64,000 bases of DNA. Source: Selaginella tamariscina. Taxonomy: Eukaryota > Streptophyta > Lycopodiopsida > Selaginellales > Selaginellaceae. Each line of letters starts with the position of its first letter. Within the stretch, counting starts at the first letter, position 1. The stretch spans positions 1 to 64,000 of the forward strand of contig PUQB01000246.1 in NCBI GenBank assembly GCA_003024785.1, in the 5' to 3' direction. The notes under the pieces are model-generated. The model was not told the origin of the DNA, ran no database searches, and worked only from the letters and a program-made list of their open reading frames with translations. Shown here in pieces: positions 1 to 64,000 of the stretch. A program made the translations under genes and the position numbers.

Positions 1-1310
1 AATAAAATTTAAAAGAATAAAATTTGTTTATTTACTTATACATGAATATATGTGTGCAAAGAAAGAGATTTTGCAAAGTTATATAAATAAAAAATTCATA
101 CGGAAAGGACATGTTAGAAAAATAAATAAATTATGAAGAGTATTACTTATGTATATAAAAATATCTGTTTTATATATACACTATATAATTAATATTTTTC
201 ATGCATCAGCATTATAATTTAAATTAAGTAAAGAATTACTTGTTGAATTATGTTGTTGTGTATTAGGAATAGCAATCGATTAATATATGTAAGTCATTAA
301 GGGGTGTAGCGGTTAATCAGACGATTTGTAGGCGACGGTTCGAGTCTGGATATTTCTACTTACTCGACATCCGGGTTCAAATCCCGGCACCTCCATTATG
401 CTTTTTTCAAATATGGAAAGTATTTATATATTAAATCAAATAATGTAATTATATATATACAAAAAATAATATATGAGTAATATTATTAGCTTATTTATAC
501 ATAGTTGAGATATTCTACTCTTACTAAATATAAAAAATACAAATGCTAAATTTTTTTAAAAGTAATTCTTTAACTAGTTTATTAAATCATTTTTTGGGAA
601 AGTTCATACAACAAAACAAATCATATGTATTTGGAATATAGTATTTAGCTACATATAGTATATATTGTATATATCATACAAATGCATAATTGATTGTATT
701 GTACAATAAAATATATATTGTACATTAAATTTGATAAAATAGAGTGCTATCTTAATAATATATATGTGTGTGTGTGTGTGTGTGTACTAAGTTTAAAAGT
801 TAGTAACTCTTTCTAGTAACAAGCTCCATGTTTCATATCTAAAACGTTTAAATAAAAACTTAAATATATATTGCATCATAAGCTATTATTAATATATTAT
901 AATATTTTTTATGATTAAAAATTAAAAATTAAATTAAATTTAAATCAGCACATCCTCTTAAAATATAATTCATTATCAATATCTAATTAAACACATGATA
1001 TTATAAAATATTATAATAATATTAAAATTCTTTTTTAAACTTTAACTGCCATTCAATTCATATTTTTCACAAATTATAATTTTTGTAAGATTATTAATTT
1101 TAAAGTTAAATTAAAAATGAAGTTATTCAACTATGATATATTCTTAAACTATACTTTATCTTAAATATAGTATATTCTTAACAAATTTTAAACATTTCTT
1201 AAATAAAATTTATTAATTAAGACATATTAACTTCATACTATACTTTATTGTTGACTTATTCTAAATTAAGACATTACTATACTTTTTTTTTAAAAACTTT
1301 TATTTTTTAA
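1..1310. repeat. AT-rich modules T (plus, partial) and X (minus)
   Basis: Bases 1-760 are the tRNA-like end of module T in plus orientation; they match, inverted, 2,690-3,480, 6,690-7,400 and 16,880-17,690. Bases 780-1,310 are the reverse complement of module X (compare 6,080-6,600 and 16,330-16,850), recognised by the blocks reading GTTAGTAACTC and GCACATCCTCTTAAAATATA. A (TG)n tract near 765-784 marks the T/X junction. I see no coding potential. Confidence 0.75.
301..394 (+). other. tRNA-like sequence, type 1
   Basis: The 5' end GGGGTGT pairs over seven positions (two G-U) with the 3' end GCACCTC, and a perfect 5-bp T-stem CCGGG/CCCGG surrounds a TTCAAAT loop. A second T-arm-like box (GGTTCGAGTC) lies about 45 nt upstream of the first. 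No convincing anticodon arm can be drawn, so this is a tRNA-derived sequence with one A-box-like and two B-box-like segments rather than a safe tRNA gene. The same unit recurs at 3,079, 7,054, 13,844 and 17,247. Confidence 0.6.
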
Positions 1311-2090
1311 GAATTTAATATATAGCTAAGTCATTTGCCTTGTGACACACTTTGTAACATTGTATTTTCATCCATTGAACTCCAATTCTTTGGGTTGGGA
1401 GGTATGATTGCTTAGATTTCCTGCTCTCCAAGGATCTTAACTTTTCTATTAACTGGCTTGTCTTCAACCCAAACAATAATTATTTATTATATATACACGT
1501 ACACTCTCTATATATAATAAGTCATTCAATGTATATATATACAAATAAATACATATAAATAGGGGAAGTTGTATTCATATTTAATATAAGTTTACATAAC
1601 TTACACAACCACAAAACCCTTAAAGTTTTTGTATAAATAATTATATATATACATTAATTACCACTTAAAGATACATTGTAGATACGTAAAGTATGTATCC
1701 ACAATGCATACACATAATACTTACACACATGCACACACATATACATAAATAAACAAATTAATATAATAATATATACTCATTTAAAAATTAATGCATTAAA
1801 CTAATATATGTATTTCATTCTATGAAATATTTTATTTATTTAAAAAATAATATCAAACAATATCTTATGTTACCACTTAATTGTGTGCAAAATAATATGG
1901 GTATGGGGTTTGAACCCACGCACATCAAACGGGAGGATTGATTTTTAAATTGTACCTTTCATGCGACTAGGTCAAACCAAACAAAATAATTTTTAAAGAA
2001 ACCAATAAGTGTTGATATTTATTTATTTACATTTCATATAAAAGGTTAATTATCTAGTGTAAATTGCCCATGTGTAGATAAGTACATGCC
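1311..2090 (-). repeat. Module Y, inverted copy
   Basis: This is the reverse complement of 14,640-15,640 and 24,900-25,970. Shared landmarks are the block ending TTTGCCTTGTGACACAC, the block around CTCTCCAAGGATCTTAAC, and a TTTGAACCCACGCACATC tRNA-like arm. No ORF of note. Confidence 0.7.
1899..1978 (-). other. tRNA-like sequence, type 2
   Basis: On the minus strand the segment begins GGTTTGACCTAG and ends with the T-arm-like GTGGGTTCAAACCCCAT. Plus-oriented copies lie at 14,769-14,843 and about 25,050-25,115, always inside module Y. The anticodon region is A/T-rich and not tRNA-like. Confidence 0.5.
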
Positions 2091-2690
2091 TGGTATCTTT
2101 TTATATTTTGATGTTACAAAAATTATAATTTGTGAAAAATATGAATTGTATGGCATTTAAAGTTTAAAAAAGAATTTTAATATATTATAATATTTAATCA
2201 TAGCATGTGTTTAATTAGATATTGATAATGAACTATATTTTAAGAGGATGTGCTAATTTAAATTTAATTTAATTTTAAATTTTAATCATAAAAAATATTA
2301 TAATATATTAATATAGCTTATGATAATATGGGTATTTTTAATTTTTTTATTTAAACGTTTTAGGTATGAAACATGGAGCTTGTTACTAGAAAGAGTTACT
2401 AACTTTTAAACTCTAGTACATTTATATATATATATATATAGTACTTAGTTAAATGTTACTAGAGTTTAAAAGTTAGTAACTCTTTCTAGTAACAAGTCCA
2501 TGTTTCATACCTAAAACGTTTAAATAAAAAAATTAAAAATACCCATATTATCATAAGCTATATTAATATATTATAATATTTTTTATGATTAAAATTAAAA
2601 AATTAAATTAAATTAAAATTAGCACATCCTCTTAAAATATAGTTCATTATCAATATCTAATTAAACACATGCTATGCTCTAGTTAATTAA
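2091..2690. repeat. Large palindrome of the module X end
   Basis: About 230 bp on the left (2,190-2,425) recur inverted on the right (2,455-2,685): the left arm reads AACATGGAGCTTGTTACTAG and the right arm its complement. The centre near 2,440 is an (AT)n tract flanked by AGTAC. This is the distal part of module X duplicated head to head. Confidence 0.75.
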
Positions 2691-4825
2691 AATAGCACTC
2701 TAATTAATCAAATATTAATTGTACAATATAGATTTTATGTACAATACAATCAATTATGTATTTGTATAATATATACAATATATACGTGTAAAATTATACT
2801 TTATGTAGTTAAATACTATATTCCAAATACAAATGGCTTGTTGTTTATTTATATATGAACTTTCCCAAAAATGATTTTAATAAACTAGTATAAAGAATTA
2901 CTTTTAAAATTTGTTAACATTTGTATTTTTATATTTAGGAGTTTGCAACACATTACAATATCTCAACTATGTATGAAAAAGCTAATAATATTACTCATAC
3001 ATTATTTGTTGTATATATATAATCTACATTATTTGATTTAATATATAAAATACTTTCCATATTTAAAAAAAGTATAATGGAGGTGCCGGGATTTGAACCC
3101 GGATGTCGAGTCCGTATAGATTCGAACCGTTGCCTGCAAATCTTGTGATTAACTGCTACACCCCTTAATGACTTATAAATATTAATCGATTACTATTCTT
3201 AATACACAACAACATGTCTTTAGATAATTCAACAAGTATACTTTACGTAATTTAAATTATAATGCTGATGCACGAAAATATTAATTATATAGTGTATATA
3301 TAAAACAATTATTTTTATATACATAAGTAATACTCTTCATAATAGATTTATTATTCTAACATGTCTTTCCGTATGAATTTTTCATTTATATAACTTTTCA
3401 AAATATATATGCATGTATAAGTAAATAAATAATTTTTTATTCTTTTAAATTTTATTTTCTAACATACACATAAATCATATAATATACTAACACCTCTCTC
3501 ACACGTGTATTAAAAAACTAGAAGTATACATGTACGTAAACTCATTTATATAGAAATTCTACATGTTTATTTCTAAATCACATATAATAAAAATTTACAT
3601 TAAATTCTTCTTAATTGAAAACGTTTTTACATTCAATGCGTGCAACGAATGTTTATAGGACTTCATTAGAATAATATGAAAGCATTATATAGTCAATTTA
3701 TTTATAATTACTTAATTTATTTTACTTGTTCTTACCACATATAATAATTATTAATATATTCTTGAAGTTTATTTTATTGTGTGTGTGTTTATATATATGA
3801 CATGCGAGATCTTCCTTGGACAATTTAAATTATGCATAAATTAAAAATTTATAAAACAGTTATATAACAAGAAACATATATTCATAACCATGTAATATAG
3901 GAGTTTATATTGGTGTGTTTGTCTACTTTATATATATAGATACACACACATAGCTTTATTGGAAATTTTTAAATTTATGTATTTAGTTGTGTATGTATAA
4001 TCATATATAATATATGTAACAAGTCAAGTCTACTTATTTACTTATTTACATATTATTTGTTGTGTATAAACTTTAAAAGGATTTGTGGTTATATTACTCT
4101 AACATAACCAAAAAAGTATAGGCTTTGTCACGGATTACAAATGAAGTTTAATATGTAAGATTAAAAATAATAATTATGTTCTAATCATTTTAATATATAT
4201 ACATATGTATGGTATACATAGAAAATAGTTGCAGAACATAAAGAATGATGAATATGCATACATACACATACATATATAGACATGCATGTACATAATTATT
4301 TTAATTAATATATACTATTAATTAATAAGAACAATAAATTCATGCACATACATGATGCATAAATAAAATAATTATTTATACATTTATACATTTGTGTGTT
4401 TATTAAATGAAAGTTTATAATATAGCATAAAATTAAAAGCTTATATTTGCATGTGACAAAAGAGTGCATGCATCCTGACCAAAACCCTTTCTTAAAAAGA
4501 TTACATTTGATATAAAGAGATTTTACCCATGCCAAAAGCATATAAGCTATGTTTTATTATTCTCAAGTCTTTAATGTAGATGGATATATATGTCTTTTAT
4601 TATATATATTGTGTTTGTGTGTGTTAATAAGAAACTAAGTTGTATCTACCACCCAAAGTCTTAACATCAAGAAATGATAATAATATAAAAAGGGAATATA
4701 TGTATATAACTTAAATTATTTCAAATATTTTTATTTCAATATATTTAAGAAGTTATTATTTAAATAATAAATTTATGATTCATTTAAATAAAAAATTGAC
4801 AAGTGAACTAGTTTAACTTCTGATA
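2690..4825 (-). repeat. Module T, full-length copy
   Basis: This AT-rich unit is matched directly by 6,690-8,165 and 16,870-18,580 and in inverse orientation by 12,200-14,330. Shared blocks include the tRNA-like sequence at its left end, AACGTTTTTACATTCAATGC, GGATTTGTGGTTATATTACT and, at the far end, AAATTGACAAGTGAACTAGT. Short ORFs inside translate to low-complexity AT-rich peptides and I do not regard them as genes. Confidence 0.75.
3079..3164 (-). other. tRNA-like sequence, type 1
   Basis: Minus-strand copy of the 301-394 unit, with the T-arm reading CCGGGTTCAAATCCCGG and the 5' end GGGGTGTAGCAGTTAATC. Differences from other copies lie mainly between the two T-arm-like boxes. Confidence 0.6.
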
Positions 4826-4859
4826 CAACCAGGTTTTTTGCGAGTTACAGTAGCTGACA

Positions 4860-5150
4860 TTACGAGTTCTTAGTCAGCATGTGTCCGTCTTGCTGCAAGA
4901 GAGAAACTGGAGTGTGTATGACATGGTTCAATCAAAGAGAAGGATGCGTCTCAAGCCTGAGAATATGGAAAAGCTTGTTTACTACTACACCAACTTGAGG
5001 CTGATGAGAACTATAGAAGACCGAGGCATGCAGCTTATGGAAGTTGATATTGATGACATCAACTTGTAAGTTCAATGCCAAAGACTGCTTGACGTGCATG
5101 GAGGAATTTGAGGAGTTCTTAGACTCTATAGAGGAAGAGGAATGACAAAG
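4860..5150 (+). pseudogene. hAT transposase C-terminal fragment
   Basis: The frame at 4,881-5,069 reads CASVLLQERNWSVYDMVQSK followed by a segment RLKPENMEKLVYYYTNLRL. This is the characteristic hAT dimerisation region (E-R-N-W-S, then K-R-N/R-L, then LVY-TNLRL). In hAT (Ac/Tam3-type) elements this domain is at the transposase C-terminus and drives oligomerisation. Only about 60 residues remain, followed by a stop and an acidic out-of-frame tail (MEEFEEFLDSIEEEE-like, 5,098-5,146). No catalytic DDE part or terminal inverted repeats are visible, so it is an isolated remnant with GC content above its surroundings. Confidence 0.75.
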
Positions 5151-5389
5151 CTCGGCTATGATTTGTGTGTTTCTTTTATTTTGTGTTTAGTTTGGAGTGG
5201 ATTTCTTTATTTAAGTTTCAAGTTTTAAAGATTTATTTCCACTTTCTTTAGGGTTTTCACGTTTCGGTTAGTCTGAAACCAAACGTCACATTCGAATGAA
5301 AATTTGCTGTTTGTAACGCCGTTTGTAACACGTACGTATGCAACATTTGGAAGTTCGGCAGTAACTATGCACTACACAGTTACTAACAT
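5151..5389. other. Short unassigned stretch
   Basis: Probable 3' flank of the hAT fragment. It contains CGTTTGTAACACGTACGTATG and no recognisable gene or tRNA-like unit. Confidence 0.4.
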
Positions 5390-6603
5390 TGAAAAATAAT
5401 AAAATAGAGCGTTTAAAATAGATATTGGGGTGCTGGGATTTGAACCTCCTCTTGCAATTACTTAAATAGAATACTGTAATTAATTACTACATCTTGCTTT
5501 GTATGGGATGCAAAATTATTACTCTTTAACTTAATGTTTGAGTGTGCTAGCATTCTCTCAATGTTTCAAATATATGTAAAGGGTTGACATAAGATCATGT
5601 CCTTTATATAGATCAGATAGTGTGAATTACAAGTTTTTATGTTTAACAAGAGAAATTTGATTTAACTTACTTGTAAATTTATTATTTAAATTATTCATAT
5701 AAATAAGTCATATAAAGGAAATTACTTTAAAAATGAAATTAAATTACAATTCCATCTTATCACACATACATACACATATTTTTTCCTTTAAAATATTATG
5801 CATGTGTGTTGTGCCCAACAAGCAATACACAATCCATATGCATGTGTGTGTGTGCATAAATTTTATGTTGATACATAATTATGGTCACTATAAAGTGTAT
5901 ATAATACAACAAACATTATTCAATTTCATGCAAATGCAATATTTTTACACAAACATACTTACAGTATGTTTCCATGCATTTGAAGTATAAGATGCTCACT
6001 TTCATATAATTATGCATGCAAGTGATTTTTTCTCAACATGTAAAATATAGTTTAATTGAAATGGAAATGATAAATATAAAAGTTTTTTAAAAAGTATAGT
6101 AATGTCTTAATTTAGAATAAGTCAGCAATAAAGTATAGTATGAAGTTAATATGTCTTAATTAATAAATTTCATTTAAGATATGGTTAAAATATGCTAAAA
6201 TATATTATATTTAAGATAAAGTATAGTTTAAGAATATAGTGTAGTTGAATAACTTCATTGTTAATTTAACTTTAAAAAAATAATAATCTTACAAAATTAT
6301 AATTTGTGAAAAATATGAATTGGATTGCAATTAAAGTTTAAAAAGAATTTTATTATTATTATAATATTTTAATAATATCATGTGTTTAATTAGATATTGA
6401 TAATGAACTATATTTTAAGAGGATGTGCTAATTTAAATTTAATTTAGTTTTGAATTTTTAATCATAAAAAATATTATAATATATTAATAATAGCTTATGA
6501 TGCAAAATAAATATGGATATTTTTAATTTTTTTATTTAAACGTTTTAGATATGAAACATGGAGCTTGTTACTAGAAAGAATTATTAATTTTTAAACTTTA
6601 GTA

Positions 6604-6690
<87 letters not shown>
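5390..6690 (+). repeat. Module X with (CT)n(AT)n tract
   Basis: Direct copies lie at 15,640-16,870 and 25,970-27,180. The module starts near AATAGAGCGTTTAAAATAGA, carries a degenerate type 3 tRNA-like arm (5,427-5,495, minus strand, containing TGGGATTTGAACCTCC), and ends at AAACATGGAGCTTGTTACTA. It is followed by about 25 CT repeats and then AT repeats (6,606-6,690), where other copies have short AT or CA tracts. Confidence 0.7.
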
Positions 6691-6691
<1 letters not shown>

Positions 6692-8165
6692 GATAGCACT
6701 AATTAATCAAATATTAATTGTACAATACAATCAATTATATATTTGTATAATTTATACAATATATATGTATAAAATATATACTATATGTAGTTAAATACTA
6801 TATTCCAAATATATATGATTTTTTATTGTATGAACTTTCCCAAAAAAATGATTTAATAAACTAGTATAAAGAATTACTTTTAAAAAATTTTAGCATTTGT
6901 ATTTTTTATATTAAGTAAGAGTTTACAACACATTAGAATATCTCAACTATGTTTATATAAGCTAATAATATTACTCATATATATTTGTTGTATATATAAT
7001 CTACATTATTTGATTTAATATATAAAATTTTCATATTTAAAAAAATATATAATGGAATTGCCGGGATTTAAAACCGGATGTTGAGTCAGTAGAAAACCCC
7101 AGACTCGAAACCTGATTAACCGCTACAACCCCTTAATTACTATTCCTAATACACAACAACATGTCTTTAGATAATTCAACAGTATTCTTTATGTAATTTA
7201 AATTATAATGCTGATGCATGAAAACATTAATTATATAGTGTATATATAAAACAATTAGTTTATATACATAAGTAATACTCTTCATAATAGATTTATTATT
7301 CTAACATGTCTTTCCGTATGAATTTTTATTTTAAAACTTTTCAAAATCTCTTTCTTAACACACATATATTTGCATGTATAAGTAAATAAATAATTTTTTA
7401 TTCTTTTAAATTTTATTTTCTAACATACATATAAATCATATAATATACTAACGCCTCTCTCACACATGTATTAAAAAAAAAATAGAAGTATACATGTACG
7501 TAAATACTCATTTATATAGAAATTCTACATGTTTATTTCTAAATCACATATAATAAAAATTTTACATTAAATTCTTCTTAATTGAAAAACGTTTTTACAT
7601 TCAATGCGTGCAACGAATGTTTATAGGACTTCATTAGAATAATATGAAAGCATTATATATAGTCAATTTATTTATAATTACTTAATTTATTTTACTTGTT
7701 CTTACCACATATAATAATTATTAATATATTCTTGAAGTCTATTTTTATGTGTGTGTGGTTTATATATATGACATGCAAGATCTTCCTTAGACAATTTAAA
7801 TTATGCATAAATTAAAAAATTTATAAAACAGTTTATATAACAAGAAACATATATTCATAACCATGTAATATAGGAGTTTATATTGTGTGTTTGTCTACTT
7901 TATATATATAGATACACACACATAGCTTTATTGGAAATTTTTAAATTTATGTATTTAGTTGTGTATGTATAACCATATATAATATATGTAACAAGTCAAG
8001 TCTACTTATTTACTTATTTACATATTATTTGTTGTGTATAAACTTTAAAAGGATTTGTGGTTATATTACTCTAACATAACTAGAAAAGTATAGGCTTTGT
8101 CACGGATTACAAATGAAGTTTTGATATGTAAAATTAAAAATAATAATTATATTCTAATCATTTTA
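6690..8165 (-). repeat. Module T, truncated by an insertion
   Basis: Collinear with 2,690-4,185. The match stops abruptly at 8,165 after TAATCATTTTAA, where an unrelated sequence begins. It includes a worn type 1 tRNA-like unit at 7,054-7,132 whose T-stem is broken. Confidence 0.75.
7054..7132 (-). other. tRNA-like sequence, type 1, degenerate
   Basis: Compared with the 301 copy the T-stem is disrupted (CCGGTTTTAAATCCCGG) and about 15 nt between the T-arm-like boxes and the 5' end are lost. Confidence 0.5.
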
Positions 8166-8167
8166 AT

Positions 8168-10360
8168 TTTTTTAGCAAAAGGGCAATGCCTCACTAGCTA
8201 CTTACCCACGCTCGCACGTGCAAATCAGCTAAATCTTAAGTGAAAACCTAGCGTCCACCTAAAAGTACATATTAAATTTGAAATGTCTGGTTAAGATGGA
8301 TAACTATATGTAATACTTAATAAATTATGATGCTACTTGGGCAAACTACCTTTACAATTTTAATTCACAAAAAAAATAAAATTATATGATTTGCATATTG
8401 ATTATGTGCAGAACCAAAATTGTGGTTATACATAATGTACACACGCTCTATTTTATTAATCATAAAGTTTAGTAAATGTAGAGTGTATTATAAAAGATTA
8501 TTAAATGAACACACTAACGGTTTTTTAAATCTAGTCATCTAAAACTGTTGGATTAGATGAAGTGATAATGCTGGATATGCTGGATTGATGATAAAATATT
8601 AATCAAAGTCAAATTAGTATTTGATTCAAAGTTAGAGTCAGAGTCAGAATTAGAGTAAAAGCCAAAGACAAAAATGCAAAAATGTTGCCATGAACTGGAA
8701 GTGCCGAAATGTGGCAAGAAGTTAAAGTTGTAGAGGTACTACAAGGAGTTAGAATTGTTAAGATATGACTAAGAGTCGGAGATGGAACAAAAGCCAAAGC
8801 AAAAATAACCAAAGTACAGTTGTCTAATTAATATGTAGATTGAAGATTTCGAAAAAAGACCAAGAATAACATGAGTGTTAAGAATTAAAGTGATATTAAA
8901 TGAGACTAAGCACAAAATATTATTGACAGTGACCATAAGAGACACTATTTCTTTAGTAATATTGCTAATGTCATTAGTCTTTCATCAGCAACCATTAACA
9001 TAATAGGATTGGAACACAGATAAAACTTTAAATATGTTGTTGGATGAAAAGGTGGTCAATCAAGTAAAGTTGTTACATTAACTTAAATAGTATTAGATGT
9101 CAACATAGTAATCAAATGAAAATAAGGTTTATTGGTGTTTGTTACTCAAATCACAAGTAAAATTGCCGTTAAAGAAGAGATATTTGGAGTAGATTTTAAG
9201 TGGTCCAATTAAAATGCTCCTATTTGAACTAGACCTCTTCATTTCCTAACTCAACCAAGGGACCATCCACCACCTTACTTGAATTTGTTATCGACTTGGG
9301 CACTTAACAATTCAGTGTCTGTTCTTATCATAATATAAACACAAGTTTGTTTGAAGACGTTATTATTACTCAGCTTGTGTCAGTGGCCCTCGTGGTTGAA
9401 AAACATCACTTGCATCGGTTTGGTTTTAGAAGATAAAGTTGCCAGTGGCTCTTGCATTATTGAAGTTGAAATATGAAATACTTGTCAGGAACATTTCTCT
9501 TGACATAACTTAAAAAGTTAATTATTGTAACGAATTGCTTAAGCAATAGCTTTGTTCAGAAAATTTGGGTCCTTGAGAATGAATAGAAAGATCCTTGATA
9601 ACATCACAGAAACCTTATTTGAATTTATTATGGAGGCAATGTGTTGCAAGTGATGTCGTATAAAAGCAATCGAAAGTCAGAAGTACCTTGCCGTAATCAT
9701 TGGAGTTTAATTATTCTTGTGTGCTCACAATTAAGATTGCCAAAGGTAATTTCAAAAGCTTGAAAAAATGTATCTCATGATTTCAAAAGTGGTGAGTCCT
9801 TTTTTAAGTAAAGGTGCAAATCACTTCAAAGTTGCACTGATGAGGAGTGTGCCTACAAAACACACTTGTGTTGTAGCCGTAGGGTATTGGTGTAGGTGTA
9901 GCCAAAAGACTAATTGAACTTGATTCATGAAACTTTAAAATTGTGATTTTAAGCCATTAAATTTGATTGGTAAGCTAATTTTTAATTTTTAAAACCTGTG
10001 ATAATGATGGTTATCACTATAGATCATGTCGTAACCGTTAATTCTTAAGTTGTAGTTGTTAAAATTATTATCAAGGAGTTCCACATAGCTGAAAATTCAA
10101 AAAACTTAGAAAAAAATATTTTGGCTCAAATTGTTAAGAACCAAGTCAAGAAAACAAGAAATAAGATGGATTATAAAGATCATCGTAAGACAAAAGGCTT
10201 AGTCCGATCACATTCTCCCTTATATATTATAAACAAAGTCAAATCTAGATTTAACTAATTTTAGCGACTCTTATTCATATCCATATCCTTACATTAGACT
10301 TAAATAATTTTAATAATCCTTATTTGTATCCGTATCCATGTCACATAGTTATATTGTCAC
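8168..10360. mobile_element. Unidentified insertion into module T
   Basis: The sequence starts at AGCAAAAGGGCAATGCCTCA. That start and the block ending in ACGGTTTTTTAAATCTAGTC near 8,540 recur at 18,587-18,840, at the same point of another module T copy. The interior (8,560-10,250) has slightly higher GC and degenerate AGAGTCAGAGTCAGA-type runs, but no frame longer than about 70 codons and no domain I recognise. It could be a decayed retroelement; terminal repeats and target-site duplication were not found by eye. Confidence 0.5.
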
Positions 10361-11260
10361 ACTTTCTCAATAATTATATTAAAATATTCTCACAAGTATA
10401 CAATTATAAATAATATCCTATGTACATATGTCATAACAATTATAATTGTGAGAGAACGGTTGAGACACATAACAATGGTTGGAGATACACACAGACGTAT
10501 ATATGTACTTGGATTGTGCAGAACTCTCACGGTATCAGTAGTTAAAATAGTTCACTTGTCAATTGTTTATTTAAATTAATCATAAACTTATTATTTAATG
10601 ACTTCTTAAATATATTGAAATAAAACTATTTGAAATAATTTAGGTTATTATACGTATATTCCTTTTTTATATTATTATCATTTCTTGTTAAGACTTTGGT
10701 GGTAAATACAATTCAGTTTCATCTTAACACACACACACACACAAGTATCCACATTAAAGACTAGGGAATAACAAACATAGCTTTATTGCTTTTGGCATGG
10801 GTAAACCTCTTTATATCATAATCTTTTTAAGAGAGGGTTTGGTCGGGATGCATGCATTCTTTTCTCACATGCAAAAATTATAAACTTCTGTTTTAATAAA
10901 CACACAAAATATATATAAAAAGTAAAATGTATAAATAATTATTTTATTTATGCGTCACGTATGTGCATGAATATATTGTTTCCTATTAATTAATAACATA
11001 TGTTAATTAAGAAAATAATTACGTACGTGCATGTATATATATGTATGTGTATGTATGCATATTCATCATTTGTTATTGTTCTCAACTATTGTCTATGTAT
11101 ACCATACATATGTATAATATGCAATAATATACATTTCTTTTTTAATGTGGTGTGGTGTTTTGTGTGTGGCATAGTTCATTCAACCATCCAAGTCTCTGTG
11201 TGTATGTATATATTTGTGTATTTATTTGATGTATAAATAAGCTTAAGAAGTCTTATGTCC
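10360..11260 (+). repeat. Module T, truncated plus copy
   Basis: Parallel to 12,010-12,830: shared blocks are CATAACAATGGTTG near 10,465 and 12,125, AGTTCACTTGTCAATT, TCATTTCTTGTTAAGACTTT, and the GGCATGGGTAAA-CCTCTTTATATC segment. The match ends where the two copies diverge around 11,120-11,260. Confidence 0.65.
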
Positions 11261-12009
11261 CTAACGTACGCCCTGTCTTTCTCTCTCATTCATATATATA
11301 TATATATTTATTTATTATATAGACACACACAGGTGTACAATTGGTAAGTTTTTTACAATTCCCAGTTATACATTAATATTTTAGATATACATAACAAATA
11401 ATGTGGAAATTTACATGTTATATAAAAGTTTGTAAGCTATATCAAGAGATTCCTTTCTCAGACATCAAGATATTGTGTTTCATATAACAAATGAATAAAG
11501 AACTTACTGGAACATTTTAAAGAAATAATATTACTGGAACTGCACATACACTAATTGTTTATACATAAAAAAATAAAAGATACTGGGGGTGCCGGGACTT
11601 GAACCCGAATCGAGTCAGTAGAAACACCCTGACTCGAATCTCCCACGTGGAGAATTAACCACTACACCCCTTTGTATAGAATGTAAATAAATAGAAATCA
11701 TTACTAAATATGTAAGGTTTCTTTTAAAATAAATAAATAAAAATCATTACTAAATATGCAAGGTTTGTTTATAAATTATTTGTCCCCGATTGGTGTGAGA
11801 GGTATGATTGCGACTAGGAATAAAACTAGAGCAAATTCTGGAAAGACTTGTGTATGTAAATCGCCCCTAGAATAAACTTCTAACATTCCAAGGTAACAAA
11901 TCGAAAGACATGTGGAACGTTTTGGTCTCTAGATTATTACTACTGCCTCAAATCTGGGTTCAAATCCCGGCAGCCTAGTACCTTCTTTAGTAATTTTTTA
12001 AATTTCCTT
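11261..12009. other. AT-rich spacer with two tRNA-like arms
   Basis: A type 1-related tRNA-like unit lies at 11,585-11,670 on the minus strand (3' end GGGTTCAAGTCCCGGCACCCC on that strand, 5' end GGGGTGTAGTGGTTAATTC). An isolated T-arm, GGGTTCAAATCCCGGCAGCC, lies at 11,948-11,976 on the plus strand. A 40-bp block around AAATCATTACTAAATATG is duplicated (11,685-11,725 and 11,735-11,765). No gene seen. Confidence 0.5.
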
Positions 12010-14640
12010 ATAACTTTCTCAATATTTATATTCAGATATTCGCACAAGTAACAATTATAAAATAGTATACTATGTATAGACACATATATCATAAAAATAT
12101 AGTTGTGAGAAAGAGGGGCCGCACACATAACAATGGTTGAGATACACATAGACGTATGTATGTACTTGGATTGTGCAAAAACTTGGTTATATCAGGAATT
12201 AAACTAGTTCACTTGTCAATTTTTTATTTAAATTAATCATAAATTTATATTTAAGTAAGAACTTCTTAAATATATTGAAATAAAAATATTTGAAATAATT
12301 TAAGTTATATACATATATTCCCTTTTTATATTATTATCATTTCTTGATGTTAAGACTTGGGTGGTAGATTACAACTTAGTTTCTTATTAACACACCAAAC
12401 ACACTATATATAATAAAAGACATATATATCCATCTTACATTAAAGACTTGAGAATAATAAAACATAGCTTATATGCTTTGGCATGGGTAAAACCTCTTTA
12501 TATCAAATGTAATCTTTTTAAGAAAGGGATTTGATCAGGATGCATGCACTCTTTTTCACATGCAAATATAAGCTTTTTAATTTTATGTTATAGTTATAAA
12601 CTTTCATTTAATAAACACACAAAATGTATAAATATATTTATTTATGCATCATGTATGTGCATGAATTTATTGTTTCTTTTAATTAATAGTATATTAATTA
12701 AAAATAATTATGTACATGCATGTCTATATATGTATGTGTATGTATGCATATTCATCATTCTTTATGTTCTGCAACTATTGTCTATGTATACCATACATAT
12801 GTATATATATTTAAAATGATTAGAACATAATTATTATTTTAATCTTACATATCAAAACTTCATCTGTAATCCGTGACAAAGCCTATATTTTTTTGGTTAT
12901 GTTAGAGTAATATAACCACAAATCCTTTTAAAGCTTATACACAACAAATAATATGTAAATAAGTAGACTTGACTTGTTACATATATTATATATGGTTATA
13001 ATACACAACTTAAATTCCCAATAAAGCTAGTGTGTGTGTCTATATATATAAAGTAGACAAACACACCAATATAAATCCTGTATTACATGGTTATGAATAT
13101 ATGTTTTTGTTATATAAACCGTTTATAAATTTTTAATTTATGCATAATTTAAATTGTCCAGGGAAGATCTCGCATGTCATATATATAAACACACACACAC
13201 ACAATAAAAATAGACTTTAAGAATATATTAATAATTATTATATGTGATAAAACAAGTAAAATAAATTAAGTAATTATAAATAAATTGACTACGTATAATG
13301 CTTTCATATTATTCTATTGAAGCCTATAAACATTCGTTGCATGCGTTAAATGTAAAAACGTTTTTCAATTAAAAGAATTTAATGTAAATTTTTATTATAT
13401 GTGATTTAGAAATAAACATGTAGAATTTCTATATAAATGAGTATTTACGTACATTATACTTCTATTTTTTTTTTTAATACATGTGTGAGAGAGGTGTTAG
13501 TATATTATATGATTTATGTGTATGTTAGAAAATAAAATTTAAAAGAATAAAAAATTATTTATTTATTTATACATGCAAATATATGTGTGAGATTTTGAAA
13601 AGTTATATAAAAGAAAAATTCATACGGAAAGACATGTTAGAAAAATAAATAAATTACTTATGTATATAAAAATATTTGTTTTATAAATACACTATATAAT
13701 TAATGTTTTCCGCACATCAGCATTATAATTTAAATTACGTAAAAGAATACTTGTTGAATTATTCTAAGACATGTTGTTGTTTATTAGGAATAGTAATCGA
13801 TTAATATTTATAAGTCATTAAGGGGGTAAATATTAATCATTAAGGGGGTGTAGCGGTTAATCAGACGATTTGCAGGCGACGGTTCGAATCTGGGCTTTTC
13901 TATACTGACTCGACATCCGGGTTCAATTCCCGGCACCTCCTTATACTTTTTTTAAATATGGAAAGTATTTTATATATAAATCAAAATGTAGATTATATAT
14001 ACATCAAATAATGTATGAGTAATATTATTAGCTTTTTCATACATAGTTGAATATTCTAATGTGTTGTAAACTCCTAAATATAAAAATACAAATGTTAACA
14101 AATTTGAAAAGTAATTCTTTATACTAGTTTATTAAATCATTTTTTTGGGAAAGTTCATATATTAAATAAACAACAACCATTTGTATTGGAATATAGTATT
14201 TAACTACATAAAATATATATTTTACACGTATATATTGTATATATTATACAAATACATAATTGATTGTATTGTACAATAAAATCTATATTGTACAATTAAT
14301 ATTCGATTAACTAGAGTACTATATATATAAAATAAATGTACTAAAATTTAAAAGTTAGTAACTCTTTCTAGTAACAAGCTCCATGTTCATACCTAAAACG
14401 TTTAAATAAAAAATTAAAAACACCCATATTATCATAAGCTATATTAATATATATAATATTTTTATGATTAAAAATTAAAATTAAATTAAATTTAAATTAG
14501 CACATCCTCTTAAAATATAGTTCATTATAATATCTAATTAAACACATGCTATGATTAAAATATTATAATAATATTAAAATTCTTTTTAAATTAAATGCCA
14601 TCTAATCATATTTTCACAAATTATAATTTTGTACATCAAA
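12010..14640 (+). repeat. Module T, full-length plus copy, plus X end
   Basis: Inverse of 2,080-4,825: everything from the start near TTCTCAATATTTATATTC through the tRNA-like unit at 13,844-13,940 and on to the X end (14,335-14,640) matches the reverse complement of that region. It lacks the extra head-to-head duplication found at 2,440. Confidence 0.75.
13844..13940 (+). other. tRNA-like sequence, type 1
   Basis: GGGGGTG pairs with CACCTCC at the 3' end (one G-U). T-arm is CCGGGTTCAATTCCCGG, and a second box GGTTCGAATC lies inside. A partial duplicate of the leading GTCATTAAGGGGGT block stands just before it (13,813-13,827). Confidence 0.6.
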
Positions 14641-15640
14641 AGTATAAAAAGATACCAGGCATGTACTTATCTACACATGGACAATTTACACTCAATAATT
14701 AACCTCTTGTATGAAATGTAAATAAATAAATATCAACACTATTAGTTTCTTTTAAAATTATTTTGTTTGGTTTGACCTAGTAGTGTGAGGGACGATTTAA
14801 AATCAATCCTCCCCTTTGATGTGCTTGGGTTCAAACCCCATAGCATATTATTTTGCCACAGTTAAGTGGTAACATAAGATATTGTTTGATATTATTTTTA
14901 AATAACCAAAATTTTAATATAACAAAATTTCATAGAATAAAATACATATATTAGTTTGATGCATTAATTTTAAATAGTATATATTATTATATTAATTTGT
15001 TTATTTATGTATATGTGTGCATGTGTGTAAGTATATTGTGTGTATACATTGTGGAACATACTTTACGTATCTACAATGTATCTTTAAGTGGTAATTAATG
15101 TATATATATAATTATATTATACAAAAAATTTAAGGGTTTTGTGGTTGTGTAAGCTATGTAAACTTATATTAAATATGAATGGAATATACCGCATTTTAAA
15201 TGTGAATAAACCATGTGAGCTTACAACTTCCCCTATCTATATGTATGTATTTGTATATATACACATGAAAGACCTGTTATATATAAAGAGTGTATGTGTA
15301 TAATAATAAGTAATTTATAAGTTTTGGCATTGTTTGCATTGAAGACAAGCCAGTTAATAGAGAAGCTAAAGATCCCTAGAGAGCAGGAAATCTGAGCGGT
15401 CATACCTCCCAACCCAAAAAATTAGAGTTCAACAGACGCAAATACAATGCTAAGTAGTGTGTCACAAGGCAAATGACTCACCTATGTACTAAGTTCTTAA
15501 AAAAAAAACTTATAACTTACCAAAGCAATTATACCAAGTTTACTTATATTTATTGTGTATATATTTATAATTATTTATATAAACAAGCTTTAAGAGGTTT
15601 TGTGGTTGTGTTATTTATTTACAACAATCATTCGTAATAC
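14641..15640 (+). repeat. Module Y
   Basis: Direct copy at 24,900-25,970, inverted at 1,311-2,090. Contains a type 2 tRNA-like unit at 14,769-14,843 and the block CATACCTCCCAACCCAAAA near 15,400. Confidence 0.7.
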
Positions 15641-16870
15641 ATTACAGAGTTACTAAACATTCAAAATAATAAATAGAGCGTTTAAAATAGATATTGAGGT
15701 GTTAATTTGAACTTCCACCTGCAATTATCTAAACAAAATATTGTTAATCACCACATCCTGCTTTGTATAAGATGTAAATTATTACTTGTAATTTAATGTT
15801 TAAGTGTACAAGCATTCTCTCTTAACGTTTCAAATATATGTAAAGGGCTGACCTGAGATCATCTAAGTCAAACACGTGTCTTTATACAGATTGGACAGTG
15901 TGAATTACACGTTTTCATGTTTAACAAAAGAAATTTGATTTGACTTATAAATTTATTATTTAAATTATTTATATAAATAAGTCATTTAAAGGAAATTACT
16001 TTAAAATGAAATGTAAATTACAGTTCCACCTTATCACACATAAATATGCATTTTTTTTTCTTTAAAATATGATATGTGTATGCATGTGTGTTGTGCCCAA
16101 CAAGCAATACACAATCCATATGCATGTGTGTGTGTGCATACATCTTATGTTGATACATAAATTATGGTCATTATAAAGTGTATATAACACAACATTATTC
16201 AATTTCATGAGGATACAACATTTCTACACAAACATATTTACAATATATTTCCATGCATTTGAAGTATAAATGTTCACTTTTATATAATTATGTATGCAAG
16301 TGATTTTTTCTCATTGAAATGGAAATGATAATTATAAAGTTTTTAAAAAAAGTATAGTAATGTCTTAATTTAGAATAAGTCAGCAATAAAGTATAATATG
16401 AAGTTAATATGTCTTAATTAATAAATTTTATTTAAGAAATGGATATGTTAAGAATATATTATATTTAAGATAAAGTATAGTTTAAGAATATATCATAGTT
16501 GAATAACTTCATTTTTAATTTAACTTTAAAATTAATAATTTTATAAAAATTATAATTTGTGAAAAATATGAACTGGATGGCAGTTAAAGTTTAAAAAAGA
16601 ATTTTAATATTATTATAATATTTTAATAAATATCATGTGTTTAATTAGATATTGATAATGAACTATATTTTAAGAGGATGTGCTAATTTAAATTTAATTT
16701 AATTTTTAATCATAAAAAATATTATAATATATTAATAATAGCTTATGATGCAATATATATTTAATTTTTTTTTTAAACGTTCTAGATATGAAACATGGAG
16801 CTTGTTACTAGAAAGAGTTACTAACTTTTAAACTTTAGTACACACCACACACACACATATATATATATTA
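15641..16870 (+). repeat. Module X
   Basis: Copy of 5,390-6,600. The CT tract of that copy is replaced by a short CACACACATATATA run at 16,843-16,868. Confidence 0.7.
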
Positions 16871-18580
16871 AGATAGCACTCTAATTAATCAATATTAATT
16901 GTACAATGTATATTTATTGTACAATACAATTAATTATGTATTTGTATAATATATACAATATATACGTATAAATATTATATTATATGTAGTTAAATACTAT
17001 ATTCCAAATACATATGATTTGTTTTGTTGTATGAACTTTCCCAAAAAATGATTTAATAGACTAGTATAAAGAATTACTTTTAAACAAAATTTAGCATTTG
17101 TATTTTTTATATTTAGTAAGAGTAGAATATCTCAACTATGTATAAATAAGCTAATAATATTACTCATATATTATTTGTTGTATACATATAATCTACATTA
17201 TTTGATTTAATATAAAAAATACTTTCCATATTTAAAAAAGTATAATGGAGGTGCCGGGATTTGAACCCGGATATCGAGTAAGCAGAAAAGTCCAGACTCG
17301 AACCATCGCCTACAAATTGTCTGATTAACCGCTACACCCCCTTAATGACTTACAAATATTAATCGATTACTATTCCTAATACACAACACATGTCTTGAGA
17401 TAATTCAATAAGTATTCTTTATGTAATTTAAATTATAATGCTGATGCATAAAAAATATTAATTATATAGTGTATATATAAAACAAATATTTTTATATACA
17501 TAAGTAATACTCTTCATAATTTATTTATTTTTCTAACATGTCTTTCCGTATGAATTTTTATTTGTATAACTTTGCAAAATCTCTTTCTTTACACACATGT
17601 ATTCGCATGTATGAGTAAATAAACAATTTTTTATTCTTTTAAATTTTATTTTCTAACATACACATAAATCATATAATATACTACACAATGTATTAGAAAA
17701 AATAGGAGTATACATGTACGTAAATACTCATTTATATAGAAATTCTACATGTTTATTTCTAAATCACATATAATAAAAAATTTACATTAATTTTTTTAAT
17801 TGGAAAACGTTTTTACATTTAATGCGTGTAACGAAATGTTTATAGGACTTCATTAGAATATATGAAAGCATTATGTGTAGTCAATTTATTTATAATTACT
17901 TAATTTATTTTACTTGTTCTTATCACATATAATAATTATTAATATATTCTTAAAGTCTATTTTTATTGTGTTTATATATATTATATATATATGACATGTG
18001 AGATCTTCCCTGGACTATTTAAATTATGCATAAATTAAAACTTATAAAATGGTTTATATAACAGAAACATATAGTCATAACCATGTAATACAGGAGTTTA
18101 TATTGGTGTGTTTGTCTACTTTATATATATAGACACACGCACATAGCTTTATTGGGAAATTTCTTAAAGTCTATTTTATTGTGTGCGTGCTTATATATAT
18201 TAAATGACATGCGAGATCTTCCCTGGACAATTTAAATTATGCATAAATTAAATTTATAAAACGATTTATATAACAAGAAATATATATTCATAACCATGTA
18301 ATACAGGAGTTTATATTACTTTATATATATAGACAAACACACATAGCTTTATTGGAAAATTTTAAAATATATGTTTTAAGTTGTGTATGTAACCATATAT
18401 AATATATGTAACAAGTCAAAGTCTGCTTATTTACATATTATTTGTTGTGTATAAGCTTTAAAAGGATTTGTGGTTATATTACTCTAACATAACCAAAAAA
18501 GTATAGGCTTTGTCACGGATTACAAATAAAATTTTGATATGTAAGATTAAAAATAATAATTATGTTTTAATCATTTTAAT
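16871..18580 (-). repeat. Module T with internal tandem duplication
   Basis: Copy of 2,690-4,190. A segment of about 200 bp containing GACATGCGAGATCTTCCCTG is tandemly repeated (about 17,946-18,160 and 18,162-18,360). A type 1 tRNA-like unit with an intact T-arm is at 17,247-17,341 on the minus strand. The module stops at TAATCATTTTAA. Confidence 0.7.
17247..17341 (-). other. tRNA-like sequence, type 1
   Basis: Minus strand: GGGGGTGTAGCGGTTAATCA at the 5' end, a GGTTCGAGTCTGG box, and the T-arm CCGGGTTCAAATCCCGG followed by CACCTCC. This is the best preserved copy together with 301 and 13,844. Confidence 0.6.
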
Positions 18581-18673
18581 ATTTTAGCAAAAGGGCAATG
18601 CCTCACTAGCCACTTACCCACGCTCGTACATACGAATCAGCTAAATCTTAAGTGAAAACCTAGCTTCCACCTA

Positions 18674-18711
<38 letters not shown>

Positions 18712-19555
18712 TGCATGTGTGTGCACACACGCTTTATTTTATTATTCATAAAGTTTAGTAAATGTAGAGTATATTATAGAAGATTATTAAATTAACACAC
18801 TAACGGTTTTTTAAATCTAGTCATCTAGATTAAACTGTACTTTTTAATAAATATGCATAATACTTATTTGCATCAATGACAAAATATTAGTATAGCACAC
18901 AGAGACACCCCGTACACAAGAATATGAAAAGTCTCGCTCCGTACCTTTAAGGTTTGTTTCTGTATTAATGATGTAGAGAAATTATCGAATTAACCCTCTA
19001 ATATTATATAATTCTTGTATTGTTCAGGTAATTCTGAAGATGTGTTATACATGCACATATCAATCTTTATGTCTGTTCTATCTAGTGCATTATATAAAAA
19101 TTTATATTTTAAACGAAATATTATATCTATATCTATATCTCTCTCTCTATATATATATGCATCCATATGAAGCAACAGTGAAAGTAAGGAATTAAAAAAA
19201 TAAAAATAAAAGCATCAACAAAATAAAAGTAAAATAAATTAGGAGTAGTCAACACCTTGTTTAGAAGGTGTCAAGGATTGAACCTCTGCAAATTAAAGCT
19301 CTTTGCTAACTCTTTTAATACAATTATACTATAAGATGTTGTATACTGTATATACGCATGTGTATATACACACATGCGTAGTGACACATGGGTGGTGATC
19401 TAGCCCGCATGTGTGCCACATGGTAGAGGGTCTCCTGTATATAAGCAAGGTTTTGTACATAAATAAATCATCACATTCTGTGCATATTTATCTATTCTTT
19501 CATTAGTGGAGAAGTTAGGTATCCCTTTCTTCTGCCTCTTCCTTTTCTTGTTTCC
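18581..19555. other. Short form of the 8,168 insertion and AT-rich flank
   Basis: Bases 18,587-18,840 repeat the two ends of the 8,168-8,550 segment around an (AT)n tract. After this comes AT-rich DNA with (TA)(TC) runs (19,120-19,160) and a degenerate tRNA-like arm at 19,262-19,345 (AGGTGTCAAGGATTGAACCT). A palindromic TATACGCATGTGTATATACA block lies near 19,350-19,378. No gene seen. Confidence 0.5.
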
Positions 19556-20650
19556 ATGATAATGAATATGGAGACGGCTTTTAACATTATTGCTATTACT
19601 ATTGATGTACAAACAAAGTTGTTAGAGCGTTTTGTTGAGGGTTTGTCCTCCTCTTCCCTGCTCGAGCCTCCTGCCGGGGGATCTGTTTTTAGTACTCCTT
19701 CGTCTTCTTCACATGCCACAAATCCAAGGGTTCGACCCGGGGAGATTTAAGCCAGTAGTAATCGGTTGAGGGAATGCCTTAAACGTATGTTTGGCAAAGT
19801 TGAGGATTCAAATGATACTTTTCAGCAACTACATGTGATACGACAACATCCTGGTGAGTCTGTTATGCGGTTCAGTGTTAGATTCGGGGATTTAACTCGG
19901 CATGATTCATTTAGGCTCTTTGACTTACCACATTGGAGGCAGCTTTTGCACTAGCTCAACGATTTGAGTTGGTGCCTGGTGAGGGCAATGGTCCCCTTGG
20001 GTTACTTGCTCCTCCTATTCAGTGTGCTCTGCTGCATATGTGCCCACACGACAAGCCCTTCGTGGTCGACCTCGGGGCCCACCCCATGGACCACCCCCAC
20101 AAAATCATCCTGCTCCAGTTTCTACTTGTGGTAGTCAAATTCACGGATTCGTGACAGGAAGAATCAGAACAATGCAGGTCAACCCAATCAAGTTCATTGT
20201 TGGGCATGTTGGGCACATGGACATACTTGGTGGGCATGTGATGTGTATCTTGATTGGCGTCCACCACATCCGGGCTAGCGACTATATGTTCCGGATGGTG
20301 TGCCTATGGCGGCCATTATGTCTGATGATGAGCTTCCAGATGATGAAGCCTCTCTTGCAGGTGGGTCTGTTGCGGAAAACTAGTAATCGTATGGGCGATG
20401 GAGGGATCCCGTGTGACGGAGACTTCGCCTCCATGTTTTTCCGCTATTCATATCAGGATTGCAAGTTCCACCAGATCATTCAGTTTTCACATTTAATGCA
20501 TGGGTAAATGATTTTTCAGTCACAGTGCTTGTGGATACAGGATCCAGTATGTCTTCCATAACTACTTCTCTGGCGCATCGGTGTACTACCCTTGAGACGT
20601 GCAGATAAGGTCTTGCACATTTTATATGGTAATGGGCAGTCTCGTGCAGT
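19556..20650 (+). pseudogene. Ty3/gypsy gag-protease remnant
   Basis: Three pieces in different frames give gag to protease order. First, RECLKRMFGKVEDSNDTFQQ and PGESVMRFSVRFGDLTRH (19,770-19,905) resemble the retrotransposon gag helix region. Second, HCWACWAHGHTWWAC (about 20,195-20,240) fits a C-x2-C-x3-GH-x4-C zinc knuckle. Third, FSVTVLVDTGSSMSSITTSL (about 20,510-20,570) carries the D-T-G-S aspartic-protease motif. No reverse transcriptase follows; the sequence leaves coding-like composition at about 20,650. Frame changes and stops make it non-functional. The region is clearly more GC-rich than its flanks, fitting a late insertion. Confidence 0.75.
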
Positions 20651-22440
20651 ATCATATTATGGGTGTCAACTTATCAAATTATAATAACAAACTCTAAATG
20701 TAATGAGAAACAACTCTACTTAGTGCACTTTAAGTGTATAATACAATACATATATTATATATGTTATGTTAGAGTTTTTAACCCAAAGGGCCAACACGTG
20801 GCTGTCAAGTGGCCATTCGGCGTCATCACCTTGTGTGAGCAACGCTAAGTCTTCTAAGATAACCCTAAGAGTCTAATTCAGGGCCCAATTAGGCAAAAGA
20901 CTTAGTCCTACCCTAAGTCCCTAGAATGACCATCCCCTGAACCCTAGAGGATAACCCAAGTAGACTTTAGGATCCTGTCCCAGTAGACCTAGACAGACTC
21001 ATGCCCTAACCCCACAAAGGAGATGTGTCTCACACATACCCTGTGACACATCGTCACTTACCCCTTAAGGAATCACCCTCATCCGAGAGTACAACCCTTT
21101 ACGGCAACAAGGGGTACCCTGAACCACGACTAACCCCTAAGGATTTAGGTGGCCAAGTCATACCCTAGACCTAGGGCTAGTATTTAGTGAGGACATGAGT
21201 GTGCGCCGTAGGCGGACACGAGTGTTCTACTACTAAGGCTAGGTTTGAAAAACCCTAAGTACATGACCTTGCGAGTGCTTCTCGAAAAGGCTCTCGCTAA
21301 CAAGCTTAGGTTGTTCAACCCCTGGATTCTAAGGAGGACACTCCCCTAGCCAAGTGTGCCTAAGCACACCTGGTTACGAGACCTAACCTCCCTTGAGTAA
21401 ATGCCCAAGGCTTAGCACCCTAGCGCGAGCACAAGCATGCACCCCTTGGCGACAAGCCCATGACATAACCCCAAAGGGCGTGTCTCGAACATTGTACCAT
21501 GTGACGTTTAGCCCAGTCTCACATCTCCATGTGACACTGCCTTCCCGATGTGGGCTATCATGCCATAGCCCTTAAATTCAAGAGATGCACCAAGTGCCAC
21601 AAACATGGCTCCTAAATGCCAACTCTAGAACCCTTAATGAACCCTCAGGAACTGGTAATGTGAACCTGTCAAACAAGATCTCACACCCACAGTTGGTCAA
21701 GGACACGGATGTGCCTTGCTTGGCCATGAGTGCTACACCTAGCTTGATGTGGAGGAAGAGGCTGGAGACAAGCCTCAACCTCTGCCTCTTGGAACGTGCA
21801 TCCCGACAAGACCTCCCAGGCATGGATTCGCCAACATTAAGGGTAAGCTACCCCGAAGGTGGGACGTACCCCTTCATCTGGAAGTTAGGGCAACACAACA
21901 AAGGGTTGTGCCTTGACGACACAAGCTAAAGCTTGCACCAGGAGAAGAGTAATGAGTTCATCATGAACCCAAGAACCCTCACTCTTACATACTCTACCTT
22001 ATTATGTGACGGAGCCCCCCCCCCCCCCCACCCTCTTTTTAGTGGGCTGGCACGAAATGCCAGCCCTTAGTTAATGAGATGAGTTTGCACACTAACCCCT
22101 ACCCTAAACCCTACCCAAGGGGGTGGGGGTTTTAGGGCGTGGGTTAGGGCAACCCTAGGGTTATCAACCCTAGGGGTGTTCCTAACCCTATTTAACATGC
22201 CAAATCATTTAATAGGACGTCAAAATCGAGGGTGGGTTTTCTAAAGGTAAGTGCTACCTTCGCTTAGAGTTCTCGCGACATCTAAAGATAGCTGGTCGGA
22301 CTACCCCTAAACACTTAAGTGCACTAAGCAGGGTTGTTTCTCATTACATCTAAGGTTTGTCAACATAATACAGTAAGTAACAACAATTAACTTCCAAAGT
22401 AAAGGGTCAAGTCATAGTAAAAACTATAACATGTTATATA
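20651..22440. other. GC-richer block of unknown nature
   Basis: Composition shifts sharply to about half GC, rich in CCCTAA/AACCCTAG-type words. Open frames (such as 21,585-21,929 plus) look like composition effects and match no family known to me. Notable structures are a C tract at 22,016-22,030, a perfect 9-bp hairpin GGGCTGGCA/TGCCAGCCC at 22,044-22,066 with a CGAAA loop, and AACCCTAGGGTTATCAACCC near 22,150. It might be the LTR or untranslated end of the preceding Ty3/gypsy element, but I found no second copy to prove that. Confidence 0.35.
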
Positions 22441-24512
22441 CAAAATATACATGTATTTATTATCAAATACATATAAATATACATTTTTTGTTGTTTATAT
22501 ATGAACTTCCAAAGTTTTTATTTAATAAGCTATATAAACAACTACTTGTATTTAGTATATTAATATAAAGAACTACTTTTAAAATTTTAACATTGTATTT
22601 AATTATCTTGTATTTAGTAGGATTGTATAATATATTTGAATATCTCAAATACACAAATTATTTGTTATTAATATATTAATTAAATTATTTTATTTAATAT
22701 ATAAAATACTTCCCTATTTAAGAAGTGTATAATGGGTGTGTCAGGTCAAGGTTAAATAATATTTCTCACATATTATTTGTTGTATATATATATAATTTAA
22801 ATTATTCTATTTAATATAAAAATTTATGAAAAATATTTATTTGTTGTATATATTAATTCAAATTATTTTATTTAAATATAAAAATGAAAGGTGTATAATG
22901 GGGGTGTCAGGATTTGAACCTAGATATTGAGTAAGTATTATAAAGTCCAAATTCCAATTTTTTTTATAAATCGTTTAAAATTAAGAAAAATTACATTTAT
23001 CCCTGAAATTTATCATATTTCATATATACCCCTAGAAGTTTTATATTTACATATATACTCTTGAAACTTCAATTTAAAACTTTATAAATTTTAAAATTAA
23101 GAATTAAAAAAACTTTTTTAAAAAATCAATAAAAATTTATAATTAATTGTATTTTATTATATTTAGGTCCAAAATACAACCTATTAAACATATATATCAC
23201 AACTTAATATAATTATTTTTAAAAATATTTCATTTTTTACTATGACAATTTTTTGACATTTACATTTATAAACTTTAATTATTTCATTTGCAATATATTA
23301 TGAATTAAAAATATATTTTTAATTAATATTATTATTTTAAAATTTAAAAATATTACGATTGAAGTTTCTAAATGGTATATATGTAAACTTAGAATTTTAA
23401 AAAGGTATATATGTAATATAAACTTTTAAGGGTATATATGTAAATATGATAAATTTCAAATGGTATAAATGTAATTTCCCTTAAAATTAATTACCACCCG
23501 CCCTTCACATAACTTGTAAATATTAAATTATTGTTTTTCCTAATAGACTATAGGGTGGAGTATTTGTACTTATTCCTCATTATACACACCAGCATGTCTT
23601 GATATAATTGCATATGTACTTGAACCTCACAATCAATGTCAGTATAAATATTTTCGTAATTTAAATTATAATGTTGCCACTGAAAAAACATTAATTATAT
23701 AGTGTATATACACATATATACATAAATAATACTCTTCATAATTTATCTTTATTTCTAACATACCTATGAATTTTATAATTTATGTAACTTTTCAATATCT
23801 CTTTCTTTACACATATATATATTCACATGTATAAGTAAATAAATCATTTTTTATTATTTAGATTTATTTTTAACATACACGCAAATCATATCATCTACGA
23901 ACAACATCTCTTCACAAAATTATTTCAAAGAAATAAAAAATATGCACATACATAAACATTCATTTATATAAAAATTCTACATGTTTAATTTTTAAATTGC
24001 ATATAATCAAAACTGAACATTAAATTCTTTTTAATTGAAGAATTTCTTAAATTTATGTTTTATGTTTATTACACCTTTATAAAAGATACCTAGAAGAAAA
24101 ATATAAAATTATAATAAAAAATTACATGTGTAACGATTGTTTATAAGACTTATTAACTAATCCATTTTATAGTATAAAAGCATTATGTTTAGTCAATTAT
24201 TTATAAATTGATTTATTTTATTGTTCTTATCACATTTAATAATTATTAATGTATTCTTAAAATCTATAATATTGTATTTGATTTATATAATAAGAGGTTT
24301 ATTATTATTAATTACCTAGGTTTAAAATATATACATGATTAATCATTATATGTCAAATAATTTTAAATATATACAACAATAATAAGTGCTTAGGGAGTCT
24401 TTATAAACCTTATATACCAGATTGTTTCATGTAATTATTTGTTATATATGAATAACATATTTAAAATAATATATTTTCAATTATTTACTTCCCATATACC
24501 CTTTCTTTCTCG

Positions 24513-24569
<57 letters not shown>

Positions 24570-24900
24570 CACACTTGGTGTATAATGGTCATTGTACTAG
24601 AGCAAAGTTTTTAAAAAACATTAATACATTAAGTTTAGATAATATATATAAGAAATTAATGTTATATAAAAGTTTATAAGCTATATAACGAGATCCCTCT
24701 CATACACTAGATACTCTGTTGGTACGGACAAATGAATAAAGGACTTACGAAACATATTAAAGAAATAATATTTATATCTCAAAAAAATGAATTAAACTAG
24801 CCTTATTTAAATTGTAATTTTATAAAATTTCGTTATAACCAAAAAACTACCCTCCCATAGCATATTACTATGCATACACTAATTATTTGTTATTTCCTGA
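22441..24900 (-). repeat. Diverged module T region
   Basis: Similarity to the T module is clear at 22,680-22,960 (tRNA-like arm GGATTTGAACCTAGAT at 22,905-22,925) and at 23,640-24,260 (AATACTCTTCATAAT, AGTAAATAAATCATTTTTTA). Between them an AT-rich segment at 22,980-23,480 repeats a GGTATATATGTAA-type motif in both orientations, giving an inverted repeat with arms near 22,985-23,075 and 23,355-23,475. A (TA)n(GA)n tract is at 24,517-24,567. Confidence 0.55.
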
Positions 24901-25970
24901 CCTTAAGAGTGGCCACACTTGTGTCAAAAGTACGAAAAGATACCAGGCATGTAATTATTTACACATGAACAATTTACACTGGATAATTAACCTCTTTATA
25001 GAATGTAAATAAATAAATATCAAAACTTATTGGTTTCTTTTAAAATTATTTTGTTTAGTTTGAAAAAATTTAAAATCAAATTCCTCCTCTTTAATGTGCG
25101 TGGGTTCAAACCATATTATTTTGCACATAGTTAAGTGGTAACATAAGATATTGTTTGATTTATTTTTCAAATAACAAAATTAATATAACAAAATATTTCA
25201 TAGAATGAAATACGTATATTAGTTTAATGCATTAATTTTTAAATGAGTATACATTATTATATTAATTTGTTTATTTACGTATATATGTGTATACATTGTG
25301 GATACATACTCTACATCCTACACATGTCATCCCACAACACAGTAAAGTGTATCTTTAAGTGGTAATTAATGTTATATATAGTTATTTACACAAAAAACTT
25401 TAAGATGTAAACTTATATTAAATATGTATTGATTTTATTATTATTTGTTAAAGAAAAGTTTATCATGTATATTTTGTTTGTAACATTTTTATTTTCTTTT
25501 AGACTCAAAAGGGACTAAATAATAATTTTGTGAATAAACCATGTGAGTTTACAACTTTCCCTATCTATATATATGTATGTATTGTATATATATACATATA
25601 ATGACCTGTTATATATAGAGAGTGTATGTGTATATATAATAAGTAATTTACAGATTTTGGCATTGTTTGCATTGAAGACAAGTCATTAATAGAGAACCTA
25701 AGATCCCTGGAGAGTGGGAAAGCTGAGCAGTCATACCTCCCAACCTAAAGAACAGAGTTGTGTTATGAGTAGTGTGTCACAGCAATGACTCGACTATGTA
25801 CTAAGTTCTTAAAAAAAAACTTATAACCTACCCAAGCGATTGTACCAAATTTAATTATTTACATATTATTTATTGTGTATATATTTATAATTATTTATAT
25901 AAACAAGCTTTAAGAGTTTTGTGGTTATGTCATTTATTTACAACAACAATCATTCATAATATTACAGAGT
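24901..25970 (+). repeat. Module Y
   Basis: Direct copy of 14,641-15,640 with insertions (for example 25,430-25,530). The type 2 tRNA-like unit at about 25,050-25,115 is worn. Confidence 0.65.
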
Positions 25971-27190
25971 TGCTAAACATTGAAAAATAATAAAATAGAA
26001 CATTTAAAATAGATATTGGGTGTGGGAGTTGAACTTCTACATGCAATTATTAAACATAATATTGTAATTAATCACTACATCTGCTTTGTACGGAATGTAA
26101 ATTATTATCTTAACTTAATGTTTGAGTGTACGAGCAATCTCTCTTAACATTTCAAATATATGTAAAGTGCTAACCTAAGATCATCTAAGTCAAATGTGTG
26201 CCTTTATACAGATTGGATAGTGTGAATTACATGTTTTTATGTTTAACAAAAGAAATTTGATTTGATTTACTTGTAAATTTATTATTTAAATTATTCATAT
26301 AAATAAGTCATTTAAAGAAATTACTTTAAAATAAAATGTAAATTACAATTCCATCTTATCACATAAATATGCATATTTTTTTTCTTTAAAATATTATGCA
26401 TGTGTGTTGTGACGAACAAGCAATACACAATCCATATGCATGTGTGTGTGTGCATACATCTTATTTTGATACATAAATTATGGTCACTATAAAATGTATA
26501 TAACATAACAAACATTATTCAATTCATGCGAATACAACATTTTTACAAAAACATACTTACATTATGTTCCATGCATTTGAAGTATAAGATGTTCACTTTC
26601 ATATAATTATGCACGCAAGTGATTTTTCTCAACATGCAAAGTTTAATTAAAATGGAAATGATAGTTATAGAAGTTTTTGAAAAAAATATAGTAATGTCTT
26701 AATTTAGAATAAGTCAACAATAAAGTATAGTATGAAGTTAATATGTCTTAATTAATAAATTTCATTTAAGAAATGGTTAAAATATGTTTAAGAATATATT
26801 ATATTTAAAAAAGTATAGTTTAAGAATATAGCATAGTTGAATAACTTCATTTTTAATTTAGCTTTAAAAAATAATAATCTTACAAAATTATAATTTGTGA
26901 AAGATATGAATTGGATGGCAGTTAAAGTTTAAAAAATGAATTTTAATATTATTATAATATTTTAATAATATCATGTGTTTAATTAGATATTGATAATGAA
27001 CTATATTTTAAGAGGATGTGCTAATTTAATTTTTAATTTTTAATCATAAAAACTATAATATATTAATAATAGCTTATGATGGAATATATATATGGATATT
27101 TTTATTTTTTTATTTAAACGTTTTAGATATGAAACATGGAACTTGTTACTAACTTTTAAACTTTAGTACATTTATATATATATATAATAT
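25971..27190 (+). repeat. Module X, truncated at the edge of the repeat block
   Basis: Copy of 15,641-16,870 with a worn type 3 tRNA-like arm at 26,015-26,090. After AAATTAAGATAGTA at about 27,200 the repeat family ends and unique-looking sequence begins. Confidence 0.65.
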
Positions 27191-27580
27191 ATAAATTAAG
27201 ATAGTATTGTAAGATCCACGTGTACTGCTGCATGTGCACATATTATCATTAACATAGTGGGTTTTAATAGCCGTTGGATTGGTTTCCAATCTAGACCACT
27301 CACTCTTGTATATAAATGCACATTGTAACTAAAGTGGGCATGATACGTGAAAATGGGAATATAAAATAAATTACTAATTAATACTTAAGTTTTATTAATT
27401 AATCATTTAATTAATATATAATTAAGCCTTAAATATTAATTAATTAATTAATTAATCCTTCAATAACCTTACTTAGTAAGGAATATTCCTAAACTATCTT
27501 AGAATATTCATATTATTCTAAAAATAGTTTACAATAATGAAGAAATACTATCAAACATAATTAAAATGAAATCATTTCCT
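27191..27580. other. Unassigned flank, possible LTR or promoter
   Basis: Begins TGTAAGATCCACGTGTACTG and contains GTATATAAATGCACATTGT (27,309-27,327), a TATA-like box. Then comes TTAATTAA-rich sequence. It lies 3' of the minus-strand genes. It could be a solo LTR fragment; no second copy is visible. Confidence 0.3.
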
Positions 27581-27582
27581 TA

Positions 27583-27798
27583 TCAACATGTTAATTTATT
27601 TATAAATACTTTCTTCCTAACCATATAGAGAAATCTCCTCATTTTGTCTAAATCATCACTCTCCAGATTAATCAAATCATTTTGGTCAATATCTTGATGT
27701 TGTTGCCACCACCTAACACTCTCACGAATGCAATTGGGAGTTGCCATCCTTGTTAATACATAAGATGTAATAAGACTAGGTTTTGCATAAAGGCTCAT
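27583..27798 (-). CDS. Small unrecognised ORF
   Basis: A 71-codon frame directly downstream of the HAD phosphatase gene, same strand, separated by 17 nt. The peptide (contains RESVRWWQQHQDIDQ and KMRRFLYMVRKKV) is balanced in composition and looks protein-like. It could be a 3' exon of the phosphatase gene, since an acceptor-like TTTTTTAG precedes its ATG, or the end of another gene. I recognise no family. Confidence 0.25.
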   Translation of the reverse strand: MSLYAKPSLITSYVLTRMATPNCIRESVRWWQQHQDIDQNDLINLESDDLDKMRRFLYMVRKKVFINKLTC

Positions 27799-27815
27799 CT
27801 AAAAAATGACGTTCC

Positions 27816-28740
27816 TTAAGAATTATTATAAAGCGCCCGATTGCTATCCTTCATTTTATAAAATTCAAAATCACGAGAAAGAAAAGCTTCAGGAAATGTA
27901 TGATACGGTGGATACTGCTCACAAAAATTTTCGAGATTCTTCTTTCTGAGGCACGTATCCAAGTAGTTCACTAGCTCATCCATGATATCGGTATCAGAAT
28001 ATGGATCGAAAGTGATTGGATGAATACAAGCAATGTTTTGGTTGAGCATAGCCTTCTGAGGAGAGTCGTCTACTACTAAGATATGTGCATTCTTCATTAT
28101 CCTTAAGCGACTGATCTCCCCATGAGTCCCAATTATTCTTTCATTCTTGAAGAAGTATGGCTTGCTTTCCTTTCTTATATTGTGAAATTCGAGAGGTTTA
28201 TAACACATTCGCTGGTCAAAAATCCAATCTTTACGAATCACCTCTTCTGCAACACTACAATGTTTCTTAAGTAAATTCAACAGCGGTGTTAAGTTATGAA
28301 TCTGCATGCATGACCAAATCCCCACAAGCGCACCCATCTCCTTAAGCTTTTGAAAGAGACGATCCAACCCTGGACGAAAAATAATATCATATCGAAATTT
28401 ACCATGACAAGGAATGAAATCTCCTTGTTTGATTTCTTTTTTCCTATCCTCGGGCCTTTGTCGATGAAGCAGAACACCATTGACATCCAACAACACAATA
28501 TGGCCATGAGTAACATGAGATAGCGTTGCCTCTTGAATACTTTGCAAATCACTTGTTTGCTCCCTTTCACATTTATCCGTTGCCACTACTCGTTGCCTAT
28601 CCCTTCATCATTTAATTGTACATCATCCTTACAAGATTCAGATATTGCATGCGCTGAAGAAATTGATTTCGGAACTGAAGCCAATAAAAATGATGATGAA
28701 AAACTGAAGTGGCCCCCATGGTAACGATGTTTTGAGCTGC
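27816..28740 (-). CDS. FCP1-like HAD phosphatase domain protein
   Basis: The main frame (27,816-28,586, about 256 codons) has the order expected of an FCP1/SCP/TIM50-type HAD domain. Motif I reads HIVLLDVNGVLLHR, followed by FRPGLDRLFQKLKEMG, GIWSCMQ (motif II region), KDWIFDQRMC, and motif III ILVVDDSPQKA, then FDPYSDTD and a C-terminal helix. Family members dephosphorylate serine/threonine residues, classically in the RNA polymerase II tail. Here motif I is D-V-N-G-V instead of D-x-D-x-T/V, so the second catalytic aspartate is Asn and activity is doubtful; D-L-N-G-V variants are known in plant members. There is no in-frame ATG before motif I. A protein-like N-terminal segment (PKSISSAHAISESCKDD, to about 28,740) lies one frame off, so one indel or a splice joins them. 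Its place beside a transposon-like gene suggests it may be cargo of that element. Confidence 0.7.
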
Positions 28741-28986
28741 ATTATTATCCATTTCCTGCATGAACTCTGTCATTCTGACATGTGGCACAAGAAATTGTCG
28801 CCAACCCCTGTGCAAAATGATAATTAGCTGACCTTAAAATTATCAAGGTATATTATTTACCTTGTTAATGTGTGACCCATGTTTGAACTAAAACTTCATT
28901 AATCCTTGAGAATTTATTTCTGTACAAATATAAACGAAATATACAAAAATGCCTTATGTTACACTCATTTACAACTATTCGTCACT

Positions 28987-31900
28987 CTAACAATTCATTA
29001 ACAATTCTTCTTCGCTATTACCTTTTGAGTGAGGCGAAGAAGGTCTAAGCCGCTTGTGAGATGGTTCAAGATCTTCTGCATCTTCTATTGATGTTTCCAT
29101 GGGTAAATGGAGTGTGCAAATGTTCTGTACTCCTCGAGATAACTTCCGGTCTAATATCTGATTGAAGTTCGTCCTCAGACTCCGACATTGAACCAGATTC
29201 GTCTTCAGAGCTATCGCACTTATCTGGAGGGAACTTTCTCAAATACTCCTTTATGGATTCGTTGGGGTAGTCAGTTGAGAACCTATCTATCCACTTGTTC
29301 AGGTCCTCAACCATGGTCTTATCCTTTTCAACGGCAAACACATGTATGCCGAAGGTAACACTCCTTCAAGACGGACCCCCTAGTGCAGTAGTCAAAAACC
29401 CACGCATCACTGTGAGGACCCCTGATCAAGTTGACGATGCTCCGTGCCGCTTGACTTGTGATGTTTGGATAACGTACATTGCCGAATACGTCACTCTCAC
29501 CTATCGGTGTATCGGATGGAGGTTCAGGGCCGTTGGAGTGCAAACAGATGCCTGGCCAGTCATTTGGAAGTTTGAAACTGTTTGGCGCATTCCTAACAAC
29601 CAAGTGAACAACCGAATCAATGCACTTCGGATCAGCATCATTCATATAAAATCCTGTCCAACGATGTTTATTCCTCTTGGCAAAGGAGAAGGCAAAGGTA
29701 TCGGTGACATGAGCAAGAATCAAGAAATAAATACCTGAAAACGTAGATATCAGTCAAGAGTGCAAGTATGAATTCAATAATAAATACCTTCTTTGTACAT
29801 GCTTGCACGGCTAAGTTTCTCCACCAAATCCTCTAGTGTCCTGTCTGTCGAAGGATTTTTTGACACCCGCCGATCCATCACGAACAATTGAAACGGTTTC
29901 CTACAAGCAGTGATGGTACCCCATAAAGTCTCCGAATCCAACAACAAACATCTGTAGGGCTTGTCGTGATTCGTAGCATCCTCCTTTATAAGGTTCAACT
30001 CGGTTCTCCGCTGCTGAAGGACTGCCATAAGAGAAGGCGTCATCGCAATGTTCTCCTTTTTGGCGTTGGCGTGCAATAGATTCTTGCCCAGATCTTCCGA
30101 TTGATTCACCCATTCGACAAGCATATCATCATTTGTCACATGCAAATATTTGCTGACCTCTTCGTATGTTGAAGCCGAAATCCAACCCAGTTTGTGGCAG
30201 TGTATTCCCAACCACTCCTTGAAGTGCCTGACCGTCTTCAACTCCATTGCCTTGAGATGAAAAGGAGAGGTGGGCTGCTGTTGTTAATCTGTAATTTGCC
30301 ATCAATCACCAAATCAGCCAAGACTTCCATCTCCTCCATCGTTGTTCCATTTAAAGGCTTCAACCATGTGAGCTTGAAATCGTTGTCTACATCCTTTATA
30401 GATTGAACAGACTTAGCCTTCGGCGTCTTACTGGGTTTCTTTGCAGACTTCTCTGAGGGCTCCACTTCACTTGTCTGCTTCTTCTTCAGTGTTCCTTTTG
30501 CAAAGGATTCCATAATCCCCAACCATTTGGCAAAGATCCTATCCTCGGGACAAGAAATCAACATCATCAAAAAGGATGTTTCCTTCCCGCCCACCTGGGC
30601 AAAATCAACTGCTACAATTTCTTCAACTCTCTGAGAAAAAAGACAGATTAATATACCGGCGAGATAAATCCCGCCCAAACAATTTGCTTACCCGGTAGTC
30701 CGCAGATTGTGTATTCCCTGCGGTAGCTCTTTGTGGTCGCTGAAGAGATTCCCACACGGCTCGCGTGTGTTTGAACTTCTCCCATATTTTGCTGTTGTAG
30801 TGGTTGGTGTCTGCAGCGTCCCATTCCGCCGATAACTTATGGTACTGCTCGATTGTGAGATTCGGCTTCGCTAAAAACGCCGATCTTTTTGTCAGCTTCT
30901 CACGGGTATGCTCGGAAAGTTTTGTTGCCATCGTTCCTTTGTTGTGTTCGTCGAGAAGTCGTTGGGCTGCCGTTATTGTGTGCTGGCCACTAATGATGTA
31001 GTACTTAACTGATTTTCTATTCTCCGTCTGAACCTTCCTCATTTGTTCGGTGTTGTGATCCACACTTTGTCAGCGCCTTTGTTCTTTCGTAGTATGCGCA
31101 CAAAACAGCATTATGTGGAACGGTGTAAGAATTGTCGTCCTTCATCTTCTCCATGAGCTCAGCTACACGTTCCTGATTGAGTGGCCTGTAATTGAAGTTT
31201 GGGTTGACGCTGCAATACTTAACCCTACACTGGTAAATCCTATCATCCAACATCATTTCCTTGTGGCTTATTGCAGCATGGGACGCCACAGGTGCAGCTG
31301 ACAAAACGACTAATGATTTTCTTTTACGATCCGAATCAACATGTGTGATCCCCGATTGATGTTCTAATGTTCTCGGCACACTCTTCCAGCTCCCGAAATT
31401 TGCTAAGCAAATTGAACGTGATCTGTAAAGAACCTGAGACCAAGCCACCCTCTCAATCTCCTTTATGATGTCGTGTGTTCTTCTTCAATGTGAAGAGGGA
31501 CGATTGCTCCACTTGTGATTTTCTGTATTGTGAAGCAATATCTCCTGACAATACACCTACTCGATGAGTCTGAAGATCTTCGAAGTAGACATCCAGATGG
31601 ATCCCCTCCATAGATGGGCTTTCGTTGAGTTGAAGAAGAACTCCAGGTCAACATCATTAGTGAACACGTGAACGTCATTATCCACAAGTCGACAAAACCA
31701 CCCGAAATTAATGTTGTAACTGGCGACCTCTGGATCCGAGAACGTGACATTGGATGGAACAAGGCATATGTGTCGAGCATCGTTCAATCTGGGTTCACAG
31801 CATGCTTTCGGATGCTTGACTAGCACACCCACTTTCCATTGTTTTGCTTGTCCATGCGATGTGACAGAGGTTAGTTTGACAGCAACCATGGTTGTTCCAA

Positions 31901-32089
31901 TGCGCTTCCCGTTTAGTTTGAAATATGGCCAAGTTGATTCCAGAATCCCCCTGCCCATCTCTTCTCCTGCTCTCGTCTTTAATGTCACCTCAATTCCACA
32001 TCTGAATACAAAAATGATTAGTTCAAGCACATATCCGAGTATAACAGATTTTATTTTAATTCTTACCCAGAATTTGACGACGACTCCAT
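28987..32089 (-). CDS. ParB-like domain / DNA methyltransferase-like protein
   Basis: A large minus-strand gene pieced together from several frames with three short GT-AG introns (32,002-32,066; 30,631-30,691; 29,735-29,787). The likely start is the ATG at 32,089 (MESSSNSG), though GDRVIS lies in frame upstream. Order: an N-terminal domain; a ParB/sulfiredoxin-like domain (31,200-30,945) with YRPLNQERVAELMEKM and YYIISGQHTITAAQRL, the latter matching the ParB G-E/Q-R/H-R..A motif; a helical segment and a Lys-rich linker; then a methyltransferase-like part. In that part YRCLLLDSETLWGTIT (29,950-29,900) sits where D/N-P-P-Y/W is expected, RTLEDLVEKLSRAS plus an Ile/Phe-rich strand follow, and SDAWVFDYCTRGSVLKE with VFAVEKD (29,408-29,310) resembles SAM motif I. 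This is the beta-class order (IV before I) seen in phage and plasmid ParB-methylase fusions. The tail is acidic then basic (HKRLRPSSPHSK). At least four single-base frame corrections are needed. The ParB call is fairly firm; the methyltransferase call is an inference with degenerate motifs. Confidence 0.6.
30658..30675. repeat. Palindrome unit inside an intron
   Basis: GGCGAGATAAATCCCGCC lies within the 61-nt intron 30,631-30,691 of the ParB-like gene. It matches the unit of the 32.4-33.6 kb array at 16 of 18 positions, about 1.8 kb from the array. Confidence 0.75.
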
Positions 32090-32430
32090 ACTAATGACTC
32101 GATCTCCTTGTTTAATTAAATCGTCCTTCTGCAAAATAATACACTATGAATACAAATCATATAAAAACGCACACACACTTGTATAAACCCGAATATACAA
32201 AAATAATACACAGAGAGAAGTAGACGGAATTAACTGTCCAAAGCTCACCTTTGTGCTAGTGCAAAAGAAAGATAACATTTCGTTTTAGAACCACCACAAA
32301 TGTGAGCTCTGGACAGTTTTACATAGTTTCCTAGCTTTTACTCGAAATATTATGATAAGATGATAAAAGTAAATAAAATGAGATATGCAACTTATATATA
32401 CTAATACACATATATATTCACATGGAAGGT
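32090..32430. promoter_or_regulatory. 5' region of the ParB-like gene with 24-bp inverted repeat
   Basis: AACTGTCCAAAGCTCACCTT at 32,232 continues to 32,255 and is repeated inverted at 32,295-32,318 (22 of 24 positions pair) around a 39-nt loop. It sits about 150 bp upstream of the presumed start of the ParB-like gene and just before the palindrome array. It could be an untranslated-region hairpin, a protein-binding site or a fossil terminal repeat. Confidence 0.5.
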
Positions 32431-33556
32431 GCGGCGGGATTAATCTCGCCACCCCTTCAATGCCTCCTGAAAGAGTGGGCGGGATTAATCTCGCCACCTT
32501 TCTGGAGGCCTTGAACGGGAGTGCGGAATTAATCTTGCCACCCTTCTCGGTCTCAGAGAGAACTGGGCAGGATTTATTTGGCACACCCCTTCAGTGACTC
32601 CAGAAAGGAGGCGGGATTAATCTCGCCCACCATGTAAGGGATGGTTAAATGAATTTCCCCACCCTTCCCAGTTCTCTCCATTGGTATGTTGTAAACCTTC
32701 TACGTCTCAGACAGAAACGTTTGGGATTGGTCCGACTCACCAATGGAGAAAAAAAGGAAGGGTGGCGGGATTCATTCCTCCAACAGGCATTGAAGGCTCG
32801 GCGGGATTAATCCGCCGCCCAGGGCCTTCACTCGGTCCCTATGCGGCGGGATTAATCCCGCCGGACGCCAATTCCCTGCTCAAATCGGGCGGGATTAATC
32901 CGCCGCCTAGGCCCTTTAGGCAGGCCTTTGGCGGGGGATTAATCCCGCCCGATTCCGCGCAGGGCAGCGGGATTAATCCCGCCGCCCGGCCCTTCACTTG
33001 GGCCTAGGCGGCGGGATTAATCCCGCCGCCTAGGCCCTTAGGCAGGCCAATGGCGGGATTAATCCCACCCGATTCTGCGCAGGGCATGCGCAGCGGGATT
33101 AATCCCGCTGCCCAGGCCCTTCACTCGGCCTTAGTCAGCGGGATTAATCCCGCCGCCTAGGCCCTTCAGGCAGGCCAATGGCGGCGGGATAAATCCCGAA
33201 CGATTCCGCGTAGGGCATGCGTACGCGGCGGGATTAATTTCGCCGCCTAAGCCCTTCACTCGGGCCTTAGTTGGCGGGATTAATCCCACCGGACGCCAAT
33301 GCCCTGTGCGGAATCCGGCGGGATTAATCTCGCCGCCTAGGCCCTTCAGGTAGGCCAATGGCGGCGGAATAAATCCCGCTCGATTCCGCACAGGGCATGC
33401 GTAGGCGGAGGGATTAATCTTGCCGCCCAGGCCCTTCACTCGGGCCTGAAATGGCGGCAAGATTAATCCCGCCGCCGAGTGGCTAATTATATAGCGGCGG
33501 GATTAATCCTGCCGCTACACACGTCTCACCATATAGCGGCGGATTAATCCCGCTGC
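32431..33556. repeat. Tandem array of about 25 palindromes
   Basis: A GC-rich array in AT-rich surroundings. The unit is a near-perfect palindrome, consensus GGCGGGATTAATCCCGCC, centred on ATTAAT. I count about 25 copies, diverged at the left edge (32,431-32,780) and close to consensus in the middle. From 33,007 onward spacing is 38-48 bp, mostly about 44 (starts near 33,007, 33,052, 33,090, 33,136, 33,180, 33,226, 33,274, 33,318). Spacers rotate among a few types: CCCTTCACTCGGGCCTTA, CCCTTCAGGCAGGCCAATGG, GATTCCGCGCAGGGCATGCG, and GGACGCCAATGCCCTG. Several spacers are themselves hairpin-forming, and some are reverse complements of one another. Frames through the array encode only periodic peptides (GLGGEINPA), which I do not regard as a gene. 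Confidence 0.9.
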
Positions 33557-33955
33557 TACACACACACACACACAGATATATATATGTATATGTGTGTGTA
33601 GGAGAGTGCGTGTGTGTGCCAGAATAGTCAAATCAGATAAAATTATACAGATACACACACCACTATATGTATATGTATATACGCGTGTGTGTGCGAGAGA
33701 TAGATAAATAAATAAAATTATACAGATACTGGTACACATAATATATGTATGTATACATAGGTAATATATATATATATATGTGTGTGTATATGTATATCGT
33801 GTGTATGCGTGTGTGAAACAAAAAAATCATACAGATAAACAAACACACACACACACATATATATCAGGAGTGTGGTGTGTGTGCGAGAGATACAATTAAC
33901 AAATCAATAAAATTATACAGATACACACACACACATATATATAGATAAATAAATA

Positions 33956-33999
<44 letters not shown>

Positions 34000-34198
34000 T
34001 GTGTGGTGTGTATATGTATATATAATCTGTGTGTGTATATGTATACGAGTGTGCGTGTGTGTGCGAGAGATAGAGATCTATATAGAAGAGAGAGAGAGAA
34101 GAAGGATATATATATATATATATATCTGTGTGTGTATGTGTATACGAGTGTGCGTGTGTGTGCAAGAGATAGAGATCTATAGAGAAGAGAGAGAGAGA

Positions 34199-34240
<42 letters not shown>

Positions 34241-34440
34241 TGTGTATATATGTATACGAGTGTGCGTGTGTGTGCGAGAGATAAAGATCTAAATTATATT
34301 ATTAAGATACACACACATATATATAATGTGAATAAAAATAAATAAATATCACAAATAAACACAGAGGAGTGTGCGTGTGAGAGAGAGAGATCTCACCTGT
34401 GTGAGAGAGAGAAGGAGATTTCGCCGCCGCCGCCTTACAA
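33557..34440. repeat. Compound microsatellite
   Basis: Long (TG/CA)n, (TA)n and (GA)n tracts. Within them a composite unit containing GAGTGTGCGTGTGTGTGC plus GAGATAGAGATCTAT recurs at about 34,046, 34,145 and 34,256, and weaker copies occur back to 33,600. Non-coding. Confidence 0.85.
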
Positions 34441-35400
34441 ACCCTAGGAATATACTTAAACCCTAAAAGGAATAGAATATATATTAACCCTAATCGAATA
34501 TTCCTTCTAAGAAATACTTAAATCCTAAAAAGAATAAACTATAGATTCGCCCTAAATGAATATTCTTTCATTTATTATTAGCGTGTGCGTGTGTGTGGTG
34601 TATCACATACACCCCAAGAATAAATATTATGCAAGGGTTTAACACGTGTGTGTCCATGAGAGTGTTAAAGTTCACATGCAGAGATACATATATACACACA
34701 TAGTATTATACACATAGACATACATACATATTAGTATATTAATATTAGAGAGACAGAGTACAGGATCATGTATGGTGTGTATGTATGAGAGAGAGTGACA
34801 ATACATATTATGGATCATGCATGGTGTGTATGTTTGAGAGAAAGAGAGACAGTACATATTTACATAGAATCATGCATGGTGTGTATGTATGAGAGAAGAG
34901 TGAGAGTGTTAACAAATTAAATTCATACACATTGGATATTAGTACACACATATACATACACACGTGTATACACACAGACATACATACATATTAACATGTG
35001 TAATTCAATGTAGGGTTTAGGGTTTAAGGTTAGGATGGATCATGCATGGTTTATGTATGAGAGGAGTGAGTGTTATACACAGATATACATTATACATATA
35101 CATATTGTAACATCAGTACATATTATGGATCATGCATGGTGTGTATGTATGAGAGAAGAGACAGGCTACATATATATGGATCATGATCATGCATGGTGTG
35201 TATGTAATGAGAGAAGGGATTATGCATGGTGACACTGTGTATGTATGAGAGAAAGAGATAGAGTGTTAACAAATGAAAATCGTACACATTACTATATTAT
35301 ATTAGTACACATATATACATACACACGTATATTACACACAGACATACATATATAATTACATGTGTAAATTCAATGTGTTACATACACACACACTGAGTAC
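34441..35400. repeat. Minisatellite with GATCATGCATGGTGTGTATG unit
   Basis: The motif GATCATGCATGGTGTGTATG followed by TATGAGAGA recurs near 34,767, 34,812, 34,868, 35,037, 35,129, 35,184 and 35,219 with irregular spacing. A separate block of about 110 bp starting GTTAACAAAT is repeated directly at 34,905-35,012 and 35,264-35,372. AAACCCTAG-type words appear at 34,439 and 35,013. No coding. Confidence 0.75.
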
Positions 35401-36540
35401 ATATAGATCCATAATGCGTTGAACATAATGTTTTTCAATAAAGAAGCAACATATAATTTCTCAAGTTGGTTTAGGGCAATGTGCATGTGTGGCATATGTG
35501 TCTCTGTAAGTGCTTCTAATGCGTGTGCACATGTATATATAAATTTAATTGTTGTTTATATATAATATGTGCAAAACAAACATTAAATAATTAAGAAAAT
35601 AATATTATAATACACACTATGAACATATTTTAATTATACATAATATATTGATTTTATCTAATATATAGCCATATATAGTTTTAATAATATATTAATTTAA
35701 AATTGAATAAGGTTTAACACTAGATATTCTAGAAATAATAACAAATTAATTGAGAAAATCCCATTAATATATACAAATGTAGAATAATTACTGAGATAAT
35801 TAAGAATAAGACTAATTTAATTATGATAATCATGTTTAATACTGGAATATTCTTTGAATATTAAGAAAATAACAAAGAATATCCCATTAATAGTAGGAAA
35901 TGTAAATTAATTACTCGAGTAATATAAGAAAATAATAATAAAAAACAGACTATGAATATATTTTAAATGATACATAATATATATCAATTTATTATTGTAT
36001 TAGTGTATATATATATATAATATAACTTAATAATATATACTTGAATATTAAGAATGTAGAATAATTATAAAAATTTCGTAATATTAACAGCTTGAAGCAC
36101 TTGAATGACATTAAATGTAATTTTAAAGCACTCATTGGAATAGAGAGTATATATGTCAGACTGTCGGTTATGTTTAAACTCATCTTAATTTTCTTTTCTG
36201 TTATTTTTAAAATTTTTAAATTTCTGACATAAGTATTATCAGTCTGACATGTAAATTTAAAAATACATTTAATTTTCCACTCAAATTCAGATCTGGTTCT
36301 TTCTCCGGCAAGGGTTCTTCATTTTCACTCTTCAGATTTTCTTTTTCTTCTTAGTGATCAGCTCAGGAACGACATTAAATTGGGTGCGCTATTGTTTATA
36401 GAAAGCACGGGCGCCTTCAGTGCTGTTTACAAGTATTATAAACAAATTTAGATATATTTATAAAGATTCACTCTCTTACATTCTATCTTAAATTTTAGAA
36501 TTTAGGGATTTAGGAATGCATTAGGATTACAATATATTCT
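35401..36540. other. AT-rich spacer
   Basis: A segment around CTAGAAATAATAACAAATTAA is partly repeated (35,640-35,780 and 35,830-35,990: both have GAATATTCT, then CCCATTAATA, then AATTACT). From 36,290 the sequence becomes less AT-rich (TTCTTTCTCCGGCAAGGG), possibly the 5' untranslated region of the rightward gene. No ORF of note. Confidence 0.4.
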
Positions 36541-36717
36541 GTTAGGGATTTATCCCGTTTAAATATACTTTTAACTTAGTATTCTCGTTAGCCGGGGGGC
36601 AGGATTAATCCGGCCATTTTTTTTCGCCTCTTTGAAGAGGTGGCGGGATTAATCCCGCCATCATCTCTTTCATAACTATGGCAGAATTAGTTCGGCAATG
36701 CTTCTCCGCCTTTAAAA
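36541..36717. repeat. Second palindrome cluster
   Basis: Four units of the same palindrome family: AGGGATTTATCCCG (36,544-36,557), GGCAGGATTAATCCGGCC (36,598-36,615), TGGCGGGATTAATCCCGCCA (36,641-36,660, perfect) and TGGCAGAATTAGTTCGGCA (36,679-36,697). Spacing is 38-54 bp. The cluster runs into the assembly gap, so the true array is probably longer. Confidence 0.85.
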
Positions 36718-37396
36718 NNNNNNNNNNNNNNNNNNNNNNNNNNNNNNNNNNNNNNNNNNNNNNNNNNNNNNNNNNNNNNNNNNNNNNNNNNNNNNNNNNN
36801 NNNNNNNNNNNNNNNNNNNNNNNNNNNNNNNNNNNNNNNNNNNNNNNNNNNNNNNNNNNNNNNNNNNNNNNNNNNNNNNNNNNNNNNNNNNNNNNNNNNN
36901 NNNNNNNNNNNNNNNNNNNNNNNNNNNNNNNNNNNNNNNNNNNNNNNNNNNNNNNNNNNNNNNNNNNNNNNNNNNNNNNNNNNNNNNNNNNNNNNNNNNN
37001 NNNNNNNNNNNNNNNNNNNNNNNNNNNNNNNNNNNNNNNNNNNNNNNNNNNNNNNNNNNNNNNNNNNNNNNNNNNNNNNNNNNNNNNNNNNNNNNNNNNN
37101 NNNNNNNNNNNNNNNNNNNNNNNNNNNNNNNNNNNNNNNNNNNNNNNNNNNNNNNNNNNNNNNNNNNNNNNNNNNNNNNNNNNNNNNNNNNNNNNNNNNN
37201 NNNNNNNNNNNNNNNNNNNNNNNNNNNNNNNNNNNNNNNNNNNNNNNNNNNNNNNNNNNNNNNNNNNNNNNNNNNNNNNNNNNNNNNNNNNNNNNNNNNN
37301 NNNNNNNNNNNNNNNNNNNNNNNNNNNNNNNNNNNNNNNNNNNNNNNNNNNNNNNNNNNNNNNNNNNNNNNNNNNNNNNNNNNNNNNNNNNNNNNN
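36718..37396. other. Assembly gap
   Basis: 679 undetermined bases. The gap opens within the palindrome cluster, so unresolved repeats are the likely cause. It also hides the 5' end of the rightward DUF7869-type gene. Confidence 0.99.
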
Positions 37397-37450
37397 TGAT
37401 TTCTTAGAAATATTGCATAAATAGATATCATAAATAACACAATTATTTAT

Positions 37451-40370
37451 GTGCAGGACAATATGTATAATACTGGAGATAAAGTATGTCTTCTTCGGAA
37501 CAACAAGATAGTTGGCACTGGAACTGTGGAAGTTCGAGATGATAATGCATCATGTCACAATATTGCCCAAGGATCTTGTGTGTATGTATGGGTGAACACC
37601 ATTTTCAAGCATGTTGAGGTTCCTGGAATGGAATTTGAGGAGGGTTCTCATGTATTGTGGAATTTGGATGAAGTCAAGGCTGACACAGAATATACAGAGT
37701 TACAAACAAACAGTAGCACAAGTTTTCCAGATGATGGCTTGCCTGTTGTGATGGATGAGGTGATTCTCTTTCTTCATGAGATTGAGGTTGGGAGAGGCAT
37801 TCATCACAGTTATAAATCCAATAGAAGCAGTGTCAGAAGAGAAACTAGGGTCCGACTTCGTGGGTGTAGTTGTGACAGAGGTTTCACCTAATGGCACTTT
37901 GCATCCTGAATCCCTCGTGAAGTGGCGAACATCTGAATTAAGACGGCAAGATGGTTCAATATATTTTGGGTTGAATTCAATAATAACAACTGGCCTCATT
38001 GTAAAAAAAAGGCGATTCATGGGTTGCAGATCTTCCCCTGCATGTTTCAGCAAGAGGGTGAAGATGGATCCTACATCTTCCGAAAGTGTTATGAGCATTT
38101 CCACGTGTGACTACTGCAAGAAGAAGTGTTGTCAGATGGCAGACCAGAATGAAATTACCCAATGTAGACATGTCTTTCGTACGCTCACCCAAAAGCAAAG
38201 GCATGAGTTTGTATATGCTGCACTAACTGGGTATTGATGGAATGGCCTCGGACACAGGTTATCAGAGTACATCCATGGTATTTAATAAGGTGGCCATCTG
38301 CTTTAAAGCTTAGTACAATATATATGGAATCCCAAAGACCACGTTCTACCGTCGGAGGGATGAGTGGTTAGATGGAGCACGAACCTCAGTAATGGGAACA
38401 CTGGCTTGGTCAAAACCCGCTCTCACATTATAGCAGCCATAGAGATACTCAAGGCTTTTGTGGAAGCAATTGCAGACAGGATGCCTCACAAATGCCGAAC
38501 CACAATGCAGGGGTCAGGGAAAATCTCAAGGTTTTGCCTCGATCTACACTCAATTGAAGCTGTGTGAACATGTGAACAAGTGCCTCAGCTTGATGGGGTT
38601 GCAAGCAATCTGCACTAGTACTTCAACAACATATGGAATATTCATTTTAAGAATGTGGAGATTGCAAAACACTCTAGCTTTTCCAAGTGGACACTTGTAC
38701 ATCATTAAAGGCTGCAGAGGCTTGTGCAAAAACCTTGGTGGAGATCACTGCCATTCAAAAGAAGATGGAGGCCCACATGATTGCACAACAACTTGCGGTC
38801 TCAGTACTATGCACACCGCATGCTTTCTGTGTCACGCCCATCAGAGTACCTGTGCTTGATCCATGACAAGATGGATCATTCAAAGACCAGCATTCCAAAG
38901 CTCGTTGCAACACCAAAGTGCCTTAGAAAATGTCATGAAACTTCCGATTTCATTGACATGTGTGCTAACACATGGACACGGTTGTGAATCATATGGACAC
39001 TTTTCACTTCCACATTGGTCTAGCGACTCCAATTTCACTATTGGGTCATTGGCCATGTGTTTCAGAAACCTTAAAGCTCACTCATAGACAAGTCTTATCA
39101 GTGATCTCAAAGTGAAGAAACAACACCTTCAACCTTTACATAATGCTCTCATGAACACGTTTGCACTTGAGGTACTTGGGAATATGAGAGGCATTGTCAG
39201 CAACCTGCACAAAAAACAGATGGCCCTGTTGAGAATTCAGGTTCAGTGGAGGGATCTAGCTCAAATAGTGTACATGTGTCCTCAATATCAAATAAGCTTC
39301 CTCGTCATTTGCTTTTACAAATGAATAATTTTACTTAAGGGTTTCTCAAGCTCATACTTACTTTTGTTTTCTAGATATGTGCTACATACTTGTCAATGCT
39401 TGTTGCCAAAGGTGTGTTTAAAACAATCACGCTCAGTTTTCTTATGGTTGGTCACACTCATGAAGATATTGATGCGTTCTTCAGCAAGGTCTCCAACTCT
39501 ACAAAAAGGACAAGTGCACTTACCTTACCGCATATGATGAATCTTTTTGAAAATTGCATCTCCAAAAAAAGTTGTGCTTTGCTTGTGACTGAGGTGCCAG
39601 ACTTCAAAAAATTTCTCAAGGAGTATATAAAAGAGGGGAGTGATTCTTAGTGGTCACCTTGTGCCGCTACAATTTTTTTTCTCCATACGAGATGGTATAC
39701 CTATTATGTAGTACATGTTACAGCTATCAGAGCAGGAGTGGTTACGAAAGAGGGGTTAATGCTCTTCAAAAGTGGAGAGAATGGAAAGCCACTTCTCCCA
39801 GAAGGACAACCAGAACCCTATTCCATTGAGTGCCCAGCTCAAGGAACAAGAGGTTATTATTGATGGCATCAAAAAATATGTGGCATGGGTTCAAAAATCG
39901 ATGCCAAAGAATTTGATAGGCAACTGGTTACTCAGAACTATATAAGCATGTGGTCGACTATTGGGAGACTGTTGTTCGAGGCCTACTGTCACAAGTAAAA
40001 ATTGCAACACCCTTTTTGGCCTAAAACAAGGTGGCGAGAGGAGATTGAAATGACATCACTGAGGCACAGATGACATAGAAGCCAGTAGTGATGTGGAAGT
40101 GCAAACCCCACACTTTGTTGGACAAAGGAACCAAAAACCTAAAGCATACTTTGATTGCTGCCAAGATCTTCAAAAAACTAATGATGGTTCTCATTACTCC
40201 AGATGCGTCATATAATCAGCCTATTTGGGATCAAATTATCGACACACCTGAAGTAATTACAAAAATAGTATTATTAAGGTTGCATGGTTCAAACCACAAA
40301 AAAGGCGACACGAGAAGGAGAGCGAAAGATATAATGGATGCCTAGAGAAAACATAGTCTCCCAATCAAAA
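37451..40370 (+). pseudogene. DUF7869-type transposase-like gene, degenerate
   Basis: Follows a splice-acceptor-like TTATTTATGTGCAG at 37,443-37,456. The first frame (NTGDKVCLLRNNKIVGTGTV, to about 37,790) looks like a small beta-rich domain. It continues after a frame change with VVVTEVSPNGTLHPESLVKW and a Cys-rich CDYCKKKCCQM motif (38,109-38,141). Further pieces in shifting frames keep the order of DUF7869 proteins: YGIPKTTFYRRRDEW (38,328-38,373), AAIEILKAFVEAIADRMP (38,433-38,486), IHDKMDHSKTSIPKL (38,858-38,903), VLTHGHGCESYG (38,962-38,997), LPRHLLLQMNN (39,296-39,330) and the hallmark FLMVGHTHEDIDAFFSKVS (39,440-39,495). DUF7869 proteins are widespread in transposon-rich genomes and probably have an RNase-H-like fold, but their mechanism is not established as far as I know. 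The LLLQMNN site has Asn-Asn where Asp-Asn is usual. Many frame breaks and stops indicate a dead copy. Confidence 0.7.
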
Positions 40371-41240
40371 AGACCCAACATGTTTTATAAATGTTAAATC
40401 TATTCGATATGGTGGATGTCAAGAAGTGTTGATAAAAGTCACGATTAACAAAACTGCAAGGGAATGTATGTTTTCTGAAGCTTAAAGCAATTACAAAATT
40501 ATAAAATCATATTTATTTAATATTATAATTATAAACTCTTTAATAATAATACCAAATTGTTTACTTAACTATATAAATTAAAAAACGATATGGAAGATTG
40601 ACTAATTATTATAAGATTGTATATTATATATATATTATTACTACTACAAATTTTTAATTAATAATGTTATATTTAATATTAATATTTTAATACAACATCA
40701 ATATTTATATAATGTACCTCTTATGCTCTTCCTTAATTGTTATATTAGACAATATATTATATAATTTAATACCTTCTACTTTATATAATATTATTAATTT
40801 TTGTTCAATGAATGCTATAATTTATTAAAGGGTCGAATACAAAATAGAATATTCTAAAGAATATTCTATTTTCAAACATATATTTTAAAGAATATTCTTT
40901 AATATTAGAAAATGCTAATTAAATAGCTAAAATTGCTAATTATTAGGAAATGGGACTATAGCCATGCCCATTTTAGTTACAACTTGCATAAAAAGTGTGT
41001 TTTGATGAAATAAAATGTTCTATTCTTTAACAATATATGAAATTTTACCTCCTATAAAAGCTAATTTATATACTTAATAAATATGCACTATCTCATAATA
41101 TATAAACCATATTTTCCAGCACATAATCTGTACATACGCATCATATATATAATAACATTAATATACAGTCTATCGTTTTATAATGTCATGCAATAATGCA
41201 CGTTCTCTCACTCTCTCTCTCTCAACACAACACACGCACG
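40371..41240. other. AT-rich intergenic DNA
   Basis: No gene. An inverted repeat TAAAGAATATTCTATTTTCA near 40,855 has several AATATTCT words around it. A CT/CA microsatellite (CTCTCTCTCAACACAACACA) lies near 41,210-41,250. Confidence 0.5.
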
Positions 41241-41720
41241 CACGCACACAACCTGTTGATAAGCTTCTCTTTGTCATCATGTTCAGGCACGTACTCATCG
41301 GCCATGCATAAAAACTCATAATGAAATAATTACCTCTAATAGACATAAAATATATATAATACGACTATAAAATACTTTTTTTATAAATCTATATTTGTTA
41401 CAAATCTGACGAGGTATCCTTGCACGAAGCTGTTCATATGGAAGTCCCACGTCCCCAGCAAGTGAAATATCTTACACAAATATATACACACATCATAACT
41501 CAAAAATTACACACACAGACACACACAAACACACAAAATCTATATATATAACATATACATATACACACAGTTGCCTGCAAGATAGTGCTCGTGATATAGT
41601 ACACCAATATCTTTGTTATTAAGTTTCCTAATATGTAATGAGCTTGAGCAACTTATAAGCTGCTTAATCAATGAAGAAGGTTCACGAGGTGTGATACTAA
41701 GTGGGCATGGTACAGTGAAA
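41241..41720 (-). pseudogene. Degenerate duplicate of the UPF0613 hydrolase gene
   Basis: Segments match exons of the gene at 56.1-57.75 kb in the same orientation and order. CCTGTTGATAAGCTTCTCTT (41,251) corresponds to exon 8 at 56,358. The stretch with GAGGTATCCTTGCACGAAGC and CCAGCAAGTGAAATATCTTA (41,409-41,476) corresponds to exon 7. TTGCCTGCAAGATAGTGCTC (41,571) and GAGCAACTTATAAGCTGCTT (41,645-41,664) correspond to exons 5 and 4. Large pieces of each exon and the GxSxG region are missing, so no functional protein can be made. Confidence 0.8.
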
Positions 41721-44170
41721 CCATTATATGCATGAATGCACACACACACACATATAGTGTAATATAGTATCGTACTCTCTCTCACACACACAAGTACCGT
41801 ACGTGCTTATATATGATACATTTAACTGAATCATAGTGTATATTCAGAAACATAAAATACTAGCATATTCCATGCAAATAAGAAATAACTACAAAAACAT
41901 TGAAGCACCAGTGGAACCTAAAGGATATAAGTATTACCAATATATAATACAATAACTATAGTTAAAATATGTGTTTAAAGTACAATTTATTTGTTTCTGA
42001 ATAAATAAATTGTGTTTTGATTAAATAACATGTTTTTAAAATTCTATTCTGTCCTATATGTGAAATTTTACGTCGTCCTGAAGGGTAAAAATTTATATAT
42101 TATACTATGATTTTCTTACAATATTTGCTATATAATTTATGATACATAGAGCCATACTTGAGGCCTGCATCTTACACACTTTGCAGATTTGTGTTACTAT
42201 AGGTGAGAAATTATATGAGACGGTCGTGATTAATTACACATAAATAATATTTTAAAATATATTATTTTAAAGGAAAGGATTTAAATTATAATTTCAAAAC
42301 CTTAATATACCCATGCATATTCCAATTATTATTTATATTTAATTAAAACTACATAATTAAAAACACAAACACACATTTTCCACACTTGAATTATGATTTA
42401 AAAGTATTATAATTTTAATAAGATAATCTAATACTCAACAAATTCAAAACATTTTTAAAATTTACACACAGTAAATTAAATTATAAATATTATAAGATAC
42501 TAATATTATTATAAGATACTAAAAGATAATTTTATTTAATAAATATCTTTTAGTATCTTATAATATAAATTAATAATAAAAATTATCATTAAATTATCTT
42601 TTAGTATATTTTTTTAATTACTACTCTTAAATTATAGCTACATTATATATTGAAATATTAACTTCTCTTTATACTACAAAAGAGAAATTACCAATTCACT
42701 TTGTAAATAATTTTATAAATTAAAATATTAATATCTCATGTTTTAACACTTCAACATAATTTAACAAAATCAATATTTATTATTATTAATAAAATTATTT
42801 AAACGCAGTAACGAGTGGTACCATGCACATTGACTATGAATTATACGTATCACAAGAATCCAAAAACTTGTAATATATGTGTATGTTAAGAAATTTTTGC
42901 AACTTAAAGATACTAATCAAATTTAAAAAATTTATATAGGTAAAATACATTATCAAATTCAAAAACTTTATATAGGTAAGTATACATTATCAAAATATAA
43001 GCTTATTGCAGTGTGATGTAGAAGCAAAGATGGAACTTTCTTTTCCAAGGATGATGCTATTACCATCATCTTCACTTCTGCATGACCGTACACACGTGAT
43101 CGTCAACGTTTGAATGGTCTATGTTCAAACACAATCATAAACTTAATTGAGCATAACTAAATCTTAATTACATGTCTTCATCGATGAATTCACTATAAGA
43201 ATCTGTATATTTATTTCATAAGTTAATTACATGTAAGAATGATTGAGACTAAAGTGTTTAAGTAGTAAGAACATCCGAAGGTTTAATTTGTCTAATAGTA
43301 AAATAGAACATGATCAAGAACTTTCCAATCTAAAGGTACGTGTAAGTATAACTAGGATTTATGCAAATATAATTTATTTAGTGTGGAAGTTTACTAATTC
43401 TTAAGTGAGCTTCAATTGTCTATACATATACATATACATTTTCATATTTTAAAAATATGTTCATCATATGCAGCTAGTTAAATTAGTCGTGTAGATATTA
43501 CTTATCAAATGGTGGGATTATAAACACACATAAATACATAAACAATCTATACATTTAATATTTGAACAAATTTGAAGATTAATTTAATCTTTTCCTTATC
43601 ATAATTAAATTAAATAAAACAATGAAAATTTTATTATTCATTATAAACAAAGTTGTTTCACCAGACTTATTACAAGATAACTTCATTTATTATACTAGCA
43701 ATACATGAGAAACATGCATGTAATATCATCCATGCCTATCGAATTGGAAAAGACGATAAGGATTTGTTTAGCCCTTGGCTTATTATGAAAAGTATAAATT
43801 TAACACCATAAAAAATTGAATTCTTAAAGAGAGTGGATTCTTATTTTGTATGGTGTTTAGTTTATTCGCTCGAATAACCATCAAACCACCCCATTAAAGA
43901 CATTATATAATGAAAGAGGGCAAGAAATTAGGAGTACCTTAAATAAGAATGTTCTTTATAAAAGGACAAGCTACTTAGTCACTAGGTAAAGAGTTGGACT
44001 AGGTATTTCATTTGTCTATTACTTTTGCTAAAGTTAGAAAAAAACTTGCACGTTAATGTTTAATGCTATGTAAACTTGTAACCCTACTCTAGACAATGTA
44101 TCAGCAGGGTCACTCATCTTGGTATGTGTAATATTATTGCCACCCTAATCCTCCAATTTGATGGTTGGTT
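41721..44170. other. AT-rich intergenic DNA
   Basis: No convincing ORF. A short repeated theme TATCTTTTAGTATCTTATAA occurs at 42,495-42,610 in both orientations. A short direct repeat AACTTTATATAGGTAA occurs near 42,930 and 42,965. Composition rises slightly from 43,600 on, where remnants of the next retroelement may begin. Confidence 0.45.
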
Positions 44171-45420
44171 GCACCTAAGACCAAGTTTCTCCATCAACTA
44201 GCGACATTGATCTCGCACCACCATTTATTAGAACACGTTCCATACATATTCCATCTATTACCACGTTCACAATTGATGCCACGGCATTCATATCAAATTT
44301 TCTTGTTATCACATGTACATTCTGCATCACCTCTTCACCACTAGGACATATCAAATTTTCTTGTTATCACATGTATTCCATATCACCTCATCTTCACCTT
44401 CATCATTAAGATGTACCTTTTTCATACGAGTGCTAATCCCTTGTCAAAGCTCCCTTCTTAAGATTGCATTTCGACAATAATTGTGGGGCATGAGCATCTC
44501 CTAAATTCTTATAATTGAATACTCCTTTTACCCTTTTTCAATCCACATATCATGTATACCAACCTTATATCATGGCTTGGTGTGCTCCTTCCTTTTTTCT
44601 TACTTACATGTATCTTCACTGTCTCAGGTTGCTCAATTTGTTAACTCCACCAAATGAACACTAGGTTGGTCCCTTTGTTGTGGTGCAAAGGTTGGTTGAG
44701 GTTCCTGAGGACACTCATTTGCATAGTGTCGCACCTTTTTCCATGTAAAACATGTCACTTGTGGTCATAGTTATTAACATTAAATAGCATAGTGACCCTG
44801 TTGTTTACAAATGTAACAAGTGACATTAGCTCAATCTCTAGGTGGCCTTAAGGTTTCGGTCCCATCAACTCTGCTTAAAGCAAATGCAACTTTGAGATTT
44901 AAGGTCAATTTGGCAATATTACTCTCCAACTCATATGACTTGACTTGAGGTGTTTGTAGAATTTGTACCGACCTTGGTTTATGGTGCTATCGTTGAGATT
45001 GAGGCTTGATCAAGTTCCATGAAAAGTGCTTCTTTCTTCATAACAATCTTCAGCTTTCTACAAGTTATTAAGCTCTTTATTCTTTACCTTGTAATATAAT
45101 ATTGGCTTTAATTCAATAACAAACTTGTTAAACACTAATGCATCTATCCCAATAGTCGACTTGGACTCCTTAGATGCGTCCTCTAATTCTTTGGAGGCTT
45201 CCACTCCCAAATTGCTTTGTAACTTACATTGGAACTTCAACACATGCTTAATGAATGCCTTCACACTTTCTTCGTTGTTTTGCCTCAATTGATCTAATTG
45301 CTTTATGACCTCATCAAACGTCTCCTACTTCTCATACTTTACTAGAAAAGCCTCACTCAACCTATCCCAACTAACCTTAACATTACTCATTTGATACTCA
45401 ATATTTTATTCCTAAAAAGG
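44171..45420 (-). pseudogene. Retrotransposon gag-protease remnant (Ty3/gypsy-like)
   Basis: On the minus strand, in order: a gag-like helix segment (45,288-45,058, with ESVKAFIKHVLKFQCKLQS); two zinc-knuckle traces, CYICKQQGHYAI-stop-C (about 44,820) and CFTWKKVRHYANECPQ (about 44,755-44,705); then VVIDGICMERVLINGGARDQ plus LMEKLGL (about 44,290-44,170), which resembles the (I/V)-D-G-G-A retroviral-type protease site with Asp changed to Asn. Stops and frame shifts are frequent. No reverse transcriptase was seen downstream. Confidence 0.6.
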
Positions 45421-45559
45421 ACGACAAAAGTTCTAACCCAAGTGGTAAAACTTTTATTTCCATTCAAAATCCATACTCGCTTGAATGAATGTAAATACCG
45501 ATTTACATCCCCATTTTACAAACTATAATATACTGGAATAAACATCATCTTTACAAGTG

Positions 45560-46010
45560 TAAAAATGGTAAGTGTTTCACTTGATTACAAGTAGACGAAG
45601 AGATGTCACTTTGACAAAGCAATGCCCCTCTTTGTACAAGCTCGTTAGCCTCTAGATTCTTTCTTCGGAGAACATGCTTTATTTAAAAAGTATCGAACCC
45701 CCTTTTGAGATCTTAAACATACTTAAAAAATACCAAACTTAGGCTTTATCACTCTTCATTAACCTTGCACTTGGTTCATCACCAACTTAAAGTCATCAAC
45801 CGCAACTATGTTCTTTACTCTTTGTCTCCTTGCTTCATTCAATCTTCAAATTAATGTAGAATACTCTGCTTGATTGCAAGAATTAACACTACAAATTAGC
45901 TCAGAAATTTTGATTTGCTTCCTTATTGAATTTATTAACGTGATCCTTACATTCACAACTTGCTTCTTTGGCTTAAATGCTTCATCAAAATTAATTTACC
46001 ACATTAACAA
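45560..46010 (-). pseudogene. RNase H-like retroelement fragment
   Basis: Minus-strand reading gives KINFDEAF-like INFDEAFKPKKQVVNVRITL, then CNQAEYSTLI, then EARRQRVKNIVAVDDFKLVM, then after a gap EHVLRRKNLEANELVQRGAL. This is the order of a plant retroelement RNase H (N-F-D, A-E-Y, D-D/S, R-x-x-N-x-x-A). Stops occur in the frame. It may belong to the same decayed element as the gag remnant at 44.2-45.4 kb or to a separate LINE. Confidence 0.6.
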
Positions 46011-47150
46011 GCACAACTAAACCTTTCACAACCTGTACAATACTCTTGCTTTACCAAACTCCACATTCTATAAAATTCCTAAAAACTTGGATGAATCTAA
46101 CTAGATAATGTTACGACTACAATGTAAGAATCGATGTATAAAATCCATACACAAACGATATGTCTCATTAATACACCACTATTGCATAGGTGCCAAATGC
46201 TCAATTCACCTCTCGCTTCTTCAAAAGCACATTCGCAGTTGCAAATTGTATTTCAAATTTGAATTCTTCAATTCCCATGCTTAAATGACTACCACCTTGT
46301 TATTTAAAACAAACTCATGTGAATGTTCAAATAACACTTCAATATTTAATTTTAAAGAGACCTTAGAAGTTGAAAGAATTTATTTTAGAAATGATACTCA
46401 AATTCATGAAAATTCATAAATAACACACTAGTAATTTGTGTTTACCATAAAAAACACATGTGAGGAAAAATCATTTAGAGACTCGTATGTTTAGGACTTA
46501 ATGACTTTAGTTATAACATATCGTATTAGCCCTTATATGTGAAAAAAAACAAAAAAAGAAATGAAAACATCAAATAAAACTCATGACACAAAAGATCTTT
46601 TCAATAATTAATTTATATATTTCATCATAAGAGCACACACAAAACAATATAATTTCATTATACATATTTATAATGTAAGAAAAAAGAAAAACTTAAAAAC
46701 AATTTATTTATTTTTATTTCTATATCTCTTCTCAACCTTTTGTGCCTTGGTTTCTTCTATATCCAAAGTAATATAAAAAAATTAAAGTAAAAAATGTAAG
46801 AGACGTGTAATATAAGAGTTACATAAGAAGGTGGGTTTGACCCATAAATGGTGCCGAAGAGGATTGATTTAAGTCGTAAATGGTGGGGTTACATAAGAAG
46901 ATTGACTTGACTCATAAATGGTAGGGTTATGAATAAGGTGGACTTGACTTTGAATTAAGGAAGGTGATAAAGAAGGTGAATGAAATAAGAACAAAAAAAA
47001 AAGTATTTAGTCAAGGTAAGTATTAACTGTATGCATTAACATAATAATATTAATTAATTTGACCATGCAAGAAAAGACAATAATAAAGTGAAATAAAGAC
47101 AAACACAAATAAAATTACTCTATTACATGCATACCAGGACCATGCGTGCG
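46011..47150. other. AT-rich intergenic DNA
   Basis: No gene. A theme of GACTTGACTCATAAATGGT with GGTTACATAAGAAG is repeated three times at 46,815-46,930. Confidence 0.5.
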
Positions 47151-47159
47151 GTGCGTATC

Positions 47160-47434
47160 CAATGTGAACTAAAAGGAATTATTGACGGACCCAACGCAAG
47201 AATGAAACTAAAAGGAATTATTGACAGACCCGCACAACCGGGGGTACCAAGTTTGATTTATTGATGGACCCACGCAAGAATGAAACTAAAAGGAAGGAAT
47301 TATTGACAGACCCGCACAACCGGGTACCAAGTTGATTGGTCCAAATTTTCCTGTGACAACTTGTTGCACTGGTTTACGTTTCTAATATAAAGTGGATACA
47401 TTCATAGATCTATTGAGTAGATAGACTTACTAAA
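47160..47434 (+). promoter_or_regulatory. P450 promoter with tandem repeats
   Basis: Two copies of a block of about 70 bp (AACTAAAAGGAATTATTGAC, then AGACCCGCACAACCGGG, then TACCAAGTTTGATT) lie at 47,207-47,272 and 47,284-47,340, with a third partial copy at 47,168-47,206. They end about 95 bp before the ATG. A TATA-like CTAATATAAAG lies at 47,382-47,392. Confidence 0.6.
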
Positions 47435-48932
47435 ATGTTAGTTTTTCTTGTTGTTGTCTTTTTCTGCTGCATTAATGCTACACTTTCTAGTGCGACTGAG
47501 TTCTCACTTGCCTCCAGGTCCGTTAGCCTTGCCATTCATTGGCCACCTTCATCATCTCATTATCAAATTGCCTCATCAGTCATTTCACAAGTTGTCCCTC
47601 CAGTATGGGCCTATAATGACAATTCGCTTAGGGCAAAAGACCACCATCGTTATCTCGTCCAGCGATGCTGCAAAAGAGGCCCTCACCACTCATGACCGTG
47701 TATTTGCTTCGCGTCCCCATCTCATTTCACCAGAGTTTCTTTGCTATAACTCGAGTAACATTGGATGTTCTGTGTACACCCCACAGTGGAGCAGACTCAA
47801 AAAGATGTGTCTTAATCAACTTTTCAGCATAAGGAGTTTGGAAGGGGAAAATTTCCGGCAAAGGAGAACACTTGAGCTATTTGTCTTAATGCAACATATC
47901 TTCCAGCATGGTCAAAATTCAGTTAATGTAAAATCAGAGTTGTCCAAGTACACAATGAATGTAATAGTTCACTGGTGTTCGGTCGAAGGGTTGTATCGCA
48001 TGAATTTGTACATGTGATCCTTGAAGCTGTGGAGCTAATGGGTGCTGTGCATATTGGGACTACATTCCTAGTCTGCGTTGGCTTGATCCTGCAAAATATA
48101 TTCCTCGTCTGCGCAGTACAAGAGACCGGCTTGATTCAGTGCTTCAACGCATTATTGATGACTATAAAAAGGAGAAACATTGCAATTCGACAAATCTGAT
48201 TCATACTTTCTTGTCCGAAGGGATTCCCGACGATACTACAAAAGCAGTCATTTTGGTTTGGATTTTTAATTTATTTTTCTGATTCAATCTCAAATCATTT
48301 TTTACAGGACATTCTAGCTGCTGGAACAGATACCACTGCACTCACAATTGAATGGGCACTGGCTGAACTGATCAAACATCCACACTATATGCAGCAAACT
48401 TCAAGATGAGATTTTACATGTTGTCGGTAAGCAACGCTTGGTGACTGAAGATGACCTTCATCAGCTCCCATTCTTGAAAGCAGTAGTTAAAGAAACATTT
48501 AGATTGCATCCAGCCATACCTCTTTTAGCCCCACATTACTCTACTGAAGATTGCACACTGAGAGGCTATCATATTCCGAAAGATAGCTGGATAATTCTCA
48601 AACGTATGGTCCATTGGTCGAAAATGGCCAAATCATGCTCACAATTTCAGGCCGGAACGATTTTTGAACAGCTCAGTGGATGTCAAGGTCTGGATTTTGA
48701 ACTGATTCCCTTTGGAGCAGGCCGTAGGAAATGCCTTGGCACCTCCTTGGCACTTCGCACTGTTCAGATGACGCTTGCACGTCTCGTTCAAGCTTTCAAC
48801 TGGAGCCTCCCCATTTCTGATGATGTACTCGACATGGAAGAAAGCCAAGGTGTATTAACACAGAGAAAATCTCCTCTGTTAGTGGTTGCAAGCTGGAGGC
48901 TTCCCTTCGATCTCAATGACTACAATTCATAA
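47435..48932 (+). CDS. Cytochrome P450, A-type (CYP71-clan-like)
   Basis: Two exons, 47,435-48,255 and 48,308-48,932, with a 52-nt GT-AG intron just before the oxygen-binding motif, the usual A-type P450 intron position. The ATG at 47,435 gives a hydrophobic anchor ([12 protein letters not shown]). The Pro-rich hinge [17 protein letters not shown] follows one frame away. Further motifs are [20 protein letters not shown] (I-helix), KETFRLHP (E-x-x-R) and the heme loop [11 protein letters not shown] with its Cys ligand; total coding length is about 480 codons, near the family norm. Such enzymes sit on the ER membrane and hydroxylate small molecules. The gene lies 2 kb upstream of a triterpene/sterol cyclase on the same strand. 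Frame breaks occur near 47,500, 47,970, 48,050, 48,405, 48,600 and 48,650, yet all core motifs are intact. Either sequencing errors or a recent pseudogene would explain this. I cannot assign the CYP family. Confidence 0.8.
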
Positions 48933-49856
48933 CAGTGTTAACTCCTAAAATATATAATGTAAGTGTCTAAATTTTACAAGTCACCAGGTAGACCTTCCTC
49001 CAGAGCTCTGTACACGGTATAGACACACATACACACGCATAGACCGCATGATTTATAATACGACAGTTCTGACACTTTCAAAGTATTATACGCATATACG
49101 CAAACATTACTAATAATCTATGCATTTCTATAGCTTAAGCATATATTTACTTCGCCGCTGAGGTTTTACTACACTCTATATATAGTTCAGTGAGTTCACT
49201 AGCTCTCCTATAAAAATCTGCTCAGTTGAAGTTCTTTTGCAAGTGAGTGCTCAGCACTTTCCTATGTTTTGCTGCCTGCCAAGATCTTCACAACAATAAC
49301 TCAAGGAAAAACAAAAACATATCTAATTGTATATGCGTGTGTGGGTAAGTGTTGTGTATGTATCTATATATCTGCTTCCAGGATACGATTGAAGTCTTTC
49401 ATGTCCCATTGCTGCCCTCCCGTGTGCTTCCTTTGTGAATAGATTGGCTACATAAGGAAATAATTAAATAGGAAATTGCATTTCTCGCACATATAACACA
49501 CATATTGGAATAGATGTATGTATGAGACCTGCACGTTCATAGTAAGGCACAGTCTTCGCCCGTCCGCGCGAAGCTCAGCTTCGTCCTATAATAAACAATA
49601 TATATGTATATATACATGTACAAGTGTGTGTGTGTGTGTCTATATTAGAGAGAGAGAGAGAGAGAGAGAGAATGCATTTCTTGCATATATCACTATATAG
49701 AAAGCTGTATGTTTATACTTGTGTGTATTTACAATGTATAGATACATACTACAAATTATATAGGTAAATATTACACATATTATACCTGTATATAAGCAAT
49801 GCATATTTATACAACATAAATTAAGTTGAATATATCTCCCCACTGTGCACATATAT

Positions 49857-49899
<43 letters not shown>

Positions 49900-50932
49900 C
49901 ATACATACATAATATGAATATATAGCTCAAACGAGAATATAATAGGCATGCATATAAATATATTTATAATTTATATAAACATGATATAAGGTAGAAATGC
50001 AAAGAAAAATGCATTAAGGTCAAATCCAAATGAGGCATCATCCTTAGGGCTCCCTTACCCTTAACTTACCCCTGTTTTTTAGGCTCCGCCCTTAATTAAA
50101 AATTCCCCTGTTTTAGGGCTATGTACCACGCAATGCAGGAAGGTACTCTCAGAGCATTTACTATTTGAATGATACATAGCGTCTTATATATATATACATT
50201 AACTTTATATATGATTAGCCATCAGTCTCGAGACAGCTAGATTATGTCAATGTGGAGACCATTCACATAACTGTCGTTTTCAACCCACTGTGATCCGGTG
50301 GTCAACAGTGGAACTGGAGCATCAGTGACAATCCTTGCCATGCTAATCTTCCAGGACTACACCCCTACCAGGGTTCTCGAAAAGACGGGGAGATGATCAC
50401 GGAGTTGATGTTTGGAAGATCTGCATTACATGTACACCAGGACTTCATCCACAAACATATTGCAGTTCAATCTGATCGACCCAAACGCATGTTCATTCAA
50501 ATCTTTCAATCTAATATGTTTCCTTCACATAGCCATAGCCAAAGCTGCTTCTCCTCCCGTGCAGGCTGAAAATTCTTATTAAAATCCTATTAACTTTGAT
50601 GTCATCCCGAGGAACACATCTAAGCTAGCAAGGTATAAATATATGATGCCTCTGCTTGATTTCTGAACCCCCTCGCAGAGCACCAGCTTGACAAGCATAA
50701 GAAAAGTCAACTGTCAACCATTGAGCGTGTGAACTGAGTTATATACGGAGCATTGAGTTCTGGTGCATGATAATTCCACCAAGTTTATGTGAGCGAAGGA
50801 AGTTCGATCGAGCAAGTGACGCAGGTATGCGTTATAGACCGATCTCTATCACCGTCAGATCTGCCTCGGGATCGACGGCAGCAAGGGAATAAATACAAGC
50901 TATAAATATAAATGATAATCTAGAAATATAAC
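48933..50932. other. P450-cyclase intergenic region
   Basis: AT-rich with an (AG)n tract at 49,648-49,671 and an (AT)n tract at 49,858-49,893. From 50,030 to 50,930 composition is more balanced, but no frame looks coding. A TATA-like CTATAAATATAAATG at 50,900-50,914 precedes the cyclase start by about 60 bp. Confidence 0.5.
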
Positions 50933-50950
50933 ATGGAGGTTTCATCCTAG
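50933..50950 (+). promoter_or_regulatory. Five-codon upstream ORF of the cyclase gene
   Basis: ATG GAG GTT TCA TCC TAG ends 15 nt before the presumed cyclase ATG at 50,966. If included in the mRNA it could lower translation of the main frame. Confidence 0.4.
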
Positions 50951-50965
50951 GTTGCGGTAATCAGC

Positions 50966-53900
50966 ATGTGGAAGTTAAAGGTTGCGGGGATTGGCCGGCT
51001 CATTTGGTCGTACGAAGAAGAAGAAGAAGAAAACATAGAAAGCGTGGCAGCTATGAAAGCTGTACAAGAACAATTCACCCAGAATCGTCATGTTTCCAAG
51101 CACAGTTCAGATCGGATTATGCGTCTTCAGGTGAGAGAGAATCACACTATCCTAACTATTCAAACCTCTTTGTTATAGCTTATCGAGATGAATCTTTTGC
51201 CTCAAATGCCACCGCAAGTGAAAATTCAAGATCAAGTCATCACAGAAGGTGACATAGATGTTACATTACGTCGAGCTTTGAGATTTTATTCGTCACTTCA
51301 AGCTGAAGATGGTCACTGGCCTGGGGACTATGGAGGACCCATGTTTTTGATGCCTGGTCTGGTAAGTTATTTACAAAATTCCAGCCATTTTGTTTCCTTA
51401 CGTTTTTCAGCAGATTTTCACTTTGTACATTACTGGAACTATGGACATCGTCCTCTCACCAGCACACAAGCATGAAATGCGCCGCTATCTCCTCAACCAT
51501 CAGGTTCTTATTCATGATTAGAGAGTAGGATTTGTGACTTAGAAGATCATGCAGAATGAAGATGGTGGTTGGGGCTTGCATATTGAAGGGCACAGTACAA
51601 TGTTTGGTTCCATACTCTCCTATGTAAGTCTTAGATTGCTTGGCCAGGAAGCAGATTCACAGGATCTAGAGAGGGGGCTAAAGTGGATATTTGACCATGG
51701 TGGCACAGTTGCAGTTCCTTCCTGGGGGAAATTCTGGTTATCTGTAAGTGGTTTAATGTGTCAATAACGATAGTAACATCGTGTTTGAACTTCACAAGGT
51801 ACTTGGAGTATTTGATTGGTCCGGTGTAGCTCCGCTTCCTCCCGAAATGTACTTGCTTCCATATGCCTTGCCCTCCATCCAGGTTTAGGATGCCTATACA
51901 AACTATCTCTTGGTATACTTACAATGCGCATGTTCCAGGACGAATGTGGTGTCATTGCCGGATGGTGTACTTACCCATGAGTTACATATATGGTCGACGT
52001 TTTACTGGAGAGTTGACGGAAACAATCAAAGCTCTGAGGAGAGAACTTTACGCTGGATTGTATGACCACGTGGATTGGAATCAAGCTCGGCATGCTTGTG
52101 CTAAGGTTAGTGTAATTGTCTGTTCTCACTACAATCTACTAAGTTAAGCTTCCAGGAGGATCTGTACTATCCACATACACTTATACAAGATTTTGTATGG
52201 GGAGTCTTGCATCTGGGTGTAGAGCCTGCATTGAGGCATTGGCCTGGTTCGTTGCTGCGAAAGAAAGCTCTTGATACAGTTCTAGAACATATACATTTTG
52301 AAGATGAAAATACTAACTACATTTGTATTGGTCCAGTGAATAAGGTGAAGCACTGTCCTAGTTGTTATATGTTGTGTTGATTTCACATCTATGCAGGCCC
52401 TTAATATGCTTTGTTGCTGGGTGGAAGATCCAAATTCTGAGGCCTTTAAACGACACATACCCAGAGTATACGATTATCTTTGGCTTGCTGAGGATGGGAT
52501 GAAAAATGCAGGTGTGATATGCTATCTATTATATTCATTTGTGACTATTGTAAATCGCAGGGATATAATGGTAGCCAGCTATGGGATACAGCCTTTGCTG
52601 TGCAAGCTTTGATTTCAACAAGAATGCTTGATGAGAGTGGAAAAATGCTAAGGAAAGCTCATTGGTACATTGAACAATCACAGGTTTGGACTTCAGTTGT
52701 AACTTAGCTGTCTAGTAATTACTTCTTTTGATAAGGTACATGAAAATCCAGCAGGAGATTTGGATCGCTTCTACCGTCATAAGTCTAAAGGAGCTTGGCC
52801 ATTTTCCACGCGAGATCACGGGTGGCCTATTTCAGATTGTTCAGCTGAAGGTTTAAAGGTATCTATGCAATAAGTGACCCAATTGTTTTGTTTTTTTGAT
52901 TTGTGAATGTCAGGCTGCTCTACTCCTGTCACTACTTCCAGCAGAAATTGTTGGGGAGTCTATTCCCGCTGAACGCTTGTTTGATTGTGTTGACGTGATT
53001 TATCTTATCAGGTGAGTCGGCTATTTTGTTCATACGTTCTAACATTGACAAGGTGACAGAATGAAAATGGAGGAGTGTCAACTTATGAGCTAACAAGATC
53101 TTACTATTGGATTGAGGTGAGGAATTTGAGGAAATAGTACTTCACTACTGATTTGAAAATGCTTATCAGCTATTCAATCCAGCAGAGACATTTGGAGACA
53201 TAATACTTGACTATCCGTAAGTCTTCTTTTGTTTCTCTTGCTGAAACAATTCTATTTTTGTTTAAAATTGTAGATATGTCGAGTGCACATCAGCCTGTAT
53301 TCAAGCTTTATGCTTGTTCAGAGAAATACATCCTGGTGTTCGAACTAAAGGGATAATGAAGTTCATTCAAAAGGGCTGCAAGTTCATTGAGAGAATGCAA
53401 AGACCCGATGGATCCTGGTATTGTTCTTCTGTCATCAAATACAAGTTTTTGAATTGTATATAGGTATGGTTCTTGGGGAGTTTGCTTCACTTATGGCACC
53501 TGGTTTGCGATTCGTGGTTTAACTGCTGCTGGGAAAACCCATGAAACTTGCTTAAGCATTCGTAGAGCATGTGAGTTTCTATTGTCTAAGCAATTGGTTT
53601 CTGGAGCCTGGGTGAAAGTTATCTTTCAAGTCAGAACAAGGTAAGCACTTCTGCAGAGGGACAACACTACATTCCTGGTACAGGTTTATACCCATATCCA
53701 AGATGGTAAGGACATCTGGTAAACACGGCTTGGGCAATGCTCGGGTTATTCTAGCAGGACAGGTAAGAGAATGACATATTTAAACTTCACTATATGAGTT
53801 TGATATGCAGGCTGAACGAGATCGCGTGCCTCTGGACAAAGCAGCTGCATTTGTGATAAATAACAACTTCAAAATGGAGATTTTCCTCAGGAGGTATATC

Positions 53901-54073
53901 TCATAGGTGAAGTTAAACAAATCTAAACAAGTTTTGATTTGGTGCAGGAAATCATTGGGGTGTTCAATAAGAACTGCATGATCAGTTACTCTGCATACAG
54001 ATGCATCTTTCCAATATGGGCTCTTGGAGAGTACCTGAGCACAAGACAAGATGAAATTCATAATGTCATGTAA
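50966..54073 (+). CDS. Cycloartenol synthase-like oxidosqualene cyclase
   Basis: Eighteen exons separated by 17 GT-AG introns of only 43-57 nt: exon 1 is 50,966-51,130, exon 10 is 52,736-52,858 and exon 18 is 53,948-54,073. Coding length is about 2.24 kb (near 750 codons, normal for the family). It begins MWKLKVA. QW-type repeats are visible ([35 protein letters not shown]), as are [33 protein letters not shown] and [15 protein letters not shown]. The His in MWCHCR, Tyr in GYNGSQ and Ile before SDC are the residues associated with cycloartenol rather than beta-amyrin or lanosterol synthases. The catalytic motif is DCSAE instead of DCTAE. The enzyme folds 2,3-oxidosqualene into cycloartenol, the entry to plant sterols, at the ER. 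About 20 residues after the start (before the acidic stretch) seem missing. Single-base frame corrections are needed near 51,875, 52,505, 53,000, 53,610, 53,720, 53,750 and 53,865. Confidence 0.88.
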
Positions 54074-56080
54074 TATAATTATATATATATAATATATATA
54101 TAATATATATAGACACAAACACATGGCATGTAGTATATATCAAAATCTTCTTAGCATATATTATATATGTACGTTGTATTATACATAATGTGAAAATATA
54201 ATCCAATATGTATTGTTTAACTGTCGTTTACGAATTAACTAGATACTGATTATTTATTAGTAAAGTCTACAGTTTTTAAATTCTAGATTTTTTAATATTC
54301 TAAACGTTGCAAAAGATTAATATTATTGGATTTGTTCAAAAGAAGTATATTTTAAACTTTCTGAATATTACTGGAATCTATTAAGACTATATTTAATGTA
54401 ATTTAAATTTAGCTAAATTTAATTTAATATTAATTGGTTGGTTATCAACCCTTTAGCAAGGTTATATTTTAAGGAGTGCAAAATAATTAAAAGCTTAAAA
54501 TTTAAAATTACTTTTATTTTATAATATAATATTCAATCTGTGGCAAACTAAAAAAGTTTTCATCAATATTATTATATTATTTTCTAGCTTATTTGAAGGT
54601 TAAGGGGTTTTACAGTGTTAAATACATATTACACACTTAACATTTATATAACATTAGCTGTAATTTCTTTTAACATGAACAGTAATGTTTATATAAATAA
54701 TAAACAATACTTGTTTATTATTAAAGATGATCAAAATATATATAGTATTGATTGTGGTGCTAACTCATGGACACATAAGTATTAAAATATACATATAAAT
54801 ACTTGTTTATTATAAAAGATGATGACCTTCCTTCTTAATAAAACTCAGATTATAAAGGATGGAATTATAAATTTTTCTAATAGTTTAAACTATTAAAAAG
54901 GAAATTAAATATCTTTCAGTATATTTTTTGGAAATATATGAATATGTATACAATTATGTATACACAATTATATATAAAGACAAAATTTAAACCTTTGGGA
55001 GACTTGAGATATTATAACAATAATGTTAGATTATGTATATTACCATTTGATAAATAAGTTTGAAGTTATGAAATTACATCAATAATTACAATCATTAACC
55101 ATTACCACTCACTTGTTTCACACTTCTTTATAATTTTTTTTTAATATACATATTAACATATGTATAGTTGTATAGACAAATAGATTATATAGATATTAAA
55201 ATTCAAAGTATTACTTATGAAAAAATTAAATATGTAAACATGCACATAGTAATGGTAAAATATATACGTAGTATAATATATACGAAAGTTCCCATTTGAA
55301 TGAATGTATATATATCTATACATGGTAGATGTTTTAATACATATGCATATAAAAATTAATATGATTAAAAAAATTCATACTCAGTAATAATCAAAGGTTG
55401 AATTATTTTAATGTCTTTGTTTTTTTTTATTACATTGTAATATAAACATTACCTATTATTTGACACTTTGTAAAGTTTAAAAAACAATTGTATAAATATT
55501 TTAAACTCTGTCAAAATATAAACCGGATCCTGCTCGGTTTCATAACATTCTTTTATTCTACAAAAAGGAATGTATTTCTAAAATTTTGGTTTATTATATT
55601 TTCTGGATATACTAACTAAAAGGGAAATAGATTTATGAATGGTATTTATATAACTAAAAGCGATAAATTTTTATAATTTATCAAATGTATATAGAAGACA
55701 ATTGTATATATATATAATTTGAGATCATTTGTCAAACAAATCTCAGCCGATGAAGCGTCATAGATACTCTGTATCTAACATTTGATTATTATATATCCGT
55801 TATTATATTTTATACATAATACATAATATGCATGGATACATTATATTAATTCAAAAATTTAAAATTAATATATATTTGTTTTAGTTTCCTCCTCTTATTC
55901 CCATATTGATTTTAGCTCAGACTTGTATCTGCATATGCAAAGTTAAAATATATATTCTGCTAATGATTACTTTATACTCTATGGTACATACATGTACTTA
56001 ATACTAAGAACATGTATGCATAACATAACCACGCAAACACACACATACATGTGTGCGTGTGTGTGGTGGGGAGAGAGAGA
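54074..56080. other. AT-rich intergenic DNA
   Basis: Converging 3' flanks of the cyclase and hydrolase genes. (AT)n at 54,078-54,110. No ORF, no tRNA-like unit and no copy of the T, X or Y modules was recognised. Confidence 0.5.
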
Positions 56081-56084
56081 GAGA

Positions 56085-57753
<1,669 letters not shown>

Positions 57754-58360
57754 TACTATATTATGAGATACAGAGGAAAATAAAAATAAAACATGAATTC
57801 CTTGTGGATAAATGTAAATTTCTTCAGGGTTAATGCATTTTTAAATTAACATGTCTTTTTTTAAAATAATATTAATTAAAAAAATTAAATAAAATATACC
57901 TATAAACCCTTGGAAACCTTTAGAACTAATGGAATAATTGAAATATTAATTTCCCTTTAATTTCTTATATATGTTTTAACGGGCTATTCTGCAATTGTCC
58001 CCTATATTTGAAAAGTGTTACCTACATATGTACAGCATTGTAGCTCATTGATAAACCCTAATCTCAACTTTACTTTAGTTTATCCTTTATTTAGTTGACT
58101 TAATTATTGTATATTGTAACGCACGCACGCCTTGTGTGGTATGTTTCGTATATTCTGTGGGCATATTTTTGTTTAAACTAGCTTAAGTAAAAAAAATAAA
58201 GTGAAATATTTACTGAATAATTATTTATTTCCAATTCCTCGTCTTAGAATTTAATCTGGTGCGTCGGATGCTAAATTATTTTACTGCAGTTTTAAATACA
58301 ATGCATTTTTTTTATAGAAGGATAACTTCTCATTTAACATTTTTGATTTGTATACTTTGC
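57754..58360. other. Upstream region of the hydrolase gene
   Basis: AT-rich with no ORF. AGCTCCTTGATAAGCCATTA at the hydrolase start (57,736) has a weak echo at 58,031 (AGCTCATTGATAAACCCTAA). GTGTTACCTACATATGTACA at 58,016 also resembles GTGTTCCCTGCATCTGTACA in exon 1 at 57,700. Together they suggest a partial duplication of exon 1. Confidence 0.45.
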
Positions 58361-58484
58361 TAAGAGTCGGGTCCTACTGTCCAGCCACAGTACTTTCTAA
58401 AGCATTAACAACCCACTGTCTCTCATCTATTTCAAACTGCACATCTCAGAATATAAGGGTTTTTCATCGGTGAAGAATATTAAC
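58361..58484 (+). repeat. 5' LTR of the copia element
   Basis: Ends at ATTAACA just before the TGGTATCAGAGC primer-binding site. It is shorter than the 3' copy (about 124 against 161 bp), and the middle parts hardly align, so the element is old or the LTRs suffered indels. Confidence 0.7.
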
Positions 58485-61400
58485 ATGGTATCAGAGCTTT
58501 GGTGATGGTTACTAGGTTATGGAGAAAACGTACAACAGTAGAGAACAACGAGGAGATGATGCTCTTTGACATGTAGTTTTGATGCTTCAACAACACAAGA
58601 GGCGCTCACGAATACAGGCAGTTGAAGCGTTCATCCAGAATCAAGGTTGGTCAGTTATAAAGTTGTGTCATGAAACGACGATCGGTCACAAGTTGCTTCC
58701 TATTTCAATTTTTATGGGTACCCATTTGAGAATTGGTTCAATAAAGTTTTTGTCATTTTTTGATGTGATAACTGTCTTTGGATAGTTCAAGGTTTAAAAA
58801 AGAACTAATGAATGGCACAACACTAAAGTAAGATGATTGTCAACTTCGTAACAACAAAGCAATTTCCTCCATGGGAATTGGCTTGAATTGGACAGCATTG
58901 CAAGGTGTCTTTGGAAATCAAGTAAGTGTAAATACAACATGAGTTGACTTGAAGTCTAATCTGTTTGGATTGAAGATGGACCAAATGAGTCTTCATCAGT
59001 CTGTCTCCGACACATGAAGTTGGTATTGTAGTATAAAAAGTTGTGAACAAGGATAAAATAGCAATGCTTCTCAATGTGTTGACTAGGCTAGAGTACAAGG
59101 CGTTGAAGATGACGTTGAAGAATTCATCTAAGACGTTTGCAAAGATGCAAGCTACACTAATCAACAAGGAAGAGTCAGGAAGACTCGTTGAGCAAGTAGT
59201 GACATCAAGTGCTCTTTTGCAAGCTCCTCTACAAAGCTAAAAAGAGTCCTCCAGGTGCGAGAGGAGTGAGCAGTTAGGCTGGTAGTAGTTTCAAGGCTAA
59301 CGAGAGTAATAGTGGTGCTGGCAGCTACAAGGTCAGCAACTCCAACTCATGAGAGAAGAAAAGTGAGTGCAACTATTACAAGCGTGTAGGACACTACTCA
59401 AGAGAGTGAAGAGACAAAATAGATGGGCTTCCACAAGGATTTGGAAAGAGGAAGAAGCTGTTGAGTTAACCAAAAGCTCTAATGGTTAGAGACGCTTTAA
59501 CTTCAAAAGGTGATGAGAAAATACTCAACTGCGCAACCATGCACATGACTCACAACCACAATGCTTTTCTCACATACTAGGCTCTCCCAATAGGTCGAGA
59601 GGTTGGTTTAGATGATAACCATGGTCTTCTAGTTGTAGGAGTTGGCACAATACAAGTGCAGTTAGCCTCAGGTCATAGGAGGAAGATCCACAACAACACC
59701 ACATCCCGACTCTCTCACACACGTTGCTATCTGTAGGAGCTGCAGCAAATGCTAGCTTCACGTTCTTTGACAATGACAAGTGCATCATACGAGACAAGTG
59801 TAATGACAAGGTGATTGCATTAGGTGCAAAATACGCTACTATCTACAAGTTGAATGCAAAGTTGATGAACTACCACTAGAAAGTGCTCATAGTCCAAGTT
59901 TTAAGACAACTCAATGACATCATGAGAGGCTAGAACACTTGCATGAGACTGGTGTTAAAGCTGTCTTGAGAGAACAAGTGCATCCCAAAGAGCTTGAACT
60001 TAGAGACTCACTTGGCTTTTGTGAAGCGTGTGTTCTTGGAAACAACACAAGAAAATTTTTTTCTTGGTGCTTTGAGACTTCACCAAGCCAGAAACCTTTG
60101 TAGATTATTCACTCTAATGTTTGTGGGGCGTTTCACATTCAAACTCACCAGCACAAAAGGTACTTTGTGATATTCATTGATGACTTCTCTAGATACATGG
60201 TTGTGAGACTCATGCTAAAAAAGTCAGAGGTTCTAGCTCACTTCCAAGCATACAAGGTTTCAGTTGAAAACTTCCAAGAATGTTGCCTTCTGATGTTGAG
60301 AAGTGATCATGGGGGCAAGTACACATCTCGAGCATTCACCAGATACTGCAATAGTCAAGGAATTCAACAACAATTGATTGCACCAGAGAGTCTCTAACAA
60401 AATGGAGTGGCCAAATGAATGAAAAGAACCTTGGTGGAAGCAGCTAGAACAATGCTAGTGCACACTGGTATGTTGCTCGTGTTATGGGGAGAAACAATCA
60501 CCATGGCAACATAAATTCGGAACAAAGTCCCTTTAGAGTTTATTTCTGGATAGGTCCTATGTCAGTTATGGAGCGACAAGAACTTAAATGAAGTACTTCA
60601 AAGTGTTCGGTTGTATGGAGTGTCGGGTGTGTTATGGTTGGCTATTTGCAGAAAGTAAAGCTTATTGACTCCACAACATGACTACCATGATAATTGTCAT
60701 CAGTCTGCATATAAGTTTAATGAGAAGATGCTTCAAGTTTCAACACCAACACATACACTTTTGTGCGAAAATGAAGTTAATTCTATGGCAACTCAAATTC
60801 AGCAATAGTAAGAGCAAGAGGAGCGGTTCTCACCTGAGCGACAGCAATCACAAAACATGGGCATCAAATCACCTATACAAGTTTCATAGGCTAAGGAAAA
60901 TCTTGATCAAGAAGATGAAGAGATTTTTTCAGGCTTTTTAGGCATCTTTGATGAAGCAACGTATCTAGACTCAGTGATGACAGTGAAAACTGAAGTACCA
61001 GCAGCGATGTACTTCAAGATGTGGACTAGTCCTTGATCCCAATAGGCCATTCAGCACCATCACTCGTAGCGGCTAAGTTAGTTACATTTCCCAAGTAGCA
61101 TGTGAAGCGCAAGAGTCAAATCAATATAGGTACTTCCCAACTGTTGAATGTTCATCTGCAGTACCGAGAATAATTCAAGAAGCATTCTCATTTATAGAGG
61201 CAGTAGAGTGGAGAGCTACTATGAAGGAAGAGTACAACTTGTTGCTCAGCATCAAGTCTAGGAGTTAGTCATGTCACCTCCAAGCAAAAAGAAGATGAGC
61301 ACCAAGTGGATATTCAAGCGCAAGCTTGATGAAGCCGGTGAGATGGTACACTACCGTGCATGTTTTGTTGCTCGTGGATTTTCATAAATAGTCAGAGTGG

Positions 61401-62751
61401 ACTTCTCCAAGACCTTCTCACCAATGGCCAAGCTGACCTCCATCTGCATTATTCTTCGACTTGCTACACATTTCAACTTGGAGGTTCACCAACTTGATGT
61501 TAAAACTACCTTCCTCTATGGAGATCTTCAAGAAGAGGTGTATATCTCTCAACTCCAAAGTTTTGAAGTTCTCAGGTCTGAGCATAAGGTCTCCTAACTA
61601 AACAAATCCTTGTATGGCTTAAAACAGGCACCAAGAGCATGGTACCATCACGTCGACAGTTCTCTATGTCACATTGGCTTCTCCAAGCTCGCAATTGATG
61701 GCAATGTATATTTTTTTCTTTGTTGGAGAATCGTTTGTTCTTCTAGTGCTCTACAACATCACGACAACAACTAGCATGCAGTTGGTACGTCATTTCAAGA
61801 AGCATTTTCTCTCAGAGTTTGAGTTTTCAGCTATAGGAGCATCACTTTCTACCTCGGCATTGAGACCGAGAGTTGCAACATTGGAGCTGTCCCAAGCTCA
61901 CTACATTGAAGATATCCTATGTAAGTTCAACATGTAGGATAGCAAACCAGTTTCAATACGAATGGAAACTGCAGCTTCCCTCACTGTTGAGCAAAGTCCT
62001 ACGTTTAAGGAGGAGAAGCTCTCTATAGTTAGGATTTCATACATGTAAGTTGTTGGTTGTCTCATTTATCTAACAGTTTGCAAACGTCTAGACTTGGCTT
62101 TTGCAGTAGGCATGGTTTCAAAGTTTTTAGAAAATCTAGGTGAAGCTCACTGGTCTACAGTCAAATGAATCTTTAAATATCTCAGAGAACAACTAGCTAC
62201 AACCTTAGGTATGGGAAATAGAATGTTCTCCAAGGCAGTGGGAGTAGCAGCAATTGAGCTGAACAAGCTAGAGAAATGGAGTTAATTGGTTATATAGACT
62301 TAGATTGGGTTGACGACCAGGACTCAAAAAATCAATGTCTGGCTATTTATTCTTCTTAGATGGAGGTCTTGTTACTTGGAGTAGCAAGCAATAGACTAGC
62401 ACGGCTCGTTCCTCCACTAAAGTTGAGTATAGTGGCTACAACAGCAGCACAAGAAGCTTGAAGACTTTATGAAGCAGATTAGAGTTCCTCTACACCCACC
62501 TATCAAGCTGTTTTGTGATAATAAGAGTGCTATAGAGCTGTCGAGGAATCCCAGGTTCCATGGAAGAATGAAGCACTTTGAACTCAAGGTTCATTTCATA
62601 CATGAGCAAATGCAGCACAACAAAATCTTGTTGGAGTATATTTCCACAAAGGAGATGACAACTGATATTATGACCAAGCCTCTAGGCCAAGTGAAGTTTA
62701 CATAGCACCAAGACAAGATACAGATATTGGATTTTCCCTGAGTGGGAGTGG

Positions 62752-62912
62752 TAAGAGTCGGCTCTACTGTCCAGATTGGATCTAGTTTATGACGAGCTAG
62801 AATGTGTTCAGAGTTAAAAGGGTTGGATGGAGACGAAGCGTTAACAACTAGTATATTTAAAATTGAAATACATTTCAAAATAGAAGGGTTTTTCATTCAT
62901 GCAAAATATTTA
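62752..62912 (+). repeat. 3' LTR of the copia element
   Basis: Starts TAAGAGTCGGCTCTACTGTC right after the purine tract. The shared tail GGGTTTTTCATTCATGCAAA is at 62,887-62,906. The right end is approximate. Confidence 0.65.
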
Positions 62913-63091
62913 AATACTTTTCTCAAAATTTCAATAACTTGTTAAAAAATAAATTAAATTTTTTAACGTAAAGTATATGCGGAGGATATTCTATAAGCAT
63001 TTTATCAGGGCCGTCCAGTGAATCCTACGGAGGAGATTTCCTCGTCTTGTGCACAAAAATGCCCAGTGTATCATTTTGTGCACTCTGAACG
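62913..63091 (+). promoter_or_regulatory. 5' region of the terminal gene
   Basis: About 180 bp separate the copia LTR from the next gene's ATG, so promoter sequence must lie in or beyond the LTR. AACTTGTTAAAAAATAAATT at 62,938 is AT-rich, but there is no clear TATA box at a defined distance. Confidence 0.35.
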
Positions 63092-63359
63092 ATGGCCATC
63101 ATTGCCCTTACTAGCAGCGCCGCTGCCCTTTCCACCCTTTCCAGCGGCGCCCTTTCTAGCGGCGCCGCTAATCATCACCCGCCTAAATTCGTATGCTCTT
63201 CGTGTTCCTCGTTAGGATTCGTGAATAAAGGCATTAACGGCAGCAATAAGGGGTGCTCTTCATTAGGAGTTTTGAATAAGGGCAATAAGGGCTTCATGGC
63301 GAGTAAGATTCGCGGGGATCGGCTTGAAGTTGTTCGTGCAATTGCTACTGCTTCTCCAG
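63092..63359 (+). CDS. First exon of a probable plastid-targeted protein
   Basis: The ATG at 63,092 opens a frame MAIIALTSSAAALSTLSSGA rich in Ser, Ala and Thr and nearly free of acidic residues for about 65 residues. It then gives KIRGDRLEVVRAIATASPG and runs into a splice donor, CCAG|GTAAGGG, at 63,359/63,360. This is typical of a chloroplast transit peptide: M-A start, hydroxylated residues, and an Arg/Ala-rich end before a likely cleavage site. Imperfect internal repeats (SSLGFVNKGINGSNKG and SSLGVLNKGNKG) are present. The mature protein lies beyond the window, so its function cannot be given. The intron is longer than 640 nt, unlike the roughly 50-nt introns of the cyclase. Confidence 0.65.
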
Positions 63360-63704
63360 GTAAGGGTTTAAGGTTTTTTTAATTCACATTGCTTTTTCTT
63401 AATTTCTTCGTATTTTTTTCTAATTTGTTTAATGCCCTTTTATTTTTTAAAATGAATTTTAGATACCCTCTTGCTAATTGTGTATTTTAATATATTAATT
63501 CACTTATTTAATATTTTTGCATATTATGTATACGAAGTTTACCTCAGGGATCATTGATAATTTCCTTATTATTTATCAAAAATGGTCTCATATAACTTCC
63601 AGTTATATAATTGATATAAACATAACATACCACAATGATGCATAACATAGAACAATAAAAATTCTTTGTATATTTAAGTATGGCATTGTGTGTGTGTGTG
63701 TGTG

Positions 63705-63779
<75 letters not shown>

Positions 63780-64000
63780 AAATTATATGATTATAGTCCT
63801 ATATCTTATGATGTTAAAACATAGCACAACATGATGTTATTCCATATATTTAACGGTAATCCTCAGCACTTCATCTTCTGTTTCAATATTGGCATAACAC
63901 CAACACAATGCTGTATGCATAATACATATGATTATATATAACTAATATTTGATTTTCAAATATATATTATTATAGTTATATGGTTTTATTTATTCCATTG
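63360..64000 (+). other. Intron of the terminal gene
   Basis: AT-rich with a (GT)n(GA)n compound microsatellite at 63,687-63,775. No acceptor leading into a convincing second exon could be found before the window ends. Confidence 0.5.

Follow-up and report, generated by a model that had tools for sequence, protein, structure and literature searches.

Palindrome arrays in an abundant Selaginella transposon are probably docking sites for the transposon's own protein

What does a gene with a ParB signature do in a plant genome, and are the palindromes arrayed next to it read by its product? In bacterial ParB-parS systems palindromes cluster by the gene, and an earlier note on this stretch of DNA (positions 1 to 64,000 of contig PUQB01000246.1 of Selaginella tamariscina, hereafter the window, 64,000 nucleotides) had seen a similar layout here, in what it took to be a mobile-element setting. 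The setting is indeed mobile: gene and palindromes lie in a 13.7-kb DNA transposon (Table 1) with ends inverted relative to each other, at whose boundaries similarity to other copies breaks off within a few bases. The two flanks of the window copy agree at three of four positions, and other copies have 4-bp target duplications (TTAT at L057/L056, ATAA at L058/L059 and AGAT from the two halves L010/L011; that of the L018/L055 copy is not readable), 4 bp also being the length of Sola target site duplications. In the 300.7-Mb genome, a 27-mer from the right end (at 40956 in the window) has 1,216 exact copies and a 28-mer from the ParB-like gene 1,557; the transposon has undergone a recent, massive amplification in a plant genome, to more than 1,000 copies. 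That the host is a plant is also indicated by PPR and P450 genes. Its cargo consists of an FCP1/NIF-like phosphatase, also found in the L018 copy (PF03031, E 3.1e-10), the ParB-like gene and, on the strand opposite to it, a DUF7869 gene, the candidate transposase; the last two are divergent and run outward, leftward and rightward respectively, from the central region.

Table 1. Features of the transposon copy in the window (positions count from the first nucleotide of the window).
Feature	Position	Strand	Remarks
DNA transposon	27316..40989	.	13.7 kb; ends ATGCACATTGTAACTAAAG... / ...ATTTTAGTTACAACTTGCAT; flanks ATAA and AAAA
FCP1/NIF-like phosphatase ORF, carried by the transposon	27816..28604	-	PF03031, E 2e-12
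ParB-like gene	28987..32089	-	broken in this copy; introns ~32002-32066, 30631-30692, 29736-29787
Single palindrome	30658..30675	.	in intron 2 of the ParB-like gene
Array 1	32433..33554	.	23 palindromes, spacing mostly 40-46 bp, upstream of the ParB-like gene
Central spacer	33555..36541	.	microsatellite-rich; separates the divergent promoters
Array 2	36542..37396	.	mostly masked by N run 36718-37396; two good and two weak sites readable
DUF7869 gene, candidate transposase	37463..40490 (end approximate)	+	broken in this copy

The palindromes are neither chance nor low complexity: between 27316 and 36717 we count 26 sites with at most four mismatches to the 18-bp GGCGGGATTAATCCCGCC, where 0.05 are expected (mean over 20 first-order Markov shuffles); for the core GGATTAATCC, with one mismatch allowed, the window count is 22 and the expectation 2.5. 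The exact 18-mer is found 27,128 times in the 300.7 Mb, and the control, the same pattern read backwards, which is also a palindrome of identical composition, 0 times. Array 1, where the earlier note had put about 25 copies, contains 23 of the sites, and the intron has the one that the note had placed there; of the four further sites it had listed at 36.54-36.70 kb, those at 36598 and 36642 hold, and those at 36542 and 36680 are weak (six mismatches). Array 2 extends further in other copies (17 sites in L009; also L012-L016 and L019). The position of both arrays is nearly fixed: the array 1 site nearest to the ParB-like start codon lies 336-344 bp from it in all six gene-holding sequences (seven examined), and array 2 stops 153-155 bp ahead of the DUF7869 start codon in all five usable sequences (seven examined). 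Since the arrays are internal, ~3.6 and ~5.1 kb from the transposon ends, we reject the idea that they are terminal or subterminal repeats.

Gene and sites travel together. Of the 30 loci fetched, 27 have an array ahead of the ParB-like gene (the remaining three are not judgeable), and the intron 2 palindrome sits at the same position in 29. All seven gene copies in the part of contig C1 that was listed are within 1.75 kb of a site (p ~3e-11 for random placement). Arrays lying apart from this gene family, which would have spoken against the reading of the earlier note, do not appear there: of the 11 palindrome clusters on the C1 list, 10 belong to complete, half or degraded copies of the transposon, the eleventh (in L018) showing spacer-like similarity only.

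What, then, is the ParB-like protein? The signature proposed for the leftward gene is present, reading RPLNQERVAELMEKM ... ISGQHTITAAQRL, in a window copy that has several frame breaks. Elsewhere the ParB-like part is open, with a stop in nine of 149 scored matches, and between subfamilies its exon is under purifying selection, with a pN/pS of 0.14-0.17 in five of six pairs and 0.37 in one. A ParB fold, as the signature had suggested, is nevertheless unconfirmed: with PF02195, the ParB N-terminal domain, the whole genome gives no hit at E 0.001 (the model does score in 10 of 14 control genomes), and profiles from Pfam, NCBIfam and PHROGs do not recognise the domain in this protein. True ParB proteins bind CTP through a GxRR motif; at this position 28 of 30 copies read GQHT, and the other two stop just ahead. 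The C-terminal part is similar to beta-class DNA methyltransferases at motif level only, and PF01555 (N6/N4 methyltransferase) does not match the window family. Where DPPY would be expected by position (163 residues ahead of FDYC; 145 in family B, see below), the sequence reads DSETLW; an alignment of the two families would place the DPPY counterpart at RNAP instead, and CTRGS occupies the place of the glycine loop. This part presumably was or is a methyltransferase, and by its motifs it looks degenerate. A search of 5.8 billion proteins with the window protein (family A) found no match. A tblastn search of phages was empty, and among PDB sequences there was no relevant hit, a single chain reaching E 0.77; in the literature searched, one paper contained GGGATTAATCCC, in connection with an unrelated protein.

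The same genome holds a second, better-defined ParB-methyltransferase family (family B), which matches PF01555 at the cut-off (E 6.6e-6) and is likewise without a match among 5.8 billion proteins; its methyltransferase was not found in viral contigs. When the two families are compared, the ParB parts give a z of 1.5 (10 per cent of shuffles are equally good), the C-terminal parts a z of 2.7 (0.7 per cent of shuffles), based on a 16-residue match, and hhalign a probability of 1.4 per cent. At L054, family B has no site with five or fewer mismatches in 9 kb; for the three family-B loci compared on C1, the distance to the closest exact site on the list is 74,019, 21,239 and 3,261 bp, and the shortest of these belongs to L010, where family B abuts the 13.7-kb transposon. 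Arrays are therefore no rule for the class, and we reject the idea that the palindrome generally accompanies ParB-methyltransferases. Further repeats with N4/N6-methyltransferase domains seem to abound in this genome, which is relevant to the question whether such marks play a part in land plants.

Because the sites are near-fixed before both start codons and kept in the intron, and because gene and sites travel together, we favour, with some reserve, the view that a dimeric transposon-encoded protein, most likely the ParB-like one, binds the palindromes and would keep both promoters active or unsilenced. A dimer of this kind would recognise the 18-bp palindromes; the ParB-like protein would load on every copy's arrays and, once loaded, hold both promoters active or shield them from silencing. 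The arrays would then form a built-in activity switch. In this scheme the transposon, its copies and the position and conservation of the sites are observed; the ParB-like protein as the binder, and its role as an activator or anti-silencer, are inferred. A more specific version is possible, and we hold it more tentatively: a ParB/methyltransferase-derived protein, turned dedicated reader of the 18-bp palindrome, would load in trans on every copy, spread or recruit, and keep both promoters unsilenced as a prokaryote-derived counterpart of VANC.

VANC proteins are not known to be ParB-like, and VANDALs are Mutator-like elements; their organisation nonetheless offers a close parallel. In Arabidopsis, VANC proteins are described as binding short motifs in tandem arrays upstream and in introns of VANDAL's own genes (PMC5735166). 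As in VANC/VANDAL21 (Hiun), the transposon has a family-specific short motif in dense noncoding tandem arrays, upstream of its genes and in an intron (specificity here being drawn from C1 and one family-B locus); unlike the VANC21 motif, which is given as 9 bp, not palindromic and in a single orientation, ours is an 18-bp palindrome (PMC5735166, PMC10398659). The best reading by this analogy is that the palindrome system may work like VANC/VANDAL. A ParB-like gene in a transposon is not without precedent either. The large DNA transposon Sola1-1_Ec32 of Ectocarpus is reported to carry, opposite the transposase strand, an accessory gene for a protein predicted to be ParB-like with an N4C/N6A methyltransferase, proposed to bind and modify its own transposon; the same source cites ParB-methyltransferase transposons of green and red algae (PMC12477816), and a Physcomitrella Sola1 is listed in PMC9033089. 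By description, the Selaginella transposon has in common with Sola1-1_Ec32 a large size and a ParB-like gene on the strand opposite to the transposase (here a candidate), and with Sola elements generally 4-bp target duplications; it differs from Sola1-1_Ec32 in its plant host, its DUF7869 and FCP1-like genes, its visible candidate palindrome targets and its degenerate-looking methyltransferase motifs. Section 5 of PMC12477816 names no target of the self-binding, and 'palindrom' occurs 0 times in the main text. Judged by listings, this was the only relevant paper on ParB with plant or algal transposons; in PMC12695648, on adenine methylation, 'ParB' is absent.

Alternatively, the readers could be host transcription factors (E2F, K50 homeodomain) whose sites the transposon would have multiplied for expression in dividing cells. 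The arrays lie directly upstream of both genes, each palindrome carries a TCCCGCC core on both strands, the half-sites GGCGGGA / TCCCGCC resemble the E2F core and TAATCC that of a K50 homeodomain, and transposons have reportedly amplified E2F sites in Brassica. Canonical plant E2F sites, however, have TT before CCCGCC where these have AT, and a perfect 18-bp dyad exceeds the length that an E2F site requires, which makes this explanation unlikely.

We consider it slightly less likely still that the DUF7869 protein is the binder, in the manner of the subterminal repeats of other DNA transposons. This protein (PF25273, E 1.2e-27 in copy L016 and 1e-26 in L012; DUF7869 is absent from the literature searched and was not found in viral contigs) is a likely transposase, transposases often bind repeated sites, and its gene starts next to array 2. 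It also has an N-terminal segment in common with the ParB-like protein (z 6.6), so that either or both could bind the palindromes, and in the DUF7869 protein this segment gives a weak match to PF03017 (TNP1/EN/SPM, E 0.054, under the curated cut-off). TnpA of En/Spm binds many short sites near its own promoter and counters methylation, and the proposed action of an element protein on many short promoter-proximal sites is similar; the TnpA sites, however, are 12 bp and subterminal, whereas the present ones are 18 bp and internal, with one retained in an intron, and PF03017 matches only weakly, in the DUF7869 protein.

Tandem copies expand and homogenise by themselves, and the palindromes might thus be a functionless minisatellite hitch-hiking on a successful transposon. 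Within the array (26 sequences), sites vary less than the sequence between them (0.024 against 0.041, p 0.0005), yet no less than the stretch from array to start codon (0.027, p 0.54), so constraint is seen relative to the spacers only; before removal of L050, which reads N there, these two values were 0.062 and 0.056, in a run that omitted four of 30 loci where the start-codon string was absent. The spacers of the two arrays, however, are unrelated (outer-flank identity between arrays 0.265, shuffled 0.249), and just 18 bp are common to both, with identities to the consensus of 0.915 and 0.950, values inflated by the preselection of sites at four or fewer mismatches. It is thus the palindrome, not a repeat unit, that was retained, and together with the lone intron copy this makes a minisatellite improbable. 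Clustered palindromes next to a gene whose product has a ParB-like motif do recall a true ParB-parS system in partition or spreading, which we regard as very improbable given the failing PF02195 model, the missing GxRR, the absence of a ParA-type match among the scanned transposon ORFs and, above all for partition, more than 1,000 copies dispersed on eukaryotic chromosomes that need none. Of the partition or silencing system first envisaged, partition is therefore rejected, and the anatomy is more in keeping with promoter regulation or anti-silencing.

ParB-methyltransferase transposons were already reported in algae; what is new in the present transposon is the accompanying palindrome arrays. 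If the ParB-like protein does read the palindromes in the way proposed, they would supply the target sites missing from the self-binding proposed for the algal transposons, and sequence-specific anti-silencing would have arisen in plants a second time. With a perfect palindromic candidate site ahead of each of the two genes and once more within an intron, in more than 1,000 copies, the idea of self-recognition becomes directly testable.

The palindrome arrays and the ParB-like gene of this element family belong together. The site, GGCGGGATTAATCCCGCC, is a perfect dyad of 18 bp; 26 sites with at most four mismatches lie within 27316-36717 of the window, where 0.05 are expected, and the exact palindrome occurs 27,128 times genome-wide (control pattern, 0). 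When 316 sites, taken from the window and from 11 fetched loci, are compared, the 18-bp core is set off from the sequence on either side, a contrast inflated by the sites having been picked by similarity; neighbouring sites are most often 44-45 bp apart. The layout described in the earlier note, palindromes beside a ParB-like gene, recurs in other copies: when the ParB-like protein was used to fetch 30 loci, 27 of them carried at least five sites (at most three mismatches) upstream of the gene. The remaining three are not judgeable (L038 ends at the contig start, L050 reads N in that region, and L036 has, by eye, a foreign insert in the gene). A site in an intron of the gene is retained in 29 of the 30. 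On contig C1, over the part spanned by the first 100 palindromes listed, all seven exact copies of a 28-mer ParB-gene probe have an exact palindrome at a distance of 1,539-1,722 bp (random-placement p ~3e-11). The listed palindromes of this contig form 11 clusters: seven are accompanied by the exact 28-mer, a further one (L017) by a degraded gene copy, two (L011, L012) by the right half of the element and one (L018) by spacer-like similarity only. No site with up to five mismatches occurs in L020-L022, three 10-kb pieces chosen solely for their position, and sites have so far been met only with this element family.

Palindromes and ParB-like gene lie inside a 13.7-kb DNA transposon, and copy-to-copy homology ends about ten bases or less from its limits. 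Its ends are inverted repeats, ATGCA(C/A)GTTGTAACTAAA(A/G)TGGGCATG, with variants, and its target duplications span 4 bp: the L014 copy is flanked by TTAT and the L016 copy by ATAA, and AGAT is read from L010 (left end) and L011 (right end), whose copies occupy an identical position in a Gypsy element. A fragment of a Gypsy-like retrotransposon is also present in the window, L053, L010 and L011. The window copy shows agreement at three of the four bases, and no duplication is readable for the L018/L055 copy, whose left end diverges. Nine fetched copies (in L009-L016 and L018/L019) are ~85-97 per cent identical to the window element over the parts that bear genes, and L017, a degraded copy, matches it at about 77-87 per cent. 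The 300.7-Mb genome holds 1,216 exact right ends (a 27-mer) and 1,557 exact ParB-gene 28-mers; 48 of the first 100 listed 28-mers have a same-strand exact right end at 9.5-11.8 kb, and among right ends (100 listed), 48 of the first 75 are likewise paired. Fifteen distinct versions of the ParB core occur among the 30 loci, the commonest in 7, 5, 4 and 3 loci, which we read as a sign of recent amplification. The L016 copy seemingly inserted in an older relative of the ParB-like gene, 69-79 per cent identical, hinting at several waves.

Features of the window and of fetched loci
Feature	Position	Strand	Match
Gypsy-like retrotransposon fragment	window 19332-22431		
Element	window 27316-40989		
FCP1/NIF-like phosphatase ORF	window 27816-28604	-	PF03031, E 2e-12
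Cytochrome P450 gene pieces	window 47442-48932	+	PF00067, E 6.5e-19 and 3.4e-37
DUF1749 fragment	window 56274-56645	-	E 2.5e-10
Family B	L054:1700-5141		
Family B	L010:638-3790		
Older ParB-like gene relative	L058:516-572, L059:1003-1200		

The ParB signature proposed in the earlier note holds as a motif, good by eye, and fails in profiles: PF02195 has no match in the whole genome, Pfam, NCBIfam and PHROGs scans give no ParB match in the window's protein (family A), and a search of 5.8 billion proteins returned nothing. For this reason we call it ParB-like, at the motif level only, and do not classify it as ParB. Its C-terminal part has a beta-class methyltransferase-like motif order, with the catalytic motif replaced (DSETLW by position, RNAP by alignment to family B), a degenerate glycine loop and no methyltransferase match in Pfam. 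The coding exon is nevertheless constrained between subfamilies, pN/pS being 0.14-0.17 in five of six pairs and 0.37 in one. The ParB-like gene (minus strand of the element) and the DUF7869 gene (plus strand; E 1.2e-27 in copy L016, 1e-26 in copy L012) are both broken in the window. In the ParB-like part many other copies are open, with a stop in only 9 of 149 scored matches, these being the best of 5,458 first-look candidates and so biased to intact copies. The two proteins have an N-terminal segment in common (score 58, z 6.6, 0/500 shuffles), at aa 22-58 of the L039 gene and aa 108-144 of the DUF7869 gene (EMGRGILES../EVGRGIITA..), which in the latter weakly matches PF03017 TNP1/EN/SPM (E 0.054). 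The FCP1/NIF-like ORF, a further minus-strand gene carried by the element and also seen in L010 and L018, reads DVNGV where DxDxT is usual.

A second amplified ParB-like/methyltransferase family in this genome, B (295 matches, 1,407 candidates), has canonical-looking motifs (DPPT, DGNHRR) and a methyltransferase match (PF01555, E 6.6e-6; phrog_67, E 4.1e-8); its first domain is DndB-like (E 0.0024, below the model's curated cut-off). For the ParB part, comparison of the two families gave no significant similarity, and family B at L054 has no palindrome site in 9 kb (up to five mismatches). Genome-wide, 150 scored matches to PF01555 exceed the cut-off (from 739 candidates), and many of them have a 106-aa open frame, apparently yet another repeated family; so many N6/N4 methyltransferase matches would be unusual for a plant. 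A PPR gene on a fetched piece (E 7.7e-69) and the P450 pieces indicate that this is presumably a plant genome.

Arrays 1 and 2, upstream of the ParB-like and DUF7869 genes, carry the same 18 bp amid unrelated spacers. Outer-flank identity between them is 0.265 (shuffled, 0.249), and 0.293 and 0.389 within them (116 and 87 sites, six loci); at five of these loci, identity of the 18 bp to the consensus is 0.915 in array 1 (22/88 exact) and 0.950 in array 2 (30/73 exact). Among 26 close copies (L050 excluded), variation is 0.024 inside sites against 0.041 between them (p 0.0005), and not below that of the array-to-start-codon stretch (0.027, p 0.54). In the same 316 sites, which are not independent, transitions are most frequent at the CHG position (79); the two CG positions have 41 and 25, and the CHH position has 23. 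This excess of C-to-T type changes at CHG is a pattern that plant CHG methylation of the arrays could leave.

In seven sequences (window, L009, L012, L014, L015, L016, L019), the nearest site lies 336-344 bp upstream of the ParB-like start codon in all six holding that start, and 153-155 bp upstream of the DUF7869 start in five; in the window a sequence gap raises the latter distance to 804 bp, and L019 yielded no match to the start string. Each divergent gene therefore has its own upstream array, with a microsatellite-rich spacer between the two. A palindrome suggests a dimeric binder, the candidates being, in order, the ParB-like protein, the DUF7869 protein and a host factor. We propose that an element-encoded protein would bind the arrays in its own noncoding DNA and lift silencing. 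Such a mode is the most likely. The near-fixed distances before both genes and the intron site match the layout of VANC/VANDAL, where, according to PMC5735166 and PMC10398659, the element's protein binds short-motif arrays within the noncoding regions of the element and relieves silencing. Another study describes a ParB-methyltransferase gene opposite the transposase in an Ectocarpus Sola1 element, cites green and red algal cases and proposes self-binding and self-modification (PMC12477816). This gene class is already known in transposons; relative to the open-licence PubMed Central literature, its association with palindrome arrays, its presumed land-plant host and the scale of its amplification are apparently new.
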